This document shows positions 1 through 64,000 of a stretch of 64,000 bases of DNA, in pieces. The stretch is from Desulfobacterales bacterium (lineage in GTDB: Bacteria > Desulfobacterota > Desulfobacteria > Desulfobacterales > Desulfosalsimonadaceae): positions 310,001 to 374,000 of the forward strand of contig JAXHNP010000003.1 of assembly GCA_034520365.1 (NCBI GenBank), written 5' to 3'. Within the stretch, counting starts at the first letter, position 1. Each line of letters starts with the position of its first letter. The notes beneath the pieces are model-generated. The model was not told the origin of the DNA and did no database searches. It was given only the letters and a program-made list of their open reading frames with translations. The position numbers and the translations under genes were made by a program.

Positions 1-6
1 ACCACT

Positions 7-150
7 TCATTTAAACAGCTTCCCCAAAAGGCGGCCGGTTATTTTACCAGCACCCCGCCGGCCAATCCGCCTACCGACCTTGCCTTTTTGTATCGCGTTT
101 AAATCCCCAAGCAGACGCCCAAGAGAATAAAGAAAACCGCGAAATGTCAT
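7..150 (-). CDS. small basic protein, hypothetical
   Basis: A 47-residue reading frame very rich in Gly, Arg and Lys, with a 'GRLLGDLNAIQKGKVGRRI' stretch. The start at 150 is chosen because a G-rich Shine-Dalgarno-like run (GGGGGG) lies just upstream; an earlier ATG would give 62 residues. The composition resembles small basic proteins seen next to phage or plasmid replication genes, but I do not recognise a family. It is the leftmost gene visible in the integrated element and shares its leftward direction. Confidence 0.4.
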   Translation of the reverse strand: MTFRGFLYSLGRLLGDLNAIQKGKVGRRIGRRGAGKITGRLLGKLFK

Positions 151-280
151 AAGCCCCCCAAAACTTTTGCCGGTATTTTCCGCACTCCAACCCAATATGT
201 ACCCGACCCGGTGGCATGCGTAAAACCATCAAGCGCCGCAGCTCCCCGCTAAAAGTCAAAATCGTTTAATATATGGTCTC

Positions 281-778
281 TCACGGCTTCGGTTTTTTTT
301 GTCCGGATGTATCCACCAAACCACTTAAATCGGTTTTGACGGCTTCAGGATCGACATACGCGCCGCTTTCCTTGTCATGGGGAGACCAAATATAGGTACC
401 ATTTTGATCGGCAAGAAAAATCGGGCAGCCGGTTCTTTGACTCCATATTTTTATTAACCGATCCGAAAGGGCATTATAATAAAAAACTTTCTTCGCAATC
501 CGGTAAAACTCCCAATCCTTAAATTCAACCATTTTCGGAAAGCCCGCAACCCCCGCCCATTTATACTGCTCATCAGCCTCAATCATTAAATCATAATATT
601 TCTTGAACTGATGATAGGCGTGCTTATAGCCAACATGGGCATCTTCCTTGGTTAGCATTGAATCAATAAAATCAACTTCGGGATCATCAATCACCCTTAC
701 AATATCAATGCCGCTTCTTTCTCTTAAGTCTACTGTCTCCTTTTCTTTAGATTTTTTCAACTCTCTGATGCTTCCCAT
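281..778 (-). CDS. hypothetical protein of the integrated element
   Basis: A 165-residue soluble protein starting MGSIRELKK. The start at 778 is preceded by AAGGGGG at Shine-Dalgarno distance; longer upstream starts lack one. The N-terminus is highly charged and the middle is rich in Tyr, Lys and Trp, ending in a Lys/Pro tail. No signal peptide, membrane segment or familiar catalytic motif is visible. It is co-directional with the primase gene but separated from it by an iteron/AT-rich region, so it may be accessory cargo. No function is assigned. Confidence 0.55.
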   Translation of the reverse strand: MGSIRELKKSKEKETVDLRERSGIDIVRVIDDPEVDFIDSMLTKEDAHVGYKHAYHQFKKYYDLMIEADEQYKWAGVAGFPKMVEFKDWEFYRIAKKVFYYNALSDRLIKIWSQRTGCPIFLADQNGTYIWSPHDKESGAYVDPEAVKTDLSGLVDTSGQKKPKP

Positions 779-1515
779 TTTAACCCCCTTAAAACAAAAA
801 GCGCCGTAGGGGTGCTCACAATCTTGAAAGATTATACCCGGTCCTTTCGGATACCGGCCCCATAGCGCACATATTATCACCAATAAAAATAAATGGCCTT
901 TTAACGCCTGGCCCTGGCGTTCAAGACTGTGAGCACTTTCAACATAGCAAAGGCGGACATATTTTCAACCCCTTTTTTTAGACCCTGGAATTTATACCGG
1001 GCACACCGGGCACAACTATATATTATAATATAATATATATAATAACATTATATAATTATATATTATTTACCTTGTGCCCTTTCTTGTGCCCGGTGTGCCC
1101 TTTGTGCCCGGTTGCCAAAAACCCGAACGGCCTTTTCTTTTTTTTAAAATCGCTCTTAGGAGATTGATTTTTTTGCGGATTCCGTTTTTCCACTTGGTTT
1201 TTTTTTTATACACGGGGAGAGATTGGGGTATCATGACCCCTACCGTTTTCCGACGCTGGGAAGGACCCATTTTTTTCGCGACGGCCCGCCGGCGGCCGAC
1301 GCCCGCCCGGCTTTTGTTCTGGCCGGGATCGGCCCCAAGGTGTTAAAGAAAGACAGCGGGACCACCACGAGATTGACCCCAGCTTTTTTATATCTTTATT
1401 CGCGATTAAACTTGAAGGGAGAAGGAGCGCGGCCCGAGGCATTAACTTGATTGTCCCGGGCTTCGCCCCTCCTGGCGGCCAGATCACCTTTCATTGGGGG
1501 CATGGGGGCGGGCGG
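779..1515. other. intergenic region without a confident gene
   Basis: This 737-bp gap holds the iteron and AT-rich cluster described separately (about 997-1112). To its right, at 1115-1500, open frames exist on both strands, but they lack Shine-Dalgarno sequences and their residue composition is unlike a folded protein (runs of Pro, Arg and Gly). I treat the stretch as non-coding origin-flanking DNA. Confidence 0.5.
997..1112. other. putative replication origin A: iterons flanking an AT-rich core
   Basis: A core made almost only of A and T (about 1016-1071) is bracketed by repeats of the unit TTGTGCCCGG/TGTGCCC. Two units lie on the left in one orientation and about four on the right in the opposite orientation. 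The same unit and layout recur at 5246-5353. Iterons around an easily melted AT-rich block are the classical architecture of origins bound by element-encoded Rep/primase-helicases, as in satellite islands. Function here is inferred from architecture only. Confidence 0.6.
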
Positions 1516-1908
1516 CTAATAGCGGGCGCATGGGGAGACGACCACCAAAACGATATTATCAATGTTCACATCCAAGCCCCGTTCTGCCCTGGCGGGTGCT
1601 TCGTCACCAGGGACAGAATAGAAACAATGATCCAGGTGAACCCACTTATCACTGATGGGTACTGCCGCTTCAAACTCTACCACGGCACCGGCGGCCAGAA
1701 ATGCCAAATATCGAAACCGATCCATACAAGCCTGCTGAAGCGTATAGGGATAGTTTTTGACCACGGGAATTTTATCGGCATCAATGAATTGCTGATACTC
1801 CCAGGGCTCATTGTCATAGCCTTCTTCTGGCCCCGACTGCTGGCACTTATGACAGGGATTTTCATAAGGACATTCGACTTTGTGATTTAGACAATTTTGG
1901 TTTTCCAT
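1516..1908 (-). CDS. small Cys-rich (possible zinc-binding) protein
   Basis: A 130-residue protein starting MENQNCLNHK. The start at 1908 follows AGGAG with good spacing. The N-terminus contains closely spaced cysteines and a histidine (CLNHKVECPYENPCHKC), compatible with a zinc site; the rest is acidic and hydrophobic without a signal peptide. It lies 25 bp downstream of the primase-helicase gene and is probably co-transcribed with it. I do not recognise the family; small Zn-binding proteins are common in phage-related replication modules. Confidence 0.55.
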   Translation of the reverse strand: MENQNCLNHKVECPYENPCHKCQQSGPEEGYDNEPWEYQQFIDADKIPVVKNYPYTLQQACMDRFRYLAFLAAGAVVEFEAAVPISDKWVHLDHCFYSVPGDEAPARAERGLDVNIDNIVLVVVSPCARY

Positions 1909-1933
1909 AGCATGTGTCTCCTGTATTGGATAA

Positions 1934-4585
1934 TTAATCAAATGGCGGCCGACCCTCAGCGTCATCCGGCCCCTCTTCTGTATCTTCATCATCTTCATCA
2001 AGCCGGGGGATCTTTGCCAGATCAAAGAACCAGCTCTTTTTCGTCGGCCGGGTGCCGTCCGGCTCGATGGCATACCGATGATTTTTATTGCTTGCGACAT
2101 AGGCGGGGTGCGCCCGCAATGCGGCTTGAAGATCCTTCACCGTCGCCCGGAACTGTCCATAAAGATCCATGACGGCATTGAGGGAGAAACAGAGCTGGCC
2201 GGCAGCCGGTGGTTCTCTACTGGCACCTATTCCCTGGAGACCAGGCCAATCAATGCAGCACTTGGCCTCCTCGGTCTTATTGCGAATAAGGCTGAAGCAG
2301 CTATCAAAGAAGAAGTCAGCAAGGCCCGACGGCTTGGCCTCTACTTCCTGGATCTTGGCTTTTGTTAACCCTCGAATGGCAGGCGCTAAATCGTATTCAA
2401 TGTGGAAAACCTCAGTAAAAATACGGTGAAAAGCCAAAACCAAGGCGTGATTTTCTTCAAGCCGTACATTGCCCAGGCCGGACAATTCCCGGCGGGCTTG
2501 ATTGAAATAATCCAGCCATTTATTTTCAAAAGTTTGCCGATGGCGAAGCACAGCCGGCAGGACCGCCGCCCACTCGCTCCGGGGAATGGTTTTCAATTCA
2601 TCATAAACGGCTTTGCTATGAGCTGATAGGGCTTCATCATCAAAGCGGACAGATAAGACCCGCTCTCGCATGGCCGCGCTTGAAAAGGCTTCATGATTTT
2701 GAATAAAGGCAAGCGTTGATTTGAAGTGAATCGTTTGGGTTTCCAGGCTGTTTGTGGTTCGGGCTCTGACTTGCAGATCACCGAAATTATATAGGGTAAG
2801 GAATTGATCGAAATCCATCCGGGCACTCTCCCCCGCGTTTGCCTCCAGGAGGGCACAAAACATACTTGACCGCTGAGCAAGCTCGCGTATACGGCCCTTT
2901 GCGGTATTCGCCCGGATCATAGGCAACCCTTCCCCGTCATAACCCTGGCAAGCCTGCATGAACTGTATCAAGGAAGATTTGCCGGTGTGCGGCTCACCGT
3001 GGAAAGATAAAAACGGCATAAACCCCAGGGCTTCAGAAATCAGGTGGACAAACCAGGATGCAACCGCCCAGGCCATGCCCACGGCGGCTTTATCCCCCCA
3101 GGCAAGGCATAGCTTTGTATAAAGGGAAACCACATCATTTTCGCCCCGCTCGGGCTTTATTAGCCGATCCACCACGCCGTTTGATGGCGGCCGGAGGTAT
3201 TCCCGGCGCTTGACCTCAAAAAACCCCTTGTCATTTGGCAATTCGGCCCGGCCGTCCGGCTTGATTATAAAATGCTTGAACAGATAGCACCTTGAATCCG
3301 CATCATATCCCACGCGCTGAGCTTGCCGGACTACGGGCGCGCGCGTTTCGCTAATTCGCTTTGCCAATTGCACAGATGGCTTACGTTCGCCCGCCCACCA
3401 TGACTTGGCCCGGGCAAGAAACAGCTTGGACATTTGCCCCGGCTGCCCCAGGTCCTCAGCACTGGCAATAAATGAAACCGGGCGGCCGGTTTTAGGATTG
3501 ACGGTGATATTATACATGTATTCCGGCCGATCCCGGCTTGTGGCATCTAAGGCAAAATGATTGACTTCGCAGATAAAATTAGCCTGCTTAGCTACTGTCA
3601 GCACTTCTTCTTTGCCGACCCGTTTCAATGCGGCAAAATAAATTTCCCCATCGTAATCAAAGAGACCGGGCGGGACCTGGCGCCACTCGTACCATAAATC
3701 AGCATATTCTTGCGGGGAGTTTGCCAGCGCTAAGCGGCCCTGAAATTCATATTCCGGCCGATTTGCATCAAACGACGCCCGCGCATTCTGGCCCCAGGAC
3801 ACTAACAAATCATTCCAATCGACGCCCGCCGGCGGCAAAATCGCCCGGAACTCCACGCCGGCTTTGCCGTCAAAATGCCGTTTCCATTTTCGCAGCGCCC
3901 GCCGGCCGGCTGGATCGTTATCAAAAGCGGCTGTCAGCTTTTTAAATTCGGATAAACCCAAATTCCCCGGATCTTGCCCGGCGGATAATGCGGCAATGCT
4001 TTGAAGGCCATTCTCATCCAGGGATAAAGAATTAATGATGGCCTCGGTAACAAGGATTTCTTTTTCTAAATCATACTCGCGGCCGGGATGTTTCCAAAAC
4101 CAGCCGGCGGTTGATCCCCAATTATGCGTCTTGCCCTCCCCCGGTGGCGGGCTTATCAGGCGGCCGTTGTAGGGCTTTTTGCCTGGCTCCCCCACGGGAA
4201 ACATGACGGCACCGGACCCGGTTTTTCTAACGTCTTTCCAGTATTCATAATGAAGCCCTTCAAGGCTTTTTGACAGACCCCGGGTTTCAAGATACTTGGC
4301 GGCCGGCCGGTGAGGATCTTTTTTTGTAGGCGGGAACTCTTTTTCTATCTTTTGGTAAAGATCCGGAAAAAGTTCACTGAGCTTGACCACGGCGCCGCAC
4401 TGGTTAGCCCGGTTACAGTTTATGGCATTCGGCGCCGCTGAATACGCCCAGGCTTTCGCCTGTCCACATTCCGGGCATTTCAAGGGGGAAATTGTCCGGC
4501 CGTTATCCCGGGTTTTGCCGGAAATCCAATACTCTGAAGCCTTCAGCGCTTCAATCTGGCGGGTACGAAGATCCCCGGCCGGCAT
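1934..4585 (-). CDS. primase-helicase (Zn-finger/TOPRIM/ATPase) of the mobile element
   Basis: An 883-residue replication protein. The N-terminus has a zinc-binding CHC2-like motif (CPECGQ ... CNRANQCG). A TOPRIM-type region follows, with a conserved Glu (ILVTEAIINSL) and an acidic motif AFDNDPAGRRA, as in primases. The C-terminal half is a helicase-type ATPase with Walker A GEPHTGKSS near residue 530 and a candidate Walker B a little later. Start chosen at 4585: its ATG overlaps the upstream stop (TAATG) and follows AAGGACGG; an in-frame ATG at 4612 lacks this. Such proteins open and prime the origin of satellite islands and some prophages. The iteron clusters on both sides are its likely targets. 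Confidence 0.85.
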   Translation of the reverse strand: MPAGDLRTRQIEALKASEYWISGKTRDNGRTISPLKCPECGQAKAWAYSAAPNAINCNRANQCGAVVKLSELFPDLYQKIEKEFPPTKKDPHRPAAKYLETRGLSKSLEGLHYEYWKDVRKTGSGAVMFPVGEPGKKPYNGRLISPPPGEGKTHNWGSTAGWFWKHPGREYDLEKEILVTEAIINSLSLDENGLQSIAALSAGQDPGNLGLSEFKKLTAAFDNDPAGRRALRKWKRHFDGKAGVEFRAILPPAGVDWNDLLVSWGQNARASFDANRPEYEFQGRLALANSPQEYADLWYEWRQVPPGLFDYDGEIYFAALKRVGKEEVLTVAKQANFICEVNHFALDATSRDRPEYMYNITVNPKTGRPVSFIASAEDLGQPGQMSKLFLARAKSWWAGERKPSVQLAKRISETRAPVVRQAQRVGYDADSRCYLFKHFIIKPDGRAELPNDKGFFEVKRREYLRPPSNGVVDRLIKPERGENDVVSLYTKLCLAWGDKAAVGMAWAVASWFVHLISEALGFMPFLSFHGEPHTGKSSLIQFMQACQGYDGEGLPMIRANTAKGRIRELAQRSSMFCALLEANAGESARMDFDQFLTLYNFGDLQVRARTTNSLETQTIHFKSTLAFIQNHEAFSSAAMRERVLSVRFDDEALSAHSKAVYDELKTIPRSEWAAVLPAVLRHRQTFENKWLDYFNQARRELSGLGNVRLEENHALVLAFHRIFTEVFHIEYDLAPAIRGLTKAKIQEVEAKPSGLADFFFDSCFSLIRNKTEEAKCCIDWPGLQGIGASREPPAAGQLCFSLNAVMDLYGQFRATVKDLQAALRAHPAYVASNKNHRYAIEPDGTRPTKKSWFFDLAKIPRLDEDDEDTEEGPDDAEGRPPFD

Positions 4586-4890
4586 TATTTCCGTCCTTCT
4601 TTTCGGCAACACCGCTGTAAAAACCAGGGAATGAAGGTTTCTTTTTCGTAAAACGTGCGGCTTCCGGCTTTATAGCAGGGCGGCCCTTCTCCCTTGCTTT
4701 CCAGGTTTGCCAGCGTTTTACCGCTTAAAACCCCTGGCAAAAGATCCCCCACAGCCGGCCGGCCAAAAACTGGCGGCAGTGTTTTTTCAAGAATATCCTT
4801 TATCCGTCCCAATCCTTCTAAACAGCCCAGCCGGGTTCGATCCAGTTCATCAAGGTTTTCATTAATTGTTTCGGTCTTTTTTGCTGTCAT
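4585..4890 (-). CDS. AlpA/excisionase-like small DNA-binding protein
   Basis: A 101-residue protein starting MTAKKTETINEN after AGGAG. Its C-terminal half (LLPGVLSGKTLANLESKGEG ... TFYEKETFIPWF) has the layout of a MerR/AlpA-type winged helix: a gate helix, 'L.N.. .. G..P', then a 'F...dl..W' ending. AlpA-type proteins act as excision factors or transcriptional activators in satellite islands. Its stop overlaps the start of the primase gene by one base, so the two are translationally coupled. The specific assignment comes from motif layout and gene order and is moderately sure. Confidence 0.6.
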   Translation of the reverse strand: MTAKKTETINENLDELDRTRLGCLEGLGRIKDILEKTLPPVFGRPAVGDLLPGVLSGKTLANLESKGEGPPCYKAGSRTFYEKETFIPWFLQRCCRKEGRK

Positions 4891-5245
4891 TTTGAATGCT
4901 CCTGTTTTTGGGTTTACTGGCGTTCCTTTTGTCGCCCTGTTTTTAACCCAAACATAATACAAATACCTGATATTCATCAATTTTTGAACTTTAGAAAGTG
5001 GCCGGTTTTCCAAGCTTTTTATTAATGTGTGGAAATAATTGATAATTTTTTTTAAAAAAATGGACCGATCTAAAAACGGTCTGTTTTTAAGAGATTTTTT
5101 TCTAAAGAAAGGCCAGCAAAGGCAAAATTCAGCCATCGGCCCGAAGGGAAAGACACCGGAAAGGCTCGGAAAATGGGGAAAATTGACAGGCAAAAAAATT
5201 TTTTAAGGTTTGGAAAATGAAGTGATTGACCTGGAAAGGATCGGG

Positions 5246-5353
5246 GGGTGTGCCCGCTCTGTGCCCGACCGGGCACACAACCGGGCACAAAATATCTGTT
5301 TATATTATCAGTGTATTATAAAATTTTGTGCCCGTGTGCCCGGTGTGCCCGGT
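5246..5353. other. putative replication origin B: iterons flanking an AT-rich core
   Basis: Four GTGCCCGG-type units on the left, in both orientations, and three on the right enclose an AT-rich stretch (about 5297-5325). The unit is the same as in the cluster at 997-1112, which lies on the other side of the primase block. Likely binding sites for the primase-helicase or another element-encoded initiator. Inferred from architecture. Confidence 0.6.
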
Positions 5354-5392
5354 TTAAATCCGGCAGACTTGTTTTTTTATAATTTTGACCAA

Positions 5393-5733
5393 ACCGGCGC
5401 CCGCATTTGCTTCACAAGCGCCGTTTTTATCCAGGGTAAGGGGTTAAATCGGGGGAGCTGGTTTGCGGCCGGCATGTTTCCGGCGCTGGGCTCCAGGCGG
5501 GCAAAGCACCCGGCCCGGCACATGGCCCCGAGGCCCTGGACAGCTTCAAGAGAAGCCCGGCCGGTAAGCGAAGCACAACCATAAATATTTTGATCTATTT
5601 TTAAAGAGATCCGGGCATGATGGATTGGCCCGCTGAAACCGGCGCCCGCATTTGGCGTACAAGCGCCGGTTTTAACCAGGGCAAGGGGTAAGATCGGGGG
5701 GAGCTGGCCGGCTGCCGGGAGTGTTTCCGGTGA
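5393..5733. repeat. imperfect direct repeat pair of about 100 bp
   Basis: Two copies, about 5393-5490 and 5637-5733, share blocks such as ACCGGCGCCCGCATTTG, then AAGCGCCG, TTTTA.CCAGGG, AAGGGG, ATCGGGGG and AGCTGG in the same order. Each copy contains a short palindrome (CGGCGCC... /...GGCGCCG-like). They lie between origin B and the gene ending at 5763. They may be a second set of regulatory or partition-type sites, or the outcome of a local duplication. Confidence 0.6.
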
Positions 5734-5762
5734 CAAGATCCAGGGCAAAACTTATAGGCTTG

Positions 5763-6404
5763 TTATGTCTTGTAGTTGGGGTTTCGAAGATCAGGGTAAT
5801 ATTCTTCAATAGCCTTCCATATTAACGTACCTATATCTTTTTCACTTCCCGAAAATTTTTGTTTATTTCTAAAGTCTTTAAGCACCGGCAAAAAATCAAC
5901 TTCTTTTTCCCCATCCCACTTAGGCTTACCCTGCCACTCTTCGCGTTTCTGATTTTCTCGCTCCATCCAAACAGCCATATAAACAGCCGTTTTTATAGCT
6001 TGTTCTACACGCTCATCGCTAAAAAGCTCAGGCCGGGTTAGGGGTTTTGGCGCCGCCACCTGGCTTGATTTCAATTTAAAGTATTTCTTTTTGTTGATAT
6101 CTGTTTCTTTAAAAAGACAGTCAGAAATATGATACTTATAGGACAAAAGACCCTTAGTCAAAGTATTCATCAATTTTTGTGACTGTGTTTCCCCGGGATT
6201 GCTAATGGCCCCTATTTTTTTTTTATTGTTCTCTTCCACTTTTGTTTTATCTATTTCGACTTGAAGAGGATCTAAAGGCTTTTCCAAATCCTCCTGAGAG
6301 TATGCGGGCAAGCCCATATTTCTTACCGCATTAAATAACTGATAGGCTTCAATTCCATATTGTGCCTTTGTTCTATCCACGCTTAAAAAATTATCTTTCG
6401 CCAT
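5763..6404 (-). CDS. hypothetical protein of the integrated element
   Basis: A 213-residue, highly charged soluble protein starting MAKDNFLSVDRTK. The start at 6404 is supported by GGGGGCGCT just before ATG; a start 10 codons earlier is less likely. A Lys/Glu/Asn-rich middle could be flexible. The C-terminal half has Trp/Tyr-rich helices (AVYMAVWMERENQKREEW). No known domain is recognised. It sits between the integrase and the replication block, where satellite islands often keep regulatory genes. Confidence 0.55.
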   Translation of the reverse strand: MAKDNFLSVDRTKAQYGIEAYQLFNAVRNMGLPAYSQEDLEKPLDPLQVEIDKTKVEENNKKKIGAISNPGETQSQKLMNTLTKGLLSYKYHISDCLFKETDINKKKYFKLKSSQVAAPKPLTRPELFSDERVEQAIKTAVYMAVWMERENQKREEWQGKPKWDGEKEVDFLPVLKDFRNKQKFSGSEKDIGTLIWKAIEEYYPDLRNPNYKT

Positions 6405-6508
6405 AGCGCCCCCGATACGCGCCCCGGTAGTCATCCAGGGGAAGGCAAACCGGGAATTTGCTTTTCAGACGAGGGAGCGACCCCCGGCCTATCCCCTGGA
6501 ATTTGATT

Positions 6509-7765
6509 TTATTGTTTATTTTCCAATGAAATGACCTTAGCGCCCGGCTCCTGGCCGTCCTGTTTCCCCGTGAATAGCTCCCCCAGGGCTTTGGCGGCAT
6601 CCTGGCGCAACCCGGGCGCAAAATGGCTATACCGTGAAGTCATCTCTAAAGATTGATGGCCCATAAGCTCCTGTATTAGCTGAATCGGAAACCCGGCCGC
6701 CGCTAACTGGCTGCCGAAGGTGTGGCGTAGAGAATGAAAGCTGATCCGCTGCTTTTGATCGGTGATACCCTCATTCAAGCCCATATCCTTGATGCACTCA
6801 TAGAAGGATCTGCTCACATGCTTTTGAAGGCGGCCCCGAGTATCCGGGAAAATAAGCCCGGCAAATTCCCGGCCCTTTTTGGTTCTGGCCTCTATCAGCT
6901 CATCAAACATTTCCGATATGGCGTCATTAATATACGCGTACCGATCCCGGCCGGATTTTGGGTTTCTGATATGAATGGTGCCGGCGCTGACATTGATATC
7001 CGACCACTCCAGGGCGGCAATTTCCCCAAACCGAAGGCCCGCATGAAGGGCAAGGACACACTGACAATAAAGAGTAAGGGATTTTTCTTTTGTCCGCCCG
7101 AGCAGCTCATTTGCCTGATCGGGGGAGAGGAACCCAACCCGCTTGTTGTTGATTTTGGGGAATAGATTTTTTGTGTTTTCCGTCGGTATCGGCCCGCTGT
7201 ATAACCCCCACTCTATGGCCTTGCGATAGATGGCCCGGATTTCCTGGAGAACCTGAAACAAGGTGGCATCGGCAAGCTTTTTTTTCTGGATATCCCGTTT
7301 GAGGGTTTCCAGGTGGGGAAAGGCAGAAATATTTTTCATTGGCAGGTGGTCAAACCGTTCCTTCAGGTGGATTTCATGCCGGCTTTTGTCCTGCTCATAA
7401 GATTTTTTATTTGTCCTGGACCAATCCAAATACATTTCAGCGGCCACACCGAAGGTAATATTTTCACGCTGTTTTTGCTCATCGGCAAGCGCTTCATCGG
7501 CCCGGCGCTGCTCTTCCATTTCCCGCATTTCTTTAAGACTTTGCGGGGATCGGCCAATTCGAATGTTAGATACAATTTGCGCCCTGATTTTGCTGGCCTC
7601 AAAAGCTGAATTGTCTTCAGACATCCACCCTACGCACTCTTCAACCGTTCGGCCCTCTTTGTTGTATCGAATAAAAAAGATTTTGTCCTTTTGCCGGTTG
7701 AACATACGGGTTTTATGGCGTCGATACCTTACCCCTGGATATGAAGACTTGATTTTTCCACTCAT
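6509..7765 (-). CDS. int: tyrosine-type site-specific integrase
   Basis: A 418-residue phage-type integrase that would catalyse integration and excision of the element. An N-terminal DNA-binding/SAM-like region precedes a C-terminal catalytic domain. Visible catalytic residues are Arg in HAGLRFGEIAALEW, His/Arg in HSLRHTFG, His in LMGHQS and the nucleophilic Tyr in TSRYSHF. Start chosen at 7765 (MSGKIKSSYPG) because AGGTGG lies 6-7 bases upstream; an ATG six codons earlier is also possible. It is the gene nearest the tRNA-derived attachment site at 7982-8026, as expected for an integrase. Confidence 0.93.
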   Translation of the reverse strand: MSGKIKSSYPGVRYRRHKTRMFNRQKDKIFFIRYNKEGRTVEECVGWMSEDNSAFEASKIRAQIVSNIRIGRSPQSLKEMREMEEQRRADEALADEQKQRENITFGVAAEMYLDWSRTNKKSYEQDKSRHEIHLKERFDHLPMKNISAFPHLETLKRDIQKKKLADATLFQVLQEIRAIYRKAIEWGLYSGPIPTENTKNLFPKINNKRVGFLSPDQANELLGRTKEKSLTLYCQCVLALHAGLRFGEIAALEWSDINVSAGTIHIRNPKSGRDRYAYINDAISEMFDELIEARTKKGREFAGLIFPDTRGRLQKHVSRSFYECIKDMGLNEGITDQKQRISFHSLRHTFGSQLAAAGFPIQLIQELMGHQSLEMTSRYSHFAPGLRQDAAKALGELFTGKQDGQEPGAKVISLENKQ

Positions 7766-7981
7766 TTGCCCCACCTTTTGCAAAAAGCGACCTGTATTAA
7801 GCTGTTTTCAATTAAAAATCTGCCCCGCTCCTGCCCCGGAGTTTGCATATTCCCGCAAATTCCTTAAAATTCATTTAGACTTTGAAAAATAAAAATGTTA
7901 TTAATGATTTCAGTTACTAAGGATTGATGAGGAAGTCAAGGGTAAATTAGGTAAAAGACCGAAAATATGGCATTTTTTAAA

Positions 7982-8026
7982 TTCCTAATCCATGTGCCGC
8001 AGGTTCGATCCCTGCCGGGGGCACCA
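7982..8026 (+). mobile_element. attachment site: displaced 3' half of tRNA-Arg(CCT)
   Basis: The sequence starts in an anticodon loop (TTCCTAA, anticodon CCT), continues through the 3' anticodon-stem strand and a complete T arm (GCAGG TTCGATC CCTGC), and ends in an acceptor 3' strand plus CCA. No 5' half precedes it, so this is not a functional tRNA. It is what integration into a tRNA 3' end leaves at the distal boundary. The intact tRNA-Arg is expected at the far (left) end, outside the window. The host chromosome resumes to the right. Confidence 0.8.
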
Positions 8027-8068
8027 TATTCCCAGATGCATGCACATAGCCGATCGTTTTGAACTTAA

Positions 8069-8449
8069 ATGCGCGTATTTAAACCATACCTGCAAAAAAC
8101 GGCTGCCGGGGCATTTATTGGGCTGCTTGTCGGGATTACTTACCTGGCGCTGACCCCGATTACCCATGAGGTGTCCACCCTATGCTGGGACAAGCTGAAT
8201 CATCTGGGGGCCTATCTGTTCCTGGGCATTCTTGCGGATCTCGGGTTTTTAACCGGCTCCCGGCTTGGCTGGAAGCTCTGCCTGCTTCTTGCGTATTCTT
8301 TTCTGATTGAAACCGTCCAGCACTTTATTCCCAATCGGCAGTTTTCCGGTTTTGATATGTTTGCCAACGGATTGGGACTGATACTTGCCTATCTCGTTCT
8401 GCGGGCAATTCAAAAAACACCGGTCTATCAATCATTTCAGCATCAATAA
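8069..8449 (+). CDS. VanZ-like membrane protein
   Basis: A 126-residue integral membrane protein with four predicted hydrophobic segments and the VanZ-family features DKLNHLGAYLFLG near residue 40 and ETVQHFIPNRQFSGFDMFAN near residue 90. VanZ-like proteins sit in the cytoplasmic membrane; some alter glycopeptide susceptibility, but for most the role is unknown. It is the first chromosomal gene after the attachment site and is convergent with the DUF3786 gene, 13 bp away. Confidence 0.8.
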   Translation: MRVFKPYLQKTAAGAFIGLLVGITYLALTPITHEVSTLCWDKLNHLGAYLFLGILADLGFLTGSRLGWKLCLLLAYSFLIETVQHFIPNRQFSGFDMFANGLGLILAYLVLRAIQKTPVYQSFQHQ

Positions 8450-8462
8450 AGACAAGACCCCG

Positions 8463-9077
8463 CTACGATTTGCTCAGGGCAATCAGCCGATAAACCAGCA
8501 TGCCCGCCAGCCAGGCCGCATCCTCGGGCGACATATAGCTGCCCGCGGTTTCATCAAACAGGATATTGGCCTCTGGCGCAAACTCCTCATCGCCTTCCCA
8601 CAGGATCAGCTGAAGCGGCACTTTGGGCAGTACCCGGAATTCATAGCCCACGTCCCCGTTATCAATGGCCTTTCCCCCGATTTTGTCCGCTGCCGGCGGC
8701 AGACCGGCCGTATTCTGACCGAACACTTTCTTTAACGGATCAATGGCGCGCTTGACAAAGGAGCTGTAATAAAATGCCGCGCCCGGTATTTCCCGGTAGG
8801 CGATCCACTTGCCGGAAACCGGTTTTTTTTCCATGGCGCTCATATAATGAAGAATCAGCACCTGCTCCTGGATGGGGACTTCCGCATCCGCATCGTTTTC
8901 ATCCACAAACTCAAAATCCGGAAAACTGACCCGGTACGTCCGGGTTAAAAACGGAATCCGAAAGCCCTCATCTGTTACCTCGAACTCCGTACATGCGGCA
9001 ATTTCATCAAGCACATGGGCTGATAGGCTTTTTACCGCGATTTTTTTTGCATTAAAATAATCATCCACCCGTGCCAT
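8463..9077 (-). CDS. DUF3786 family protein
   Basis: A 204-residue soluble protein starting MARVDDYFNAKK after GGAGATTAACT. The overall pattern (N-terminal 'A....Y...SG'-type region, central FP.....W...YL, and a C-terminal 'P..ilfDe....l..ed...l...l...L') fits DUF3786, a family known mainly from anaerobes carrying corrinoid or acetyl-CoA synthase genes. It is the last gene of the acs block but a terminator-like hairpin lies just upstream, so its expression is probably lower than that of acsE. Its biochemical role is unknown. Confidence 0.72.
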   Translation of the reverse strand: MARVDDYFNAKKIAVKSLSAHVLDEIAACTEFEVTDEGFRIPFLTRTYRVSFPDFEFVDENDADAEVPIQEQVLILHYMSAMEKKPVSGKWIAYREIPGAAFYYSSFVKRAIDPLKKVFGQNTAGLPPAADKIGGKAIDNGDVGYEFRVLPKVPLQLILWEGDEEFAPEANILFDETAGSYMSPEDAAWLAGMLVYRLIALSKS

Positions 9078-9090
9078 AGTTAATCTCCAC

Positions 9091-9128
9091 AAAAAAAGCC
9101 CCACCCCGCAAACAGAGGGTGAGGCTTT
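9091..9128 (-). terminator. intrinsic terminator/attenuator between acsE and DUF3786
   Basis: On the minus strand the stem AAAGCCTCACCC pairs with GGGTGGGGCTTT (arms at 9117-9128 and 9095-9106, one mismatch) and is followed by a run of seven U. It lies immediately before the ribosome-binding site of the DUF3786 gene, so it acts as a partial terminator or an attenuator. Confidence 0.75.
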
Positions 9129-9151
9129 GCATATAGATTCGTCTTTCTGTT

Positions 9152-10042
9152 TTACAGTTCCAGCCAGGAATCCGAGTAAAGGGTCCGGCCCATAATAACG
9201 TCAACGGTCTTGACGTAATCGGCCATTTCCTTGTCCAGTTCACTGGGTGACGGGGCTTCACCGTCCATTGCCTTATAGATCATCTCCACGATATCCTCGC
9301 GATTGCCTTTGGCAATCTCTGTCAGTTTTTCGTCCCGGGGATCAGAGATCACCGAGTACATCCCGGAGCGCTGCAGCATCACCATGTAGGTCTGATTTAA
9401 AATCGGCCGCAGGTGCGCCGGGGGACCGTTGGAAATGTTGGACAGTCCGCAGGTGCTCTTGGCGCCGGGGGCGATATCCTGCAGCATATCATAGAAATTC
9501 TTAAGCGCCACCACCTGATCCTGCTGGATGTTGACCGGGGTCACAATGCCGTCCACCCAGATCTTTTCATTCGGAACCCCGGCCTCATTGGCAAAATAGA
9601 GCAATTCCACGCAAAGGGCCGCCCGCTCATTCTCATCCCGGGGAAGCCCTTCCGGGCCCCACAGGAGTGCAATAAAGTCCGCATTGTACTCGGCTGCAAT
9701 GGGCACCATCTTTTCATACCGCTCAGGGCGGCACATAATGGAATTGATCAGCGGCGGCTGCGGGGTCTCCTTATAAACCTTCAGCCCGGCTTCAATGGCG
9801 TCAATATTGGATGTATCCAGGGCCAGCGGAATATCCGATACCACTTCCTGAACTGTCTGGACCACCCACGGCATCAACTCCACGCCGTCTTTTTTAGCAG
9901 GCCCCAGATTGATGTCAATATAATCCATGCCCTTTTCTTTCTGAAACAGGGCCTCTTCCTGGATGGGCTTTGGGTCGCGCGCCTTAAGGGCAGCCCCAAT
10001 GGTCTTGCCCATGACGTTTAGACTCTCTCCGATTAGAATCAT
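9152..10042 (-). CDS. acsE: methyltetrahydrofolate:corrinoid/iron-sulfur protein methyltransferase
   Basis: A 296-residue cytoplasmic pterin-binding TIM-barrel protein. It moves the methyl group between methyl-tetrahydrofolate and the cobalt of the corrinoid iron-sulfur protein, linking the methyl and carbonyl branches of the Wood-Ljungdahl pathway. Visible features are the N-terminal ILIGESLN, the DHPS-like DYIDINLGPAKKD near residue 48, LALDTSN, and the GLSNISNGPP loop. The length is close to the family norm (about 260-300). Start MILIGE is preceded by GGAGG; an ATG seven codons upstream is inferior. It lies downstream of acsC behind a terminator-like hairpin. Confidence 0.9.
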   Translation of the reverse strand: MILIGESLNVMGKTIGAALKARDPKPIQEEALFQKEKGMDYIDINLGPAKKDGVELMPWVVQTVQEVVSDIPLALDTSNIDAIEAGLKVYKETPQPPLINSIMCRPERYEKMVPIAAEYNADFIALLWGPEGLPRDENERAALCVELLYFANEAGVPNEKIWVDGIVTPVNIQQDQVVALKNFYDMLQDIAPGAKSTCGLSNISNGPPAHLRPILNQTYMVMLQRSGMYSVISDPRDEKLTEIAKGNREDIVEMIYKAMDGEAPSPSELDKEMADYVKTVDVIMGRTLYSDSWLEL

Positions 10043-10065
10043 AAACCAACCTCCATTTGTCATTT

Positions 10066-10124
10066 AAAAAGGTTATAGCCGGTTCTGGCGCCCGGTCCGG
10101 CGCCATTGACAAGCAGCTATAACC
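10066..10124 (-). terminator. nested hairpin with U-tract between acsC and acsE
   Basis: Outer arms GGTTATAGC (10071-10079) and GCTATAACC (10116-10124) are perfect complements. They enclose an inner perfect hairpin, TGGCGCC/GGCGCCA (10086-10092 and 10099-10105). On the minus strand the structure is followed by UUUUU (10066-10070), so it is a likely partial terminator or stability element within the operon. Confidence 0.7.
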
Positions 10125-10139
10125 GCCCCTTTTTAGGAA

Positions 10140-11480
10140 TTATCTGTTTTTAAGAAACGCCGGGATATGGGCTGCTTCACGCGGCCCGACCGTCACCGTC
10201 CACTCCGGCAGCTCTTCTTCCATTTCACCCACGATGGCCGCCGCATAACCCGGAATAATGACCTCCTGGTGTTTAACCTTGTCCTTGATCCCGGATTTAT
10301 TGATGAACATGCCCACATCATCGCCGGCAAATTTTCCGGCCGCCCAGGCGGTCAATACGGAAAGGCCTTCCGTGTCTTTGACCAGCAGCCAGGTCGGCAC
10401 TTTGCTGCCTTCGATTTCACCGGAAACCACAAAATAGGTAAGAGCGAAATTGGTGGTAATCATAACCGGTGAGTTTTCATCCGGCTTGCCGATTTCATAG
10501 ATCCCCTCTTCCATGGTCATAGGCCGCTGCGGGTCGGTGTAGATGTTTAAACGCTCCAAGAGCAGCGGAAACAGCGTTTCCGAAGTAAAATCCGAAACCA
10601 CCGTAATCGCCCCGTATTTGGCAACAAACATGCCGGCGATCAGTGTCTCCATCTCCAGATTGGATGCCATTTCACAGGGGAAGGTAATCGTGGGGAACCC
10701 AAGGGAGCGGTTGCCCGCTTTCAGGGCCGCCCGGCGAATGGCCACCTGATCCTGAAAGGCCTGCTTGACTTCCCGGGAGCCGGAATCAATGACCAGACGC
10801 TTCAAGCCCATGCCGAGGAGCTTGTCTGTTAAGGGCATCAGGTTTTCCACTGAATCCGCCTTCACGGCCAGGGGCAGATCATTTTCCTTGGCAAGATTGC
10901 CATAATCATCCACGGTCTTGTCTGTGGCCGCATAAATCAGCGGGGCCTTAAAAGCCGTGGCCTCAACACCGGCCTTCATGACGTCCGCATTCTCCGACAT
11001 GAGGATGAGGTTGAACTCAGAGGTCTCGGCAATGGTTTTGGCCACTTTGGCGAATGCATCCTTATCGCCGTTGACATCCTCCACCGCAACCAGTTCAGGC
11101 CGCATATTAAACCCCACCCGCTCAAACTGGAGGGCATTCCAGGTGGTCAGTTTTTTCTTCAGCTCATCTTCGGAAATATCGGAGCCCACTTTGGTCGCAA
11201 TCACAGTCTGGTTGTAAAATGTTTTTTCATGCCGATACAATACGGTTTCCCCGCCAATGGTGCGCTTTCGCACACCCTTACCGATCTGCACCGGCAGGAT
11301 GGGGGGGGCAGAGGCTTCCGCCAGTTGTTCCCTTGCTTCATCCGAGACATAGGGGCAGGCATCGAGCTCCGCCTTACCGGAAGCCAGCTGCATGGCAAAG
11401 GCAAGACAGGTGGGGAACCCGCACTCCTTGCAGTTGGTCTGCGGAAGAAGCTTAAATATCTGAATACCGGTTAGTGCCAT
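10140..11480 (-). CDS. acsC: corrinoid/iron-sulfur protein large (gamma) subunit
   Basis: A 446-residue subunit of the corrinoid/iron-sulfur protein that carries the methyl group to acetyl-CoA synthase. The N-terminus holds the [4Fe-4S] motif NCKECGFPTCLAFAMQLASG...C (C-x2-C-x4-C-x16-C). A TIM-barrel region follows and a C-terminal cobalamin-binding domain ends in AAHIPAFLKNR. The length matches the family (about 440-450). AGGAG precedes the ATG. It is encoded between acsB and acsE, with spacers of about 100 bp on each side that contain hairpins. Confidence 0.93.
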   Translation of the reverse strand: MALTGIQIFKLLPQTNCKECGFPTCLAFAMQLASGKAELDACPYVSDEAREQLAEASAPPILPVQIGKGVRKRTIGGETVLYRHEKTFYNQTVIATKVGSDISEDELKKKLTTWNALQFERVGFNMRPELVAVEDVNGDKDAFAKVAKTIAETSEFNLILMSENADVMKAGVEATAFKAPLIYAATDKTVDDYGNLAKENDLPLAVKADSVENLMPLTDKLLGMGLKRLVIDSGSREVKQAFQDQVAIRRAALKAGNRSLGFPTITFPCEMASNLEMETLIAGMFVAKYGAITVVSDFTSETLFPLLLERLNIYTDPQRPMTMEEGIYEIGKPDENSPVMITTNFALTYFVVSGEIEGSKVPTWLLVKDTEGLSVLTAWAAGKFAGDDVGMFINKSGIKDKVKHQEVIIPGYAAAIVGEMEEELPEWTVTVGPREAAHIPAFLKNR

Positions 11481-11538
11481 TTTAATCTCCTTATATGTTC
11501 AATCAAATTCAATCTTCACTAACACATTAATACAGTGA

Positions 11539-11572
11539 GACGGGATAAACGGCGCAAACCGATTATCCCGTC
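11539..11572 (-). other. intergenic hairpin between acsB and acsC
   Basis: Perfect 10-base arms GACGGGATAA (11539-11548) and TTATCCCGTC (11563-11572) with a short loop that itself contains CGG/CCG. No U-tract follows, so an mRNA-processing or stability role is more likely than termination. Confidence 0.6.
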
Positions 11573-11587
11573 AATCCGGTCTACCGA

Positions 11588-13822
11588 TTAACCGACGATC
11601 GAGTCAAGTTTCATCGCCGGATGCCCTTTTTCCTTGAGGAATTCCACGACTTCTTCTTCCGTGGTGCCAACGCTCTCATCGGCAATCTTGTCATAGAAAT
11701 CCGGAACACCCAGCTCTTCGGCCCGTGAATCAATTTTATCTTTGAGCTCTTCTTTGAGCATCTTGGGCATCCAGACGATCCGCAGCAGTCCGCCTTCATC
11801 CATATCCGCGGGACCGTCGCCGCGGATAAATTTGCGTTGAATGGTATTGAACTTGGAGTGCCCCACAAAGCCCGGGGTGGTAGCGCCGCCGCCCATGACA
11901 CCGGCCAGGGTGGTAAACTTCATGCCGCAGGGGGTCTCGCCGCTGTACTCGCGGTTCACCGTCATAACCCCGTTGCAACTCGGCAATACGGCGGCAATAG
12001 CCTCGCAGCAGCCGCAAGTGGTCATGGGATCATGCACGATGGAGTAGAAGTTGTAATGATCCACCGCACCGCGGGAGGCCTTGTAAAGGAATTCATTTAC
12101 GCCTTTCCACTGGCCGAGCCGCGCGTCAATGACCTCACCTTTCTGGACCGGCTGGTTGGGACCGGTGGGGTTGATCTCATAGGAGGCCCGGCAGTCCATC
12201 CAGTTATAGGCCCCGCAAAGGCCGGTCCGCTCAGGGCTGACCGTGCAGACATGGTTGGGGGCAAAAGACTGGCAGAGGGTGCAGGAGTAATAGGTTTCCA
12301 CATCCTCGTCCTTCATATTCTCAACCCGCTCATCCCGCTGTTTGTATTCAGCGCGGGCCCGCTCGGTGAGCTTGGCAACATCATCTTTTTTGGTATAGAG
12401 GGTGACCTGGACTTTGTCCAGCACCTTGCCGAAATCCTGGTGCATCTTGGCATGCAGTACCACACCGATATCCTTTAGGGTGAATCCTTTTTCAATGGCT
12501 GCCTTGCTCACCCGGATCCAGGAGATGTCGCGCTGGCCGATATGCATGACGCCCTGGATGTAGTTGACCAGATGGTGGATCTGGCGCTCGAGAATCGGCT
12601 CAAAGTCAGCCTGGAATTCCCGCCCGGCGATTTGCACATAAATACCCAGCGGCAGGGTATCGCCTTCCTTGATGTCGGTGACATCCTTGCCGACGACTTC
12701 GACCTTGCCGTCTTCGATCTCTTTCATATCCGCCATCTTGGCAAGCTCGGTGCACTGGGTCTTGCCGCCGCCCATCTGGGAATGCAGGTCTTTGCCGCGG
12801 ACCCGCTCACCCTCATAGGCCGGACCGAACGCGCAGGGGATATCAATTTCAGAGACCTGGACCTTAAGGCCCCGGACCTCGACCGAGCGCTGCACGATTT
12901 CATCATGGGGCACATTGGCCACCACGTGCTCATAGGTGCAGATACCGGTGGGCAGGATCTCCGGAATATCCGTATCCGCCAGGGTCGGAAAGCCCCAATT
13001 CACGCAGCCGGCCGCTGCCACGCCCCATTCGGTGCCGACATCGCCCAAAGCATTGACAAAGGCAAAGATCCGGTCCTTGTTGTATTTGAGGATCTTCTTA
13101 TAATCACCCGGCTGCAGGCCACCAAACGCCATGGCCGCGCGGTTGGCAAAGCCCAGGGCAAATACGGCTGAAGAGATGTCCGGCCCAAAGGGCACGATTC
13201 GGGTGTTCCATCCGACCTGCACATCTTCCTTAATCAGCTGATCAATCACCGAGGTGCCATGATGCTGGGCTGCGCAGAAAATATAAAGATTCCGCCGCTG
13301 ATAGTCTTCAACAATCTTTTTAGCGGTCGCCGAATCCGGGGCTGCGCCCACGATGGCCGCAAACCCGGGGGCCGAGCCGTCCACGAACTCAACGCCACGC
13401 TTTCTCAGGACAATATCATCTGCCGGGCCGACCCATTTCTTGCCGTTTTCCAGATCCGGGTCTTCATACGGATAGTAGAAATCCGGCTCCCGAACGATTC
13501 TCAGGGCCTCCTTGATTTCATAAGCAAGAATCGCCGCCATGCCGGCGTCCAGAAGGGGCCCGAGATACGGCAGGTGATGCTTGCCCTTAATGTGCGGGGG
13601 AAGCAGTTTCTTGGCAAAGTCCAGCGGCGCCCGCAGATCCTCAAGGGTTTCGACCTTAAGACCGGTCAGGGAATAGATCACCGGCAGAAAGTACCCGGTA
13701 TTGGGAAACTGCACCGGTGTATCCGCATTATAGCTTTGGAGCATCATTTCATATTCGCCTTCAACCGAAGACACAACCTTGTAGCCGCCCTGTATGGCAG
13801 CAAACGCAACTAATTTAGACAT
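11588..13822 (-). CDS. acsB: acetyl-CoA synthase (CODH/ACS alpha/beta-type subunit)
   Basis: A 744-residue acetyl-CoA synthase that assembles or cleaves acetyl-CoA from CO, CoA and a methyl-corrinoid. The A-cluster ligands are visible: CTLCQSFAPNHVC (near residue 515), a further Cys in GLCG, and the Cys-Gly-Cys of TTCGCCEAIAAV near residue 610, which binds the two Ni ions. The N-terminal CODH-docking domain (GGYKVVSSVEGEYE) is present, so this is the bacterial, full-length form (about 730). Strong AGGAGG before ATG. It sits directly downstream of the CODH gene, its physical partner. Confidence 0.95.
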   Translation of the reverse strand: MSKLVAFAAIQGGYKVVSSVEGEYEMMLQSYNADTPVQFPNTGYFLPVIYSLTGLKVETLEDLRAPLDFAKKLLPPHIKGKHHLPYLGPLLDAGMAAILAYEIKEALRIVREPDFYYPYEDPDLENGKKWVGPADDIVLRKRGVEFVDGSAPGFAAIVGAAPDSATAKKIVEDYQRRNLYIFCAAQHHGTSVIDQLIKEDVQVGWNTRIVPFGPDISSAVFALGFANRAAMAFGGLQPGDYKKILKYNKDRIFAFVNALGDVGTEWGVAAAGCVNWGFPTLADTDIPEILPTGICTYEHVVANVPHDEIVQRSVEVRGLKVQVSEIDIPCAFGPAYEGERVRGKDLHSQMGGGKTQCTELAKMADMKEIEDGKVEVVGKDVTDIKEGDTLPLGIYVQIAGREFQADFEPILERQIHHLVNYIQGVMHIGQRDISWIRVSKAAIEKGFTLKDIGVVLHAKMHQDFGKVLDKVQVTLYTKKDDVAKLTERARAEYKQRDERVENMKDEDVETYYSCTLCQSFAPNHVCTVSPERTGLCGAYNWMDCRASYEINPTGPNQPVQKGEVIDARLGQWKGVNEFLYKASRGAVDHYNFYSIVHDPMTTCGCCEAIAAVLPSCNGVMTVNREYSGETPCGMKFTTLAGVMGGGATTPGFVGHSKFNTIQRKFIRGDGPADMDEGGLLRIVWMPKMLKEELKDKIDSRAEELGVPDFYDKIADESVGTTEEEVVEFLKEKGHPAMKLDSIVG

Positions 13823-13878
13823 ATATTCCTCCTTCGTTGAGGATTTTTCATCCTATTTACTATCTTTCTCTATTGTTT

Positions 13879-15903
13879 TTAAGCTTCCAGCTGCTGACGA
13901 TCCGCCATATCCATGAGCACACGCTCACGGGCCTTGTCAATGCCAAGCGCCTTGCGCTTGCTGTCGATATGGGCGATCATCTTTTGGGCGTGGGCGATCG
14001 GATCCGCCTCAAAATCCCACATACCGCCGTAAAGCTTTTCATATTCTTTAAACAGGTAATCCTGGAACACCGGGGCGCCGGAAGTCGGAAAGGTCACACC
14101 GAACACGGTGTAAACACCGGAGGTGACAAAGTAATGGCCGATGCTGATGGCTTTCTCACTCATCCATTCCGGTGCACTGCCGGCTGCCGGCAGATCCGAG
14201 ATGTCGTCGCCCAGACCGCCGGCTTTGACTACTTCAGTGGCCGCCAGAAGAATCCGGCTGTTGTCAACACATGACCCCAAATGCAGGACCGGCGGAATTC
14301 CCACGGTGTCACAGACTTCGGAAAGCCCCGGACCACAATAGACGCCTGCGGATTCAGGGGTCAGGAGCCCTTCCATGGCGCAGGCGATGCCGTTGCAGCC
14401 GGTGGTCAGAACAATCACGTCATTTTTGATCAGCTCTTTAACCACCTGGATATGGCCTTCATTGTGTCTGGTGCGGGCGTTGTTGCAGCCAACCACACCG
14501 GCAATGCCCCGGATCCGGCCGTTAATGATGTTGTCGTTTAGCGTATAGTAAGTCCCCCGGAAGGTGCCGCCCAGGTGATACTGGATGGATTCCACGCCAA
14601 AACCGGCCACCTGGGTGGCTTTCTGCTTGGGAATCATGACCTCAGCGCCGCGGTTTTCAAAGTTATCAATGGCCATCTTGACAATTCGCTTGGCATCGTC
14701 CATGGCGTGATGCTCGTCAAACTCGATATGCTCCACGCTGTTTTGTTCCATACGGGCAATGGGATGGGTGGTAATCAGCTTGGTGTGGAAGCATTCGGCC
14801 ACATTGGCCACGTTCTGGAAGATGCACTGGATGTCAACCACCATGGCATCGCATGCGCCGGTGATAATGGCCAGTTCCTGCTGCAGGAAGGTCCCTGCCG
14901 GCGGAATGCCGTGTCGCTGCAGAATTTCATTGGCCGTGCAGCAGATGCCGCCCAGCTGAATCCCTTTGGCGCCTTTTTCCTTGGCATAATCAAGCATTTC
15001 CTTGGATTGGGAAGCGGCCACGATCATTTCGGAGAGCACCGGCTCATGGCCGTGTACAATAATATTGACGTGATCTTCTTTCATGATGCCCAGGTTGGCT
15101 TCTGACTGCAAGGGATAGGGGGTACCGAACAGGATATCCTGCAAATCAGTGGCCAGCATGGAACCGCCCCAGCCGTCCGCAATGGCCGCGCGGGACCCCT
15201 GCTTGATCAGGTTTTTGTAGTCCTGATCAACGCCCATGTGGGTCCGGTGCATAATTTCCACGATTTCCCGGTCGATATTCCGGGGAAGCACGCCCTGCTT
15301 CTTCCACTTTTCATACAGCGGGGCGGGCGCGCGCTTCAAATAAAGCAATTCGCCCTCGGGCTTGCCCCATTCATTAAAGGCTACTTCAGCGGTTTCCACC
15401 GCGATTTCATCGATATCGCGATCCTTGACCTCGCCGTCCACTTCAACGGTGGTCTCAATACCCAGCGCTTCAGCCACGGCTTTGAGCTTAATCGGATCCT
15501 TGATCTGATAATCGTCATTTTCCTTTCTTGCAGTGGAGAGAAAAACTTCAGCCACCGCCCGGCCGTGATCCGAGTGGGCGGCCGCGCCGCCGGCGATCAT
15601 GCGGATAAAGTTCCGGGCAGCGATAGTGTTGGCTGTCGCCCCGCAAATCCCTTTGCGGGTATCCTCGCCTTCAATGCCGCTCTTGGGCAGCGGCAGGCGG
15701 CACGGGCCCATTGCACAGTTTTTACAACAAATGCCCTGGAGGCCGATGTTGCATGGCTTCATGCTTTCTACCCGGTCAAAACAGGTGTCAATCCCCAGCT
15801 CCTGCGCCCGGGCGATCATCTGCTGGGATGCCGGGTCGATGGTCGCCTGCATCGGATCGGCAACTTTTGCTTTTTTTTCTTTGCTTGCTTTTTCTTCTGC
15901 CAT
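13879..15903 (-). CDS. cooS/acsA: anaerobic carbon monoxide dehydrogenase, Ni-Fe-S catalytic subunit
   Basis: A 674-residue CODH that reversibly reduces CO2 to CO and feeds it through a tunnel to acetyl-CoA synthase. Visible metal-binding segments are the N-terminal D/B-cluster cysteines (CNIGLQGICCKNCAMGPC), the C-cluster His (VHGHEPVLSE), GGICCTANEIL, GCNNARTRHN, TTGCNGIACA and LGSCVDNSR. The length matches bacterial CooS/AcsA. GAGGAGG precedes the ATG. No CooC/AcsF-type nickel insertion ATPase is encoded in the window, so maturation factors must lie elsewhere. Confidence 0.95.
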   Translation of the reverse strand: MAEEKASKEKKAKVADPMQATIDPASQQMIARAQELGIDTCFDRVESMKPCNIGLQGICCKNCAMGPCRLPLPKSGIEGEDTRKGICGATANTIAARNFIRMIAGGAAAHSDHGRAVAEVFLSTARKENDDYQIKDPIKLKAVAEALGIETTVEVDGEVKDRDIDEIAVETAEVAFNEWGKPEGELLYLKRAPAPLYEKWKKQGVLPRNIDREIVEIMHRTHMGVDQDYKNLIKQGSRAAIADGWGGSMLATDLQDILFGTPYPLQSEANLGIMKEDHVNIIVHGHEPVLSEMIVAASQSKEMLDYAKEKGAKGIQLGGICCTANEILQRHGIPPAGTFLQQELAIITGACDAMVVDIQCIFQNVANVAECFHTKLITTHPIARMEQNSVEHIEFDEHHAMDDAKRIVKMAIDNFENRGAEVMIPKQKATQVAGFGVESIQYHLGGTFRGTYYTLNDNIINGRIRGIAGVVGCNNARTRHNEGHIQVVKELIKNDVIVLTTGCNGIACAMEGLLTPESAGVYCGPGLSEVCDTVGIPPVLHLGSCVDNSRILLAATEVVKAGGLGDDISDLPAAGSAPEWMSEKAISIGHYFVTSGVYTVFGVTFPTSGAPVFQDYLFKEYEKLYGGMWDFEADPIAHAQKMIAHIDSKRKALGIDKARERVLMDMADRQQLEA

Positions 15904-15933
15904 TAGAGGTTCCTCCTCTTGTTTTCTGTTTCA

Positions 15934-15973
15934 GTAAAAAGCCCTCGCAAAAGCATTGTTGACGGCTTTTTAC
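15934..15973 (-). other. intergenic hairpin between acsD and cooS
   Basis: Perfect complementary arms GTAAAAAGCC (15934-15943) and GGCTTTTTAC (15964-15973) around a 20-base loop in the 95-bp spacer. It lacks a terminal U-run outside the stem. Similar hairpins occur at the acsB/acsC and acsC/acsE junctions. Confidence 0.6.
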
Positions 15974-15998
15974 CTAATATTTTCAAATCTATATATGC

Positions 15999-17591
15999 TT
16001 ATGCGCGCCGATGCACCTGATCGAGCATTTCAACGATCTTTTCAAGCTCTGACTTCTGCTCGGCGGCAGGTGTTTTGGAAACTTTTTCTTCTGAGCGCTC
16101 AGCCGCCCGCTTTTTCTCAAGCTCCTCGCGTTCCTTGGCCCGTTTTTCGCGGATTTTCTGTTCCTCAGCTTCCCGCTTGCCGGCTTCCTCGGCCTTTTTC
16201 TTTTTCTCTGCCTCTTCAGCGGCCTTTTTCTTCTTCTCTTCCGCTTCCGCTTTCTGCTTGGCCTCTTGCTCAGCCTTCTTCTTGGCCTCTTCTTCGGCCT
16301 TTACCTTGGCTTCCGCCTCGGCCTTGGCTTTGGCCTCAGCCTCTTCTTTGGATTCCTTGGGTTCTTCAGCGGGTTTGGCCTCAGCAGCCGGTTTTTCCTC
16401 TTTCTTTGGCGCGGCTTCTTTCTTGGGCGCCTCTTTTTTGGCTGCGGCCTCCTTCTTGGCAGCCGGCTTTTCTTCCTTCTTTTCTTCCTTCTTGGGCGCT
16501 TCCTTCTTGGGCGCCGCCTCTTTCTTGGCCGCCGGTTTCTTCTGTTCTTCCTCTATGGTGAGATCCGGTTTTGGCGCCATGGCGGCAAAATCAATATCCA
16601 CATCCTGCAGCCGCTTGTTCATTCCGTCGATATTCTCAGCGCTGCCGCCGTCGACCATGAGATCGATAAATGCCTTGACCATGCGCACGGATTCAGGATG
16701 CCGAAGGATCAAAATGTTTGAGCCGGCAATCAAATAGGTAACCGCGCCGACCATTTCCATCATGATATCGCGGCGTTCCGGGTCTCCCAGCTCAGGGGCG
16801 CTCTCGACCGTATCTTTGGCCTCTTTGCACCGCCAGACCTCGTTGCCCAGATTATTGATGATAGGCAGCTGAAGCTTGTCGTCTCCCTGGGTCATGGCGG
16901 CCAGCACCAGCCGCTCCATGACGGAGAAGGAATACTCCATGCCATAGCCCAGCCCGCCGGTAGTGGGATCGATAAGCATCCGCTCGGTGGGCAGTCCCAA
17001 ATTCTCAAGCAGAATATTGACCTGCTTGGCCAGGTTAACGTCGATGGGAGAAGAGGCGATTACGGTATGGCCAAACCCCATGGCGCTGGCGCCGATGCCT
17101 TTATGGTTGTCCTCTTCAACCGGCCCGAGGCAGAGGTTTTCCCCGTCACAAGCCTCGGAAATTTTCTTTAAAACTTCCTCATCCTTCTGGTTATTGGCCG
17201 TTCCCCACAACACCAGGGGCACATTAATGGCCTCCAAAACGCTTTTTACCGTCTTGACCGCCGCATCCGGACTCGCATCGTCATCATTGGGGTCCGTGCT
17301 TTTTAACTGCAGCACGATAATGTCCGCCCCAAACTCCTCCACATTCTTTTTGGCCCAGGCCGCCGGGTCTGAGAGCACATCCTTGAACGGTTCTTTGGCC
17401 GCTTCCGGCCAATCGTCCGGTTCCTTGTCCCAAACCTCCATGGCGACTTTGGGCTTGTTGGGCATATCGCCCTCAAACAGATAAAACGGGAAACAGGTGC
17501 TGCCGCCCACAGTCACCGCCTTGTCACCCTTGCCGATGGTAATCGGCTTTATGCTGCCAGCATAATTTTCTTTTGTAATTTCAAAGCCCAA
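15999..17591 (-). CDS. acsD: corrinoid/iron-sulfur protein small (delta) subunit with long Lys/Glu/Ala tail
   Basis: The 530-residue small subunit of the corrinoid protein. Residues 1 to about 345 form the usual TIM barrel (features MLIDPTTGGLGYGMEYSFS and LPIINNLGNEVWRCKEA). Usual family length is about 310-325. After IDFAAMAPKPDLTIEEEQ comes roughly 180 residues of almost pure Lys/Glu/Ala/Pro (units like KKEAAPKKEAP), then a predicted long charged helix (EEAKKKAEQEAKQK) and a short end, IVEMLDQVHRRA. The start is taken as TTG at 17591 because AGGAGG lies six bases before it; an in-frame ATG at 17612 would place that Shine-Dalgarno inside the gene. The tail is discussed in the findings. Confidence 0.9.
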   Translation of the reverse strand: MGFEITKENYAGSIKPITIGKGDKAVTVGGSTCFPFYLFEGDMPNKPKVAMEVWDKEPDDWPEAAKEPFKDVLSDPAAWAKKNVEEFGADIIVLQLKSTDPNDDDASPDAAVKTVKSVLEAINVPLVLWGTANNQKDEEVLKKISEACDGENLCLGPVEEDNHKGIGASAMGFGHTVIASSPIDVNLAKQVNILLENLGLPTERMLIDPTTGGLGYGMEYSFSVMERLVLAAMTQGDDKLQLPIINNLGNEVWRCKEAKDTVESAPELGDPERRDIMMEMVGAVTYLIAGSNILILRHPESVRMVKAFIDLMVDGGSAENIDGMNKRLQDVDIDFAAMAPKPDLTIEEEQKKPAAKKEAAPKKEAPKKEEKKEEKPAAKKEAAAKKEAPKKEAAPKKEEKPAAEAKPAEEPKESKEEAEAKAKAEAEAKVKAEEEAKKKAEQEAKQKAEAEEKKKKAAEEAEKKKKAEEAGKREAEEQKIREKRAKEREELEKKRAAERSEEKVSKTPAAEQKSELEKIVEMLDQVHRRA

Positions 17592-17812
17592 TGTTAACCT
17601 CCTTTTAATCAACCAAATACACGTTAAATGATATAATTATTCCCAAACCCCTAAGCAATTTACAACCCTGGTTCACGCTAACTCTTTTTTATTATTAACA
17701 AATCCCTGTTCTCCGGGATTAAAATGGATCTATAACAAAAAGATTTTATTAAATAGCAAATAAATTTGTTTGTCAATAATAAGAGAATAAATTTTAAATA
17801 TTTTATCCGTTT

Positions 17813-19774
17813 TTATTCGGCCTTAAGGCGGCCCTGCTTCTGTCGCTCCTCAAGCCGCGCCTTTAATTTCGGAAACAAGTTCAGGTCCGTATGCGGCAGA
17901 AACATCGCTGCCATAAAATTATCCATGAATGAGTTGGTTTCAGACAGCTCAAAGTTGGTCATCCGGGACAGTGTGTCCGTGACGTCGCTCCGGATCCGGT
18001 TGGTGAGCGCGCTCATCCGGGCACCCAGCAGCGAACCGTTGCCGATAAATGTCACCTTTTCCGGGTCAATCTCCGGAAGCAGACCGATTACCATGGTCTT
18101 TTCCAGATCGATATAGCTGCCGAATCCGCCGGCCATGATAATTCGATCAATATCCTGGATGCCCAGACCAATCTCTTTTAAAAGGGTCATGCATCCGCTG
18201 TACATGGCGCCCTTGGCCCGAATCAGGTTGTCGATATCGATCTCCGTCAATACCACATCCCGATCAATGCTGGTCATATCCTTCCAGGCAAGCACGTATT
18301 CATGCCCATCCTCGCATTCCCGGATCCGCGGAGTGTCCAGATCCGTATTGAATTTCCCCCGATTATCTATGATTCCCATCTCAAACATGGTGGCCACGGC
18401 CGTAATCAAGCCGCTGCCGCATATCCCCTTGGGCCGTTCATTGCCAATGGTGATATTCATGGGCTCAAGCGTTATCGGATCAATGGAAAAATCTTCAATG
18501 GCCCCTCTGGCGGCCCGCATACCCAGCTTAATGCCGCCGCCTTCAAATGCCGGCCCCGCGGAGCCGGCCGCACAGACCAGCCAGTCCTTGTTGCCGATAA
18601 CAATCTCCGCATTGGTCCCGATGTCCATATAAAGGGTGAGTTCTTCCTCATGGGCCATGCCTGATCCCATGACCCCGGCCACGATATCGCCGCCCACGTA
18701 ACTGGAAACCTGGGGATAGACCAGGGCGGTGACGTGATCCGGCAGCTTCAGACCGATATCAGCGGCCCGAAACGGCGGATACAGCGTGGCTGCGGGGACA
18801 AAGGGGGATCTGCGGATATAGCGGGGGTTGATCTTTAAAAACAGCTGGGTCATGGTGGTGTTGCCCGCCAGGGTAATAGTGGAGACCTGATCCAGATCAA
18901 TTCCGGATCGCTTGGCAATCTTTTCAATAACCCCGGTAATGGTCTCGATCACTTTCTGATGGAGGACGTCCAGACCGTTTCCTTTTTCTGCGTACACAAT
19001 CCGGGTAATGACATCCTCACCATAGCTCATCTGGGCATTGAAATCGCCATACTGGGCCAGCACCTCGCCGGAGATCAGATCCACCATCTGGCCGTACACC
19101 GTTGTGGTGCCGATATCAATGGCAATAGCGTAGTTGCGGTCCGTGGTGTCGCCGGCCTCTATGTTAATGATCCGGTTTTTTCCCTCATCCCGCACGGAGC
19201 GGGCAATATTGACCGTCACCTTGAAATCCGACTCCCGCAGGGTGTCCGGAATTTTGCGGATGACGGAGAGGTCGAGCTCAAGCCGATGCTCGCCGTGCGT
19301 GTTGCGAAGATTTTGAACAATTCGGGAGACATCCGCCACATTATCGTCATTGCTGGGCTCCGGCAGCTCCAGGTATTTTTTCTCCACCGGCGGGATAAAC
19401 AGGCCCTTTTCCTTTAAATCATCCAGGTTGGTTTCCTTGATTTTGGCGGTGCGCCGCGGCGTGGAAAGCATATTGAGGACGCTTTTATCAATCTCGGACT
19501 CAATGGGCACCCGAACCTTTAAATCACTTTTCACCCTGGCCTGACAGGCCAGGCGGTAGCCCTTGTCCACATCCTCCTGGCTTAATTTTTCCGTGATGCC
19601 GCCTTCAACGTCCCCTTCCTCGATCAGAACGCGGCATTTGCCGCAGACCCCTTCGCCGCCGCAGGAGGCGTTGATATGGACCCCGGCATCCATGGCCGCC
19701 CGGATCAGGGGCTCGCCGGCTTCAACGGTCACTTCCCTTTCATGCGGAAAAAATTTTACTTTATGTTCAGTCAT
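17813..19774 (-). CDS. acsV: corrinoid protein reductive activator (ferredoxin-ASKHA fusion, RACo type)
   Basis: A 653-residue protein that returns inactive Co(II) corrinoid to Co(I) using ATP. The N-terminal 2Fe-2S ferredoxin domain shows CGGEGVCGKCRV and a further Cys in LACQAR. A linker is followed by a DUF4445/ASKHA ATPase region (AIDIGTTTVYGQMVDL near residue 220, LYMDIGTNAEIVIGN, GICGSGLI, IIMAGGFGSYIDL). It is encoded upstream of acsD, separated by 200 bp of AT-rich DNA that may hold its own promoter for the acsD-acsE block. Family identity is clear; the symbol follows usage for acs-linked copies. Confidence 0.9.
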   Translation of the reverse strand: MTEHKVKFFPHEREVTVEAGEPLIRAAMDAGVHINASCGGEGVCGKCRVLIEEGDVEGGITEKLSQEDVDKGYRLACQARVKSDLKVRVPIESEIDKSVLNMLSTPRRTAKIKETNLDDLKEKGLFIPPVEKKYLELPEPSNDDNVADVSRIVQNLRNTHGEHRLELDLSVIRKIPDTLRESDFKVTVNIARSVRDEGKNRIINIEAGDTTDRNYAIAIDIGTTTVYGQMVDLISGEVLAQYGDFNAQMSYGEDVITRIVYAEKGNGLDVLHQKVIETITGVIEKIAKRSGIDLDQVSTITLAGNTTMTQLFLKINPRYIRRSPFVPAATLYPPFRAADIGLKLPDHVTALVYPQVSSYVGGDIVAGVMGSGMAHEEELTLYMDIGTNAEIVIGNKDWLVCAAGSAGPAFEGGGIKLGMRAARGAIEDFSIDPITLEPMNITIGNERPKGICGSGLITAVATMFEMGIIDNRGKFNTDLDTPRIRECEDGHEYVLAWKDMTSIDRDVVLTEIDIDNLIRAKGAMYSGCMTLLKEIGLGIQDIDRIIMAGGFGSYIDLEKTMVIGLLPEIDPEKVTFIGNGSLLGARMSALTNRIRSDVTDTLSRMTNFELSETNSFMDNFMAAMFLPHTDLNLFPKLKARLEERQKQGRLKAE

Positions 19775-19822
19775 ATAAACCGCCTAACGAATTAATTATT
19801 ATTAAAGTTTGAAGCAGCCAAC

Positions 19823-19853
19823 CGGCGGGCCGACCCTTTGTGCCGGCCCGCCG
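19823..19853 (-). other. GC-rich hairpin upstream of acsV
   Basis: Perfect arms CGGCGGGCCG and CGGCCCGCCG (19823-19832 and 19844-19853) in the 259-bp spacer before acsV. No clear U-tract on either side. It may be in the acsV leader or end the transcript from the gene at 20034. Confidence 0.5.
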
Positions 19854-20033
19854 CCAAAAATTCAATTCACCACCAGCTGTCGAATTTGTCAAGTAATGCC
19901 TTGATCTTTTGACCTAAATTGAGCGTTCCAAATTTTTAAAAATTATGAGCATATGACAAAAAAGAACGGATTTCAAGCTAAGGATGCAACTGGTTTCACG
20001 CAATCGATAAATAACTTTAAAGGCACTGAGGCG

Positions 20034-20702
20034 CTATAGCGTCTCATACCAATTGCGCAGCCACCTGAGGCCCAGAAAAAGCAGCACAAGCACCGCCAGG
20101 GTAATCCCGAAGAGCAGCAGGTTCATGTCTGCGGCGGATTTACCCAGAATGAGGACTGGGATGGACAGGGTGCCCTGAATCGCCCAATTTAACCACATGC
20201 AGTAACGAAACGGGACGCCTGCCAGCGGGAGAACATAATTTTTCGCCGCATAGGGAAGGACCGGCACGGCCAGAAACAGAAAGCTGAACAGGGCCAGCTT
20301 GTTTTCCGGTATTTCGGGGATGTGATAGTTTTTCCGGTTCACCAGAAAATTTCTTATCGGCTGGCGGACGGTGCGGGCAATGATAAAAGAGGTCAGAATA
20401 TGCACCGGCATAATAAGCATAAGAATCAGGATGCCGTAGCCGATGCCGAATTTGATGCCCAGCACGAAAATAAAGACACTAAGCGGCACCCCGACCAGGG
20501 GGAGCACGAGCATCAGGCCGAGAAATACATGGGCCGGCGTATTTTTGTTAATCAGGGTGGTGACCCGCTCAATCAGATTAAACTCTATCAGCCCGTACAT
20601 GGCGAGCATCAGGCAGCCAAGGATCAACCCAACGAGGATGGCGATACCCGCTTTATTCTGTATTAATCGTTTGACCGCTGGTTCATTCACGTCGATTCGC
20701 AT
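20034..20702 (-). CDS. VTT/SNARE-associated (DedA-like) membrane protein
   Basis: A 222-residue integral membrane protein with about six hydrophobic segments. The central pattern LPLVGVPLSVFIFVLGIKFGIGYG followed by FIIARTVRQ resembles the VTT domain of the TVP38/TMEM64 and DedA families, proteins thought to act in lipid or cation homeostasis of the cytoplasmic membrane. The start follows AAGGGTGG closely. It ends 260 bp upstream of acsV, in the same direction, and is 39 bp downstream of the glycosidase-like gene. Confidence 0.65.
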   Translation of the reverse strand: MRIDVNEPAVKRLIQNKAGIAILVGLILGCLMLAMYGLIEFNLIERVTTLINKNTPAHVFLGLMLVLPLVGVPLSVFIFVLGIKFGIGYGILILMLIMPVHILTSFIIARTVRQPIRNFLVNRKNYHIPEIPENKLALFSFLFLAVPVLPYAAKNYVLPLAGVPFRYCMWLNWAIQGTLSIPVLILGKSAADMNLLLFGITLAVLVLLFLGLRWLRNWYETL

Positions 20703-20741
20703 CCACCCTTATGGCACAGGCAGGTTTAAATATGCAGGTAT

Positions 20742-23006
20742 TCATGCCTCCGCCTTCTTTAACCTAAACTCTTTCTGAGAAAAATCCGGTATACTGTAAT
20801 GCGGATAGCCGGCAATGGCAAGCACCATCTCCGTCGGGGCGGCAGCGCTTTTTTTCCAGTCGATATCCAGGTAAACCGTAATCTCATTATCCCCGGCCGT
20901 TACCTGCAAGGCCACTTTCCCATAGGGCGTGGGCGTCGGCCCGAAACCGATCGTTTTTCCGGACTCGAGCCATTCCGGAAAAATGCCGGCGCCCAGAACC
21001 AGCGAATCCCCCTCTTCCCGAACGAAGAGGTTCCGGATCATCATGATCCACTCCGCAGCCGCCCATCCGTGCTGGCCGTCGCCCATGCAGCCTCCCTCTG
21101 TCCGGGGGTGCACGGCCTCCGGCCACTGACCGGTGGAACTCGCCAGATCCACAGCCACCTGAATCAGCTCCCGGTAGCGGCGATCTTCTCTGCGAAGCAG
21201 CGTCTGGGCAATGGCCAGGGTCAGATAAATATTTATGCCCGAGTGGATCATGTCCTGAAAAAAAGCGCCCCGATAAAAGCAGTTGTGCATCAAAAACTCC
21301 ATGGTATGCTTGATCCGCTCATCCATGGGCCCTGTCAGCTGAAGCGGGTAGTCGGCCACCATTGAGCCGATTGCCCCGGCATCCATCCGGCGATACGGAC
21401 TGGCCGGAATCCCGCCCTGACTACGGTGGGCCGGGAGGTTCTCGATGCTGCCGAATATGGCGGCTTCAAAATCCTTTTCTTCTGCGGCGATATCCTGGCG
21501 GCGCTTTAAGGACTGGTTTTCAATGATTCGGCCGGCCGCCTTGAGCCCGGCCAGCCCCCAGAAATCATCCCAATAATAGTAATCATTCGGCCCCAGATGC
21601 TCGGCGCTAAAGCCCGCCGGAAAAAGCCCGGCATGGGGCACCGGCTGATCCCGGTCGCACCGCTTGTGCTTGATCCACTGGACCCCCTTATAGATGGAGC
21701 GGAGCCACCGGTTGTTGGGATAATCGCCGGAAAGCCGGAGATAGCGCTCCATAATCCAGAGCACCTGCCCGTTGGAATCCCACTCCCCCGCCTGGGACTG
21801 AAAATAACCGGTCACCTTCTGCATATCCGGAAATTCATCCAGGATGCGACGGGAACGCTTCAAACAGCCAATGGCCATCAGGGCGTTTAACATCAGACAC
21901 GCATCACGGAACCAGAACCGCTTGTAGGTATAAGGGCCGGGCACGATCTGTCGGGCGGACAGGAGCAACAGGCTTCTCACCGCCGCATCATAGAGAAATT
22001 GGATCTTTTCATCCGGAACATTGAGCGCTGCGGTGCCTGAAAGGGCATCCGACCATGCCTGCTCCGGGGACCTGCCGGTGAAAAGGTGCCGGCGCGGAAG
22101 CTCGCTTTCCAGAGGCACCCGCACATCCAGCTTCCGGTCTGTCCACTTGTCCGCCGGAAAAAGCGCGGCGGCGTTCGCCATACCCACCCGGCAGGCGGCC
22201 GCATTCTGAAGCCCCGGCTGATCCAGTTGATGGATCACATCGCCTTCATCATAGTTGGAAAATTTGATACCAGCCGGCGCTTCACTGAAGCGAACCATAT
22301 GACTTCCATTGATCAGCCAGCCGGAAAGCCCTGCCTCATGGGATATTTTTTCGATAAACTGAATCCCTTCCGGATTATAGGGCCGAAGCGCCGCTACCAG
22401 CCACCCCGGGGTTTCGGTCTTTGCCCGAACCCGGATATAGAGCTCCGGCATTCCCTTCTCAACATCCAGCCAAACGCTTGAGCGAAGGGCTATATCATCT
22501 TCTTTCGCATCCGTATGAACGCAAAGATTGGGGGAAAGCTGCCAGGTCTGTTCAACCGTCTCCAGCCGGGATGGCAAAAGGAAGCGGTGATCCTCGGTCA
22601 TAAACCAGAAATCCAGGGACCAGCCGTCATAAAGCGGGGTCACCAGCCCCCGGGGGTCGATAATCGGATAAATGGGCATTTCCGGATGCCCCACCGCGGT
22701 CCAGTTCCGGTGCGTGAGGTTTACATGGCTGAATGAGAAGGCCCGCGGAATAAAAGAATGATCCGAGGGGTTGAACTGACGCTCCACCCAGTAGGGCCAG
22801 ACCCAGTCCAGATTATGCTGGATCGCCTTGGTATTGATCAGGCCCCGGGCATGAAAAAGAATGCCCGCCCGCAGGAGCTCAATCGGCTCCTGAACCTCGG
22901 ATGGCTGGGAAAAGCGGCGGAGCCTTGCCATAAACGTAATCGGATCAAGTACGCCGTAGGCGCGGGCCGCCCGCTTGGTGATAAATTTCCAGGGAATCCA
23001 GTGCAT
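20742..23006 (-). CDS. six-hairpin-glycosidase-like protein
   Basis: A 754-residue protein without signal peptide. The second half (from about residue 330) has the repeated amphipathic helices typical of (alpha/alpha)6-barrel glycoside hydrolases and phosphorylases, with acidic and aromatic motifs KRFWFRDACLMLNAL, NDYYYWDDFWGLAGL and WPEAVHPRTEGGCMGDGQHG. The N-terminal half looks like a beta-rich domain with a Trp-rich patch. No CAZy family is assigned with confidence and the substrate is unknown. It may act on an intracellular polysaccharide. GGAG precedes the start. Confidence 0.6.
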   Translation of the reverse strand: MHWIPWKFITKRAARAYGVLDPITFMARLRRFSQPSEVQEPIELLRAGILFHARGLINTKAIQHNLDWVWPYWVERQFNPSDHSFIPRAFSFSHVNLTHRNWTAVGHPEMPIYPIIDPRGLVTPLYDGWSLDFWFMTEDHRFLLPSRLETVEQTWQLSPNLCVHTDAKEDDIALRSSVWLDVEKGMPELYIRVRAKTETPGWLVAALRPYNPEGIQFIEKISHEAGLSGWLINGSHMVRFSEAPAGIKFSNYDEGDVIHQLDQPGLQNAAACRVGMANAAALFPADKWTDRKLDVRVPLESELPRRHLFTGRSPEQAWSDALSGTAALNVPDEKIQFLYDAAVRSLLLLSARQIVPGPYTYKRFWFRDACLMLNALMAIGCLKRSRRILDEFPDMQKVTGYFQSQAGEWDSNGQVLWIMERYLRLSGDYPNNRWLRSIYKGVQWIKHKRCDRDQPVPHAGLFPAGFSAEHLGPNDYYYWDDFWGLAGLKAAGRIIENQSLKRRQDIAAEEKDFEAAIFGSIENLPAHRSQGGIPASPYRRMDAGAIGSMVADYPLQLTGPMDERIKHTMEFLMHNCFYRGAFFQDMIHSGINIYLTLAIAQTLLRREDRRYRELIQVAVDLASSTGQWPEAVHPRTEGGCMGDGQHGWAAAEWIMMIRNLFVREEGDSLVLGAGIFPEWLESGKTIGFGPTPTPYGKVALQVTAGDNEITVYLDIDWKKSAAAPTEMVLAIAGYPHYSIPDFSQKEFRLKKAEA

Positions 23007-23114
23007 AGAGGCTCCGTGTATATGGGTATCAGGTATTGGGTTTCGGGTATTAGGTGTTTAAAACGCTCAATTTCCGTTTAAAAAAAAATAATCAGAAAGC
23101 CGGCAAGTATCAAA

Positions 23115-26100
23115 CTACCCGGCCTGTGTCAGGCGGCCGACTTTTCCGCTGCCCGCACGCCCCTGCCGGGGAAATTTCAGGTAAGGAATGATGGCGTGAT
23201 TTTTTTCCGACCAGGTGCCGTCATAGGTCAGGGATACCACCGGAATGCCGGTTTCGGTCTCGATTTCAGAGGCCATGGCCTCGGTCACCAGGGAGGGACA
23301 GCAAAGGGCCGGGCTGGTTTGAATAAAAAGGGAGAGGTCGGGGTGATGCCGGGATAGATAGTAAACTTTCAGGATATTGTCCATGGACTCCCCGGTCTGC
23401 TCGGCGATCATCCGGTAAGGGGCCAGGATCTTTTCCGCCGGGGCGTCATAGGCGGGCTCCGCTTCGTTTAAAATCCGGTTGAAATAGCGGAAATACGTTT
23501 TCTCCAGATGCGCCAGGCCGATCAACAGGGTTTTGGAGCGGATAAGCTCCAGGTAGCGGCCTTCGGTAAACCATTTCTTGAAATAGGCCCTGGCCACCAT
23601 TTTGGCATAATCCGTATAGGGCGTGGTAATGGCCTCGCCGCCGCAGGCCTCGATAAAATGAAGAAGGTCCTGATTCATCACCGGATTGTCGCGGACGAAC
23701 AAATCCCCGAAAATCGCCGCCTTGGGCCGACGCTCCCGCTGCACCGGGATCTCCTCGAACCGGGCCACCACATCGGCAACCGCGGATTCCTTGGACCGCC
23801 GGCCCGCAAACGCCTCGCCCAAAACCGTCAGACTGTCATCCGTCACCCGGTCCGTCACCCCTTTGACCGTTTCATAGGGACGGATTTTACACGCGAGTTT
23901 TCGCAGCATGCCGCCGAACATGAAGGCAAAATAGGTATTGATCGCCGCCCGAAGCGAAATATCGGTAAACGACAGGGGGCCGGAATATACCCCGGTCTGT
24001 TTCATCTCATCCGAATAGTTGTTTAAAATCTGCTTTAGCTCGTACGGATACATACCCAGATGGCAGGCGATATCCGACTTTCCAATCCATAACAGGGTTT
24101 TGGCCGGGTCCAGGCTGTGGTTGCGGATATAGTCGACATAGCCTTTCACAATCACATTAATGGGGATGCATTGTCCGCCGTTTAACCCCATGCTCTGCTG
24201 GACCATCTCCGGGGTCTGATCCATCAGCCGGGTATCGATGCCTTCGCGCTTTAAATTCTCAACCAAAAGCGGGCAGGTGAGCGGATCCCAATCGGGCAGC
24301 ACCAGGGTTCGGCCGCTGAGCGTGTGAGGATGCTCGGGATTTATGCGTTTCAGGGCGGCAGGCGACTTATTGGATGCTTCGGCCGCCTTCATTTTCCAGT
24401 GGTTGCGGAACGCCCGGATCGCCGCTTCAATGCGGGTTTCGTAGCCCACGCTCGAATCATGCTCGTCCAGCTCAAGCATCAAATAAGGCTTCTGACAGGC
24501 GCTCATGATGTCTTTAATCACGCCTTTGACAAACGCATCCGGCGCGCACTTAAAGGATGTAATGAATACCGGATAGAGGCCCGGCGTGCGGGCAGCCACG
24601 GTTGCCGCGCAAATGATATCCGCCGCATAATTCCAGTGCACCTCTTCAAGCAGGGGCTTTATCTCCGCATGGGGATCATGGGGGGAGACCATCATGTCCT
24701 GAAAAAACGTCTTGATGCCGAATGCGGCAAATATATCCGGAATGCCCTTATTCATTTTGGGTGGCAGGATGGTGTAGGGCCTTCCCAAAAGCGCCACGCT
24801 GATATCCGTGGCGGATGCGGATTCATCCGCATAAATCCCGCGCAGCCGCTCAAGGGCCCCGGTCTTGTGGGCAAACGCCTGCTCATAGGCGGAAGCCACC
24901 TCAAAATAGTTGATATGCCGTCTGGCAATCCGCTTCAGCATATTGAAGAGCTGAATGCGCGCATGAAAAGCGTTGTAGATGTATTTCAGCACGGGCATGA
25001 GAAACCGGTCTCTGTCTGTCGTCATCTCAGAGACCAGCGATGGCACAAACTGCGAATAATAGCAGTATTGCCGGCGGGCGGACGTGTCCTTTTCCCGGTT
25101 ATCCAGATAAAAGGGCATGAAAATGTAATCCGCCTTATCCAGGAGATAGGCCACATGCCCGTGCATGGCGGAAATGGGCGCGCAGAATTCGGCGCCGGTG
25201 TGCTGCTTGCCGGTTTTTACCGCATCCGGACACTTTTCGCTGGTCACGGTCCGGATGCCGAACCAATCAAAAAATTTACGCCAGCACTCCACGTCCTCAT
25301 AAAGATAGAGGGCCGCCGGGATGCCCACGGTCACCTCATCGGGGTCCCCGTTTTCCGGCTTATACGAAAACACCTTGTTCCGGGTCTTTATCAAATCAAA
25401 CCCGGAGGTGTTGTTATTGACGAAGTGATGGGTATCATAGTCACGGCCGCACAGGAATCCAAAGGCCACCGGCCCGTCGGCCATCTCGGCAATGGTGATT
25501 TTGCAGTGATTCGTACAGAAATTGCAGACCTCGGAGCGTACCGGAATTTTTTCCCGATAAAGGGATATCCCCCGGAAATTCGTCTCCCAGACGCCATCGT
25601 CGGCCAGCTGGAGCGCGGTGCCCATGGCCCCGGTCAAGTGGCAGAACCGGGAGACCAGAATCGGTTTATTGAGCCGCTGTTCAAAGGCGGCCACCAGGGC
25701 CCGGTTTTTGGCGGTCGCACCCTGGAAAAAGACCACATCGCCGATGCGGCTCTCTTCGGCCACCTTGGTGAGATAATTCTCGCGCACCGAATGAAGGGCG
25801 GTGGCCAGCACCTCATCCACGGTATAGCCGCGGCTTAAATAATAGTTGATGTCTCGCTCCATGAAGACCGTGCATCGGTCATTGGCCATCGGCGACCAGC
25901 AATTCTCGGCACGATCCGCGTATTCGGAAAGCGGACAGCCGAGCTTCTGGGCCTGCTCTTCAATAAAGCTGCCGGTACCGGCCGCACAGACCGTATTCAT
26001 GATCGAGGAAGTCACCATGCCGTCTTTTAGCGTCGTAAACTTGGAGTCCTGGCCGCCGATTTCGATAATGGTATCCACGTCCGGATTGAGCTCGCAGGCG

Positions 26101-27359
26101 GCCCGGGCATGAGCAGTGATCTCATCGATGATCAGATCCGCACCGATGATCCGGCCGACAAATTTACGGCCGGAGCCGGTGGTGCCCACCCCCAGGATAT
26201 TCACGGACAGACCGCGGGCGTTAATCAAATCATCCATGGCCGCGAGCACCCCGCGCATGGAATCCACCGGCCGGCCGGCGGTTTTGGTATAAAAGCCCGC
26301 CAGCACCGTTTTTCCCGGATTGAGCCAGACCGCCTTGGTGCTGGTTGAGCCGATATCCATGCCGATATACATGGCGACCGGGGCCTCCCCGGTTAGGGCT
26401 TCATAGACATCCACCTCGACCGCATTCTGATAGGCGTCATCCGCCGCATTGAAATGATAGGACTCAAGGCTTTCAAATGCGGGATAATCCGAGAGCTTTA
26501 CCTGAAGCGGCGGATTATCGCATTGCTTGCGGCTGCTGCGCGCATAGAGCAGATCCGCCGCCTTTTGAAAGCGTCCGCCCGGAAATTTTATCCCCTGGTC
26601 AATCAAATGAAAGGCCGCGCCAATGGCTTCGTAAAGATGGCTCATATCATCGATAAATATCTCAGCCCCGGTCAGCTCGCTGATATGGTTTAGCACGGCC
26701 GCGTTCCTGGAGACACCGCCGCAGAAAATAAGCGGACCAGCGGGCTGATCGTCAAAAAACAGGGTATCCGCCAGATTCTTGGCAAGCCCGCGGCAGAGCC
26801 CCTCGCAAATTTCCGGGAGTTCATAGCCCTCCTGCTGGGCATGAATCAGGTCGGTTTTGGCAAATACCGCACACCGCGTGGCAATCTTGGGGGTGCGATG
26901 GGTATTTGCCAGGGCAAGCCGGCTTAGCTCCCCGATGCCTGAGAGATTTAAGCGGCTGGCCTGCTGATCCAGAAAGCTCCCCGTTCCGGCGGCACATGCG
27001 GTATTGGTCCGGCTCCCGGTATATTCGCCGTTCTCATCAAACCGTATCCGCTTAAACTTTTCGCCGCCCACGGTTAATATGCCGGCCGCTTCCGGATGGA
27101 AAGCTTTTACCGCCCGGATCAGGGCAATCTGATGATCATAGCGCTGATCCGCAAATATCAGATCCGGGGTGCCGTCTGTCGCCGCCACACCGGCAATATC
27201 AGCCATATCCACATCCGCCAGAAGCGTCTCCAGACACGCGGGGATATCACCGTGATGAAATCCGTAACCGGTTTGAACGATATCCTGCGCCGGTGTCACC
27301 ACCGCCAGACTGATGGATACCGAACCGATGTCAATACCTAAGATATGTTTACTGCCCAT
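23115..27359 (-). CDS. fused acyl-CoA dehydratase activase (double BadF/BcrA ATPase plus HgdB/DUF2229-like region)
   Basis: A 1414-residue fusion. Two ASKHA ATPase modules are visible: residues 1-260 (GIDIGSVSISLAVV, CAAGTGSFLDQQA, FCGGVSRNAAVL) and about 325-590 (GMDIGSTSTKAVWL, GVGTTGSGRKFVG, EIGGQDSKFT, CAAGTGSFIEEQAQ). Cysteines of CAAGTG are where activases coordinate a shared [4Fe-4S] cluster. The remainder matches the DUF2229 and HgdB-like dehydratase region (CNFCTNHCK, GLNGGQCIPINVIVKG). Such giant proteins occur in many anaerobes; proposed roles are ATP-driven low-potential electron transfer, but the partner is unknown. It begins 12 bp after the endonuclease-family gene and is likely co-transcribed with it. 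Confidence 0.88.
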   Translation of the reverse strand: MGSKHILGIDIGSVSISLAVVTPAQDIVQTGYGFHHGDIPACLETLLADVDMADIAGVAATDGTPDLIFADQRYDHQIALIRAVKAFHPEAAGILTVGGEKFKRIRFDENGEYTGSRTNTACAAGTGSFLDQQASRLNLSGIGELSRLALANTHRTPKIATRCAVFAKTDLIHAQQEGYELPEICEGLCRGLAKNLADTLFFDDQPAGPLIFCGGVSRNAAVLNHISELTGAEIFIDDMSHLYEAIGAAFHLIDQGIKFPGGRFQKAADLLYARSSRKQCDNPPLQVKLSDYPAFESLESYHFNAADDAYQNAVEVDVYEALTGEAPVAMYIGMDIGSTSTKAVWLNPGKTVLAGFYTKTAGRPVDSMRGVLAAMDDLINARGLSVNILGVGTTGSGRKFVGRIIGADLIIDEITAHARAACELNPDVDTIIEIGGQDSKFTTLKDGMVTSSIMNTVCAAGTGSFIEEQAQKLGCPLSEYADRAENCWSPMANDRCTVFMERDINYYLSRGYTVDEVLATALHSVRENYLTKVAEESRIGDVVFFQGATAKNRALVAAFEQRLNKPILVSRFCHLTGAMGTALQLADDGVWETNFRGISLYREKIPVRSEVCNFCTNHCKITIAEMADGPVAFGFLCGRDYDTHHFVNNNTSGFDLIKTRNKVFSYKPENGDPDEVTVGIPAALYLYEDVECWRKFFDWFGIRTVTSEKCPDAVKTGKQHTGAEFCAPISAMHGHVAYLLDKADYIFMPFYLDNREKDTSARRQYCYYSQFVPSLVSEMTTDRDRFLMPVLKYIYNAFHARIQLFNMLKRIARRHINYFEVASAYEQAFAHKTGALERLRGIYADESASATDISVALLGRPYTILPPKMNKGIPDIFAAFGIKTFFQDMMVSPHDPHAEIKPLLEEVHWNYAADIICAATVAARTPGLYPVFITSFKCAPDAFVKGVIKDIMSACQKPYLMLELDEHDSSVGYETRIEAAIRAFRNHWKMKAAEASNKSPAALKRINPEHPHTLSGRTLVLPDWDPLTCPLLVENLKREGIDTRLMDQTPEMVQQSMGLNGGQCIPINVIVKGYVDYIRNHSLDPAKTLLWIGKSDIACHLGMYPYELKQILNNYSDEMKQTGVYSGPLSFTDISLRAAINTYFAFMFGGMLRKLACKIRPYETVKGVTDRVTDDSLTVLGEAFAGRRSKESAVADVVARFEEIPVQRERRPKAAIFGDLFVRDNPVMNQDLLHFIEACGGEAITTPYTDYAKMVARAYFKKWFTEGRYLELIRSKTLLIGLAHLEKTYFRYFNRILNEAEPAYDAPAEKILAPYRMIAEQTGESMDNILKVYYLSRHHPDLSLFIQTSPALCCPSLVTEAMASEIETETGIPVVSLTYDGTWSEKNHAIIPYLKFPRQGRAGSGKVGRLTQAG

Positions 27360-27371
27360 TATGTGCCTCTT

Positions 27372-28997
27372 TCATTTAATCAAATCGAGCTGGCCGGCCT
27401 GTTCAAGGACAAGCTCCGGATGGTCATGAAAACCGATTCGAATGTTAGTTAATATAACCCGTGATCCGCTCTCCGGCAACAGGGCCTTATCTTTGGCGTA
27501 CAGGCGAATTTTTCGCTGGTTCCCGTAGTGCAGCCATCCATTTTGGTAAACGCCCTGCAGCCGGTGAACCACCTCATTAACCAACCCCGGATCCGCAAGC
27601 GAGCGATCATCCGGTGAGAGCAACAATTTTTCCGGGTCTATCTGTTTCTCTATCGGTTCTACCGCAGAAAGCTCAGTGATTTCAAGCATGCCATGATAGC
27701 GCTTCAATCTTTGAACGGTCAAATGATACATCCGGCCGGGTTCGAGTTTATCCCCTGCCCCGTATATAAGGATTGCCCGGCCGTCAGGCTGCTTTACCAC
27801 GGCAAAGCCTTGATGCTTGTAAATCACCGCGCACCGGCGAAGGTGATAATTCACCCGGCCGGTCTTGGATGTGTACAGGGCGTCAATGGGCACGGTCTTT
27901 TCCGGATACGGCCCATCCCGGAGATATTTAAACGGCTTCTGCGCAAACCAGGCAAAAACCGGGAGGTGGTCGGAAAACCCCTGGCCCAGGTGCCGGCCGC
28001 GGCCCCGATCTTCGCGCTGCCACCTTTTGATTCGGGCGCCGTGAAAAAGATAGCCCGGGTCAAATTTATCAAAGGAGTTGTCAATATAGGAAATGCCCTG
28101 CGCATCATAGAGGCCGGGGGAGACGATAATATGGTCGGGGCTGTTTTTCTGATGGAAAAACTGCGTGGACCACCGCCTTTCCGGAACCAGCTCAAGCCAT
28201 AGGTTGTAGAGCGAGATGCCGTCACCGGTCTGTCGGTTCAGCTGCCGCTCGGTGACCAAACGATTGTTTTCGACCGTATTTAAGATATGATTGATGCCGG
28301 TGATGCCGCCGGTGTCATTTAGTTCCGGATTTTTTTGAAAAGTTTGAAACTCATTGTAATCGGCGTTTAAATCCCCGACCACGACAAAATCGGCCGCCGG
28401 ATCAAGGGCCTCGATGGCATCGGCCAGGGCCCGCGCATAGGGCAGCCGCTCACTCTCGGGGCCACTTTTGGATTTCCAGTGATTAACAAAAATAATAAGG
28501 TCGTGTCCCGCGATGTCGATCCGGGCTTTCAGGATATTTCTGACGGATTCTTTGGGAACGGCGATTTCATCCGCCGCCTTGACGGGATATCTGGACAGGA
28601 GGGCGCATTTTACGGTGGTGGGCTTTTGATCCGCAATGACGGCATGCGGATACGGTTTTTCCAGGCGCTGGTTCAACCGCCTGAGCGCCCGCCGTGACTC
28701 GATTTCCTGCAGCGCCAGAATATCCGCATCCAGATCATGGAGGACCCGGGCCAGATTGGATAGCTTCGCATCCAGCATATCCTGATCCCAGCCGGCAGCC
28801 CCGCCCGGGATATAGCCCGGATATTCGGTAGAATCCGCTTTCAAATCAAACAGGTTTTCCACGTTATAGCCGGCCACCACCACCCGCGAGGCTGTGCCGG
28901 CAGCGGCCATTGTTGCGCCGGCAGATATCCCGGCGCATAAACCGAGGATTATCGCGGCCCAAATCAGGCGGCGGCTTATTTTTTGCCGAATTGTCAT
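27372..28997 (-). CDS. secreted endonuclease/exonuclease/phosphatase-family protein
   Basis: A 541-residue protein with an N-terminal signal peptide (RRLIWAAIILGLCAGISAGATMAAAG). Residues about 38-340 form the DNase I/phosphatase fold with the expected active-site motifs: GYNVENLFD, ILALQEIES, VVVGDLNADYNEF and GFSDHLPVFAWF. The C-terminal 190 residues look like a beta-rich OB-type domain (YHLTVQRLKRYHGMLEITEL). It probably cleaves extracellular nucleic acid or a phosphodiester outside the cytoplasmic membrane; the substrate is not known. AAGGGG precedes the ATG. Confidence 0.8.
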   Translation of the reverse strand: MTIRQKISRRLIWAAIILGLCAGISAGATMAAAGTASRVVVAGYNVENLFDLKADSTEYPGYIPGGAAGWDQDMLDAKLSNLARVLHDLDADILALQEIESRRALRRLNQRLEKPYPHAVIADQKPTTVKCALLSRYPVKAADEIAVPKESVRNILKARIDIAGHDLIIFVNHWKSKSGPESERLPYARALADAIEALDPAADFVVVGDLNADYNEFQTFQKNPELNDTGGITGINHILNTVENNRLVTERQLNRQTGDGISLYNLWLELVPERRWSTQFFHQKNSPDHIIVSPGLYDAQGISYIDNSFDKFDPGYLFHGARIKRWQREDRGRGRHLGQGFSDHLPVFAWFAQKPFKYLRDGPYPEKTVPIDALYTSKTGRVNYHLRRCAVIYKHQGFAVVKQPDGRAILIYGAGDKLEPGRMYHLTVQRLKRYHGMLEITELSAVEPIEKQIDPEKLLLSPDDRSLADPGLVNEVVHRLQGVYQNGWLHYGNQRKIRLYAKDKALLPESGSRVILTNIRIGFHDHPELVLEQAGQLDLIK

Positions 28998-29284
28998 CTC
29001 AACATCCCCTTGCTTTAAATTTGAACCATCCTATCAGAAGACGCATGTGCAACATACGGTTTTTTCTACTTTCCGACCGGATTTCAGGGCGTCCTGCCCG
29101 CCATAAAATACTGGAAAAATTTTAACCCTATGATTATCATACTGAAACTTATTGACAAAATGATATTAGAACCGTTAGTAAAGGAATACAACAGATACTC
29201 AAACCGACAAGCCACCGCCGCTTGCTTGGGCCACTTTGCCGGATACGGATATCCGGCTGCAGGCGCGGTAGATGGGATTTTAGA

Positions 29285-30415
29285 ATGGACAAAGTGCTTC
29301 TTGCAGACAGTAATCAGGAGACCCTGGAGAAGATCGGGAAAGGCTTTAAAGACCTGCATCATTTTGAGCTCCTGACCGCCACGGATGGCCAAACCGCCAT
29401 GGATGTCATCACCAAGAATAAGATCGCGGTTTTTGTGACAGCCGTGAATCTGCCCAAGGTTCACGGTGTTGAACTGATTGCTTTCATGACCCGGAAGCGC
29501 CCGGATACGCCCTGTATCGTGCTGGTGGATGCGGACACCCCCAAACCGTGGTTTCGCGACCGCATCGGGCACGAAAATGTGCTCTATTACATGCAGAAAC
29601 CGTTTCAATTCGGTAATCTGGCCTCCGCCATCTTTGTCGCCCAGAACTTAAAAGACGAGGGGTTGAGCCGTAAAGGCATCACCCTTCGCAACTTCCTGCC
29701 CCTGATGGAGATGTCCCGGCGGACCTGCCGGCTGGATGTGACCAGCGGCGGGCAGAAAAAGGGGTATTTGTATTTTGACCGCGGAATTCTTCTGGATGCG
29801 CACTATGAACATCTCTCCGGTGAACCGGCGGCCCGGGAAATGATCAAATGGGATCGGACCAGCCTTTCACTCTCAGAACTGCCCCAGGAGAAAGCCAAAT
29901 CCAAAAAAGTCATTAAATCCGAGCTGATGGAACTCGCCGACGGCCTGTGGGGAAAACCCGCCCAGGCGGGAGCCCGCGCGAAACCGCCGGAGCCAAAAGC
30001 CCAACCCGCCAATAAGCGGGGCGCCGGCTCTGGTGAAACCCGGCTTCAGACGGCCCTGAACCGATACGTCAACATGCTGCGCACGATTAAAGGCTACCGG
30101 GGGCTTGCCATTTTAAGCGCGGATGGCTCTGTACTGGCCTCTGATACGCCTGCTGAACCCATCGACTTTAAGTATTTTGCCGGGGCCTTCAATCAAATGC
30201 TCACCACCTGCCACCAGGCCACATTTCAAAAAGGATTTGATAAATGCAACGGGCTGACCGTACATACCACCAAAGGGCTGATCCTGATGATGTCCTCTGA
30301 TGTCATGAAAGAAGGCAATTTCCGCTTTCTGGTGTTAATGGCGCAGGACGGCAATGCCTTCTTCATGCAGATACAGCTCGCAAAACTCATTCCCAGTATT
30401 TTACAGGCCAAATAG
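29285..30415 (+). CDS. degenerate receiver-PATAN (DUF4388)-roadblock-like regulatory protein
   Basis: A 376-residue cytoplasmic protein. Residues 1-120 have the CheY fold (VLLADSN, YYMQKPF with the conserved Lys), but the phosphoacceptor Asp position is Ala53 (VFVTAVNLPKVHG), so normal phosphorylation is unlikely. Residues about 130-225 resemble the PATAN/DUF4388 domain (GYLYFDRGILLDAHYEHLSGEPAAREMIKW). After a Pro/Ala-rich linker, residues 255-376 resemble a roadblock/LC7-type domain (YRGLAILSADGSVLASD). Such combinations occur in motility and polarity signalling of delta-proteobacteria. Its function here is unknown. The start was chosen to match the receiver N-terminus; ribosome-binding site weak. 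The stop is TAG. Confidence 0.7.
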   Translation: MDKVLLADSNQETLEKIGKGFKDLHHFELLTATDGQTAMDVITKNKIAVFVTAVNLPKVHGVELIAFMTRKRPDTPCIVLVDADTPKPWFRDRIGHENVLYYMQKPFQFGNLASAIFVAQNLKDEGLSRKGITLRNFLPLMEMSRRTCRLDVTSGGQKKGYLYFDRGILLDAHYEHLSGEPAAREMIKWDRTSLSLSELPQEKAKSKKVIKSELMELADGLWGKPAQAGARAKPPEPKAQPANKRGAGSGETRLQTALNRYVNMLRTIKGYRGLAILSADGSVLASDTPAEPIDFKYFAGAFNQMLTTCHQATFQKGFDKCNGLTVHTTKGLILMMSSDVMKEGNFRFLVLMAQDGNAFFMQIQLAKLIPSILQAK

Positions 30416-30589
30416 CAATTTCCAATATGGCTGATCTTTCTGTTCGGCTACCTGCACTTCTATCTGATCACCCTTCTGGTGGTCCGGCTGCCGACCCTCC
30501 GGGCAAAAATTACGGCCGTGGGCATTATTTATGAGATCGCCATCATCGTAAACGCCATCTGCCTGGGGGCCCTCGGCCGGGTTTACTGA
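30416..30589 (+). pseudogene. hydrophobic 57-codon frame following an in-frame TAG
   Basis: Directly after the TAG at 30413 the same frame stays open for 57 codons, encoding a strongly hydrophobic segment (WLIFLFGYLHFYLITLLVV ... ITAVGIIYEIAIIVNAICLG) that ends at TGA 30587-30589. There is no ATG or GTG start in frame. Most likely it is a remnant of a membrane protein. Translation through the TAG is a remote alternative. Confidence 0.35.
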
Positions 30590-30642
30590 TTTAGCCAGAA
30601 TGACAATTAATTTCAAATGGTTAAATTAAAAAAAATAATTGC

Positions 30643-30671
30643 TTGACGCTCCAAAGGATAATTGCTATCAA
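30643..30671 (+). promoter_or_regulatory. sigma70-type promoter of the F0 operon
   Basis: TTGACG at 30643-30648 and TATCAA at 30666-30671, separated by exactly 17 bases, located 23 bases before the start codon of the first F0 gene. Confidence 0.6.
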
Positions 30672-30694
30672 ACTGCCTTGCTTGCGAATAGTCT

Positions 30695-30976
30695 ATGAAA
30701 AAAAAACAGAACCGACGGCTTTTCAAATACAAAGAGAATCAGCCATGGATGGAAAACGTCCAGCTCGTCATGCAGATCGGGCTGACCATGGTGGGATGCA
30801 TCCTGTTCTGTTTTTTTATCGGTTATTCGATAGATAAATGGCTGGGGGTCAAAGGGCCCCTCACTATTATTTTCACTTTACTGGGGATTGTCGGCGGAGG
30901 TGTGGTCGTCTATCGACAGATCATGGAAGCCATAGACACCGACAACCATGACGAAAAAAAGAATGGAAGCGGTTAG
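30695..30976 (+). CDS. atpZ: AtpZ/AtpI-family F0 accessory protein
   Basis: A 93-residue protein with two membrane helices (QLVMQIGLTMVGCILFCFFIG and TIIFTLLGIVGGGVVVY) and the family motif GYSIDKWLG between them. AtpZ-type proteins precede F0 genes and are thought to help c-ring assembly or cation supply. A later start (MENVQLVMQ, 30749) would also keep both helices. Its end overlaps the atpI start by about 29 bases. Confidence 0.75.
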   Translation: MKKKQNRRLFKYKENQPWMENVQLVMQIGLTMVGCILFCFFIGYSIDKWLGVKGPLTIIFTLLGIVGGGVVVYRQIMEAIDTDNHDEKKNGSG

Positions 30977-31355
30977 GGAAACAGAAAAGCACTACTGTTC
31001 GATTGCGCTTGGCATTGCCGTTATTGCCGCCATTATCTGCTTTATGCTGGCATTCAAACCCATTGGCAAGGGCCTGATCCTGGGCAGCCTTTTCAGCGCG
31101 GCCAATTTTATCCTCATGGGCGAGACCCTGCCCATGCGCATCGGCCGCAGCCGGAAAAAAGCGGCGGGCATATCTTTTTTATTAATTTTGCTGAGATATG
31201 TCTTGATGGCCATCCCTCTGGTCCTTTCCATTCAAATGGCTCAATTCCATCTGGCTGCCACAATTATCGGCCTCTTCAGCGTTCAACTGGTCATTATGTC
31301 CGAGCACATAAGCCGGCATATACGAATGAAAACCCGGAAATCTCAAGTCTTTTAA
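30948..31355 (+). CDS. atpI: ATP synthase subunit I
   Basis: A 135-residue membrane protein with four hydrophobic helices (IALGIAVIAAIICFMLAF, GLILGSLFSAANFILMG, ISFLLILLRYVLMAIPLVLS, AATIIGLFSVQLVIM). It matches the ATP-synthase I family, which promotes assembly of c subunits into the rotor ring, notably for Na+-type rings. It overlaps atpZ and is followed by atpB after 9 bp. Confidence 0.8.
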   Translation: MTKKRMEAVRETEKHYCSIALGIAVIAAIICFMLAFKPIGKGLILGSLFSAANFILMGETLPMRIGRSRKKAAGISFLLILLRYVLMAIPLVLSIQMAQFHLAATIIGLFSVQLVIMSEHISRHIRMKTRKSQVF

Positions 31356-31364
31356 GAAAGCGCC

Positions 31365-32039
31365 ATGGAAGATTTAGGACAAATTCATCAACTTATCGTG
31401 CCACTTTTCGGCCATGAATTGACCTTTAACTTAGAGCCGATCATCCAGACCTGGATTGTCATCATCGGGCTGCTTATCTTCGGGTATCTGGCCACCCGGC
31501 GCAAAGGAATTATCCCCAACCGGATCCAGGCCGTTGGCGAATTTTTTATTGATCAGTTTTACGGTCTGACCGAGGAGGCGCTGGATAAGGAGTTGAGCCG
31601 TAAATACGCCCCCATGATTACGGCCCTTTTCATTTTCCTGCTGTTTTGTAACTGGCTGGGCGTGCTGCCGCACTTGGGCGAGCCCACCAGTGATTTAAAC
31701 ACCACCCTCAGCATGGGAGTTATGGGGTTTGTCATCTCTCATTACGCGGGCATTAAGAAAAAAGGGTTAAAAGCCTACCTGAAAGCTTACTGCGAACCCT
31801 TATTCTTTATGATGCCGCTCAACATTATCGGCGAACTGTCCAAAGTTATTTCCATCTCCTTCCGTCTGTTCGGCAACATCATGGGCGGCGATATTATCGT
31901 GATCGTGGTCACCTATCTGGTATTCAGCCTGGTGCTTCCTCCGTTTCTGACGGCATTTTTCTTTATCTTCATCGGTGCAATCCAAGCCTTTGTCTTTACA
32001 ATGCTAACTTTGGTATACATTGCAGTGCAGGTTAATTAG
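31365..32039 (+). CDS. atpB: F0 ATP synthase subunit a
   Basis: A 224-residue polytopic subunit that forms the ion half-channels beside the c-ring. The essential stator arginine lies in SISFRLFGNIMGGD, and the C-terminal helix reads AIQAFVFTMLTLVYIAVQV. The length is typical of short a subunits. It ends 2 bp before the four-hairpin c-like gene. F1 genes (alpha, beta, gamma, delta, epsilon) are absent from the window, so F0 and F1 are in separate loci. Confidence 0.92.
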   Translation: MEDLGQIHQLIVPLFGHELTFNLEPIIQTWIVIIGLLIFGYLATRRKGIIPNRIQAVGEFFIDQFYGLTEEALDKELSRKYAPMITALFIFLLFCNWLGVLPHLGEPTSDLNTTLSMGVMGFVISHYAGIKKKGLKAYLKAYCEPLFFMMPLNIIGELSKVISISFRLFGNIMGGDIIVIVVTYLVFSLVLPPFLTAFFFIFIGAIQAFVFTMLTLVYIAVQVN

Positions 32040-32041
32040 GC

Positions 32042-33016
32042 ATGACATTCGATATTGATACGTGGGTTCAATTAGCGGCTTTTACGGGCGGCGGGCTGGC
32101 CATGGGGCTCGGTGCGATAGGGGCCGCATTGGGAGAAGGGTTTACTGCTGGCTTAGCCAATGAAGGGTTGTCAAAGCGACCAGAAAAATCAGGGGAAATC
32201 TTCAAAAACATGCTGGTCGGTCAAGCCATCGCCGAATCAGCGGCAATATTTGCCTTGGTAATTGCTGTACTCCTGCTTTTTGTGAATCCAGGCAGTTCTT
32301 ATTTACTGAAAGCCCCGGCGCTTTTGGCGGCCGGCTTAAGCATGGGAATTGGGGCCTGCGGGTCTGGGCTGGGCTCTGGATTTCCAGCTGGCGAAGCCTG
32401 CAGAGGTATAGCCCGCCAGCCACGGATGGGCAGCAATCTAACGACCAATATGCTCATCGGTGCCGCAGTCTGCCAGACGCCTGCTATTTTCGCTATGGTG
32501 GTTGCTTTGCTGCTCATATTTTCGGATTTTAGCCACATGCCCTTTTATCCGGCATGGGCAGCCCTTTTGGGGGCGGGCTTAAGTACCGGCTTGTCAGCCA
32601 TCGGCTCCGGAGTTGGCGGTGGGTTGGCAGCGGGCGCCAGCTGTGAAGGTATTGCACGACAGCCGGAATCGCTGGGCAATGTGACCACAACAATGCTTGT
32701 GGGACAAGCGGTTTCCCAGACACCGGCAATTTTTGGCTTATTGATAAGCTTCATCCTGCTTTTCAGGCCCGTTGCCGAAACTACCGCCCTCAGTGCAGCC
32801 ATGGCTGCCCTGGGGGCTGGCATTTGCATGGGATTTGGCGGCATTGGGCCGGGAATCGGCAATGGTTTTACGGCCAGGGAGGCAATCCGATGGATAGCCA
32901 GAAATTTAGAAAATACCGGCGGACTAACACGGACGATGCTTGTGGGACAGGCCGTCTCCCAGTCCACCGCAATTTATGCCATGGTTATAAGCTTGGTTTT
33001 GATTTTTGTTGTTTAA
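32042..33016 (+). CDS. four-hairpin c-like rotor subunit (eight membrane helices)
   Basis: A 324-residue protein made of four tandem c-subunit hairpins, each about 80 residues. Hairpin 1 keeps both carboxylates (GEG and GQAIAESAAIF). In hairpins 2 and 3 the ion-binding segment is QTPAIF and the first-helix residue is Ser or Gly. In hairpin 4 it is QSTAIY with Asn in helix 1. The essential Glu is thus replaced by Gln in three of four hairpins. Hairpin 4 resembles the neighbouring canonical c subunit most. Fused c subunits with fewer carboxylates are known in V-type and some acetogen rings (two hairpins); four in an F0 operon is unusual. It has a weak ribosome-binding site. Confidence 0.88.
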   Translation: MTFDIDTWVQLAAFTGGGLAMGLGAIGAALGEGFTAGLANEGLSKRPEKSGEIFKNMLVGQAIAESAAIFALVIAVLLLFVNPGSSYLLKAPALLAAGLSMGIGACGSGLGSGFPAGEACRGIARQPRMGSNLTTNMLIGAAVCQTPAIFAMVVALLLIFSDFSHMPFYPAWAALLGAGLSTGLSAIGSGVGGGLAAGASCEGIARQPESLGNVTTTMLVGQAVSQTPAIFGLLISFILLFRPVAETTALSAAMAALGAGICMGFGGIGPGIGNGFTAREAIRWIARNLENTGGLTRTMLVGQAVSQSTAIYAMVISLVLIFVV

Positions 33017-33058
33017 GGTAAACATTCAAATAAACATCTTTTTCAAGGAGGAAAAAAA

Positions 33059-33307
33059 ATGGCAATAGAAGGTGCAGAACTAATCAAGGCATCAGCGTTT
33101 CTGGGCGCAGGGCTGGCCATGGGGCTCGGAGCGATCGGCCCCGGGATCGGTGAAGGACTCGTAGGCTCCAAGGCTTGTGAGGCTATTGGCAAGAACCCGG
33201 GAGAGGCAGGCCTTTTGACCCGGACCATGCTTGTGGGACAGGCCGTTTCAGAATCCACTGGTATTTATGCGCTGGTCATCGCATTGCTTCTGCTTTTTGT
33301 TGTGTAA
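33059..33307 (+). CDS. atpE: F0 ATP synthase subunit c, two-carboxylate Na+-type
   Basis: An 82-residue hairpin protein that forms the rotor ring. Numbering coincides with characterised Na+ rings: E32, V63, E65, S66, T67 and Y70 are all present (GPGIGEG and [14 protein letters not shown]). Residue 32 is Glu rather than Gln, giving the two-carboxylate variant described in some Na+-translocating rings. A strong AAGGAGG lies 7 bases before the ATG, in contrast to the weak site of the four-hairpin gene upstream, which fits a higher copy number of this subunit. Confidence 0.93.
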
Positions 33308-33325
33308 GACATAGCGGGGCAAAGT

Positions 33326-33784
33326 ATGGAAATTATCAGCAAAGTTGTAATGGTCAGCATCAATGAGACGCTTCTTGTCGAGTTGATCTCGTTTTTGATC
33401 TTCCTCTTCCTGATCCACCGCATTATGTTCAAGCCGCTTCAGGAGGTCATGCAACAGCGGGATGACCATATCGACGGTCTGGGAAAGGAAATACAGAGCG
33501 CCAAAGATCAGATCAATGATTTGAATATCCAGCTTGAAAAGCAGGAAAAAGCGGCGATTGAGGAAGCCAACCGGCATCGCATTGAACTGGAAGATGAGGG
33601 TGCCAAACAGGCGGAATCCATACTGGATGACTCCAAAAAAGAGATCAATTCGATTAGGCTTAAAAATCAGGAGTTTGTTGACCAGCAGATTGCCGAGGCC
33701 CGCAAAACGCTGAAGACCGAGGCCGAACGATTGGCCATCCAAATGATGGAAAAAATCCTTGAGCGGAGGCTGGTTCGTGAATAA
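33326..33784 (+). CDS. atpF': F0 ATP synthase subunit b'
   Basis: A 152-residue peripheral-stalk subunit with one N-terminal membrane helix (LLVELISFLIFLFLIHRIMF) followed by a long charged coiled coil (EIQSAKDQINDLNIQLEKQEKAA). A second, different b-type gene follows, so the stalk is probably a b/b' heterodimer as in many delta-proteobacteria. It ends inside the start region of the next gene (8-base overlap). Confidence 0.85.
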   Translation: MEIISKVVMVSINETLLVELISFLIFLFLIHRIMFKPLQEVMQQRDDHIDGLGKEIQSAKDQINDLNIQLEKQEKAAIEEANRHRIELEDEGAKQAESILDDSKKEINSIRLKNQEFVDQQIAEARKTLKTEAERLAIQMMEKILERRLVRE

Positions 33785-34385
33785 CGCCGTCAGACATACA
33801 GCTACCCGATTCTTCCGGCTATTGGCAGCCGCCCTGTTTTTGGTGCCCCTGTTTTATACAAGCGCCATGGCAGGTGATGGCGCTGCCGACTGGCGACCCA
33901 TGTATGATACCATCATGATGTGGGTCAACTTCTTAATCCTCGCATTCGTTATCTATTATTATGGCAAAGCCCCCTTATTGAACTGGCTGAAAGGGCAGCA
34001 AAAGGAAGTTTCCGACGAAATTGGGGAGCTGGAACAACGCAAGCAGGCATTCGAACAGCAGATTGAAGAAACCCGCCAGATGATTTCAGACAGCAGCGCC
34101 CGGTTTGACAAGATCAAATCCCGGATAACCGAACAAGGCAAGCGCAAACGGCAGGAGATTATCGATCAGGCCAATGAACAGAGCCGTAAAATGCTTGAGA
34201 TGGAAAAGAAAAAAGCGGCCAACCAGATTGCTCAGGCCAAACAGCTCCTCATGGCCGAACTGACGGATTCCGCCAGCGACAAGGCCCTAAATCGGCTGCC
34301 CCAGGAAATTACCGACGCTGACCAGGATAACATGCTGTCGCTCTACATCAACCAGATCACCCAGTACGCTGAACAAACCGGCTGA
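33777..34385 (+). CDS. atpF: F0 ATP synthase subunit b
   Basis: A 202-residue peripheral-stalk subunit. GTG at 33777 is chosen because GGAGG lies seven bases before it; a TTG six codons upstream overlaps that site. The protein begins with a signal-peptide-like segment ending near TSAMAG, then a membrane helix (MWVNFLILAFVIYYYG) and a long coiled coil (LEQRKQAFEQQIEETRQMI). N-terminal presequences on subunit b are seen in some delta-proteobacteria. This is the last gene before the terminator at 34446. Confidence 0.85.
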   Translation: MNNAVRHTATRFFRLLAAALFLVPLFYTSAMAGDGAADWRPMYDTIMMWVNFLILAFVIYYYGKAPLLNWLKGQQKEVSDEIGELEQRKQAFEQQIEETRQMISDSSARFDKIKSRITEQGKRKRQEIIDQANEQSRKMLEMEKKKAANQIAQAKQLLMAELTDSASDKALNRLPQEITDADQDNMLSLYINQITQYAEQTG

Positions 34386-34445
34386 TACAGGGCCGGCACA
34401 AGATACCAAAACATGCGTTCCCCCCTTCCCTATAGCGCATGATGA

Positions 34446-34487
34446 AAAAACCCGGCGCGGCCTTAAAAGGTCGCCCGGGTTTTTTAT
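34446..34487 (+). terminator. intrinsic terminator of the F0 operon
   Basis: The stem AACCCGG.CG...CC pairs with GGTCGCCCGGGTT across a TTAAAA loop and is followed by a T-run (34480-34486). It lies 60 bp after atpF, confirming that F1 genes are not co-transcribed. Confidence 0.8.
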
Positions 34488-34500
34488 TGAGCCAGCATTT

Positions 34501-34530
34501 GGCGGATGCGCTATCGCTTATCCGCCCTAC
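34501..34530 (+). repeat. REP-like palindrome, F orientation (first copy in the window)
   Basis: A 30-bp unit with stem GGCGGAT ... ATCCGCC around GCGCTATCGCTT, followed by CTAC. It lies right after the F0 operon terminator. Further copies are listed below; none was seen to the left of this one. Confidence 0.85.
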
Positions 34531-34572
34531 GAGTTGGAACAGGCGACGGACGTAATTGGCCGGGACAATGAT

Positions 34573-34740
34573 CAATGCCGATGAGTTTTCTGTACCTTTT
34601 CCCGGTCATACCAGGGAATGGAGGCAACGGGCGCCAGGCGGGAAAGTGCCTCTGCGGCATCCAGTTTTCGTATGGAATTTCTTTGGCCCTTGCTTAGAAA
34701 AAACATCCCTTTTAACGGAACCGATGCATTGACGGCATAG
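34573..34740 (-). pseudogene. C-terminal remnant of an HprK-like serine kinase homologue
   Basis: Minus-strand frame of about 56 codons reading ASVPLKGMFFLSKGQRN ... AEALSRLAPVASIPWYDRE and ending at a normal stop. The pattern 'PLKg.fFL......i..l...eAl..L' is like the end of HPr-kinase-related proteins that accompany peptide-modification and export clusters. No N-terminal part is present. Low to moderate certainty. Confidence 0.4.
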
Positions 34741-34790
34741 CCCGCGCCCCCGGGCCAAGGGGGTGCCGTACATCAAAAATTCATCTGGCA

Positions 34791-35060
34791 GGCCGGGCCC
34801 GGCTGGTTATTCTTGACGAACCCGCAAGCAGCCTGGATCCGCTCATTGAATACGAAATCTTCAGCCGGTTTAAAAACATGCTGAAAAATAAAAGCGCGGT
34901 AATAGTCAGCCACCGGTTTTCAACGGTTCAGATGGCGGACCGGATTGTGGCGCTTAAAAACGGGCGCATCGTTGAGCAGGGCACGCACCGCGAGCTGGTG
35001 CGGCAGAACGGCTATTACGCCGAGCTTTTTGAAAAACAGGCCAAAGGCTGTTTGCGCTAA
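34791..35060 (+). pseudogene. 3' remnant of an ABC transporter ATPase
   Basis: A frame of about 89 codons beginning without a start codon just after the signature region. It contains the Walker B/D-loop LVILDEPASSLDP, the H-loop VIVSHRF and a normal end (IVEQGTHRELVRQNGYYAELFEKQA). The Walker A half is missing, so the gene is dead. It abuts the HprK-like remnant in the opposite direction; both may come from a lost export locus. Confidence 0.8.
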
Positions 35061-35136
35061 ATCAGACATGGCGGTCGATCCAACGACGGTTTAGCCCCAG
35101 GCACATCTCATTGTCGGGCAAGCCACCGTGCCCGCC

Positions 35137-35469
35137 TTGAATAAGGTCGGCACGGTGGCCGACCCTACGCTTCCATACCCCATCGTAGGGCGGATAAGCA
35201 TCGTAGGGCGGATAAGCGCCAGCGCATCCGCCAATAACCAGCGCATCCGCCAAAAATAATTTGTTCTAACCGCAAAACCCATAACCACGGTCCTGTTAAC
35301 GGACAATTAGTCGGCACGGTGGCCGACTCTACAACGCATGTGGCCGTAGTACAAACCACCCTACGCTTGAATAAGGTCGGCACGGTGGCCGATGAATAAG
35401 GTCGGCACGGTGGCCGACCCTACGCTTCCATACCCCATCGTAGGGCGGATAAGCGTGAGCGCATCCGCC
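35137..35469. repeat. mixed repeat cluster: 63-bp direct repeat, second palindrome family and REP units
   Basis: The spacer 35061-35770 has no gene except near its end. It contains a perfect 63-bp direct repeat (35137-35199 and 35393-35455), four copies of the imperfect palindrome GTCGGCACGGTGGCCGAC (35146, 35310, 35376 and 35401), one partial REP (35184-35199) and two full R-orientation REP units (35203-35232 and 35440-35469). A related 'gcaagccaccgtgcccgcc' variant lies at 35117. Confidence 0.85.
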
Positions 35470-35770
35470 AAAACGTCGATAGGACAGACCACCATGCCTG
35501 CCTGAAAACAGATAAAACCCATTCACCGTGACCGTGGGTGGAAAAATCGAGACTGTGGCAAAATCGAGACTTGACAAAGCGCCTTTATGCCGTTACTTAT
35601 AAACTATAAATTATAGCTTTAACAAAAAAATATTTACATTTCCACACAGGCGGCCAAAAGGTCGTCCCTATATTAGATGTGCTGTTATCGCCGGTATACC
35701 AAGATTTTTACGCTAAGGGTACGGGCAATGCAGCTGTTCAACATTTTTAACACGAAAATCGGGGGGTAGC

Positions 35771-36511
35771 ATGAAAAAAACATGTTTCATAATCGCATTA
35801 ACCTTTATCTCCATATTAATGTTCGGCGAGGGTGCCTTTTCTGCCGACTTAACCGGCGCCAGAATAATCCCTGAAAATCAGGTAATTGTTCAACAGGATG
35901 GCAAAACAATCGGAAAGTATACCAAGGAAGCCGCACTGCCGACAGGCGCCGCCATGTCCTGTGAAGGCCGCTGCGGCATCCGGCTGACGGACATATCCAT
36001 GCTTGCCGAGGATCAAAGCATTTTTGCCATGGGCACGGAGTCAGGCAGCCGCTACATGCACATTAAAAAAGGAAAAATTTATTTTGCATTGTCCAGGCTT
36101 GACGGATCATTTGTTTTTGTAACCCCCAAGGGCGCGGTGTCCGCCGACCAGGCGATAAGGAATGCCTCAACCGACTCAGGGATGATCAAGGGATACATCC
36201 AGGTTGACGACAAAAACAGCGAAATCGGCATTATCGAGGGCGGCTCCCTTAAAATAGCGACGAAAGACAAGGATGAGCTGCTTGAGCCCGGCCAGAAATT
36301 CATTCTGGCCCAGGCGGATGTGGGCACTGGTACACAAGAAGAAGAAGAGGAATCCGACAGGCGCAAAGGCGCCTGGTGGAAGCTCTCCGGGGGAAAAATT
36401 GCCGGTTTTACGGTGGCTGGTGTCGCAACCGCCGGTGCACTTATCGGCATCGGCAGCGCAGCCTTTGACGACGACGATGATGAAGCAAGAAGTCCGGCGT
36501 TTCCAGAATAA
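35771..36511 (+). CDS. secreted FecR-like domain protein
   Basis: A 246-residue protein with a signal peptide (CFIIALTFISILMFGEGAFSA) and GGGGGG just upstream of ATG. The middle (KGKIYFALSRLDGSFVFVTPKGAVSA, then GIIEGGSLKIATKDKDELLEPGQKF) resembles FecR-type beta-rich domains that sit in the periplasm. Near the C-terminus a glycine/alanine-rich hydrophobic segment (IAGFTVAGVATAGALIGIGSAAF) could be a membrane anchor, followed by an acidic tail. It precedes the Wza-type gene by about 100 bp, so a role in exopolysaccharide export is plausible but inferred. Confidence 0.65.
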   Translation: MKKTCFIIALTFISILMFGEGAFSADLTGARIIPENQVIVQQDGKTIGKYTKEAALPTGAAMSCEGRCGIRLTDISMLAEDQSIFAMGTESGSRYMHIKKGKIYFALSRLDGSFVFVTPKGAVSADQAIRNASTDSGMIKGYIQVDDKNSEIGIIEGGSLKIATKDKDELLEPGQKFILAQADVGTGTQEEEEESDRRKGAWWKLSGGKIAGFTVAGVATAGALIGIGSAAFDDDDDEARSPAFPE

Positions 36512-36608
36512 ACAACAGTTTCATAGCAAATAACCAACAACGGCGGCCCGCAAAACTTAACTTGTGAGGCCGCCGTTTTCATTCATTAAAATTTAAAGTA
36601 TTCATCCG

Positions 36609-37631
36609 ATGAATCAGAACATTTTTAAACCCGTCACACTTCTTTTCATCCTGCTCGCTTTTATCATGGTATGCGCCGGATGCGGCAAAAACAAGCCCGC
36701 GCCGGAGGAATTAAGCGCCAAGGAATATACTTCCAGCCAGTCCGAAGAAACAGATATGCTGAACACCCAGCTGTTTGCCTCGGCAAAACTCAACCAGGAC
36801 CGCAGTGAATACCTCCTCGGTCCGGGGGATCTCCTTGAAATCAAGGTATTCGAAGCGGAAAAATTAAACACCACGGTGCGGATAAGCTCCAGGGGCAATG
36901 TCTCACTGCCCCTTCTCGGTGAAGTGTCACTGGATGGACTGACTGCCGCGGAAGCCGAAAAAATGATTGAGGACAAGTACATGCAGACCTATATTAAAGA
37001 TCCGCATGTCAGCATCTTCATAAAGGAGCATTTCATACAGCAGGTTACCATCGTGGGAGAAGTCAAAAATCCCGGCACCTATGACTACAGCTCCAGACAG
37101 CGGCTCCTGGATGCCATTGCGCTATCCGGGGGATTAACCGACAAGGCGGGGAACAAAATCCAAGTGAGACGATCCGCTGAGCAGATGGAGGAAACCGGCC
37201 AAACGCTTGTTGTTGACCTTTTTAAATTGATAAACGAAGGCAAAACCAACCTGAACGTCAAAATCCGGGGCGGAGATATGATCTATGTGCCGGAAGCCGG
37301 CTCCTTTTTCGTGGACGGCGCCGTGCGCCGGCCTGGCAAACACCACATCCGCAGGCCGCTTTCCATAAGAGAGGCAGTCCTGGCTGCCGGTGGCTTTGCC
37401 CCCTACGCCGACATAGGGGATCTTATTCTGATTCGGGAAACCGAAACCGGTGAAAAAAAAGAGATAGAGATCAATCTTAAAAAAAATCCAGAAGATTCAG
37501 ACGAACTGACTGTCAAAAAAAATGATATCATCATGGTAAACGCAAGCTTCTGGGGAAAAATCATGCACGGGTCCGGTATCAATATCGGTGTTCCCGGATT
37601 TGGTGTCAGCTACCGCAACCCGTCCCGCTGA
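36609..37631 (+). CDS. Wza-type polysaccharide export outer-membrane lipoprotein
   Basis: A 340-residue lipoprotein (lipobox MVCAGC near residue 20). The Poly_export/SLBB layout is clear: YLLGPGDLLEIKVFEAEKLNTT, then a beta-rich region (VTIVGEVKNPGTYDYSSRQ) and two SLBB-like segments (VDGAVRRPGKHHI and ALSGGLTDKAG). It would form the outer-membrane exit pore for an exopolysaccharide. The inner-membrane partner is the Wzc-type kinase encoded at 39661-41934 on the other strand. Confidence 0.88.
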   Translation: MNQNIFKPVTLLFILLAFIMVCAGCGKNKPAPEELSAKEYTSSQSEETDMLNTQLFASAKLNQDRSEYLLGPGDLLEIKVFEAEKLNTTVRISSRGNVSLPLLGEVSLDGLTAAEAEKMIEDKYMQTYIKDPHVSIFIKEHFIQQVTIVGEVKNPGTYDYSSRQRLLDAIALSGGLTDKAGNKIQVRRSAEQMEETGQTLVVDLFKLINEGKTNLNVKIRGGDMIYVPEAGSFFVDGAVRRPGKHHIRRPLSIREAVLAAGGFAPYADIGDLILIRETETGEKKEIEINLKKNPEDSDELTVKKNDIIMVNASFWGKIMHGSGINIGVPGFGVSYRNPSR

Positions 37632-37688
37632 AACACAAAGAGCGGCACCGGGAAACCTGCACCCGCGTGCCGCTCCTAAAAAACGATC

Positions 37689-37838
37689 CCCCTCATCCCG
37701 GCCTTCTCCCGCAAGGAGAAGGAGACTGAAGGAATCATCCCATAACCACCTAATCACCTAACCCCATAATCACTTTTAATCTATTTTATCCCTCATCCCA
37801 GCCTTCTCCCGCAAGGAGAAGGAGACTGAAGGAATCAC
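37689..37838. repeat. two copies of the CCTTCTCCC/GGGAGAAGG hairpin repeat
   Basis: Copies at 37689-37737 and 37790-37838 read CCCTCATCCC[A/G]GCC, then CTTCTCCC, a 4-5-base loop, GGAGAAGGAG, then ACTGAAGGAATCA. Between and after them lies AAYCACYT-type tandem sequence. They sit between the convergent Wza and DnaJ genes and could act as a bidirectional terminator. Confidence 0.8.
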
Positions 37839-37865
37839 CTAATCACCTAACCACTTAACCACCTT

Positions 37866-39377
37866 CTATTCTTCATCAAACCTGTAAGACAGCTTCCTGA
37901 TCAAATACGACGTTTGCTGCGGCACCAGCGACATCGTTATCCTGCCCTCGTATTCATGCCAGTTCTGATTTTCCGGCTTCCGCCATTTCAAGGAAAACCG
38001 GCCGTCCATTATGACTTTTCTTTCATCCAGATGGCAGGTAAAATGCTTAAGCCTTATCCGGTAATCCACGGCATCCAACACATTGAAATTCCGGCGGTAC
38101 TGCGGAATCATTTTTTTAAAAGGCTCTTTGTTTTCAATCGCGTTGTCAGTGAAAAACCTTTTAAATGCGTCCAGGTTCATGCTTTCATAAGCCTCGCAGT
38201 AATCGCGCAAAAAGGCATTCAACTGCTTTCTCATGTTCGCGGAGTCAAAAGGGGTAAACGGATTTGGCGGGGGGGGGGCCTTAGCGTCTTCCCGGTCGGA
38301 CGCGCCTAAAGCCGCCATCTCTTCATGGGATTTCTTAACCGGTTCCTCGTTCACCGGCTTTTCAGCATTTTCTTCATCATCTGCGGCCGAGGCTTTTACC
38401 GCGGGGAAAACAGTCTGCGGCTTGTCATATCTGCGGTTAAAAACCTTTAAATCCGGCTGGGCCGAGTGTTCCGCCATTGCTGCGGCAAATGCAACATTCG
38501 CGTTCTGCCGCGGCTCTTTGGGCTTCTGCTGATCCGAAGGCGAAGGCCGGGGATCATCAAGCGAAGGCCTCTCTGGCGGCTCCACACCTGCTTTTTCACG
38601 GCCTGCCGCTTCTGTTCGAGCCGGTTCGGCCGCCTCTTGCTCAGCCCCCTTTCGAGCAGGCACCGCTGTTTCCTCGGTAAAGAATTGGCCGCCGCCCTTA
38701 AGTGAGGACTCCTGGAAGCCACGGTCAATTAAAATGCTCAAAAGAATGAGAAACAAGATGAGCCCGGCAAAATAAACAGCCTGGCGGTTAAAAATCCGGG
38801 CGGCAGGACCTTTTTCGGGTTGGGACCTGGCCGCATCCTCAGACCAGGACCAGCCGGCTGACTGCTTTCGACTGATATCATACTGCCGGCGCAGGGACTC
38901 ATCAGACAGCACCTCATAGGCATTCCGGACATTGATAAAATTTTCCGGCTCCCCCTCATGCGTATCCGGATGCGTTTGGCGGGCTTTGTGCCAATAGGCT
39001 TTTTTGATTTCATCGCGGCTCGAACCCGAAGAAATACCCAGCACATTATAATAATCAGCCTGAAACCCCTCCTTTTTGCCGGATGAAAGCCCGAGGGCGA
39101 CCGCCACGGGGCCCAGTTTATGCTGAAGCTTCTCATAGGCACAATTCTGCCTGGCCGCCTCCCTTGCCAGGGCCTTTTCGATTTCCCCGTGTTCCGCATC
39201 TTCACTCGGCTCTGCCGAGGTCATGATTGCGCAGTATAGGAGATATCGCCGATTTTCCGCAATTTCCCGGATCAGCCGGGGTGTATCATTGGCCCTGGCG
39301 GCAAGGCGGATATATTCCCGAATTGACGTCGCCTGGTCATCCCTCTGCCGTCGGCTGTGTTTTCCCGGAAAGCTCAT
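37866..39377 (-). CDS. membrane DnaJ-domain protein with NTF2-like C-terminus
   Basis: A 503-residue protein. The J domain lies near residues 108-170 (YYNVLGISSGSSRDEIKKAY, with the HPD motif in ARQTHPD). One membrane helix follows near residue 208 (VYFAGLILFLILLSILI), then about 150 low-complexity Glu/Ala/Pro/Lys residues. The C-terminal 120 residues (FLRDYCEAYESMNLDAFKRFF ... RFSLKWRKPENQNW) look like an NTF2/SnoaL-type domain, probably periplasmic. It lies within the exopolysaccharide cluster, downstream of the Wzc gene. A role as assembly co-chaperone is inferred only. Confidence 0.75.
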   Translation of the reverse strand: MSFPGKHSRRQRDDQATSIREYIRLAARANDTPRLIREIAENRRYLLYCAIMTSAEPSEDAEHGEIEKALAREAARQNCAYEKLQHKLGPVAVALGLSSGKKEGFQADYYNVLGISSGSSRDEIKKAYWHKARQTHPDTHEGEPENFINVRNAYEVLSDESLRRQYDISRKQSAGWSWSEDAARSQPEKGPAARIFNRQAVYFAGLILFLILLSILIDRGFQESSLKGGGQFFTEETAVPARKGAEQEAAEPARTEAAGREKAGVEPPERPSLDDPRPSPSDQQKPKEPRQNANVAFAAAMAEHSAQPDLKVFNRRYDKPQTVFPAVKASAADDEENAEKPVNEEPVKKSHEEMAALGASDREDAKAPPPPNPFTPFDSANMRKQLNAFLRDYCEAYESMNLDAFKRFFTDNAIENKEPFKKMIPQYRRNFNVLDAVDYRIRLKHFTCHLDERKVIMDGRFSLKWRKPENQNWHEYEGRITMSLVPQQTSYLIRKLSYRFDEE

Positions 39378-39403
39378 CCCCGCCTTTTTTCGATCATTTT
39401 AAC

Positions 39404-39660
39404 CCTCATCCCAGTTAACCCTCATCCCAGCCTTCTCCCAGAGGGAGAAGGAGACTAAAGGAATCACCAAATCTTTTCTACCCTCATCCCGACCTTCTCC
39501 CACAGGGAGAAGGGGACTAAAGGAATCACCTAATCTTTTCTACCCTCATCCCAGCCTTCTCCCAGAGGGAGAAGGAGACTAAAGGAATTTCCCTGTTCCC
39601 TGAACCACCTAACCACCTAACCACTTAATCACTTAACCACTTAATCACTTTTCCCCCTAA
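39404..39660. repeat. three CCTTCTCCC hairpin repeats plus an 8-bp tandem array
   Basis: Full copies at 39419-39467, 39481-39530 and 39543-39590 and a partial one at 39404 show the arms CCTTCTCCC and GGGAGAAGG with 3-base loops that differ between copies (AGA, ACA). At 39600-39660 follows a period-8 tandem of AACCACCT/AACCACTT/AATCACTT units. This fills the whole spacer between the DnaJ and Wzc genes. Confidence 0.85.
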
Positions 39661-41934
39661 TCACGTTTTTTTCTCCTTCTGATCCCCATAATCATAATAA
39701 TAAGCCCGGTAGTATTTATAATAGGAGCGGTATCCGTATCTCTGATCCAGGTTTACCTTGTTGACGACACAGCCTAAGATGTTGCCCTGCACATTCTGCA
39801 TGCCCTTCTTAAAATGGCGAAGTCCGTCGCGGGTAGTCTCCCCGATGGAGGAAACCAGAATCAATCCGCCCACCTTGCGTGATAACACCAGCACATCGGC
39901 AAATCCCTGATGCGGCGGTGCATCCAGAATGATCCGGTCAAAGCGTTCGGACAATTTTTTGAGCAACATGGAAAACCGATTCGAGGCCAGGAGTTCCACC
40001 GGGTTCGGCGGAATCGGACCGGAAGGAATCAAATAAAGGTTGTCCACGCTGGTTTTAGCGATAAACCTATTGTTGATCACCCCGGCCAGGAAACTCGAAA
40101 GCCCGTTGCCGTCGTTGGCAACCGACGCCTTTTGGAAAACCTTATTAAGCCTCGGTTTCCGAAGGTCCGCGTCAATAAGGACAACTTTTTCTCCGGCGCC
40201 GGCAAATGTCTGCGCCATATTAGCGGCAATCGTCGTCTTACCTTCGCCGGGGGCCGTGCTTGTAATGGCAATGCATCTGGCATTGGCATCCGAGCCGGAA
40301 AGCTGAATCGACACCTTGGATGTGCGAAACGCTTCAGACATTGCGGACCGGGGATTGTTGATAAAAGTCTTTTCCACCGGATACTCATTGCTCTCTTTTA
40401 CCAATGGAATAACACCAAGTATGGGGAGCTGAAAGCGGTCGGTAATCTGGTCCGGATTGGTGATCGTGTCCGCAAAATACTCCATCACAAAGGCCGCGCC
40501 GATACCGCCTATCAGGCCCAGCACGATGGCCAGCAGAAGATTTCTTTTAACATCCGGCTTGGCCGGAAAAATCGGCAGCGACGCCTTGTCCACAACCTGA
40601 ATGTTGGTCGGCGACACCCCGGCCATGGATTCGATCTCCTTGGCGCGCTCTAAAAGGCTCTGGTAAATGGCCTTGTTGGTCTCAACCTCGCGCTCCATGA
40701 TCTTATATTGGGTAGCCCGCTGGTTGAGCGCCAGCGCCTCCTGCTTTCTCTCCTCCATTTTTTCCTTCAGCGCTTCAACCCGGCTTTGGGCCGCCAGGTA
40801 CTCATTTTCAATCGAGTCGATGATAACCTGAATTTCGTTTTGTATCCGCTCCTCGAGGCTTCTCATCCGGCTTCTGATTTGTTTGACATCCGGATACTCG
40901 GCGTGAAATGTCTCTTCAAGATGGTCATACTCGGACTGCAGTTCGGCATACTGGGATTTTAAATTTCCGATCAATTCACTTTCGAGTACCTTAGGCAGAC
41001 TTTCCCGCCCGCCTTTCATGGCCTGCTCATACCTGGCCTTTTTTTGGATAAGCGCCGTTTCGGCCTCGCTCAACGCATTATTGATGTCTTCCAGCTGCTT
41101 AAATACGCTGTTCAGACGTGAATCCATGGACACAATCCCCGCCTGGCGGGCGAATTTATTCTGCTGCTCCTCCGCATTTTCAAGGTTTATTTTGGCCTGC
41201 TCGATCTGCTTCATCAAATATTCGCGCGCTTTTCTGGAGGATTTGAGCTTCTGGTCCATCTTCCAGTCAACAAACTCCTCCATCACAACGTTTACCGCGT
41301 TGCGGGAGAACTCCCGACTGGTGGATCCAAAAGAAATGCTTATCATCGTGGAATTCTTCTGGGTCGAGACACTGAGATGGTTTTTAAAAAAACCTATATA
41401 CTTCTTTTCGTCTATGGCTTTTGAAATTTTATTTTCGGGGTTCTCCGCGGCATTGGTGGTGCCGAACGGAAGCAGCGACTTGATAAATGATTTTACTTGC
41501 TGAAAAATCTTTCCATTCTTCTTCTTTTCAGATTGTTTTAAGTAGCTGGCTATATCCAGGTTTTCAAGCGCGCGGGCGGCCACCACATCGCTTTTAAGCA
41601 ATGCCACCTGCGTCGAAATGTAAGCCTTGGAGTTCAGGTTTTCCTCCACCACATCATCGAACTTGGTCACCTTCTGGGTGGTCGGACTCACCTGGAGCGT
41701 GCCAGAAGCCCTGTAAATCTTATTTTGAGACAATGTAGAAATCAAAGAAGTGGTAAAAACAACCAGCAGCACAAACAGCAGCAGCCATTTACGCCGGAAG
41801 ACCACGTCAATGTAGTCCCTGATGTTTATTTCCTCGTCATCATAATCGGGAATCGCGTCCCGGTACTCGGCAGCCGGCAGATTCTGATTGCCCGAATATT
41901 CGATGATGTCTCCAAAGTTTCCATTTTTCGGCAT
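39661..41934 (-). CDS. Wzc-type polysaccharide co-polymerase/tyrosine autokinase
   Basis: A 757-residue inner-membrane protein. An N-terminal Wzz domain has a first membrane helix near residue 50 (WLLLFVLLVVFTTSLI), a long periplasmic coiled coil and a second helix (LLLAIVLGLIGGIGAAFVM). The BY-kinase domain follows with Walker A STAPGEGKTTIAANM, Walker A' VVLIDADLRKPR and Walker B RIILDAPP. The C-terminus carries a Tyr cluster (YGYRSYYKYYRAYYYDYG) as the autophosphorylation site. Start MPKNGNFGD at 41934 follows AAGGA; an upstream ATG at 42018 would translate repeat DNA. It controls chain length and export, and its partner phosphatase gene lies at 43303-44094. Confidence 0.92.
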   Translation of the reverse strand: MPKNGNFGDIIEYSGNQNLPAAEYRDAIPDYDDEEINIRDYIDVVFRRKWLLLFVLLVVFTTSLISTLSQNKIYRASGTLQVSPTTQKVTKFDDVVEENLNSKAYISTQVALLKSDVVAARALENLDIASYLKQSEKKKNGKIFQQVKSFIKSLLPFGTTNAAENPENKISKAIDEKKYIGFFKNHLSVSTQKNSTMISISFGSTSREFSRNAVNVVMEEFVDWKMDQKLKSSRKAREYLMKQIEQAKINLENAEEQQNKFARQAGIVSMDSRLNSVFKQLEDINNALSEAETALIQKKARYEQAMKGGRESLPKVLESELIGNLKSQYAELQSEYDHLEETFHAEYPDVKQIRSRMRSLEERIQNEIQVIIDSIENEYLAAQSRVEALKEKMEERKQEALALNQRATQYKIMEREVETNKAIYQSLLERAKEIESMAGVSPTNIQVVDKASLPIFPAKPDVKRNLLLAIVLGLIGGIGAAFVMEYFADTITNPDQITDRFQLPILGVIPLVKESNEYPVEKTFINNPRSAMSEAFRTSKVSIQLSGSDANARCIAITSTAPGEGKTTIAANMAQTFAGAGEKVVLIDADLRKPRLNKVFQKASVANDGNGLSSFLAGVINNRFIAKTSVDNLYLIPSGPIPPNPVELLASNRFSMLLKKLSERFDRIILDAPPHQGFADVLVLSRKVGGLILVSSIGETTRDGLRHFKKGMQNVQGNILGCVVNKVNLDQRYGYRSYYKYYRAYYYDYGDQKEKKT

Positions 41935-41960
41935 AATGATTTTGTCCTTATTTTTAAAAT

Positions 41961-42120
41961 CCCCTCTGCCCCCCCTAAGGTGGGGGGAAAGAGGTGTGGC
42001 GCTTAACCACCTAACCACCTAATCACTTTATCTATTTTGTCCCTCATCCCAACCTTCTCCCACGGGGAGAAGGAGACTTAAGGGATTCCCTTAATCACAT
42101 AACCACTTAACCACCTGAAC
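41961..42120. repeat. hairpin repeat and tandem AAYCACYT sequence
   Basis: A variant hairpin at 41961-41994 (CCCCTCTGCCCCCCC ... GGGGGGAAAGAGG), a CCTTCTCCC/GGGGAGAAGG copy at 42041-42088, and flanking period-8 AACCACCT-type units. Located between the Wzc gene and the TPR-protein gene. Confidence 0.75.
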
Positions 42121-43318
42121 CTTCTTCTTTTATCACCCGAAGATCAAAATCGTCAACAAATAGCTCGCCCCTGATCTTGCTGTCAAACTTGCGGCTCGGC
42201 TTCCGGCGCAAGGTAATCTTTACCGCGTGGCAGCCGTCCGGCGCCTTAAAATTAACCACCTGCTGCTGCCAATCCGTATCTGGGTCAACCATGCCGCTCT
42301 GCCAGCGCCCCTCGCATGCATAGCCGGAAACCGCTATAAACGGCCGATTGTCTGTCGAGAGCTTTCGACTCTTCCAGTAAAAACTTATCTCGTAGGACGC
42401 GCCCGGCTGCACGGGCACCAGCTGACTGACATGGGAGAAATTGATATTTTTTTGGCCATTGAAAACTATGCGCAGCGCATGGCTTCCCCGGAGGGCTTGA
42501 GCCGTCGTGCGTTCTATTTCCCACAGCCCCTGCCGGCTCTGCCGGTAACTCCAGCCGAAGACCCGGCCCGAGAGCTCCGATTCAAAGCCCGGGTTAAAAA
42601 CCCCGTCAACGCCGGAGTGTTCCTGCCATACAGAAACGGCCTTTTCAATTTCACGCTGCCTTAGAAGAAACCGGGCATACGGCTCATAAACAGCCTCCAG
42701 AGCCCTTTTTTCTGCTGTGATTTCCTGCCAGATCTGCCATGAGTCCTCGGTCCGCTTCCAGCGCATCAGCCACTCCAGATAATCATCCAGCCGGTCCGAG
42801 GATAAAACCGCCACAATCCTGTCAATCTCCGCCTTAAAATGCTGGTCCAGCATCATCAAGGCATCATTTTTGAGCCCGGGCACCCCGATCACCGCATTGA
42901 TATGCTCAATAAAAATATCTTCAGCACCCAGCTCACTGGCAAGCAGCACCTGATCCCATTTATAGTTCGAAGTGTCGGCTGTCTCACGGTGCACAAACCT
43001 CAGGAGGCGAGCCGCCCGGGCTTTGTTTCCAAGCGCGGCTTCAACCTGAGCCAGCTTGAGCCAGGCCTTCATGTTGAGCACATTGCCGTAAGCAGACTGT
43101 ATAAAATAATCCCTCGCCCGCTTATGCTGATTATTCTGCCAGGCATTCAAACCATAATCATACATCCCGTCACTGAAAGACCGCGCTGGTCCCGGGTTCT
43201 TTTTAAACTCATGGGCCTTGTGGTGAACAATCCAGCTTGCCCCGCCGTACCACAGGAGCCAGCCGGATAAAATAAGCAGCCCCAGTATAATGCCGGTTTT
43301 CTTTACCAGGGAAGCCAT
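42107..43318 (-). CDS. membrane-anchored TPR protein with carbohydrate-binding-like C-terminus
   Basis: A 403-residue protein with one N-terminal membrane helix (GIILGLLILSGWLLWYGGASW). TPR-like repeats span residues 50-230 (ARDYFIQSAYGNVLNMKAWLKLAQVEAALGN). From about 240 a beta-rich segment (FNPGFESELSGRVFGW ... GASYEISFYWKSRKLS ... GELFVDDFDLRVI) has the 'NPgFE ... FvDdf.L' frame typical of carbohydrate-binding-module-like domains. It overlaps the phosphatase gene by 16 bases. Probably a periplasmic component of exopolysaccharide assembly; specific role unknown. Confidence 0.7.
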   Translation of the reverse strand: MASLVKKTGIILGLLILSGWLLWYGGASWIVHHKAHEFKKNPGPARSFSDGMYDYGLNAWQNNQHKRARDYFIQSAYGNVLNMKAWLKLAQVEAALGNKARAARLLRFVHRETADTSNYKWDQVLLASELGAEDIFIEHINAVIGVPGLKNDALMMLDQHFKAEIDRIVAVLSSDRLDDYLEWLMRWKRTEDSWQIWQEITAEKRALEAVYEPYARFLLRQREIEKAVSVWQEHSGVDGVFNPGFESELSGRVFGWSYRQSRQGLWEIERTTAQALRGSHALRIVFNGQKNINFSHVSQLVPVQPGASYEISFYWKSRKLSTDNRPFIAVSGYACEGRWQSGMVDPDTDWQQQVVNFKAPDGCHAVKITLRRKPSRKFDSKIRGELFVDDFDLRVIKEEGSGG

Positions 43319-44094
43319 GCGGGTTTTTTCCGCTTACCGTTTTTGGGCCGTCCCACAGGCGCGGGAGAGAGCAGCCGCCTGCCGGCAAGCACCCGGTCCG
43401 GATTCTCGTATGCAAGGAGCCGCAGGTTCTCACCGCCGATTCGGTTCTTGAGAACGGTTATTGCCTCAGATATACTGCCCGGCCCCCGGTCCGCGGCATT
43501 GTGGCTGTCCGTGGCCAGGCAGTGAACCATGCCATTCTGCGCCAGATAGGAAGCCGCCTCTTCAGGCCCCGGCCCGTAGGCGCCCAGAAACGCATCATAA
43601 TTACATTGAAACCAGGCGCCGGCCTTTGCCAGCTTCTCATAGAGCCCGGGATGGGCCATCATCTGCTCACACCGCTCCGGATGCGCCACCAGAACCTGGT
43701 ACCCTCTTGACTGCACTTCAAAAAAAACCTGCTCCCAGCCCAGGGGCAGCCGCTGAAACGGCAGCTCAATTAAAACAAAGGGCCCATCCGCAATGGAAAT
43801 AATCCGCTTTTCATCCATCAGCCGGCACAAATCCGCGTCCAGCGCGATCTCCATACCCGGGTAAATTTTGAGACCGACGCCCTCATTTTCCAGCCGCCGG
43901 TTTAAGGCATCAACCTTTTCATAAACCACCTCCGGCCGAGACATCCAGGCAGTGCCCGGAATAGCATGCGGCGTGGCTGCAACATTGGTAAAACCGGCCT
44001 TTACATAGGCTTCCGCCATGGCAAGGCTTTCATCCTCGCTCCCCGGCCCGTCATCAATACCCGGCAGTATGTGGCTATGCAGATCGATCAACAT
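43303..44094 (-). CDS. CpsB/YwqE-type PHP-domain tyrosine phosphatase
   Basis: A 263-residue metal-dependent phosphatase. PHP-fold metal-binding motifs are visible: MLIDLHSHILPGIDDGP, ATPHAIPG, YPGMEIAL, VAHPERCE and LATDSHN. Enzymes of this type dephosphorylate BY-kinases such as the Wzc protein encoded nearby, allowing cyclic control of polymerisation. The start at 44094 follows GGGG; its first bases overlap the end of the O-antigen-ligase gene by 20 bases. The C-terminus is Lys/Arg/Pro-rich. Confidence 0.88.
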   Translation of the reverse strand: MLIDLHSHILPGIDDGPGSEDESLAMAEAYVKAGFTNVAATPHAIPGTAWMSRPEVVYEKVDALNRRLENEGVGLKIYPGMEIALDADLCRLMDEKRIISIADGPFVLIELPFQRLPLGWEQVFFEVQSRGYQVLVAHPERCEQMMAHPGLYEKLAKAGAWFQCNYDAFLGAYGPGPEEAASYLAQNGMVHCLATDSHNAADRGPGSISEAITVLKNRIGGENLRLLAYENPDRVLAGRRLLSPAPVGRPKNGKRKKPAWLPW

Positions 44095-45460
44095 ATTTTC
44101 CCCAAAAGCAGCCCCATACAATCCCGCACAAAACAACAAAGTAGAGCAGGTTCGCCGGAATCTGGAGGTTAAAATCAAACACGCTGTGAAAGGCCATGGA
44201 AACAATCCCGCTTAAAGCCCCGATACCCACCAAAAAACGAAAATCATCCATCCGGCGGCCCGCCTGATAAATTCGCATCACACTTTTCCCAATAAACCAC
44301 AAAAACCCGGTCATTATCAACACAAATCCCGGCCAGCCGGTCTCGATCAAAAGCTGGAGGTAATCGTTGTGCGCATAATAATATTTTCCGGTAATACCGC
44401 TTAGCGAATCGTAAACCGGAAACACGTCCGCGTAATTGTGCAGCCCGATGCCCAGCGGATGATCCTTCACAATCCCGAAGCTCTCCCGCCACAGGGCCAC
44501 GCGCGACGCCCCGTCGGAGAGCTTCAAAAACCGTTCAAAAATGCTGTCCAGCCCGATGTTCAGACTGTATACGAAAAGCAGACAAAAACCGGCCCCGCCA
44601 AAAGCCCACATCCCCGGCCCGATCCGCCGCCTGCCCAATCTTAGCAGAACCAGAAAAACGCAGAACCCGATAAACGCCGCCGTAATCCCGGCCCTGGAGC
44701 GCGAAAAAAGAAGCGCCAGTATGATCAAAACCATGGCAAACACCAGGATGAACTGCCGCCCGAACCAGTCTGTTGAAAAAAGCCATTTCAACCGCTTAAT
44801 CCGGCTGCTGCCCGGCAGCTCACGGGCATGTTTCTTTGCCTGATAGATGATAAGCCCAAGCCCCAGCGGCCACACCATTCCCAGGAAGCCGGCAAAATGA
44901 TTCCGGTTGATAAACGTCCCCCGGGCACAGTCTTCAGCGCCGACCGCTTTTGACCACAGCACCTCCACGCCGGGTACAAACAGCTGCACCAGCCCGTACA
45001 AGGCCTCAGCAAAGGCTACCGCAAGCATAACCCACGCCATCTGCCGCAGAAACCCCTTGTCTTCAAGCCTTCCCTTTAACACAAAAAAGAACAGCAGCAC
45101 CGCAAACAAAAGTCCGGCCCAGGCAGAAGCGGCCAGCCAATCATAGGAAAGACTCTCCCACCCGACAGACGCCCCCAGCAACCCGCTGCCCGCCTTCAAA
45201 AGTCCATACCGCTCCGGGCTCAAAAGCTCAAGCAAAAAACCCGGCAGCGGCACGCACAAAAACACCGAATACACCAGAAAACCGCCCGCAGTTGCCAATA
45301 CCCACGGCCCCCCGATCCGAACCCTGCCCTGCCAATACGCAATCCCGAACACCCCCATCATCAGAACCGCATACACCGCCCACACCCACGGCTCAATCGC
45401 CCCGTAAAGCAGCGGTACCGTTCCAATAATAAAAAACAGCACTATATTTATAATCGACAC
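44075..45460 (-). CDS. O-antigen ligase/polymerase-like membrane protein (Wzy_C)
   Basis: A 461-residue protein with about 12 membrane helices. The large periplasmic loop has the Wzy_C signatures (GTFINRNHFAGFLGMVWPLG and DHPLGIGLHNYADVFPVY followed by YYYAHNDYLQLLIETGWPGF). It would polymerise or ligate lipid-linked glycan repeats. The start is taken as GTG at 45460 (VSIINIVLFF) behind GGGGGG. A longer frame to 45580 would translate REP repeats and is rejected. It is the most upstream gene of the leftward exopolysaccharide run. A degraded paralogue lies at 60068-60262. Confidence 0.87.
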   Translation of the reverse strand: MSIINIVLFFIIGTVPLLYGAIEPWVWAVYAVLMMGVFGIAYWQGRVRIGGPWVLATAGGFLVYSVFLCVPLPGFLLELLSPERYGLLKAGSGLLGASVGWESLSYDWLAASAWAGLLFAVLLFFFVLKGRLEDKGFLRQMAWVMLAVAFAEALYGLVQLFVPGVEVLWSKAVGAEDCARGTFINRNHFAGFLGMVWPLGLGLIIYQAKKHARELPGSSRIKRLKWLFSTDWFGRQFILVFAMVLIILALLFSRSRAGITAAFIGFCVFLVLLRLGRRRIGPGMWAFGGAGFCLLFVYSLNIGLDSIFERFLKLSDGASRVALWRESFGIVKDHPLGIGLHNYADVFPVYDSLSGITGKYYYAHNDYLQLLIETGWPGFVLIMTGFLWFIGKSVMRIYQAGRRMDDFRFLVGIGALSGIVSMAFHSVFDFNLQIPANLLYFVVLCGIVWGCFWGKYVDRSA

Positions 45461-45472
45461 TGCATTCCCCCC

Positions 45473-45800
45473 ATAGAGCGGATAAGCATCGTAGGGCGGA
45501 TAAGCGCCAGCGCATCCGCCGAATGACCCATTCCTTATCGTAGGGCGGATAAGCGCCAGCGCATCCGCCAAATGACCCATTCCTTATCGTAGGGCGGATA
45601 AGCGCCAGCGCATCCGCCAATTGACCCATTCCCCCGCCCCCTCGTAGGGCGGATAAGCCCCAGCGCATCCGCCAATTGACCCATTCCTTATCGTAGGGCG
45701 GATAAGCGCCAGCGCATCCGCCAAATAACCCATTCCCCCGCCCCCTCGTAGGGCGGATAAGCCCCAGCGCATCCGCCAATCACCAGCGCATCCGCCAAAC
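45473..45800 (-). repeat. REP array: six R-orientation units upstream of the O-antigen-ligase gene
   Basis: Full units start at 45491, 45540, 45589, 45644, 45693 and 45748, with spacings of 49, 49, 55, 49 and 55. Partial units lie at 45473 and about 45781. The spacers alternate between TGACCCATTCCTTAT and CCATTCCCCCGCCCCCT types. All have the C/G stem GGCGGAT/ATCCGCC. The gap 45461-45853 holds nothing else apparent. Confidence 0.92.
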
Positions 45801-45853
45801 ACACATCCGCCAATCACCTTGACTTCCCGCCCCCACCCCTATATCATAACCCC

Positions 45854-46072
45854 ATGAACCCCGAAAACACCAAATCCATTATCAATAGACACCTTGAAGC
45901 CCTCCGCCGCTTTAATAAATGGGAAGAAAGCCGCGCTGAAAAAATGGAAGACGCCCCAAACATGGCGGCAGTATTTGAACTATACGAACTGATTCCAAAG
46001 GAAGCCCGGCAACGACCGGTAGATGTGAAGGGTATCATGAAAATGCGCAGGGCATTGGCATGCCTGAAATAA
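45854..46072 (+). CDS. putative antitoxin/partner of a nucleotidyltransferase
   Basis: A 72-residue helical protein (HLEALRRFNKWEESRAEKME ... ELYELIPKEARQRPVDVKGI). Small proteins with this pattern regularly precede AbiEii-like nucleotidyltransferase genes. It overlaps the next gene by 13 bases, consistent with a two-gene module. Function inferred from pairing; no DNA-binding motif is evident. Confidence 0.6.
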   Translation: MNPENTKSIINRHLEALRRFNKWEESRAEKMEDAPNMAAVFELYELIPKEARQRPVDVKGIMKMRRALACLK

Positions 46073-46629
46073 AACCCTTTGAAAAAGCCCTCGGCGATAT
46101 AGCCGCCTTATTTGACAGGCATAAGATCGACTACATGGTTATCGGCGGCCTTGCCAATGCGAAATGGGGCCGGCCGCGGGCCACATTGGATATCGATATC
46201 ATCGCCTGGGCGCAGGACAGCGAAATTGAAAATCTCATTTCAATTCTTCAGAAAACCTATACCATCCGGGTGGACAAGCCGCTTGAATTCGCAGCAGAAA
46301 CGCGGGTGCTGCCGATAAAAACCCATGAAGCTCAGCAGATCGATATCATTCTCGGGACACTGCCATTTGAACAGCAAGCAATAAAAAGAGCTGTCAAAGT
46401 AAAAATTGGCAATGCAGACATTAACTTTTGCACTGCCGAGGATTTAATCCTGCTCAAAATTATATCCGATCGCCCCCGGGATCTTGAAGATGTGGAGGGT
46501 ATAATCAAATTCCAAAAAGAAAACCTTGACTACGGATACCTTGAGCCAAGAATCCTTGAACTATCCAACCTCCTGGATCGGCCTGAAATAGCTCAGCAGT
46601 GGCAAAATTGGAAAAAGAAACATTCATAA
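46060..46629 (+). CDS. nucleotidyltransferase, AbiEii/MNT-like toxin candidate
   Basis: A 189-residue protein with the nucleotidyltransferase core: VIGGLANAKWGRPRATLDIDI (GG...W G..R.T.DiD) near residue 30, and downstream VLPIKTHEAQQIDIILGT. The DxD pair is intact. Proteins of this type are toxins or tRNA-modifying enzymes in two-gene modules. It overlaps the small partner upstream and is followed by REP repeats. Confidence 0.72.
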   Translation: MPEIKPFEKALGDIAALFDRHKIDYMVIGGLANAKWGRPRATLDIDIIAWAQDSEIENLISILQKTYTIRVDKPLEFAAETRVLPIKTHEAQQIDIILGTLPFEQQAIKRAVKVKIGNADINFCTAEDLILLKIISDRPRDLEDVEGIIKFQKENLDYGYLEPRILELSNLLDRPEIAQQWQNWKKKHS

Positions 46630-46639
46630 AATCCGATCG

Positions 46640-46762
46640 GCGGATGGGGTTTTATTGGATCGGCGGATGGGGTCAAGGGCTTGGTGGATGCGCTATCGCT
46701 TATCCACCCTACTACAATGCTCCCCGCCCCTCGTAGGGCGGATAAGCGCCAGCGCATCCGCC
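46640..46762. repeat. REP pair (F then R) with degenerate leader
   Basis: An F unit with T/A stem (GGTGGAT/ATCCACC) at 46683-46712 and an R unit with C/G stem at 46733-46762, 50 bp apart. Upstream lies a doubled GATCGGCGGATGGGGT sequence like the RAYT leader. Confidence 0.88.
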
Positions 46763-46801
46763 AAATGACCCACTCCCCGCCCCCTCTGCTATCCATCCAT
46801 T

Positions 46802-47641
46802 CTACTCAAACAACCCTGCCCTCCTGATAGCCCTCCTTACTGAACGAAAAACATTTTCAAAAGAAGGCAAAGTAGTCATCTGGGAGCTTAAACGGACTTC
46901 CCAAAGCTTCCTATAGCGAGGCTCTTTTTTATCAAAATCATCGGCCAGTGTATCAAAGCTGCGCCCCCGAAACTTAAGCTTATTCATTATTTCAGGCAAA
47001 AGCATCGCCAAATCAACATGGTGGTTTGAAACAAGGTACCAAAAATCGTATAAATCACGCGGCTCATTACGCGCCCGGTCTGTAAGGGCCAAAAACTTCT
47101 CTACGCAGATTTCGTTCAGGGAATAAGCCCTGATTATATGGCCTTCAACAATGTCTTCATATTCATTATACCCGCTGAGAACCGGGCAATTATTAATCGG
47201 AAAGACAAATCTTTCCTTCACAGTAATATCCACCTTGACTTTTTTGGGCGATGAAACCGGAAGAGGGCCTTCATAAGTCAAATAAAAACTATAACTGTTT
47301 TGATGCCTTGCCCGATCCTCGCCGCCGAAACCAAAAACTATTCCACTGTCGTTTTTAACCTGAAGATAAACATCTTCAAGGCCTTCAAGAAGGTCCTCAA
47401 AAGAGATGCTCTGGGATAAGCTGAAATCCAAATCCTCTGAAAAGCGATAATCAGGGAAATAGCAACGTTTCAAAGCGGTCCCGCCTTTAAATATCAAATA
47501 TTCTCGAAGGCTTGTTTTCGAAAGGCCAACAAGAAACCAAGCCAGACAATAATCGAGTTCCAGGACTTTTTCAGGGACACGTCTTTGACCTTTACGGGCA
47601 AGTCTGTTGGATAATGCCGAGATATTGCGCTGTGGTATCAT
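46802..47641 (-). CDS. abiEii: AbiEii-type nucleotidyltransferase toxin
   Basis: A 279-residue protein. The family core is FKGGTALKRCYFPDYRFSEDLDFSL (GGTaL....RfSeDlDF) at about residue 55; later come VDITVKERF and EICVEKFLAL followed by RNEPRDLYDFWYL. AbiEii proteins block growth by modifying tRNA or related targets. The start at 47641 (MIPQRNISA) lies one base after the stop of the AbiEi gene (TGATATG), showing translational coupling. Confidence 0.88.
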   Translation of the reverse strand: MIPQRNISALSNRLARKGQRRVPEKVLELDYCLAWFLVGLSKTSLREYLIFKGGTALKRCYFPDYRFSEDLDFSLSQSISFEDLLEGLEDVYLQVKNDSGIVFGFGGEDRARHQNSYSFYLTYEGPLPVSSPKKVKVDITVKERFVFPINNCPVLSGYNEYEDIVEGHIIRAYSLNEICVEKFLALTDRARNEPRDLYDFWYLVSNHHVDLAMLLPEIMNKLKFRGRSFDTLADDFDKKEPRYRKLWEVRLSSQMTTLPSFENVFRSVRRAIRRAGLFE

Positions 47642-47642
47642 A

Positions 47643-48479
47643 TCAGGTGCTGACCAGAGAAAACAATTCATCCGGATCAATGTTAAGCCTGAGTCTCCAT
47701 CTGGCAAGATATCTGCCCTCATCCGGCAGCACAGGATCTAAAATTGCGTAAGAATCTGTGAGCCGCTGCCGCAAACTGTAGATATGATCATCCGAGCCCA
47801 AGCCGAATGTCTCCAGCAAAAAGCCAAGCCGACGTATCACCGCGCCAATATCAAGCCTTAAAGCATAGTCGATCAGCCTGACCAGGGCTATCTCATCTTT
47901 TTTTATCCAAAGCCCCTTGGCCGCCTCGCTGACCCCTCCGCAGTACTGTGGGAACCTGAGTCCGTCAATAACTGTACGCTCTGGATCACTCACCCGGACC
48001 TTTTCTGTTTTTGTCACCCAATGATCCTCAATGCCGAAAAAGTGTTCCGGCTTGCAGCGGACAAAGAAAAATTCAACACCCAAAACAAAGCGGGGGCGTA
48101 TGGGCTGAGTAACCGATGCATAAATCTTAAACTGGGGCTGGGTAACCATCTGGTGAATATCCATGGCAGAGCCGTGAGAGATATAATAGTTTTTCCTGCT
48201 TGCCAGTTCTCTGGCAATAACGTAAGGGTTGCCCATGTATTCCCGTTCAAAACCCAGTTCATAGGGAACCAGAATAAAAAGGCCGGGTTTTAATCTGGCC
48301 GCCACACCCCGCTTTACAAGAGACGCCACAAAATTCCGGGCGGATTTCGGTTCAAGCCCCGTAATTTCCATGACATCGGCATTGGAAAATACAGGCTTCC
48401 CCTGTTCGTAAAGCACCCCCACCAGATAAGCCGCCCGGGGGCCAAGGGTTTTAAGTTTTTCTGTATTATCATTACTCAT
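47643..48479 (-). CDS. abiEi: AbiEi-type transcriptional regulator/antitoxin
   Basis: A 278-residue protein with an N-terminal winged helix (NADVMEITGLEPKSARNFVASLVKRGVAARLKPG) and the AbiEi central and C-terminal regions (YYISHGSAMDIHQMVTQP, VSDPERTVIDGLRFPQYCGG). It is the antitoxin and autorepressor of the AbiE module. The palindrome just upstream (48481-48513) is its probable operator. Start MSNDNTEK is taken; an ATG two codons earlier is possible. Confidence 0.87.
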   Translation of the reverse strand: MSNDNTEKLKTLGPRAAYLVGVLYEQGKPVFSNADVMEITGLEPKSARNFVASLVKRGVAARLKPGLFILVPYELGFEREYMGNPYVIARELASRKNYYISHGSAMDIHQMVTQPQFKIYASVTQPIRPRFVLGVEFFFVRCKPEHFFGIEDHWVTKTEKVRVSDPERTVIDGLRFPQYCGGVSEAAKGLWIKKDEIALVRLIDYALRLDIGAVIRRLGFLLETFGLGSDDHIYSLRQRLTDSYAILDPVLPDEGRYLARWRLRLNIDPDELFSLVST

Positions 48480-48480
48480 A

Positions 48481-48513
48481 TGCACAACGCCTATTTTTGA
48501 TAGGCATTATGCA
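48481..48513. promoter_or_regulatory. inverted-repeat operator upstream of abiEi
   Basis: Arms TGCACAACGCCTAT (48481-48494) and ATAGGCATTATGCA (48500-48513) are complementary except for two positions. The site directly abuts the abiEi start, the expected position for autorepression by AbiEi. Confidence 0.75.
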
Positions 48514-48587
48514 CTTAAAAGATAATTTTGTCAAATCCTTTACCAGCCCCATCGCCTGAGCAAGAAGGGCGGATAAGCAAACTGATT

Positions 48588-48715
48588 GGTGGATGCGCTA
48601 TCGCTTATCCACCCTACAATGCTCCCCCGCCCCCTCGTAGGGCGGATAAGCGACAGCGCATCCGCCGAATGACCCATTCCTTATCGTAGGGCGGATAAGC
48701 GACAGCGCATCCGCC
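48588..48715. repeat. F-R-R REP cassette
   Basis: F unit at 48588-48617, R units at 48637-48666 and 48686-48715, exactly 49 bp apart. F has the T/A stem and R has the C/G stem. An orphan half (AAGGGCGGATAAGC) precedes it near 48566, and a 'gcgaaccaccgggcctgcccg' variant of the second palindrome family follows at 48731. Confidence 0.9.
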
Positions 48716-48788
48716 AAAACCTTGATAGGGCGAACCACCGGGCCTGCCCGAAAAACCGATAGAACCAATTGACCGTGCCGACTCTTGC

Positions 48789-48817
48789 TTGACAATTCCG
48801 CTTATTCGTTATATTTC
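48789..48817 (+). promoter_or_regulatory. probable sigma70 promoter of the second AbiE module
   Basis: TTGACA at 48789-48794. The -10 could be TATTTC (17-base spacer) or TATATT (15-base spacer). ATG follows at 48856. Confidence 0.45.
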
Positions 48818-48855
48818 TAAAAATCATCATATTTGCTGCATAACTGAAACAGATT

Positions 48856-49473
48856 ATGAACTGGATTGAATTTAAAAACAAAATGTTTGACCTCGGCTGT
48901 TTCAGCATTCATCAGGTATATGCCTGGCGGCCGGGATTTGATCGCAATAATTTGGTCCGCTGGACCAAAAAGGGCTACCTCGTGCATCTGCGGCGCGGAT
49001 GGTACGCCTTTCCCGAATACAAGGATAAGCCGGATTTCGCCGAATATATCGCCGGCAAAATCTACAGCCCCTCCTACATCAGTCTGCACTCGGCCCTCGC
49101 ATTTTATGGATTGATTCCCGAATCCGTAGTCCAGATAACCAGCGTCACATCACTGAAAACCGCTTCGTTTGCAAACGATTTTGGTGAATACGCCTACAAA
49201 AGCGTCAAAAGCGATTTGATGTTCGGCTATTTCCGCCGACCGCTTGCAGACGGCCGGGCAATCCCCTATGCGACCATGGAAAAGGCCCTGCTGGATCTGC
49301 TGTATCTTTATCCTTTCTATAATACGGAGTCCGAGCTGCTCGAACTCCGGCTCGATCGGGATATACTGGGTGAGAGCCGGGACCGGCGGGCATGGCTGTC
49401 AATGGGAAAACGATTCCAATGCGGGCGTCTTGAAAAGCGCATGCAGTTGCTTGAAAAGGTGTATGACTTATGA
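48856..49473 (+). CDS. AbiEi-like antitoxin (second module)
   Basis: A 205-residue protein. N-terminal winged-helix part (FSIHQVYAWRPGFDRNNLVRWTKKGYLVHLRRGWYAF) and the AbiEi-type core (YSPSYISLHSALAFYGLIPE, ATMEKALLDLLYLYPF). It is of the short form and only distantly like the 278-residue AbiEi at 47643. Its end overlaps the toxin start by 4 bases (ATGA). Confidence 0.82.
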   Translation: MNWIEFKNKMFDLGCFSIHQVYAWRPGFDRNNLVRWTKKGYLVHLRRGWYAFPEYKDKPDFAEYIAGKIYSPSYISLHSALAFYGLIPESVVQITSVTSLKTASFANDFGEYAYKSVKSDLMFGYFRRPLADGRAIPYATMEKALLDLLYLYPFYNTESELLELRLDRDILGESRDRRAWLSMGKRFQCGRLEKRMQLLEKVYDL

Positions 49474-50252
49474 TCTCAATCGAGCAGATCAAAAACTACT
49501 ATCCGGCCCCAATGGCTGAAAATGCCGTCTTTCAAAAGCACATTGTCAAAGAATATGTACAGTTATTGATCCTGGATTATCTTTCCACCACAGAGCACAT
49601 CCGCAAAATGACCTTTATCGGAGGCACAAACCTGCGCCTGGCCAGGGGCATCGATCGTTTTTCCGAAGATCTGGATTTTGATTGCAAAAACCTTACCGAT
49701 GAAACGTTCATCCGGATGTCAGATGATGTTCTTGCCTTCCTGCAGCGCAGCGGATTTAACGTGGAGGCCAGAGAACGGGAGAAGAGCCGGTTGAAGGCGT
49801 TTCGACGCAGCCTTTATTTCCCGGAGCTTCTGTTTAACTTAGGTCTTTCCGGTCATCGGGAGGCGCGTTTCCTGCTGAAAATCGAATCCCAGGATCAGCA
49901 GACACCCTATGAACCCGTCATGGAATTCATCAGGGGCTGCGGTTTTTTCTTCCCGTTTCCGGTTCCGTCCGAAGCGGTGCTGTGTGCCATGAAGATTGCC
50001 GCCATGCTTAACAGAGGCAAAGGGCGTGATTATTACGATGTCATGTTCCTGCTGTCACGGACGGAACCGGATTATCAGTTTCTTACCAGCCGCTGCGATA
50101 TCGGCAACCTTGCCGAATTAAAGGCTTCTGTTGAAAAATCCCTGCAAGCGGTTGATCTGCGCCAAAAACAAAAGGATTTTGAACACCTCCTGTTTCATCG
50201 TGACAACAGCCAGCGCATCTTGCATTTTGCCGAATTCATACGTTCCCTCTAA
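49470..50252 (+). CDS. AbiEii-like nucleotidyltransferase toxin (second module)
   Basis: A 260-residue protein with the core FIGGTNLRLARGIDRFSEDLDFDC (GGTnLrl.....RfSeDlDFD) and the C-terminal signatures MKIAAMLNRGKGRDYYDVMFLL. Co-translated with the AbiEi-like gene. This module and the one at 46802-48479 are oppositely oriented and divergent in sequence, so they are not a recent duplication. REP repeats follow both ends. Confidence 0.86.
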   Translation: MISIEQIKNYYPAPMAENAVFQKHIVKEYVQLLILDYLSTTEHIRKMTFIGGTNLRLARGIDRFSEDLDFDCKNLTDETFIRMSDDVLAFLQRSGFNVEAREREKSRLKAFRRSLYFPELLFNLGLSGHREARFLLKIESQDQQTPYEPVMEFIRGCGFFFPFPVPSEAVLCAMKIAAMLNRGKGRDYYDVMFLLSRTEPDYQFLTSRCDIGNLAELKASVEKSLQAVDLRQKQKDFEHLLFHRDNSQRILHFAEFIRSL

Positions 50253-50297
50253 TATCCCGATAGTCAGGGATCGGCGCATTGGGTTAAGGAAGGGATC

Positions 50298-50452
50298 GGT
50301 GGATGCGCTATCGCTTATCTCATTGGTGGATGCGCTATCGCTTATCCACCCTACAATGCTCCCCCCACCCCTCGTAGGGCGGATAAGCGCCAGCGCATCC
50401 GCCAATTGACCCATTCCTTATCGTAGGGCGGATAAGCGCCAGCGCATCCGCC
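50298..50452. repeat. partial F, then F-R-R REP cassette
   Basis: A partial F (50298-50320) runs into a full F at 50325-50354. R units follow at 50374-50403 and 50423-50452, with 49-bp steps. The preceding 50262-50297 resembles the RAYT leader (GGGTTAAGG). The gap 50253-50559 otherwise holds the hicB promoter. Confidence 0.9.
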
Positions 50453-50472
50453 AATTTTAACACTTATTACCC

Positions 50473-50501
50473 TTGACAATTACAGCCCACCAAAGCATAG
50501 T
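50473..50501 (+). promoter_or_regulatory. sigma70-type promoter of hicBA
   Basis: TTGACA at 50473-50478 and CATAGT at 50496-50501, with a 17-base spacer, 58 bases before the hicB start. Confidence 0.5.
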
Positions 50502-50559
50502 TTCAAATGTACAGAGAATATCAAATACTTCATAAATACCAATTAAAAAGGCAATTAGT

Positions 50560-50799
50560 ATGGCGACAAAACCATTTTTTATAAGAGCCGAATGGGACGA
50601 GGAAGCTCAAGTATGGGTTGCAAGCAGTGATGATGTGCCCGGGCTTGCCACTGAAGAAGAAACCCTGGAAGGCTTGATCCAAAAACTAAAAATAATGATT
50701 CCTGAACTTCTTGAGGCCAATGGAACTGAAACCGATCAGGAGGTTTCATTTGAATTGTTTACCCGAAGGTTCGAGGTCACCCAACGGGCGGCTGTCTGA
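50560..50799 (+). CDS. hicB: HicB-like antitoxin (DUF1902 type)
   Basis: A 79-residue protein with the partial RNase H-like HicB fold (FIRAEWDEEAQVWVASSDDVPGLATEEETLEGLIQKL). It neutralises the HicA RNase encoded next. Its stop overlaps the next start (TGATG). The C-terminus (ELFTRRFEVTQ) lacks an obvious DNA-binding domain, as in the DUF1902 group. Confidence 0.82.
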   Translation: MATKPFFIRAEWDEEAQVWVASSDDVPGLATEEETLEGLIQKLKIMIPELLEANGTETDQEVSFELFTRRFEVTQRAAV

Positions 50800-50993
50800 T
50801 GTCCGATTATACCGGCGATTTGAAAAAATACTTACGCAAAGCAGGCTGTTCATTTGAGCGACAAGGAAAAGGCGACCATGAAATCTGGTACAGTCCCATC
50901 ACCAAAATCCATTTCGTAGTCGATAATTCAATTAAATCCCGACATACCGCAAACGCTGTGCTCAAGCAAGCTGGCCTGCCCAAACACTTTTAA
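50799..50993 (+). CDS. hicA: HicA-like mRNA interferase
   Basis: A 64-residue double-stranded-RNA-binding-fold toxin. The catalytic His lies in GKGDHEIWYSP, and the fold pattern 'LkkaGcsf.rqgkGdHeiw' is present; the end NAVLKQAGLPKHF is intact. Coupled to hicB by a one-base stop/start overlap. Confidence 0.85.
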   Translation: MSDYTGDLKKYLRKAGCSFERQGKGDHEIWYSPITKIHFVVDNSIKSRHTANAVLKQAGLPKHF

Positions 50994-51176
50994 AGAGCAA
51001 TAGGCACCCCACCAATAACCAATAACCAATAACCGCCCTTCCCCATTAATCAATAACCATTAACTCGCCCTCACCTGTCCTGCCCCCCCCCCACTTAAAC
51101 CTTAATCACTTAAAACGTAACACTTCTTAGTTTATCCAGTTCTTAACCATAGAATGTTCCCCCCTGCAAACTGATC

Positions 51177-51320
51177 GGTGGATGCGCTATCGCTTATCCA
51201 CCCTACAATGTTCCCCCGCTACAATGCTCCCCCGCCCCCTCGTAGGGCGGATAAGCGTCAGCGCATCCGCCAAATAACCCATTCCTTATCGTAGGGCGGA
51301 TAAGCGTCAGCGCATCCGCC
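51177..51320. repeat. F-R-R REP cassette with enlarged F-R spacer
   Basis: F at 51177-51206, R at 51242-51271 and 51291-51320. The F-R step is 65 bp because TTCCCCCGCTACAATGCT duplicates part of the spacer. The gap 50994-51359 also contains C-rich low-complexity sequence (ACCAATAACC-type repeats) and no gene. Confidence 0.9.
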
Positions 51321-51359
51321 AATTGACTATGGGTTTCATCGCATGCCCCAGCGCTTTTC

Positions 51360-51761
51360 TTAGTTCATCCAGTTCTCAAGCAGCAACCCTGGCACTCGTT
51401 CGAATCCCTTAATATTATTTGTTATCAGTGTCAGACCCAATGCCCTGGCGTGACCGGCAATCATCATATCGTACGGTCCAATGGGCTTACCCATATTATA
51501 AAGTGCAGCCCGTATTTGTCCGAAATGATATGCTGCTTTATTGTCAAAGGGCAGTACTTCAAGTCGGGCAACCATTGCCTCAATATCTGTCAGGTTCCGT
51601 TCCACCTGTTGTGAATGTTCCGCACCAAAAATCAACTCTCCCAGGGTGACGCTGGAAATACACATCTGGCCTTTGTGCTGTTTGAAACGCCTTCTCACCT
51701 GCTGCGGACGATTTTTCATGGTGTAGATGACAATATTGGTATCCAGCAGATACTTCAGCAT
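51360..51761 (-). CDS. vapC: VapC-type PIN-domain ribonuclease toxin
   Basis: A 133-residue PIN domain with the four acidic positions visible: YLLDTNIVIY, GELIFGAE, PYDMMIAGHA and the C-terminal LITNNIKGFERVPGL (Asn instead of the common Asp). It would cleave tRNA or rRNA. It begins at the stop of the VapB gene (one-base overlap) and is co-transcribed from the strong promoter at 52036. Confidence 0.9.
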   Translation of the reverse strand: MLKYLLDTNIVIYTMKNRPQQVRRRFKQHKGQMCISSVTLGELIFGAEHSQQVERNLTDIEAMVARLEVLPFDNKAAYHFGQIRAALYNMGKPIGPYDMMIAGHARALGLTLITNNIKGFERVPGLLLENWMN

Positions 51762-51997
51762 TAGAAGCTCTCCCGAATCTGATCCTCCGGCTGGCAGCGA
51801 TTTATCATAAAGTCACTGGAAACCCCCGGGCCATCAAACCATTCATCCCAGGATTGATCTGCCGGTGCAATAATACGTTTGTTGCCAATTGCTGTTATTT
51901 CAACTTCCTTTACTGATTCCGGGAAAGCAACATTTTTAGGCAGCCGGACAACCTGACTCCGGTTGCTTTTAAAAATTTTTGTCAGCACACTATTCAT
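51761..51997 (-). CDS. vapB: VapB-type AbrB/MazE-fold antitoxin
   Basis: A 78-residue antitoxin. The N-terminal swapped-hairpin DNA-binding fold is evident (KIFKSNRSQVVRLPKNVAFPESVKEVEI), and the acidic, Trp-rich C-terminus (SWDEWFDGPG) would cover the VapC active site. GGAGG lies nine bases before ATG. Confidence 0.88.
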   Translation of the reverse strand: MNSVLTKIFKSNRSQVVRLPKNVAFPESVKEVEITAIGNKRIIAPADQSWDEWFDGPGVSSDFMINRCQPEDQIRESF

Positions 51998-52035
51998 TAC
52001 GATGCCTCCAGAAAAGAATTTACCTGTATTTTTAC

Positions 52036-52063
52036 ATTATAAAGTTAATCAGGGATATGTCAA
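52036..52063 (-). promoter_or_regulatory. consensus sigma70 promoter of vapBC
   Basis: On the minus strand: perfect TTGACA (52063-52058), 16-base spacer, perfect TATAAT (52041-52036). It is the best sigma70 match noticed in the window and lies 39 bases upstream of vapB. Confidence 0.75.
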
Positions 52064-52168
52064 TGAGATATCCCAAGTGCTGACTCTCGAATGAATTTTC
52101 AAAGTCAGGGGCGTGGGTTTGACCCAGCGCCCATAGATGGGCCACTCTTCCCCCGCTGTATTCTGATT

Positions 52169-52425
52169 GGTGGATGCGCTATCGCTTATCCACCCTACAA
52201 TACTACAATACTGTCCCCGGAATTGGTGTCATTTGATTGTTGGATCGGCGGATTGGGTTAAGGGATTGGTGGATGCGCTTATCTCATTGGTGGATGCGCT
52301 ATCGCTTATCCACCCTACAATGCTACAACGTCTCATCTCTCCCCTCGTAGGGCGGATAAGCGCCAGCGCATCCGCCGAATGACCCATTCCTTATCGTAGG
52401 GCGGATAAGCGTCAGCGCATCCGCC
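52169..52425. repeat. REP cluster with a copy of the RAYT leader
   Basis: F at 52169-52198; then from 52228 a stretch matching the RAYT upstream leader (GTCATTTGATTG..GGATCGG, GGGTTAAGGGATTGG) with a partial F, full F at 52289-52318, R at 52347-52376 and R at 52396-52425. The match to the leader starts exactly at the RAYT initiation codon boundary. The sequence TGTCCCCGGAATT precedes it at 52212. The gap 51998-52449 contains no gene. Confidence 0.88.
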
Positions 52426-52449
52426 AATTGACTGTGGGGAAAATTACTT

Positions 52450-52809
52450 TTATAAAAACTTTTCCACCGAAACATCAAAAAGCTCAGCCAGTCTTTTTGC
52501 CACAGATTTGCTGATACCCCTGTGTCCGCGCTCCATATTGGAAATATTTTGTCGGGTAAAGCGGCCAAGTTTTTTACCCAATTCTTCCTGAGTCAAATTG
52601 TGCAGCCGGCGATATACGCGCATATTCTCGCCGGGCGTAATCTTCGCACGAATATCTTTGTACCAGCTGCTCTTTGTTACTTCTATTAATTCGTCATCTT
52701 CGTTTTCAATTACCTCAACATCATCATAATGCTTTCTCAGATACTCAATGAGATCGGAAGATATCTCCCCTTCAACCCTAATATGGGGCCTTTTCACGAC
52801 TACCTGCAT
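52450..52809 (-). CDS. XRE-type helix-turn-helix protein, orphan antitoxin candidate
   Basis: A 119-residue protein. The C-terminal half is a clear XRE helix-turn-helix (MRVYRRLHNLTQEELGKKLGRFTRQNISNMERGHRGIS). The N-terminal half is acidic. This layout is common in antitoxins of RelE/HigB-type modules, but no toxin gene is adjacent: the left neighbour is a REP array and the right side is non-coding. Probably the survivor of a broken module. Confidence 0.75.
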   Translation of the reverse strand: MQVVVKRPHIRVEGEISSDLIEYLRKHYDDVEVIENEDDELIEVTKSSWYKDIRAKITPGENMRVYRRLHNLTQEELGKKLGRFTRQNISNMERGHRGISKSVAKRLAELFDVSVEKFL

Positions 52810-53017
52810 AACAGACCTCTATTTCCATATATTCCTTCTCTGCCCGCCAACATGCAACCCATGAATAAGACAAATGGCAGTGATATTCATTTTTCTTGAG
52901 TTGACCAAAATCTGGCCACTCCGACCTTATGCTGTCCCCGGAATTTGAATGAATTGTGGAATTGGAATTGGAATGGAATTTAATTCGGAATTTAATTGTA
53001 AAAAAAAAAAGGAAACA

Positions 53018-53188
53018 TCAAAACCTGACATAATGCTTTGCGGCTTCTTCTGCAGAACGTTCATAGTGCTTAACAATCGCTTTTATCCGTTCGTTTATTT
53101 CTTCCTGTTTTTTTTTATACTCTTCGGTTGAAGGAGACGATATTTTTTCACCCTTTACCTGCTTTTCTATTAATTTTTTAGAGGTCAT
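53018..53188 (-). CDS. 56-residue highly charged partner of the C39-like peptidase
   Basis: A small protein starting MTSKKLIEKQVKGEK, two bases after the stop of the gene at 53191, with AAGGGAT as ribosome-binding site inside that gene's end. It is Lys/Glu-rich and predicted helical (EEYKKKQEEINERIKAIVKH), ending in AAKHYVRF. No family is recognised. The tight coupling suggests that it binds or regulates the larger protein. It is shorter than 60 codons and easy to miss. Confidence 0.6.
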   Translation of the reverse strand: MTSKKLIEKQVKGEKISSPSTEEYKKKQEEINERIKAIVKHYERSAEEAAKHYVRF

Positions 53189-53190
53189 GA

Positions 53191-54636
53191 TCAATATCCC
53201 TTCAGGTTGTTTATGTATGTGGAATAAGGCTTGATTTGAATATCCAGCCTATACCATTGATCAATATCACTGTCAAAATATAAAACGCATTCGTTATCAT
53301 GCAACAATAGCCACGGTTCAGCTTCATATGTTCCGGCCGTTGCATCAATGATTATTCTGCTGAATGTATTGTCAAATCCATCTTCTGCCGTCATAAAATC
53401 CGCACACCATACGAACTGGGGGGTCGGCAGCCTCAGCAGGATGTTTTTAAGGTCGGCATTCATACTGTTATTTGAATAAGCCTGCCTTTTAAGAGAGCGG
53501 GTAGAGGTCAAATAGGGTCTGCAGACTGCGTTCGGCGGTATCTTCAGCCCGTTTGATTCAATCAGGTACCGGACGCGCTCAATCACCACGTTTGCGTTTA
53601 AATACATTTTTTCATAAAGGGGGATAACGATATAATCCAAATCCTCAAAGCAATAACTGCCTTCGGTCCCGTCCCTGGAAACAGATGTAAACGGCAGGTG
53701 GTTGTCGTCAGATATAATGAACTCATCAATATAGTCGGCACTCCATTGAAAAGTGTCCTTGTTTTTTATCGAAGGAACATTCTTGAGCGGGCCATGTCCC
53801 ATTATGGCCACGGCGTGCTCCATTTTGGTCATTACTCCAACCAGGGGAATTCCGGATTCAATATAAGCATAAATTGCTTGAAAAAACGGCCTGGGATCTT
53901 GGGGGTTTTTTTTGAGAAACAATGGATAAAATCCGGCTTTTGTAAGCAGCGTGGAAATCTGTAGCAGATTCAATCCTTCAGAAGGGATCGTCCTGCCCAG
54001 GAAACCCGGTACTTCAGCAGCAATTTCCGCTATGGAAAAGCTTCTGTATCGCGAATATTTGACTGCATAATAATTGATTATAGACCATACTGCTACATGC
54101 GCGCATACTGCTATATCCGTTTCCTGTGCCATCCAGGGAAATGATTCCACCGTAAACGGCTGGCCAAAAAGATGGGCTGTTGAATTTGCCGTGACAATAT
54201 AAACAGGCTCAGGCTTTTTAACCGCCTTGGGAGATATATGGCTTCTACCGCGCTGGTCCACCAGGCTGGGGCGCAGTGTCATAAATCCGTAGTAACCGGC
54301 TTGCTGGATTTTATTGCCAAAAAAGTGCATGCGCAGGCTTTCTCTGCTGACACGCCTGTGTTTTTTCGTATAAAACATCGAATACGTGCTGCTAAAATCG
54401 AAATCCCTGTAAGGATATTCGACAACGATCTGGGAAATGTCAGGGGATAGCCGGGTTTTTAGCTCATCAATAATGCCTGGATTCAAAGTGCCGAAGCCAA
54501 TGTTTTTACACAACTGTTTTAACTCGCCAGGCCAACCGGCATCGGATAGTTTAATGAGCCCTGCATTTATCATCGCGCCAGAATCTCCGTCCACATCAAA
54601 TCGAATTGAAAGTGCCGGGTCCCACCAAAACACCAA
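53191..54636 (-). CDS. predicted C39/papain-fold cysteine peptidase-like protein
   Basis: A 481-residue soluble protein. Residues about 175-310 show the triad arrangement of peptidase C39-like proteins: Cys in DIAVCAHVAVWSIINYY, His in MEHAVAIMGHG and an acidic/Asn position in ISDDNHLPF. The N-terminal 150 residues (SPDISQIVVEYPYRDFDFSSTYS) and the C-terminal 150 have no recognised domain; there is no signal peptide or ABC part, so it is not a bacteriocin exporter. The first codons (MVFWWDPALS) may not be the true start; MINAGLIK (22nd codon) is an alternative. It is followed directly by a 56-residue partner. Function unknown; a defence or toxin role is an inference from location. Confidence 0.6.
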   Translation of the reverse strand: MVFWWDPALSIRFDVDGDSGAMINAGLIKLSDAGWPGELKQLCKNIGFGTLNPGIIDELKTRLSPDISQIVVEYPYRDFDFSSTYSMFYTKKHRRVSRESLRMHFFGNKIQQAGYYGFMTLRPSLVDQRGRSHISPKAVKKPEPVYIVTANSTAHLFGQPFTVESFPWMAQETDIAVCAHVAVWSIINYYAVKYSRYRSFSIAEIAAEVPGFLGRTIPSEGLNLLQISTLLTKAGFYPLFLKKNPQDPRPFFQAIYAYIESGIPLVGVMTKMEHAVAIMGHGPLKNVPSIKNKDTFQWSADYIDEFIISDDNHLPFTSVSRDGTEGSYCFEDLDYIVIPLYEKMYLNANVVIERVRYLIESNGLKIPPNAVCRPYLTSTRSLKRQAYSNNSMNADLKNILLRLPTPQFVWCADFMTAEDGFDNTFSRIIIDATAGTYEAEPWLLLHDNECVLYFDSDIDQWYRLDIQIKPYSTYINNLKGY

Positions 54637-54680
54637 AGCACAGCCATTTAAAGGATGGGAAAGGCAGTAGTGAATTGTGA

Positions 54681-54815
54681 GTTATTTTTTTTGCAAGTCG
54701 TCAATCGAAAGCTCAGTGTCTCTGAGTATTTTGCGCAAAAGCCCTTTTCCGAGTTTTTTTCGTATCGAGTGAAAGCATGGCGGCAGGATTAGTATGGGGC
54801 ATTCGGTGAAGATTT
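54681..54815 (-). pseudogene. C-terminal remnant of a hicA-like gene
   Basis: Minus-strand frame of about 44 codons reading CPILILPPCFHSIRKKLGKGLLRKILRDTELSIDDLQ before a stop. This matches the end of HicA/YcfA proteins ('...H...l.kGtlr.Ilrd..ls.edl'). An upstream stop removes the N-terminal half with the catalytic region. Confidence 0.55.
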
Positions 54816-54870
54816 GTCAACAACGACTGTAAGTAACACTAACAAAATATACCCGCTAAAGTCAGGGATC

Positions 54871-55024
54871 GGTGGATGCGCTATCGCTTATCTCATTGGC
54901 GGATGCGCTACCGCTTATCCACCCTACAATGCTCCCCCGCCCCTCGTAGGGCGGATAAGCGCCAGCGCATCCGCCAATTGACCCATTCCTTATCGTAGGG
55001 CGGATAAGCGCCAGCGCATCCGCC
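54871..55024. repeat. partial F, then F-R-R REP cassette
   Basis: A partial F at 54871-54892, full F at 54898-54927, and R at 54946-54975 and 54995-55024. This F has a mismatched stem (GGCGGAT against ATCCACC) and the loop variant CTACCGC, so it looks like a recombinant of the two types. Confidence 0.88.
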
Positions 55025-55095
55025 GACTTGGCTTTTTTTCCCTTTCCCCTTGAACCTTTCCCCCTTTCCCCTCTTCTTAAAACTTAACACTCCTT

Positions 55096-55452
55096 CTACA
55101 AAAACACCCTGTAATCCACATTAAGGGCTTTTCCGAGCTTTTTGGCAATTTCTTTGCCAATAGACCGCCTGCCGTTTTCCATCTCAGAAATATGGCCCTG
55201 GGGAATGCCAGTTATTTCAGAGAGTCCCTTCTGCGTAATATTTTCTTTTGCTCTTGAACCCTTAAGCGCAATCGCAGGGGAGGCGCCTTCTTCAAATTCC
55301 GGGAAAAGCTCTCGCCAGGGAGCGCTATCGGAAATATCTTCCAGATCAAGGGATCGTGCCAGTTGATCAATCTTCTCAATTTTTTCTCGTGGACCGTAAT
55401 AGCGCACTTCGCGGCAATTTTTAGTATGGCGCTTTTTCGTGGCTCCCGACAT
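55096..55452 (-). CDS. HigA-like XRE antitoxin (pair 1)
   Basis: A 118-residue protein with a C-terminal XRE helix-turn-helix (NITQKGLSEITGIPQGHISEMENGRRSIGKEIAKKLGKAL). The N-terminus (MSGATKKRHTK) resembles that of the paralogue at 58398 (MPEATKKHHTD). It is encoded after the toxin, with a 32-base overlap, the toxin-first order of HigBA-type modules. Confidence 0.85.
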   Translation of the reverse strand: MSGATKKRHTKNCREVRYYGPREKIEKIDQLARSLDLEDISDSAPWRELFPEFEEGASPAIALKGSRAKENITQKGLSEITGIPQGHISEMENGRRSIGKEIAKKLGKALNVDYRVFL

Positions 55453-55699
55453 ATATCACCTCAATAATTTTTACTTTTTCATCGACCGCTTCCCACACCG
55501 CAACATATGTGGGCTGCCCCTTCTTTAGGTGGCAATGATGTCGATTTTTTCCAAGCTTTCCATAGTTTGGCCAATTTCCTCTGACCGGTCCACACTTCTC
55601 AATTTCCAATAATAAAACGAATAAACTGGCTTTCACACTTTGCGGAAGCTTTGCAATCTGCTTTTGTAATTTTTTGCTCGAAAGAATCGTCCAACTCAT
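55421..55699 (-). CDS. RelE/HigB-fold toxin (pair 1)
   Basis: A 92-residue toxin starting MSWTILSSKK. The RelE-superfamily pattern is visible: KKLQKQIAKLPQSVKASLFVLL, GNWPNYGKLGKNRHHCHLKKG and YVAVWEAVDEKVKIIEVIYVGSHEKAPY. The C-terminus SHEKAPY is identical to that of the paralogue at 58723. The promoter (TTGACA at 55737-55732, TATATT at 55716-55711) ends 11 bases before the ATG and no Shine-Dalgarno is present. Confidence 0.85.
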   Translation of the reverse strand: MSWTILSSKKLQKQIAKLPQSVKASLFVLLLEIEKCGPVRGNWPNYGKLGKNRHHCHLKKGQPTYVAVWEAVDEKVKIIEVIYVGSHEKAPY

Positions 55700-55710
55700 T
55701 TGCAAACCAA

Positions 55711-55737
55711 AATATACCATTTATGGAATAATGTCAA
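55711..55737 (-). promoter_or_regulatory. promoter/operator of toxin-antitoxin pair 1
   Basis: Minus strand: TTGACA, 15-base spacer containing the palindrome CCATAAATGG, TATATT. The distance from the -10 to the toxin ATG is 11 bases, predicting an almost leaderless mRNA. Confidence 0.55.
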
Positions 55738-55893
55738 TGCTCAGCCCACCCAAAGCAAAAAAGACGGGATCATCCCCGCCTTTTTCAAACCGAACCACCC
55801 CTTTCCCCTGTCTTTTTAATCACTTAACACTTCTTACCGATGATAGCAAATAACGGTTGGCGCAAATATTGCGGTGGGGCAGCAGAAGGGATC

Positions 55894-56020
55894 GGTGGAT
55901 GCGCTATCGCTTATCCACCCTACAATGTTCCCCCACCCCTCGTAGGGCGGATAAGCGCCAGCGCATCCGCCAAATAACCAATTCCTTATCGTAGGGCGGA
56001 TAAGCGCCAGCGCATCCGCC
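55894..56020. repeat. F-R-R REP cassette at the 3' side of the RAYT gene
   Basis: F at 55894-55923, R at 55942-55971 and 55991-56020 (steps of 48 and 49 bp). The array ends 20 bp before the RAYT stop codon. Confidence 0.92.
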
Positions 56021-56040
56021 AATCAAAAGCATCCCCCCCC

Positions 56041-56559
56041 TCACTCAAAATCCAACCCCCGAATCCCTGCCGGCTCCACGCACCCCCACGAGGCGTCATA
56101 CCACCCGCGCTCCACACACCGCGCAAAACTCGACCACGGCCAATCCCACGGCCGGCTCACCAACTGATGCCTGACGGGATTGTAATGAATATAATCCATA
56201 TGCCGCCGCCAATCCGCCTCGTCGCGAATGGCATGCTCCCAAAACCGCCGCTGCCAAACTTTGCGCTCATTTTCGGCATCCGAATGCGGACCAATGGCCC
56301 GCGAGGCGGCCTTCTTGATTTCCCGCCAACGCCCGGAAAAATCACCGTCCCCCTCGGGCAAACGCCAAATACAATGCAGGTGATCCGGCAAAATCACAAT
56401 GGCATCGATTTCAAAGGGCCTTATCGCCCGAACCCGGCGAAACGCACGGCGCAATGCATCAACCTTTTCATCATTGGTAAAAACCTGCCGGCGCCGGTAA
56501 GTCACCACCGTGAAGAAAAACACCCCGCCGGGAATCAATGCGCGACGATAATTGCTCAT
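56041..56559 (-). CDS. REP-associated tyrosine transposase (RAYT, Y1/HUH family)
   Basis: A 172-residue single-strand transposase of the IS200/IS605-related RAYT group. Visible motifs are the N-terminal YRRALIPGGVFFFTVVTYRR, the HUH-type metal site PDHLHCIW near residue 60, and the catalytic Tyr region HMDYIHYNPVRHQLV near residue 128. The C-terminal WPWSSFARCVERGWY is typical. RAYTs act on REP palindromes of their own genome. It is flanked by REP arrays on both sides (55894-56020 and 56601-56690), and its 5' end plus leader is duplicated at 57683. All key residues appear intact, so it may be active. Confidence 0.93.
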   Translation of the reverse strand: MSNYRRALIPGGVFFFTVVTYRRRQVFTNDEKVDALRRAFRRVRAIRPFEIDAIVILPDHLHCIWRLPEGDGDFSGRWREIKKAASRAIGPHSDAENERKVWQRRFWEHAIRDEADWRRHMDYIHYNPVRHQLVSRPWDWPWSSFARCVERGWYDASWGCVEPAGIRGLDFE

Positions 56560-56600
56560 GTCATTTGATTGTTGGTTCGGTGGATTGGGTTAAGGGATTG

Positions 56601-56690
56601 GTGGATGCGCTTATCTCATTGGTGGATGCGCTATCACTTATCCACCCTACAATGCTCATTGGTGGATGCGCTACCGCTTATCCACCCTAC
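56601..56690 (+). repeat. REP units in the RAYT leader (two F)
   Basis: A partial unit near 56600 is followed by F at 56621-56650 and F at 56661-56690. Both have T/A stems. These are the only F-F tandem without R units, and they lie upstream of the RAYT gene with the opposite orientation to it. Confidence 0.88.
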
Positions 56691-56730
56691 AATACTACAA
56701 TACTACAATGCTGCTGAAAAATTTTATTTC

Positions 56731-56759
56731 TTGATTATGGCCATAAAGATGGCTATAAT
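56731..56759 (+). promoter_or_regulatory. promoter and operator of the Phd/PIN module
   Basis: TTGATT at 56731-56736, 17-base spacer, perfect TATAAT at 56754-56759. The spacer includes the perfect palindrome TTATGGCCATAA (56735-56746), a probable Phd-type operator. Confidence 0.7.
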
Positions 56760-56797
56760 TTTTAAAAACAGCCTATAGCAAGGAGAGGAGGGCAATA

Positions 56798-57082
56798 ATG
56801 CAAAAGCAATTTTCGATAGCTGAAGCAAAAAACAGACTTCCCACAATCATTCATTATGTCGAAAAGGGACCGTCTGTCGAGTTGACCAGACGGGGAAAAC
56901 CGGTTGCAGTATTGCTGTCGATTCAAGAATATGAACGGATCAGCCGCAAATATACGGGTTTTTGGAATGCCTTTTCGGAATTTCGGCGAAAGGCGGCTGA
57001 AGATGAAGCAATAGAGATTTCTGACACGGATTTCAAAGGGCTTCGAGACTTGTCCTCTGGAAGAGAAGTCGAGTTCAAATGA
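56798..57082 (+). CDS. Phd/YefM-type antitoxin
   Basis: A 94-residue antitoxin. The N-terminal Phd fold is clear (FSIAEAKNRLPTIIHYVEKGPSVELTRRGKPVAVLLSIQEYERI), with an acidic C-terminus that binds the toxin. AGGAGG precedes ATG. It overlaps the PIN toxin gene by four bases (ATGA). Confidence 0.88.
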   Translation: MQKQFSIAEAKNRLPTIIHYVEKGPSVELTRRGKPVAVLLSIQEYERISRKYTGFWNAFSEFRRKAAEDEAIEISDTDFKGLRDLSSGREVEFK

Positions 57083-57507
57083 TGAAATATCTCATTGATA
57101 CAAACGTACTTTCAGAGGCGGTGAAAACAGTCCCTGACAAATCGGTCATGCGTATGCTTGAAAAATGTCAGCACGAAATGGTCACTGCTGCGCCGGTTTG
57201 GCATGAACTTCAATTTGGTTGTCAGCGCCTTGCCCGGTCCCGGAAACGTGAAATTATTGCTTCATTTCTTAACGACGTTGTCAAACGCACAATGCCTGTT
57301 CTTCCTTATGATGACAGAGCAGCAGAGTGGCATGCAGGGGAACGTGCCAGATTATCGTCAAAAGGCTTGACCCCCTCATTTGTTGATGGACAGATTGCGG
57401 CGATATCCGTGGTAAATGGCCTGATTCTGGTAACACGGGACATTGACGATTTTACACATTTTTCAAGGCTGAAGTCTGAAAACTGGCACTCCCCGAAATC
57501 TGGATAA
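57079..57507 (+). CDS. vapC: VapC-type PIN-domain toxin
   Basis: A 142-residue PIN ribonuclease with acidic residues in YLIDTNVLSEAVKT, WHELQFG, FVDGQIAAISVVNGLILVTRDIDDF. Paired with a Phd-type instead of an AbrB-type antitoxin, a common alternative. Confidence 0.9.
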   Translation: MMKYLIDTNVLSEAVKTVPDKSVMRMLEKCQHEMVTAAPVWHELQFGCQRLARSRKREIIASFLNDVVKRTMPVLPYDDRAAEWHAGERARLSSKGLTPSFVDGQIAAISVVNGLILVTRDIDDFTHFSRLKSENWHSPKSG

Positions 57508-57566
57508 AATTTGCACCAGGTATAGATTATTACCACCACCCTTTTGCACTACTCTCCCCACCCCTC

Positions 57567-57646
57567 GTAGGGCGGATAAGCGCCAGCGCATCCGCCAATT
57601 GACCTCCCCACCCCTCGTAGGCCGGATAAGCGCCAGCGCATCCGGC
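57567..57646 (-). repeat. two R REP units, one with a compensated stem change
   Basis: R at 57567-57596 is standard. R at 57617-57646 has GCCGGAT paired with ATCCGGC: both sides of one stem position changed from G-C to C-G, which preserves pairing. Confidence 0.9.
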
Positions 57647-57682
57647 AAACAATCACTTGCTGGGGTCAGACCCCGCTATTCA

Positions 57683-57892
57683 CACCATGAAGAAAAACAC
57701 CCCGCCGGGAATCAATGCGCGACGATAATTGCTCATGTCATTTGATTATTGGATCGGCGGATTGGGTTAAGGGATTGGCGGATGCGCTTATCTCATTGGT
57801 GGATGCGCTATCGCTTATCCACCCTACAATGCTACAACGTCTCATCTCTCCCCTCGTAGGGCGGATAAGCGCCAGCGCATCCGCCAATTGAC
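57683..57892. mobile_element. copied RAYT 5' end plus leader and REP units, inserted into hicB
   Basis: Positions 57683-57834 match 56506-56657 with about six differences. The copy includes the first 18 codons of the RAYT gene and its leader. It continues with F (57798-57827) and R (57856-57885). The homology ends at about 57892, where the hicB reading frame at 57738-58094 begins to look normal. It is a non-autonomous copy derived from the RAYT locus. Confidence 0.85.
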
Positions 57893-58094
57893 TGGTAAAA
57901 CCGGATTCTTCAAAAACTTCATCAAGGGTTCCCATTTCTGAACATTCCTCAATAAAGATTTCCACAGCTTCTACAAGAGCTTTTTTGGCTTCATCTATTG
58001 ATTCTCCAAAGCTGGAAACATTTAATGAAGGGCAAAGCGCTACATAGAGATCGTCTTCTTCAAAAACTTCAACTTTTATCTTCAGTTGATGCAT
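57738..58094 (-). pseudogene. hicB-like gene truncated by a REP insertion
   Basis: The first about 66 residues are a good HicB antitoxin (KIKVEVFEEDDLYVALCPSLNVSSFGESIDEAKKALVEAVEIFIEE ... EVFEESGF). After that the frame runs into REP DNA and encodes LADALALIRPT and similar repeat-derived peptide up to residue 118. No hicA is adjacent. The junction lies at about 57892. The chimeric product could still fold in its N-terminal part. Confidence 0.75.
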
Positions 58095-58204
58095 ATGATT
58101 TAGCTCCCCCTATTCTTACTCAGAAATTTAGATCATAAATCGGCGCATGTCAATAAACTGCCCCGAAGCTTTTACATGGCCTGCCGCAGCAGCCGCTCAA
58201 CAAG

Positions 58205-58351
58205 CTAACAAGCCAAGCCTGACCCCCAACCCTCTTCACTCCGTTCTTCACATTCTGCCACACCAGCTACTTCCTCCAGGAGCCGGAGCTGATCTGCAAG
58301 CTTCAGGTTTTTTATCTCGGAGATAAGATGTTCATGTTTTATTTCTGTCAT
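58205..58351 (-). CDS. 48-residue VapB/DUF2281-like orphan peptide
   Basis: A small frame starting MTEIKHEHLISEIKNLKLADQLRLLEEVAG. The 'L...DQlrLLEEv' helix is typical of the N-termini of small antitoxins that pair with PIN toxins. The C-terminal half (ECEERSEEGWGSGLAC) looks unrelated, so the gene is probably truncated. No partner is adjacent. Confidence 0.4.
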   Translation of the reverse strand: MTEIKHEHLISEIKNLKLADQLRLLEEVAGVAECEERSEEGWGSGLAC

Positions 58352-58397
58352 GATCTATCTGCCTTCAGTCTTCCGACCTCCGCCCTCCGACCTCCAA

Positions 58398-58754
58398 CTA
58401 CAACAAAAACCGATAATCCTCCACATGCAACGCATCTGCCAGCTTACGGGCGCGCTCTTTACCAATGCCGCGCTTGCCGTTTTCCATCTCGCTGATGTGC
58501 CGCTGCGGAATACCCGTTAATTCAGACAATTGTTTCTGCGTAAATCCTTCACGAATCCTATAGGCACGCATAGCCACGTGCTGTTCGCGCCCGATATATT
58601 CGGGAAACACTTCCTCAACCGAATATGTACGTTCTTTATCAGACTCAACAGCCCTTGCATACTCCCGAATCCTGGCTGCATTACGTCTGCTGACCCGCAG
58701 CGTCAGGGTCACGATTTCATCATCAGTATGGTGCTTTTTCGTGGCTTCCGGCAT
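58398..58754 (-). CDS. HigA-like XRE antitoxin (pair 2)
   Basis: A 118-residue paralogue of the antitoxin at 55096, the same length. The helix-turn-helix GFTQKQLSELTGIPQRHISEMENGKRGIGKERARKLADAL is the best conserved part; the middle has diverged. It overlaps the toxin gene by 32 bases, the same overlap as in pair 1. Confidence 0.87.
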   Translation of the reverse strand: MPEATKKHHTDDEIVTLTLRVSRRNAARIREYARAVESDKERTYSVEEVFPEYIGREQHVAMRAYRIREGFTQKQLSELTGIPQRHISEMENGKRGIGKERARKLADALHVEDYRFLL

Positions 58755-59001
58755 AAATTACCTCCACAACCCGGATGCTGCCTTCCACTTCCCGCCAGAC
58801 AGCAACATAGTTTGGTTTACCCTTCTTTAAGTGGCAATGATGTATATTGGCGGATAGTTTGGAATAGTTGGGCCAATCTCCCCGCACAGGCCCCGCCTTT
58901 TCTATTTCTTTCACCAGTTGAAACAACACCGCCTGCACCCTGCGGGGCAGTTTTCCTTTCTGTTTTCTCGCCCTGTTTGTAAACTCAACAACCCAACTCA
59001 T
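58723..59001 (-). CDS. RelE/HigB-fold toxin (pair 2)
   Basis: A 92-residue toxin, the same length as pair 1. Shared segments are IEKAGPVRGDWPNYSKL, HHCHLKKG.P.YVAVW and VIYAGSHEKAPY. The start codon is only four bases from the -10 box and there is no Shine-Dalgarno, so the mRNA is probably leaderless. Confidence 0.87.
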   Translation of the reverse strand: MSWVVEFTNRARKQKGKLPRRVQAVLFQLVKEIEKAGPVRGDWPNYSKLSANIHHCHLKKGKPNYVAVWREVEGSIRVVEVIYAGSHEKAPY

Positions 59002-59005
59002 ATTA

Positions 59006-59033
59006 AATATACCCCATAAAGGTATACTGTCAA
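59006..59033 (-). promoter_or_regulatory. promoter/operator of toxin-antitoxin pair 2
   Basis: Minus strand: perfect TTGACA (59033-59028), 16-base spacer, TATATT (59011-59006). The arms TATACC and GGTATA form an inverted repeat across the spacer, a probable antitoxin operator. Confidence 0.65.
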
Positions 59034-59220
59034 CACAAACCCTTATGTGCCTTCTCCCTTCCGTCCTCAGTCCACTGACTACTGACCTCTTCCCTTGCTC
59101 CTTTACCCTTTACCCTCGGCTCTTGACATAAATCCCTCTCTGCACCCGTGAATTCGAAAGAATCCCCGATGATCTGCAAATTGAGGCCTGGACTTCCTGA
59201 TCCCCCTTTCAATCCCTTCC

Positions 59221-59300
59221 GGCTTCCGACGCCTTCTGCCTTCCGCCCTCTGTCTTCTGCCCTCTGTCTTCCGCCCTCTGTCTTCCGCCCTCCACCTGCA
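59221..59300. repeat. minisatellite of a ~14-bp CTCTGTCTTCCGCC-type unit
   Basis: About five tandem units of TTCTGCC/TTCCGCCCTCTGTC type. They lie at the 3' end of the broken nucleotidyltransferase gene and would extend its frame as Glu/Gly/Arg repeats. Confidence 0.75.
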
Positions 59301-59610
59301 CCTCTGCTCCCGTTTCCACAATATGCTTAACAAATGGATCGTTTTCAGAAAAATCTTCAGCACAGAACGGCAGGGGAGAAAGCATGGGGCTGACTGACAG
59401 CGTAATTCTTCTGATTTTGTCCTTGTCCTTATATCGAATGCCTTCAAAATCTCTGGAAACAAGGGCTATGTCGATATCGCTCCAATTATCTGCGCCACCC
59501 CTGGCCCGGCTCCCGAAAACCAGGGCTTTTTCAACATGGATATTATTATCACGTAATTTTTATAGAAATTGATTTACAAGATCTCTTACTTCAGGTGTGA
59601 TTTTATCCAT
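59291..59610 (-). pseudogene. MNT-type nucleotidyltransferase with in-frame stop
   Basis: The frame from ATG 59610 reads MDKITPEVRDLVNQFL, then TAA (59562-59560), then KLRDNNIHVEKALVFGSRARGGADNWSDIDIALVS. The GSRARG...WSDIDI motif of minimal nucleotidyltransferases is intact, but the stop at codon 17 separates it from the start, and no internal ATG precedes the motif. The 3' end merges with the minisatellite. Confidence 0.72.
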
Positions 59611-59644
59611 GAGAAAAACTCCTTTATCTTTGAAAGCTGGCTTA

Positions 59645-59745
59645 CATTGAGGTTTTAAGCATTAAAAAGTGCATTTTAAGACAAAATTAATGCTTTGCAT
59701 ATAATATTTATCCAATCAGCTCAAATAGTTACATGGGTCCGACCC
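59645..59745. repeat. 101-bp direct repeat, copy 1
   Basis: Matches 63626-63726 with one clear difference (TTACATGGG against TTATATGGG). It contains the inverted repeat AAGCATTAA ... TTAATGCTT and a TTGCATATAATATT segment, so it could be a promoter/operator. Copy 1 lies upstream of the nucleotidyltransferase pseudogene. Confidence 0.88.
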
Positions 59746-59773
59746 TACTATTACCACATTCCCCCGCCCCCTC

Positions 59774-59858
59774 GTAGGGCGGATAAGCGTCAGCGCATCC
59801 GCCAATTGACCCATTCCCCCGCCCCCTCGTAGGGCGGATAAGCGCCAGCGCATCCGCC
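59774..59858 (-). repeat. two R REP units, 55 bp apart
   Basis: R at 59774-59803 and 59829-59858, both with C/G stems. Between 59860 and 60067 no complete gene is seen; a TGTCCCCGGAATT motif occurs at 60057. Confidence 0.9.
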
Positions 59859-60067
59859 GATTTACTTTTTAAAGCGTGGATAGACAATTACTTCAGGCAT
59901 TTTGCAGGTCCATCAACATTTCTTCTTCTTCAAGATCAATCATAGGGACATTGAAGCGATGAAGATTAAGCAAAAATCCGGTTCTGCTGCCCCCCGGCCA
60001 CTGCCGCCGCCATCCCGGCCGAACCCCGTTTTAGATTCATATGAAAATAGGTATACTGTCCCCGGAA

Positions 60068-60262
60068 TTACACGAAAAAAAAGCCCCTGCAGTCAAAAAG
60101 ACCCAGGGGCTTTTCAAAAACTTGAAATCCACCCTTCTTTGCCACCACAGCACCAAAAACCCACACACCATCACCGCCGCATAAAAACTTCACACCACCG
60201 GCTGCACCGCCCCAAACACCAGCGGAATCGTCCCGATTATAAAAATAACGATCCACATATTA
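60068..60262 (-). pseudogene. N-terminal fragment of an O-antigen-ligase-like gene
   Basis: Minus-strand frame VIFIIGTIPLVFGAVQPVV, TGA, SFYAAVMVCGFLVLWWQ. It aligns with the N-terminus of the intact protein at 44075-45460 (VLFFIIGTVPLLYGAIEPWVWAVYAVLMMG). The TGA stands where a Trp codon is expected. The fragment ends in a strong palindrome (AAAAGCCCCTG ... AGGGGCTTTT, 60075-60112) that resembles a terminator. Confidence 0.75.
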
Positions 60263-60290
60263 TACAAGCTGAACTTTAAATATTTACGGC

Positions 60291-60656
60291 TTAATCGAAA
60301 ATATTCAGGAGTTGTACATCCAACTGCTTGAAATCTTCCACATTACGGGTCACAAGGATTAAATCATTCACCTGGGCAGTAGAAGCAATAAAATTATCCG
60401 GAATTTTGATTTTTTTTATCTTCCTGTTCTTAAGGCACTGAATGGCAACAGCTTTATTGGTATCTAAAACAGTGAATTGATCAAGAAGCTCTCGCACCTG
60501 GGAAATCTCTTCCTCGGTGTAATCAAAAGATAGAACTTCCACAAAAGTAATTTGAGATATTGCGCACCTGACATTATTTTCAGCTATAAAATCTGTAGCT
60601 GTTGATTGACCGTTTAAATGGTATATTATGATATTTGAATCCAACAGATATTTCAT
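60291..60656 (-). CDS. vapC: VapC-type PIN-domain toxin
   Basis: A 121-residue PIN domain (MKYLLDSNIIIYHLNG, FVEVLSFDYTEEE, IPDNFIASTAQVNDLILVTRNVEDF). The usual third/fourth Asp positions are Asn or Thr in part, but the overall active-site layout remains. The start at 60656 overlaps the antitoxin stop (TAATG). Confidence 0.87.
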   Translation of the reverse strand: MKYLLDSNIIIYHLNGQSTATDFIAENNVRCAISQITFVEVLSFDYTEEEISQVRELLDQFTVLDTNKAVAIQCLKNRKIKKIKIPDNFIASTAQVNDLILVTRNVEDFKQLDVQLLNIFD

Positions 60657-60883
60657 TATCGGTCTTCCCACTCAGCCCTAATTTTTTGCTGCCATTTTAC
60701 AGGATCAATGTTCTTGCCGGCCAATATGCCGGAAGTCTTTCTAATTATGTCTATACGTTCATCAATTTTATTTTCTGTTGGCAGCACAGGAGACACCTGA
60801 ATCATAATATCTTGATTTAAGTATTCCTTGGGTAATTTTATGGTATAATTTTGTGTTGTTGGCCTGATGATTTCTTTAATCAT
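60656..60883 (-). CDS. VapB-like antitoxin
   Basis: A 75-residue partner with an AbrB-like N-terminus (RPTTQNYTIKLPKEYLNQDIMIQVSPV) and a C-terminal toxin-binding segment (DIIRKTSGILAGKNIDPVKWQQKIRAEWEDR). Coupled to the vapC gene downstream by stop/start overlap. Confidence 0.8.
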   Translation of the reverse strand: MIKEIIRPTTQNYTIKLPKEYLNQDIMIQVSPVLPTENKIDERIDIIRKTSGILAGKNIDPVKWQQKIRAEWEDR

Positions 60884-61170
60884 AACATGCTCCTTTATTT
60901 CTTTCGTAATCCCGAGACCATAACTTAACTCACCTATATTAGATTAGACAGAGCCCAAGACCCTGTCAATGCTGTTTGAGGTTTTATGAATGAAAGCTAC
61001 AGAAATACCGCACCTGCGTCCTTACCGGCCGCCTCAAATACGCCATCGGAAAAGCGCAAGACGAAGCCGTACGCCCTCTGCCTTCTGACCTCTTCCCTTG
61101 CTCCTCGGCCCTTAGCCCTTAGCCCTTACATTTACATGGGTCCGACCCCAGACTGATCGATTATCTCATT

Positions 61171-61248
61171 GGTGGATGCGCTATCGCTTATCCACCCTAC
61201 AATGTTCCCCCACCCCTCGTAGGGCGGATAAGCGCCAGCGCATCCGCC
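61171..61248. repeat. F-R REP pair plus degenerate third unit
   Basis: F at 61171-61200 and R at 61219-61248 (48 bp). A decayed R-like unit follows at about 61266-61296 (CCGGCCGGATAAACGCC). The region 60884-61323 contains no gene apart from these and a TACATGGGTCCGACCCC motif at 61135. Confidence 0.88.
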
Positions 61249-61323
61249 AAATGATCAATTCCTTACCGCCGGCCGGATAAACGCCAGCAACCGCCAATAA
61301 AGCCATTGAATAGGAGGTTTTTT

Positions 61324-61602
61324 ATGAACAAAGAACCAGCAACAAAAAATCAGGACCCTGCCAGCCGGACCGCCCGATTGTTCAGAAACGGCAAAAACCA
61401 GGCCGTGCGCCTGCCCAAGGAGTTCGAAATGAAAGCCAGTGAAGTGATCATACGCAAACAGGGCGCAAGTTTAATACTGACCCCCAAACCCCAAACATGG
61501 CAGGATTACTTCGCTTCCGCCCAGCGCCTGGCGGAAGACTTCCCCGAGGATATCAGCGATCTTGCATTTGCTGCAATGCCACAATGTTTCGTCCCTTCGT
61601 AG
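61324..61602 (+). CDS. vapB: VapB/VagC-type antitoxin without a partner
   Basis: A 92-residue protein starting MNKEPATKNQ. AbrB-fold N-terminal half (RTARLFRNGKNQAVRLPKEFEMKASEVIIRKQG) and a toxin-binding C-terminus (TWQDYFASAQRLAEDFPEDI). The last residues (FVPS) and the TAG stop come from a repeat (CGTAGGGCAGGCC). The expected vapC is missing, so the toxin gene was probably lost by deletion at the repeat. Confidence 0.8.
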   Translation: MNKEPATKNQDPASRTARLFRNGKNQAVRLPKEFEMKASEVIIRKQGASLILTPKPQTWQDYFASAQRLAEDFPEDISDLAFAAMPQCFVPS

Positions 61603-61745
61603 GGCAGGCCACCGTGCCTGCCAATAGTCAGGTGTCGGTGGTGAAGGAGGGGGCGGTTTTGCCCATGCCTCCCTTAAATTTGCACAAACCGCCCACCGAC
61701 TACCGCCTACCGACCACTGCCCACTGCCCACTGACCACTGCCCTC
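61603..61745. repeat. second palindrome family unit and heptameric C-rich repeats
   Basis: A unit of the type GTAGGGCAGGCCACCGTGCC at 61602-61622 belongs to the family at 35146-35418. At 61676-61745 follows a period-7 array of GACCACT/GCCCACT heptamers. A similar array lies at 62310-62370. Confidence 0.7.
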
Positions 61746-61769
61746 TTCCCTTGCTCCCTGGCTCCCGAC

Positions 61770-61988
61770 TCAAGCCACCTCATATATAGCCGGGCGGTAG
61801 CGGGGGGAGGGAACAGGCTTGCCTTCGGCCCAGGCAGCATCCAGCCAAAGTTTTTTGGCTTCCAATGCCTCCCTCAATGCCTCTTCAGGCGTTTCCCCAA
61901 AAGCGCAGCAAGCTTGAAGATCGGGAATATCGGCTATATATCCCTGGTCTTCTTCGGAATAAAAAATATTAATATGATAATCTGACAT
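61770..61988 (-). CDS. hicB: HicB-like antitoxin
   Basis: A 72-residue HicB of the short type (HINIFYSEEDQGYIADIPDLQACCAFGETPEEALREALEAKKLWL ... VPSPRYRP). It is encoded downstream of hicA, with GGAGG before its start. The C-terminus is short and lacks a DNA-binding domain. Confidence 0.87.
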   Translation of the reverse strand: MSDYHINIFYSEEDQGYIADIPDLQACCAFGETPEEALREALEAKKLWLDAAWAEGKPVPSPRYRPAIYEVA

Positions 61989-62025
61989 GTTATTCTTCCT
62001 CCAAGTGCAAATTATATTTTTCTAC

Positions 62026-62226
62026 TTATCTTATGAATTGTTTGACCTGATAGGGCTTCGCTTCGCCTTTTACATCCTGAAGATTTACAGGTTCCGGAAT
62101 GTCCGGATGAATAAAGATATGGTGACTACCCTTGACCCTGGACAAACGAAAACCGAATCCCTCAACCAAGTTAACCATATCAACAAATCGTATGTTCTTG
62201 GAACCTTCGATTATCTTTTGTAACAA
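62026..62226 (-). CDS. hicA: HicA-like toxin, C-terminally truncated by a nonsense codon
   Basis: A 66-residue protein with the HicA core (GFGFRLSRVKGSHHIFIHPDIPEPVNLQDVKGEAKPYQVKQFIR) and the catalytic His in KGSHHIF. The TAA at 62026-62028 interrupts a frame that continues as VEKYNLHLEEE to a second TAA at 61990, giving the family's usual ending. The enzyme core is intact, but the last helix is missing 12 residues. Confidence 0.82.
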   Translation of the reverse strand: MLQKIIEGSKNIRFVDMVNLVEGFGFRLSRVKGSHHIFIHPDIPEPVNLQDVKGEAKPYQVKQFIR

Positions 62227-62398
62227 TCTTTATCTTTTCATTGAACCTCAAATGCAAGCTACAGGTGCAACAGTTGATCATCCCTCCGCAGACGGCAAAG
62301 CCGTAAGCCCTCTGACCACCGCCCACTGACCACCGCCCACCGACTACTGACCACCGACCACCGACTACTTAATTCACAATTCAAGGTTTGACACCAAT

Positions 62399-62452
62399 CC
62401 CTACAATGCTCCCCCACCCCTCGTAGGGCGGATAAGCGCCAGCGCATCCGCC
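62399..62452. repeat. decayed F and full R REP unit
   Basis: Only the CCCTACAATG tail of an F unit remains at about 62399, followed at the usual spacing by R at 62423-62452. This is the rightmost REP unit seen. Confidence 0.85.
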
Positions 62453-62477
62453 AAATGACCTTATCGTTGGTTCGATA

Positions 62478-62514
62478 TTGACATTTGGTATAATTATTAT
62501 ATATTTTTTATACC
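62478..62514 (+). promoter_or_regulatory. promoter/operator of brnTA
   Basis: TTGACA at 62478-62483, 16-base spacer, TATATT at 62500-62505. The inverted repeat GGTATAA (62488-62494)/TTATACC (62508-62514) overlaps the -10 and abuts the brnT start codon, as expected for BrnA autorepression. Confidence 0.7.
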
Positions 62515-62775
62515 ATGAATTTTGAATTTGATGAAAACAAAAGCCTTGCAAATAAACAAAAGCACGGAATTGACTTCATTGAGGCTCAGGCTCTATGGGA
62601 AGCCCCTGACCGGGTGGAAATTCCCGCCAAAACAATCGATGAAAACCGATTCTTACTGATCGGTAAAATTTCCAAAATTCATTGGTCTGTCATTGTTACC
62701 TACAGGCAAACAAAGATCAGAATTATTTCAGCAAGAAGATCAAGAAAAGAGGAGATCGAAATTTATGAAAGCTGA
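62515..62775 (+). CDS. brnT: BrnT ribonuclease toxin
   Basis: An 86-residue RelE-fold toxin with the BrnT pattern FEFDENKSLANKQKHGIDFIEAQALWE and IRIISARRSRKEEIEIYES. Members cleave RNA and are neutralised by BrnA. No Shine-Dalgarno precedes the ATG and the -10 ends nine bases upstream, so the transcript may be leaderless. It overlaps brnA. Confidence 0.9.
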   Translation: MNFEFDENKSLANKQKHGIDFIEAQALWEAPDRVEIPAKTIDENRFLLIGKISKIHWSVIVTYRQTKIRIISARRSRKEEIEIYES

Positions 62776-62989
62776 GGATCTGGATAAAAAATTCGACAAA
62801 GGCGAAAATATAACCCAACACCTGGATCTCACGAAAACACGCCGTCCTGGCCAGGAGTCAAAAAGAGTGAACGTGGATTTTCCCGAATGGATGCTTCACA
62901 GCCTGGACAAGGAGGCCAAAAGGCTCGGTGTGCCCAGACAATCAATCATTAAAATATGGATCGCCGAACGGTTAAAGGAATTATCTTAA
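62765..62989 (+). CDS. brnA: BrnA antitoxin
   Basis: A 74-residue ribbon-helix-helix antitoxin. The C-terminal RHH part reads RVNVDFPEWMLHSLDKEAKRLGVPRQSIIKIWIAERL. The N-terminus binds BrnT. Start MKAEDLDKKF lies within the end of brnT (11-base overlap). Confidence 0.88.
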   Translation: MKAEDLDKKFDKGENITQHLDLTKTRRPGQESKRVNVDFPEWMLHSLDKEAKRLGVPRQSIIKIWIAERLKELS

Positions 62990-63184
62990 CACTGGGTCTT
63001 CCGCCAGAAAAGCCGCCACCCCCTGGTTGGCCAGCCTGTAACCGGCCTCAATGCGCTTGCTGCTGCCCCTGAACACAATAACCGCATCCGATTTTCGCCC
63101 GTCCTTCTCCAAACACAGCACCCACCCAAAGTACACCACCTCCGCAACTCCAATAACAAGTACCGGAATTAAAAAAAACAGCAT
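62981..63184 (-). pseudogene. N-terminal fragment of a YdcF/SanA-like (DUF218) membrane protein
   Basis: A 67-codon frame with a membrane helix (LFFLIPVLVIGVAEVVYFGWVL) and the start of a DUF218 domain (DAVIVFRGSSKRIEAGYRLANQGVAAFL). Full proteins are about 200 residues. The frame stops inside the end of brnA on the other strand, so the rest was lost at that junction. Confidence 0.6.
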
Positions 63185-63309
63185 ACTTTCACCTCCCAGC
63201 CCATAAACACCCAATTCCATTATAAACAATCGACAACCACCCAACCACTTAACCACTTAACCTTATCACCAACGAGCCCGCCAGCCCGACTGCCAGGGCT
63301 CTCGATGCC

Positions 63310-63639
63310 ATGCTGGAAGGCGATCTGATTTACCTTTTGTCTGCCGAACTATTGGCTGAATACAGAGGCGTTTTGCTTCGACCCGGGCTTGTCCGCCTCC
63401 ATGGGCTCAACGAATCCGAAGTTGATCATTTCCTGACGGAAATCACGGCCAACGCTATCTGGCGCGAGCCGCAGTCCGATCCGTATCACGCATCTCCGGA
63501 TCCACAGGACGCCCACCTGTGGGCGCTTTTCGCCTCGGAACCAACAGCTGTTTTGATCACCGGAGATCAGGTGCTGATTAAAAACCCTATGCCGCAAAGC
63601 TCGGTCATCTCGCCCGCAACATGGGCATTGAGGTTTTAA
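63310..63639 (+). pseudogene. PIN-domain toxin lacking its N-terminus
   Basis: The open frame extends upstream of ATG 63310 as TNEPASPTARALDAMLEGD, which is the usual sequence after the first strand of COG1569-type PIN toxins; the initial DTN...motif is missing and replaced by AACCACTTA repeats. The rest (LSAELLAEYRGVLLRPG, DPQDAHLWALFASEPTAVLITGDQVLI) is well conserved. Loss of the first catalytic Asp probably kills it. Confidence 0.68.
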
Positions 63640-63726
63640 GCATTAAAAAGTGCATTTTAAGACAAAATTAATGCTTTGCATATAATATTTATCCAATCAG
63701 CTCAAATAGTTATATGGGTCCGACCC
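63626..63726. repeat. 101-bp direct repeat, copy 2
   Basis: Near-identical to 59645-59745. Here it begins inside the last codons of the PIN gene remnant and ends upstream of a UPF0175 gene on the other strand. Confidence 0.88.
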
Positions 63727-63751
63727 CAAACTATGAATAATAGGAGAGGAA

Positions 63752-64000
63752 TTACTTATCACTACCATATTGGAGATCTTCCTGCAGTTCCTGCTCAAAA
63801 TAATGACGCTCGATTCCCCTCTCAGCCAATCCCGCTATGAAGGCCCATTTGTCAAGCCCCGCCAGTTTTCGCGCATTGCCCATGGATAACAGCCTGCGCT
63901 GGTAAAGAGAGAAGGCCATCTCTTTGGTTAGCTCCTGTTTGGCCCTATCCGGCGGTAATTTTACTGTTTCCATGATATCATCAGGGATTTCAATGGAGGT
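63752..64000 (-). CDS. UPF0175-type antitoxin, partial at window edge
   Basis: At least 82 residues. The pattern TSIEIPDDIMETVKLPPDRAKQELTKEMAFSLYQRRLLSMGNARKLAGLDKWAFIAGLAERGI matches UPF0175 proteins, small helix-turn-helix antitoxins paired with PIN toxins. An ATG at 63973 exists, but the family N-terminus continues to the window end, so the true start lies beyond 64000. Confidence 0.82.
   Translation of the reverse strand, partial: TSIEIPDDIMETVKLPPDRAKQELTKEMAFSLYQRRLLSMGNARKLAGLDKWAFIAGLAERGIERHYFEQELQEDLQYGSDK

Follow-up and report, generated by a model that had tools for sequence, protein, structure and literature searches.

A fused F-type c subunit with lost ion sites in an F0 gene module without its own F1 in Desulfobacterales

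The number of ions that a rotary ATP synthase spends per ATP is normally fixed by the number of identical c subunits. In the DNA analysed here (64,000 nucleotides of a Desulfobacterales genome, referred to as the window), one gene of an F0 operon encodes a long c subunit (c4 in the window) of four hairpins, of which only the first retains the ion-binding carboxylate, and the question is whether such a protein can be a working part of a rotor and what it would then do to the ion ratio. We conclude that the long c is a real and conserved feature, which we read as a further form of the hybrid Na+ rotor, located in an F0 module without its own F1; from its sequence we infer an F-type rotor (c) subunit that probably uses Na+. 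Hairpins that keep the carboxylate are called live, those that have lost it are called dead, and the pattern of a long c is written with one letter per hairpin.

Table 1. The F0 operon of the window, with the site codons of the long c subunit (positions are those of the window)
Feature	Position	Strand	Properties and basis
AtpZ/gene-1-like small membrane protein (Na_Z)	30695..30976	+	PF09527 ATPase_gene1 58 bits, cut-off 26.6
AtpI-like subunit I (assembly factor)	30948..31355	+	PF03899 31 bits, cut-off 25.1
F0 subunit a, RLFGN motif	31365..32039	+	PF00119 174 bits; TIGR01131 142 bits, above cut-off
Long c subunit (c4)	32042..33016	+	324 aa; four PF00137 stretches; carboxylate in hairpin 1 only
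Hairpin 1 live-site codon, Glu65	32234..32236	+	sequence
Hairpin 2 dead-site codon, Gln145, motif QTP	32474..32476	+	sequence
Hairpin 3 dead-site codon, Gln226, motif QTP	32717..32719	+	sequence
Hairpin 4 dead-site codon, Gln307; QST..Y, donor residues kept	32960..32962	+	sequence; donor rule
c1 Shine-Dalgarno AAGGAGG	33045..33051	+	sequence
c1, single-hairpin Na+-type c, 82 aa	33059..33307	+	E32, E65, VEST..Y; PF00137 71 bits
F0 subunit b'	33326..33784	+	PF00430 57 bits
F0 subunit b	33759..34385	+	PF00430 61 bits; TTG ORF start, GTG at 33777 is an alternative

Profile searches place c4 among the F-type c subunits: PF00137 (Pfam) scores 198 bits against a curated cut-off of 24, divided over four stretches, and TIGR01260 (F-type c) scores 154 against a cut-off of 44. 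The Asp or Glu in helix 2 of every hairpin by which F-type c subunits are recognized is present in one hairpin of four, and the genomic context of an F-type c, an F0 gene set with a, b and b', is present as well. The initial annotation had described four hairpins with the carboxylate in the first only and a helix-1 Glu likewise confined to hairpin 1, and both statements are borne out by the exact open reading frame, the Pfam stretches and the residues themselves, which read E, Q, Q, Q in helix 2 (the dead hairpins showing QTP, QTP and QST) and E, S, G, N in helix 1. An AF2 model of c4, built from an alignment of 15 sequences, is helical throughout (mean pLDDT 94, pTM 0.89), with the second helix broken at QTP in hairpins 2 and 3 and unbroken in hairpins 1 and 4. 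A V/A-type K subunit was considered and rejected, given that the V-type models listed all score below their cut-offs and that the live hairpin of c4 is the first, whereas the K subunit of E. hirae carries its carboxylate, E139, in the second (PMC2359735).

The operon has the order Z-I-a-c4-c1-b'-b and encodes F0 only; no delta, alpha, gamma, beta or epsilon reading frame was seen downstream in the list of reading frames to 37.5 kb. The RLFGN motif of subunit a is presumably the site of the stator Arg, and the AtpZ-like reading frame had no match among the NCBIfam models. Only 42 bases separate c4 from c1, and c1 carries the full set of Na+ ligands (E32, V63, E65, S66, T67 and Y70). The operon was also compared with the N-ATPase, a second F-family rotary enzyme that occurs beside an ordinary one, as this F0 does; the identification was rejected because the N-ATPase has its own F1 and its own gene order (beta and epsilon before a, c, b, alpha and gamma), while the operon of the window is without F1 genes. 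That N-ATPase order was seen in other loci of the genomes examined. With respect to the locus as a whole, the initial annotation was accurate on the hairpins and silent on the adjoining c1, the absence of F1 from the operon and the spread of the trait, and the absence of another atpE from the genome, which it had proposed to confirm, did not hold: a third c is found at contig C2:24685-24873.

The search for long atpE homologues that was also proposed there gave matches in 145 of 291 genomes of the order, from 91 of 138 genera, at E <= 1e-24, a threshold that almost only long c passes; the 291 genomes are a draw from a larger group. A single-genome oddity is rejected. In a sample of the family, 33 of 36 genomes match at E <= 1e-5, ordinary c included, and in a sample of the phylum 43 of 395 genomes match the profile at 1e-45, nine of the 43 being from the order. 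Of 190 confirmed loci the best 80 were retained, and the species named among their holders include Desulfatibacillum alkenivorans, Dethiosulfatarculus sandiegensis, Desulfocarbo indianensis, Desulfacinum infernum and Desulfonema magnum. The hairpin pattern is EQQE in Desulfatibacillum alkenivorans DSM 16219, EQE in Desulfonema magnum and EQQQE in both Desulfocarbo indianensis and Dethiosulfatarculus sandiegensis.

The long c of relatives has mostly three to six hairpins with one to five dead sites. From 184 distinct multi-hairpin reading frames, four partial ones were dropped, and the remaining 180, which are distinct sequences rather than independent lineages and of which five have lengths that misfit the hairpin count, show the patterns EQQQ (63), EQQE (57), EQEE (16), EQQQQ (12), EQQQQQ (9), EQE (8), EQQQE (5), EQEQ (3) and EQQ (3), with four single cases. 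Nearly all 180 have a live first hairpin and a dead second one. Those that do not fit are L237, whose gene is probably frameshifted, and L215, where a weak extra match moves the hairpin count. Outside this set, one genome has a two-hairpin EQ form (G532), four have EQE (G376, G488, G645, G628) and one has two hairpins that are both live (G438). The lost carboxylate is replaced by Gln in 459 of 460 scored hairpins and by Ser in the remaining one (hairpin 4 of L161, genome G221). Since decay of a Glu codon would be expected to yield several different residues, Gln, which is neutral and of the same shape, was probably selected.

Several loci depart from the usual arrangement. A second copy in G071 (L103/L172/L308) is a complete EQQE long c that stands alone, with neither c1 nor F0 genes in 6 kb, in a genome that also has a normal long-c locus (L102). 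Second EQQE loci with c1, b' and b, where Z, I and a are not in the stretch read, occur at L076 (G183) and L230, and G183 also carries an EQQQ locus (L075). The long c precedes a in L073 (G104; Z-I-c4-a-c1-b'-b) and is followed by two one-hairpin c reading frames in L182. In G438 (L301) a one-hairpin c precedes the two-hairpin c with both sites live, F1 not being in the stretch read; dead sites are thus not obligatory for such an F0.

The geometry of the Na+ site relates each hairpin to its neighbour. In a Na+ ring such as that of F. nucleatum, E65 and E/Q32 of a site come from one subunit and V63 and S66 from the adjacent subunit, while Tyr70 bonds Glu65 and Thr67 holds a water (PMC3692424); the residue numbers of E. 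hirae (PMC2359735) imply that in fused proteins the donor is the N-terminal neighbour hairpin. Over the 180 reading frames, Tyr70 is retained at 264 of the 287 junctions that precede a live hairpin versus 3 of the 459 that precede a dead one, and Thr or Ser at position 67 is kept at 261 of 287 versus 18 of 459. A live hairpin followed by a dead one has Tyr70 in 0 of 182 cases, and in the EQEQ proteins L223 and L234 the live hairpin 3 carries TP..F before the dead hairpin 4. The donor residues therefore track the state of the next hairpin and not that of their own. The last hairpin, which would face c1, has the residues S, T and Y in all 180 proteins, although 92 of these last hairpins are without a carboxylate of their own.

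The rule also held in seven loci with two to five hairpins (L301, L302, L304-L307 and L310); it is obeyed in G438 (L301), where both hairpins are live, and by the long c of G532, G376, G488, G645 and G628. Against the rule, Tyr70 is missing at 23 of the 287 live junctions. On a tree of 120 of the 140 four-hairpin reading frames (thinned at 90% identity), E65 changes eight times in hairpin 3 and five times in hairpin 4; in the three well-supported independent pairs the donor follows in 1.4-1.5 and opposes in 0.0 on average (one opposing pair appears in a few of 200 pairings), which with so few independent changes is not significant. The c1-type subunits of the long-c loci read VEST..Y in 167 of 169 cases, with E32 in 162 and Q32 in six. 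Taken together, the junction residues suggest a ring in which the hairpins follow one another as they do along the chain and the final hairpin meets a live partner, most simply c1.

All hairpins appear to be under similar constraint. The median dN/dS is between 0.043 and 0.062 per hairpin for the four hairpins (83 of 908 close pairs, each sequence being used at most twice), with dS medians of 1.1-1.3, which is near saturation, and dS usable in 64-70 of the 83 pairs. Dead hairpins are thus about as constrained as live ones, and gene decay or a sequencing artefact is rejected on the ground of a dN/dS of about 0.05 and matches in half of the order sample (145 of 291). In other F-type rings the Arg of the polar loop contacts the central stalk; here it is conserved at each hairpin in 120-138 of 140 four-hairpin proteins, and less so in hairpin 1 of the five-hairpin ones.

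Long c and c1 go together and differ in their expected dosage. For 175 of 176 long-c reading frames with enough flank, c1 is in the same locus and on the same strand (165 within 500 bases, seven in overlapping reading-frame calls, two further down and one upstream), the remaining case being the second copy in G071 (L103/L308); in four further reading frames the flank was too short to score c1. Among the 161 loci with both starts scorable, with the best start in a fixed range taken for each gene, the median duplex energy of the ribosome-binding site is -4.8 kcal/mol for long c and -10.5 kcal/mol for c1, and the c1 site is the stronger in 158. A weak site for long c and a strong one for c1 fit a ring of one long c and many c1. 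The weak site and the one isolated copy without c1 could also mean that the long c stands outside a working ring composed of c1 only, as an assembly aid or as a condition-specific protein; we consider this improbable in view of the purifying selection in all four hairpins, the retention of the loop Arg in each of them and the donor residues kept before a live neighbour, the boundary with c1 included. The opposite composition, a ring of long c only (for example, three c4 with three ions per turn), could use the donor residues of the last hairpin to face hairpin 1 of another long c. It is very improbable for several reasons: c1 is nearly always in the locus and has a strong start site, proteins of three, four, five and six hairpins do not all divide a ring of about 11, and one ion per ATP needs about 518 mV at 50 kJ/mol by arithmetic.

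A mixed ring of long and single c subunits has a known relative. Hybrid rotors with a two-hairpin c are known from acetogens (PMC7911925), and by both fold and sequence the nearest solved structure to the long c is the two-hairpin subunit of A. woodii, there named c1 (4bem_J); PDB entry 4bem contains nine chains of c2 and one of c1. This subunit reads ETS..F and then QTT..Y, which is the same donor rule as in the long c. In A. woodii and Clostridium aceticum, too, a long c lies beside a one-hairpin c in one operon, the one-hairpin c carries Na+ ligands as the c1 of the window does (PMC7911925), and the first hairpin is live with a later hairpin changed from E to Q. The differences are in number and context: the long c of A. 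woodii has two hairpins with one dead site, compared with four hairpins and three dead sites in the window and mostly three to six hairpins and up to five dead sites in relatives; its operon is a complete F1F0 operon, unlike the F0-only operon of the window; and its helix-1 ligand is Gln where the window has Glu. The ring of F. nucleatum (PDB 3zk1) shares E32, V63, E65, S66, T67 and Y70 with the c1 of the window and E32 and E65 with hairpin 1, but it is a homogeneous c11 with one hairpin per subunit and 11 sites (PMC3692424), whereas a mixed ring is proposed here. Tandem fusion of more than two hairpins is shared with archaeal K subunits, which have three hairpins in Methanocaldococcus jannaschii and 13 in Methanopyrus kandleri (PMC2359735); those are A/V-type proteins, and in contrast to the long c the M. 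kandleri subunit retains the Na+ ligands in every one of its 13 hairpins (PMC2359735).

An F0 module without F1 genes raises the question of which F1 it could turn. The source genome (4.33 Mb in 8 contigs, 99.4% complete) has one alpha/beta pair, one gamma and two F-type a, which gives two F0 and one F1 over three contigs. The other F0, on C2 at about 24.6-26 kb, consists of Z, I, a and a 93-residue c, with no b, and the only b', b, delta, alpha, gamma, beta and epsilon set lies on C6 (1342-1348 kb), so that the ordinary ATP synthase is split over contigs. A third PF00006 match, on C2, scores far below alpha and beta and is, we assume, probably a flagellar-type ATPase. In the alignment the c of the other F0 has Gln32, Glu65, Ser66 and Tyr70, with Met63 and Leu67; that F0 is labelled "H+-type" because its c is without Thr67 and Val63, a label that does not settle the ion. 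The a subunits of the two F0 are 33-34% identical, and b' and b of the window are 22-26% identical over 139-196 residues to those beside F1, a likeness that fits stalks reaching the same F1.

The same surplus was found in other holders. The whole set of Z, I, a, long c, c1, b' and b is present in 93 of 107 loci examined, which are part of the loci collected; most of the others are cut off where the contig stops or lack a single small gene. F1 genes next to long c were found in none of 27 stretches of 15-17 kb from the order. Among the best 80 of 190 confirmed loci, F1 genes stand in line with long c in L242, L243 and L249, and L195 has only a distant beta-like reading frame on the opposite strand; L284 and L285 are complete Z-a-c_n-c1-b'-b-delta-alpha-gamma-beta-epsilon operons. 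The F1 in line is complete in L249, L284 and L285, and in L242 and L243 as far as the contig goes; these loci belong to relatives distant from the genome of the window. In some genomes with long c beside F1, the other F0 is then without an adjoining F1.

Gene counts were made in 68 holders, namely 34 chosen from the order (mainly well-assembled genomes) and all 34 phylum-sample holders outside it, some of which do not have the three- to six-hairpin form (G438, G532 and G543, the last ending at a contig end after two hairpins). All 68 have at least two F-type a. The number of a (PF00119) minus the number of gamma (PF00231) equals one in 64 of them, or 63 as listed, the difference being G012, whose gamma is counted once from two contig-end pieces; this includes 33 of 34 holders in the order and 31 of 34 elsewhere in the phylum, and the exceptions are G089 in the order and G530, G543 and G616 outside it. 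Ten genomes (G328, G339, G400, G435, G461, G478, G508, G523, G550 and G570) have gamma at most about 6 kb from the a of the long-c F0. The stretches read around their other F0 showed no F1 gene, two of them being cut short nearby where the contig stops, and in one of the ten (G400, L293) the c of that F0 reads as two hairpins. An N-ATPase is probably present in addition in six of the 34 holders of the order, which have a third a and a second gamma. For 24 genomes of the order that gave no match to long c, taken from lists that name only part of the match-free genomes, the number of a is one in 19, two in four and none in one; the second a of the four adjoins N-ATPase-like genes, of which G076 shows a, c, b and alpha only, on a short contig. 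In these samples the surplus F0 goes with long c, whichever F0 the F1 adjoins. We infer that the two F0 may physically share the one F1.

A full second "ectopic" F0, attributed to duplication and perhaps derived from Thermotogae, was described in Desulfococcus oleovorans (Koumandou and Kossida 2014, PMC4154653). By description it resembles the F0 of the window in being a full complement outside the main locus of a deltaproteobacterial sulfate reducer; the available portion of PMC4154653 has nothing on extra hairpins, lost carboxylates or a shared F1 for it. The same paper suggests that most such duplications are leftovers, and in the genome of the window the long-c F0 is indeed without F1 genes. 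A leftover without function is nevertheless extremely unlikely here, given a dN/dS of about 0.05, a long-c match in half of the order genomes and a whole gene set in 93 of 107 loci.

The reading that we favour, and regard as moderately probable, is that one long c joins several c1 in a ring that moves fewer ions per turn and docks on an F1 common to two F0. One long c would replace as many neighbouring c1 as it has hairpins, c4 taking four consecutive places, and c1 from the next gene would fill the remaining places. Hairpin 1 and the copies of c1 would load and unload Na+ at subunit a, while hairpins 2-4, with Gln, would pass as neutral and carry nothing. With 11 hairpins, which is an assumption, the ring of the window would move about three ions fewer per turn, 8 instead of 11, and one to five dead hairpins would give 10, 9, 8, 7 and 6 Na+ per turn. 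The F0 (a, c, b', b, I and Z) would act as an interchangeable membrane motor without F1 subunits, and the long-c F0 would probably dock on the single F1 of the cell, which would also serve the other F0. The mixed ring with fewer ions per turn had already been put forward in the initial annotation, and it gains support at the level of sequence from the co-location with c1, the donor match, the ribosome-binding sites and the A. woodii relative. One point stands against it by arithmetic: in an 11-ring the live sites on either side of three consecutive dead hairpins are about 131 degrees apart, which is more than one 120-degree step of F1.

Such gearing has an energetic price. The computed force for synthesis at 50 kJ/mol is 141 mV with 11 sites, 194 mV with 8 and 259 mV with 6, and at 32 kJ/mol, the phosphorylation value cited for A. 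woodii on H2 + CO2 (PMC5662883), it is 90, 124 and 166 mV, respectively. More ATP per ion is obtained only with a high enough force or a low phosphorylation potential. The view that a low ion ratio suits life at the thermodynamic limit has been put forward for acetogens (PMC7911925) and was also the rationale given in the initial annotation; since synthesis with fewer ions per ATP, at a fixed phosphorylation potential, demands a greater sodium-motive force, this rationale is not established.

The same energetics allow the hybrid ring to be read in the other direction, as an ATP-driven exporter of Na+ working via the shared F1, with the other F0 being used for ATP synthesis. A ring with fewer sites can pump against a higher force (259 mV for 6 sites at 50 kJ/mol), every sampled holder has at least two F-type a, and duplication with loss of a site is a route from synthase to pump. 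We hold this reading to be unlikely, although it deserves weight, considering that rings of this kind serve Na+-coupled energy conservation in A. woodii and C. aceticum (PMC7911925) and that the two Rnf/Nqr-type clusters in the genome, which are possible Na+ pumps, could supply the Na+ gradient.

Extended beyond the window, the geared-down synthase could mean that many Desulfobacterota have a gearbox, with one F1 and two exchangeable F0, one with an ordinary ring of single-hairpin c (presumably for H+) and a Na+ one that is permanently geared down by a fused c of mostly three to six hairpins, of which one to five are dead, with evolution adjusting how many. We offer this generalization tentatively, at somewhat less than even confidence. 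If the ring is as proposed (6-10 sites in an 11-ring), its number of ions per turn would be unusually low for an F-type motor. The genes encode a series of mostly one to five permanently neutral rotor positions, mostly in a row, which, if the proposal is true, would amount to a test of how far elastic coupling bridges unpowered rotation; and with two F0 per F1 the cells could run one F1 in different gears and perhaps with different coupling ions. The trait sits in a major group of sulfate reducers, and cultured holders exist.

Parts of this picture have precedents in the literature. Two to four copies of atpE were noted in Desulfatiglandales (PMC13343851), and the ProAD paper, which counts enzymes with all core subunits, says of c/K subunits that their hairpins can number two or more and that any one of these may or may not bear a site (PMC11738941). 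Among the literature matches listed, which lie mostly outside subscription papers and were available in part, none gave an F-type c of more than two hairpins in a given organism, an F1 common to two F0, the three- to six-hairpin F-type series, the donor rule or the count of two F0 to one F1, and nothing on long c was found in the available portions of PMC2702500, PMC11887813, PMC5109826, PMC13101534 and PMC4103992. Two observations concern the surroundings of the operon in the window. Downstream, positions 35181-35571 contain three short tandem duplications (18, 25 and 17 bases) with no clear gene there, and upstream, positions 29222-30415 encode a response regulator receiver domain together with a DUF4388 match slightly below its cut-off.
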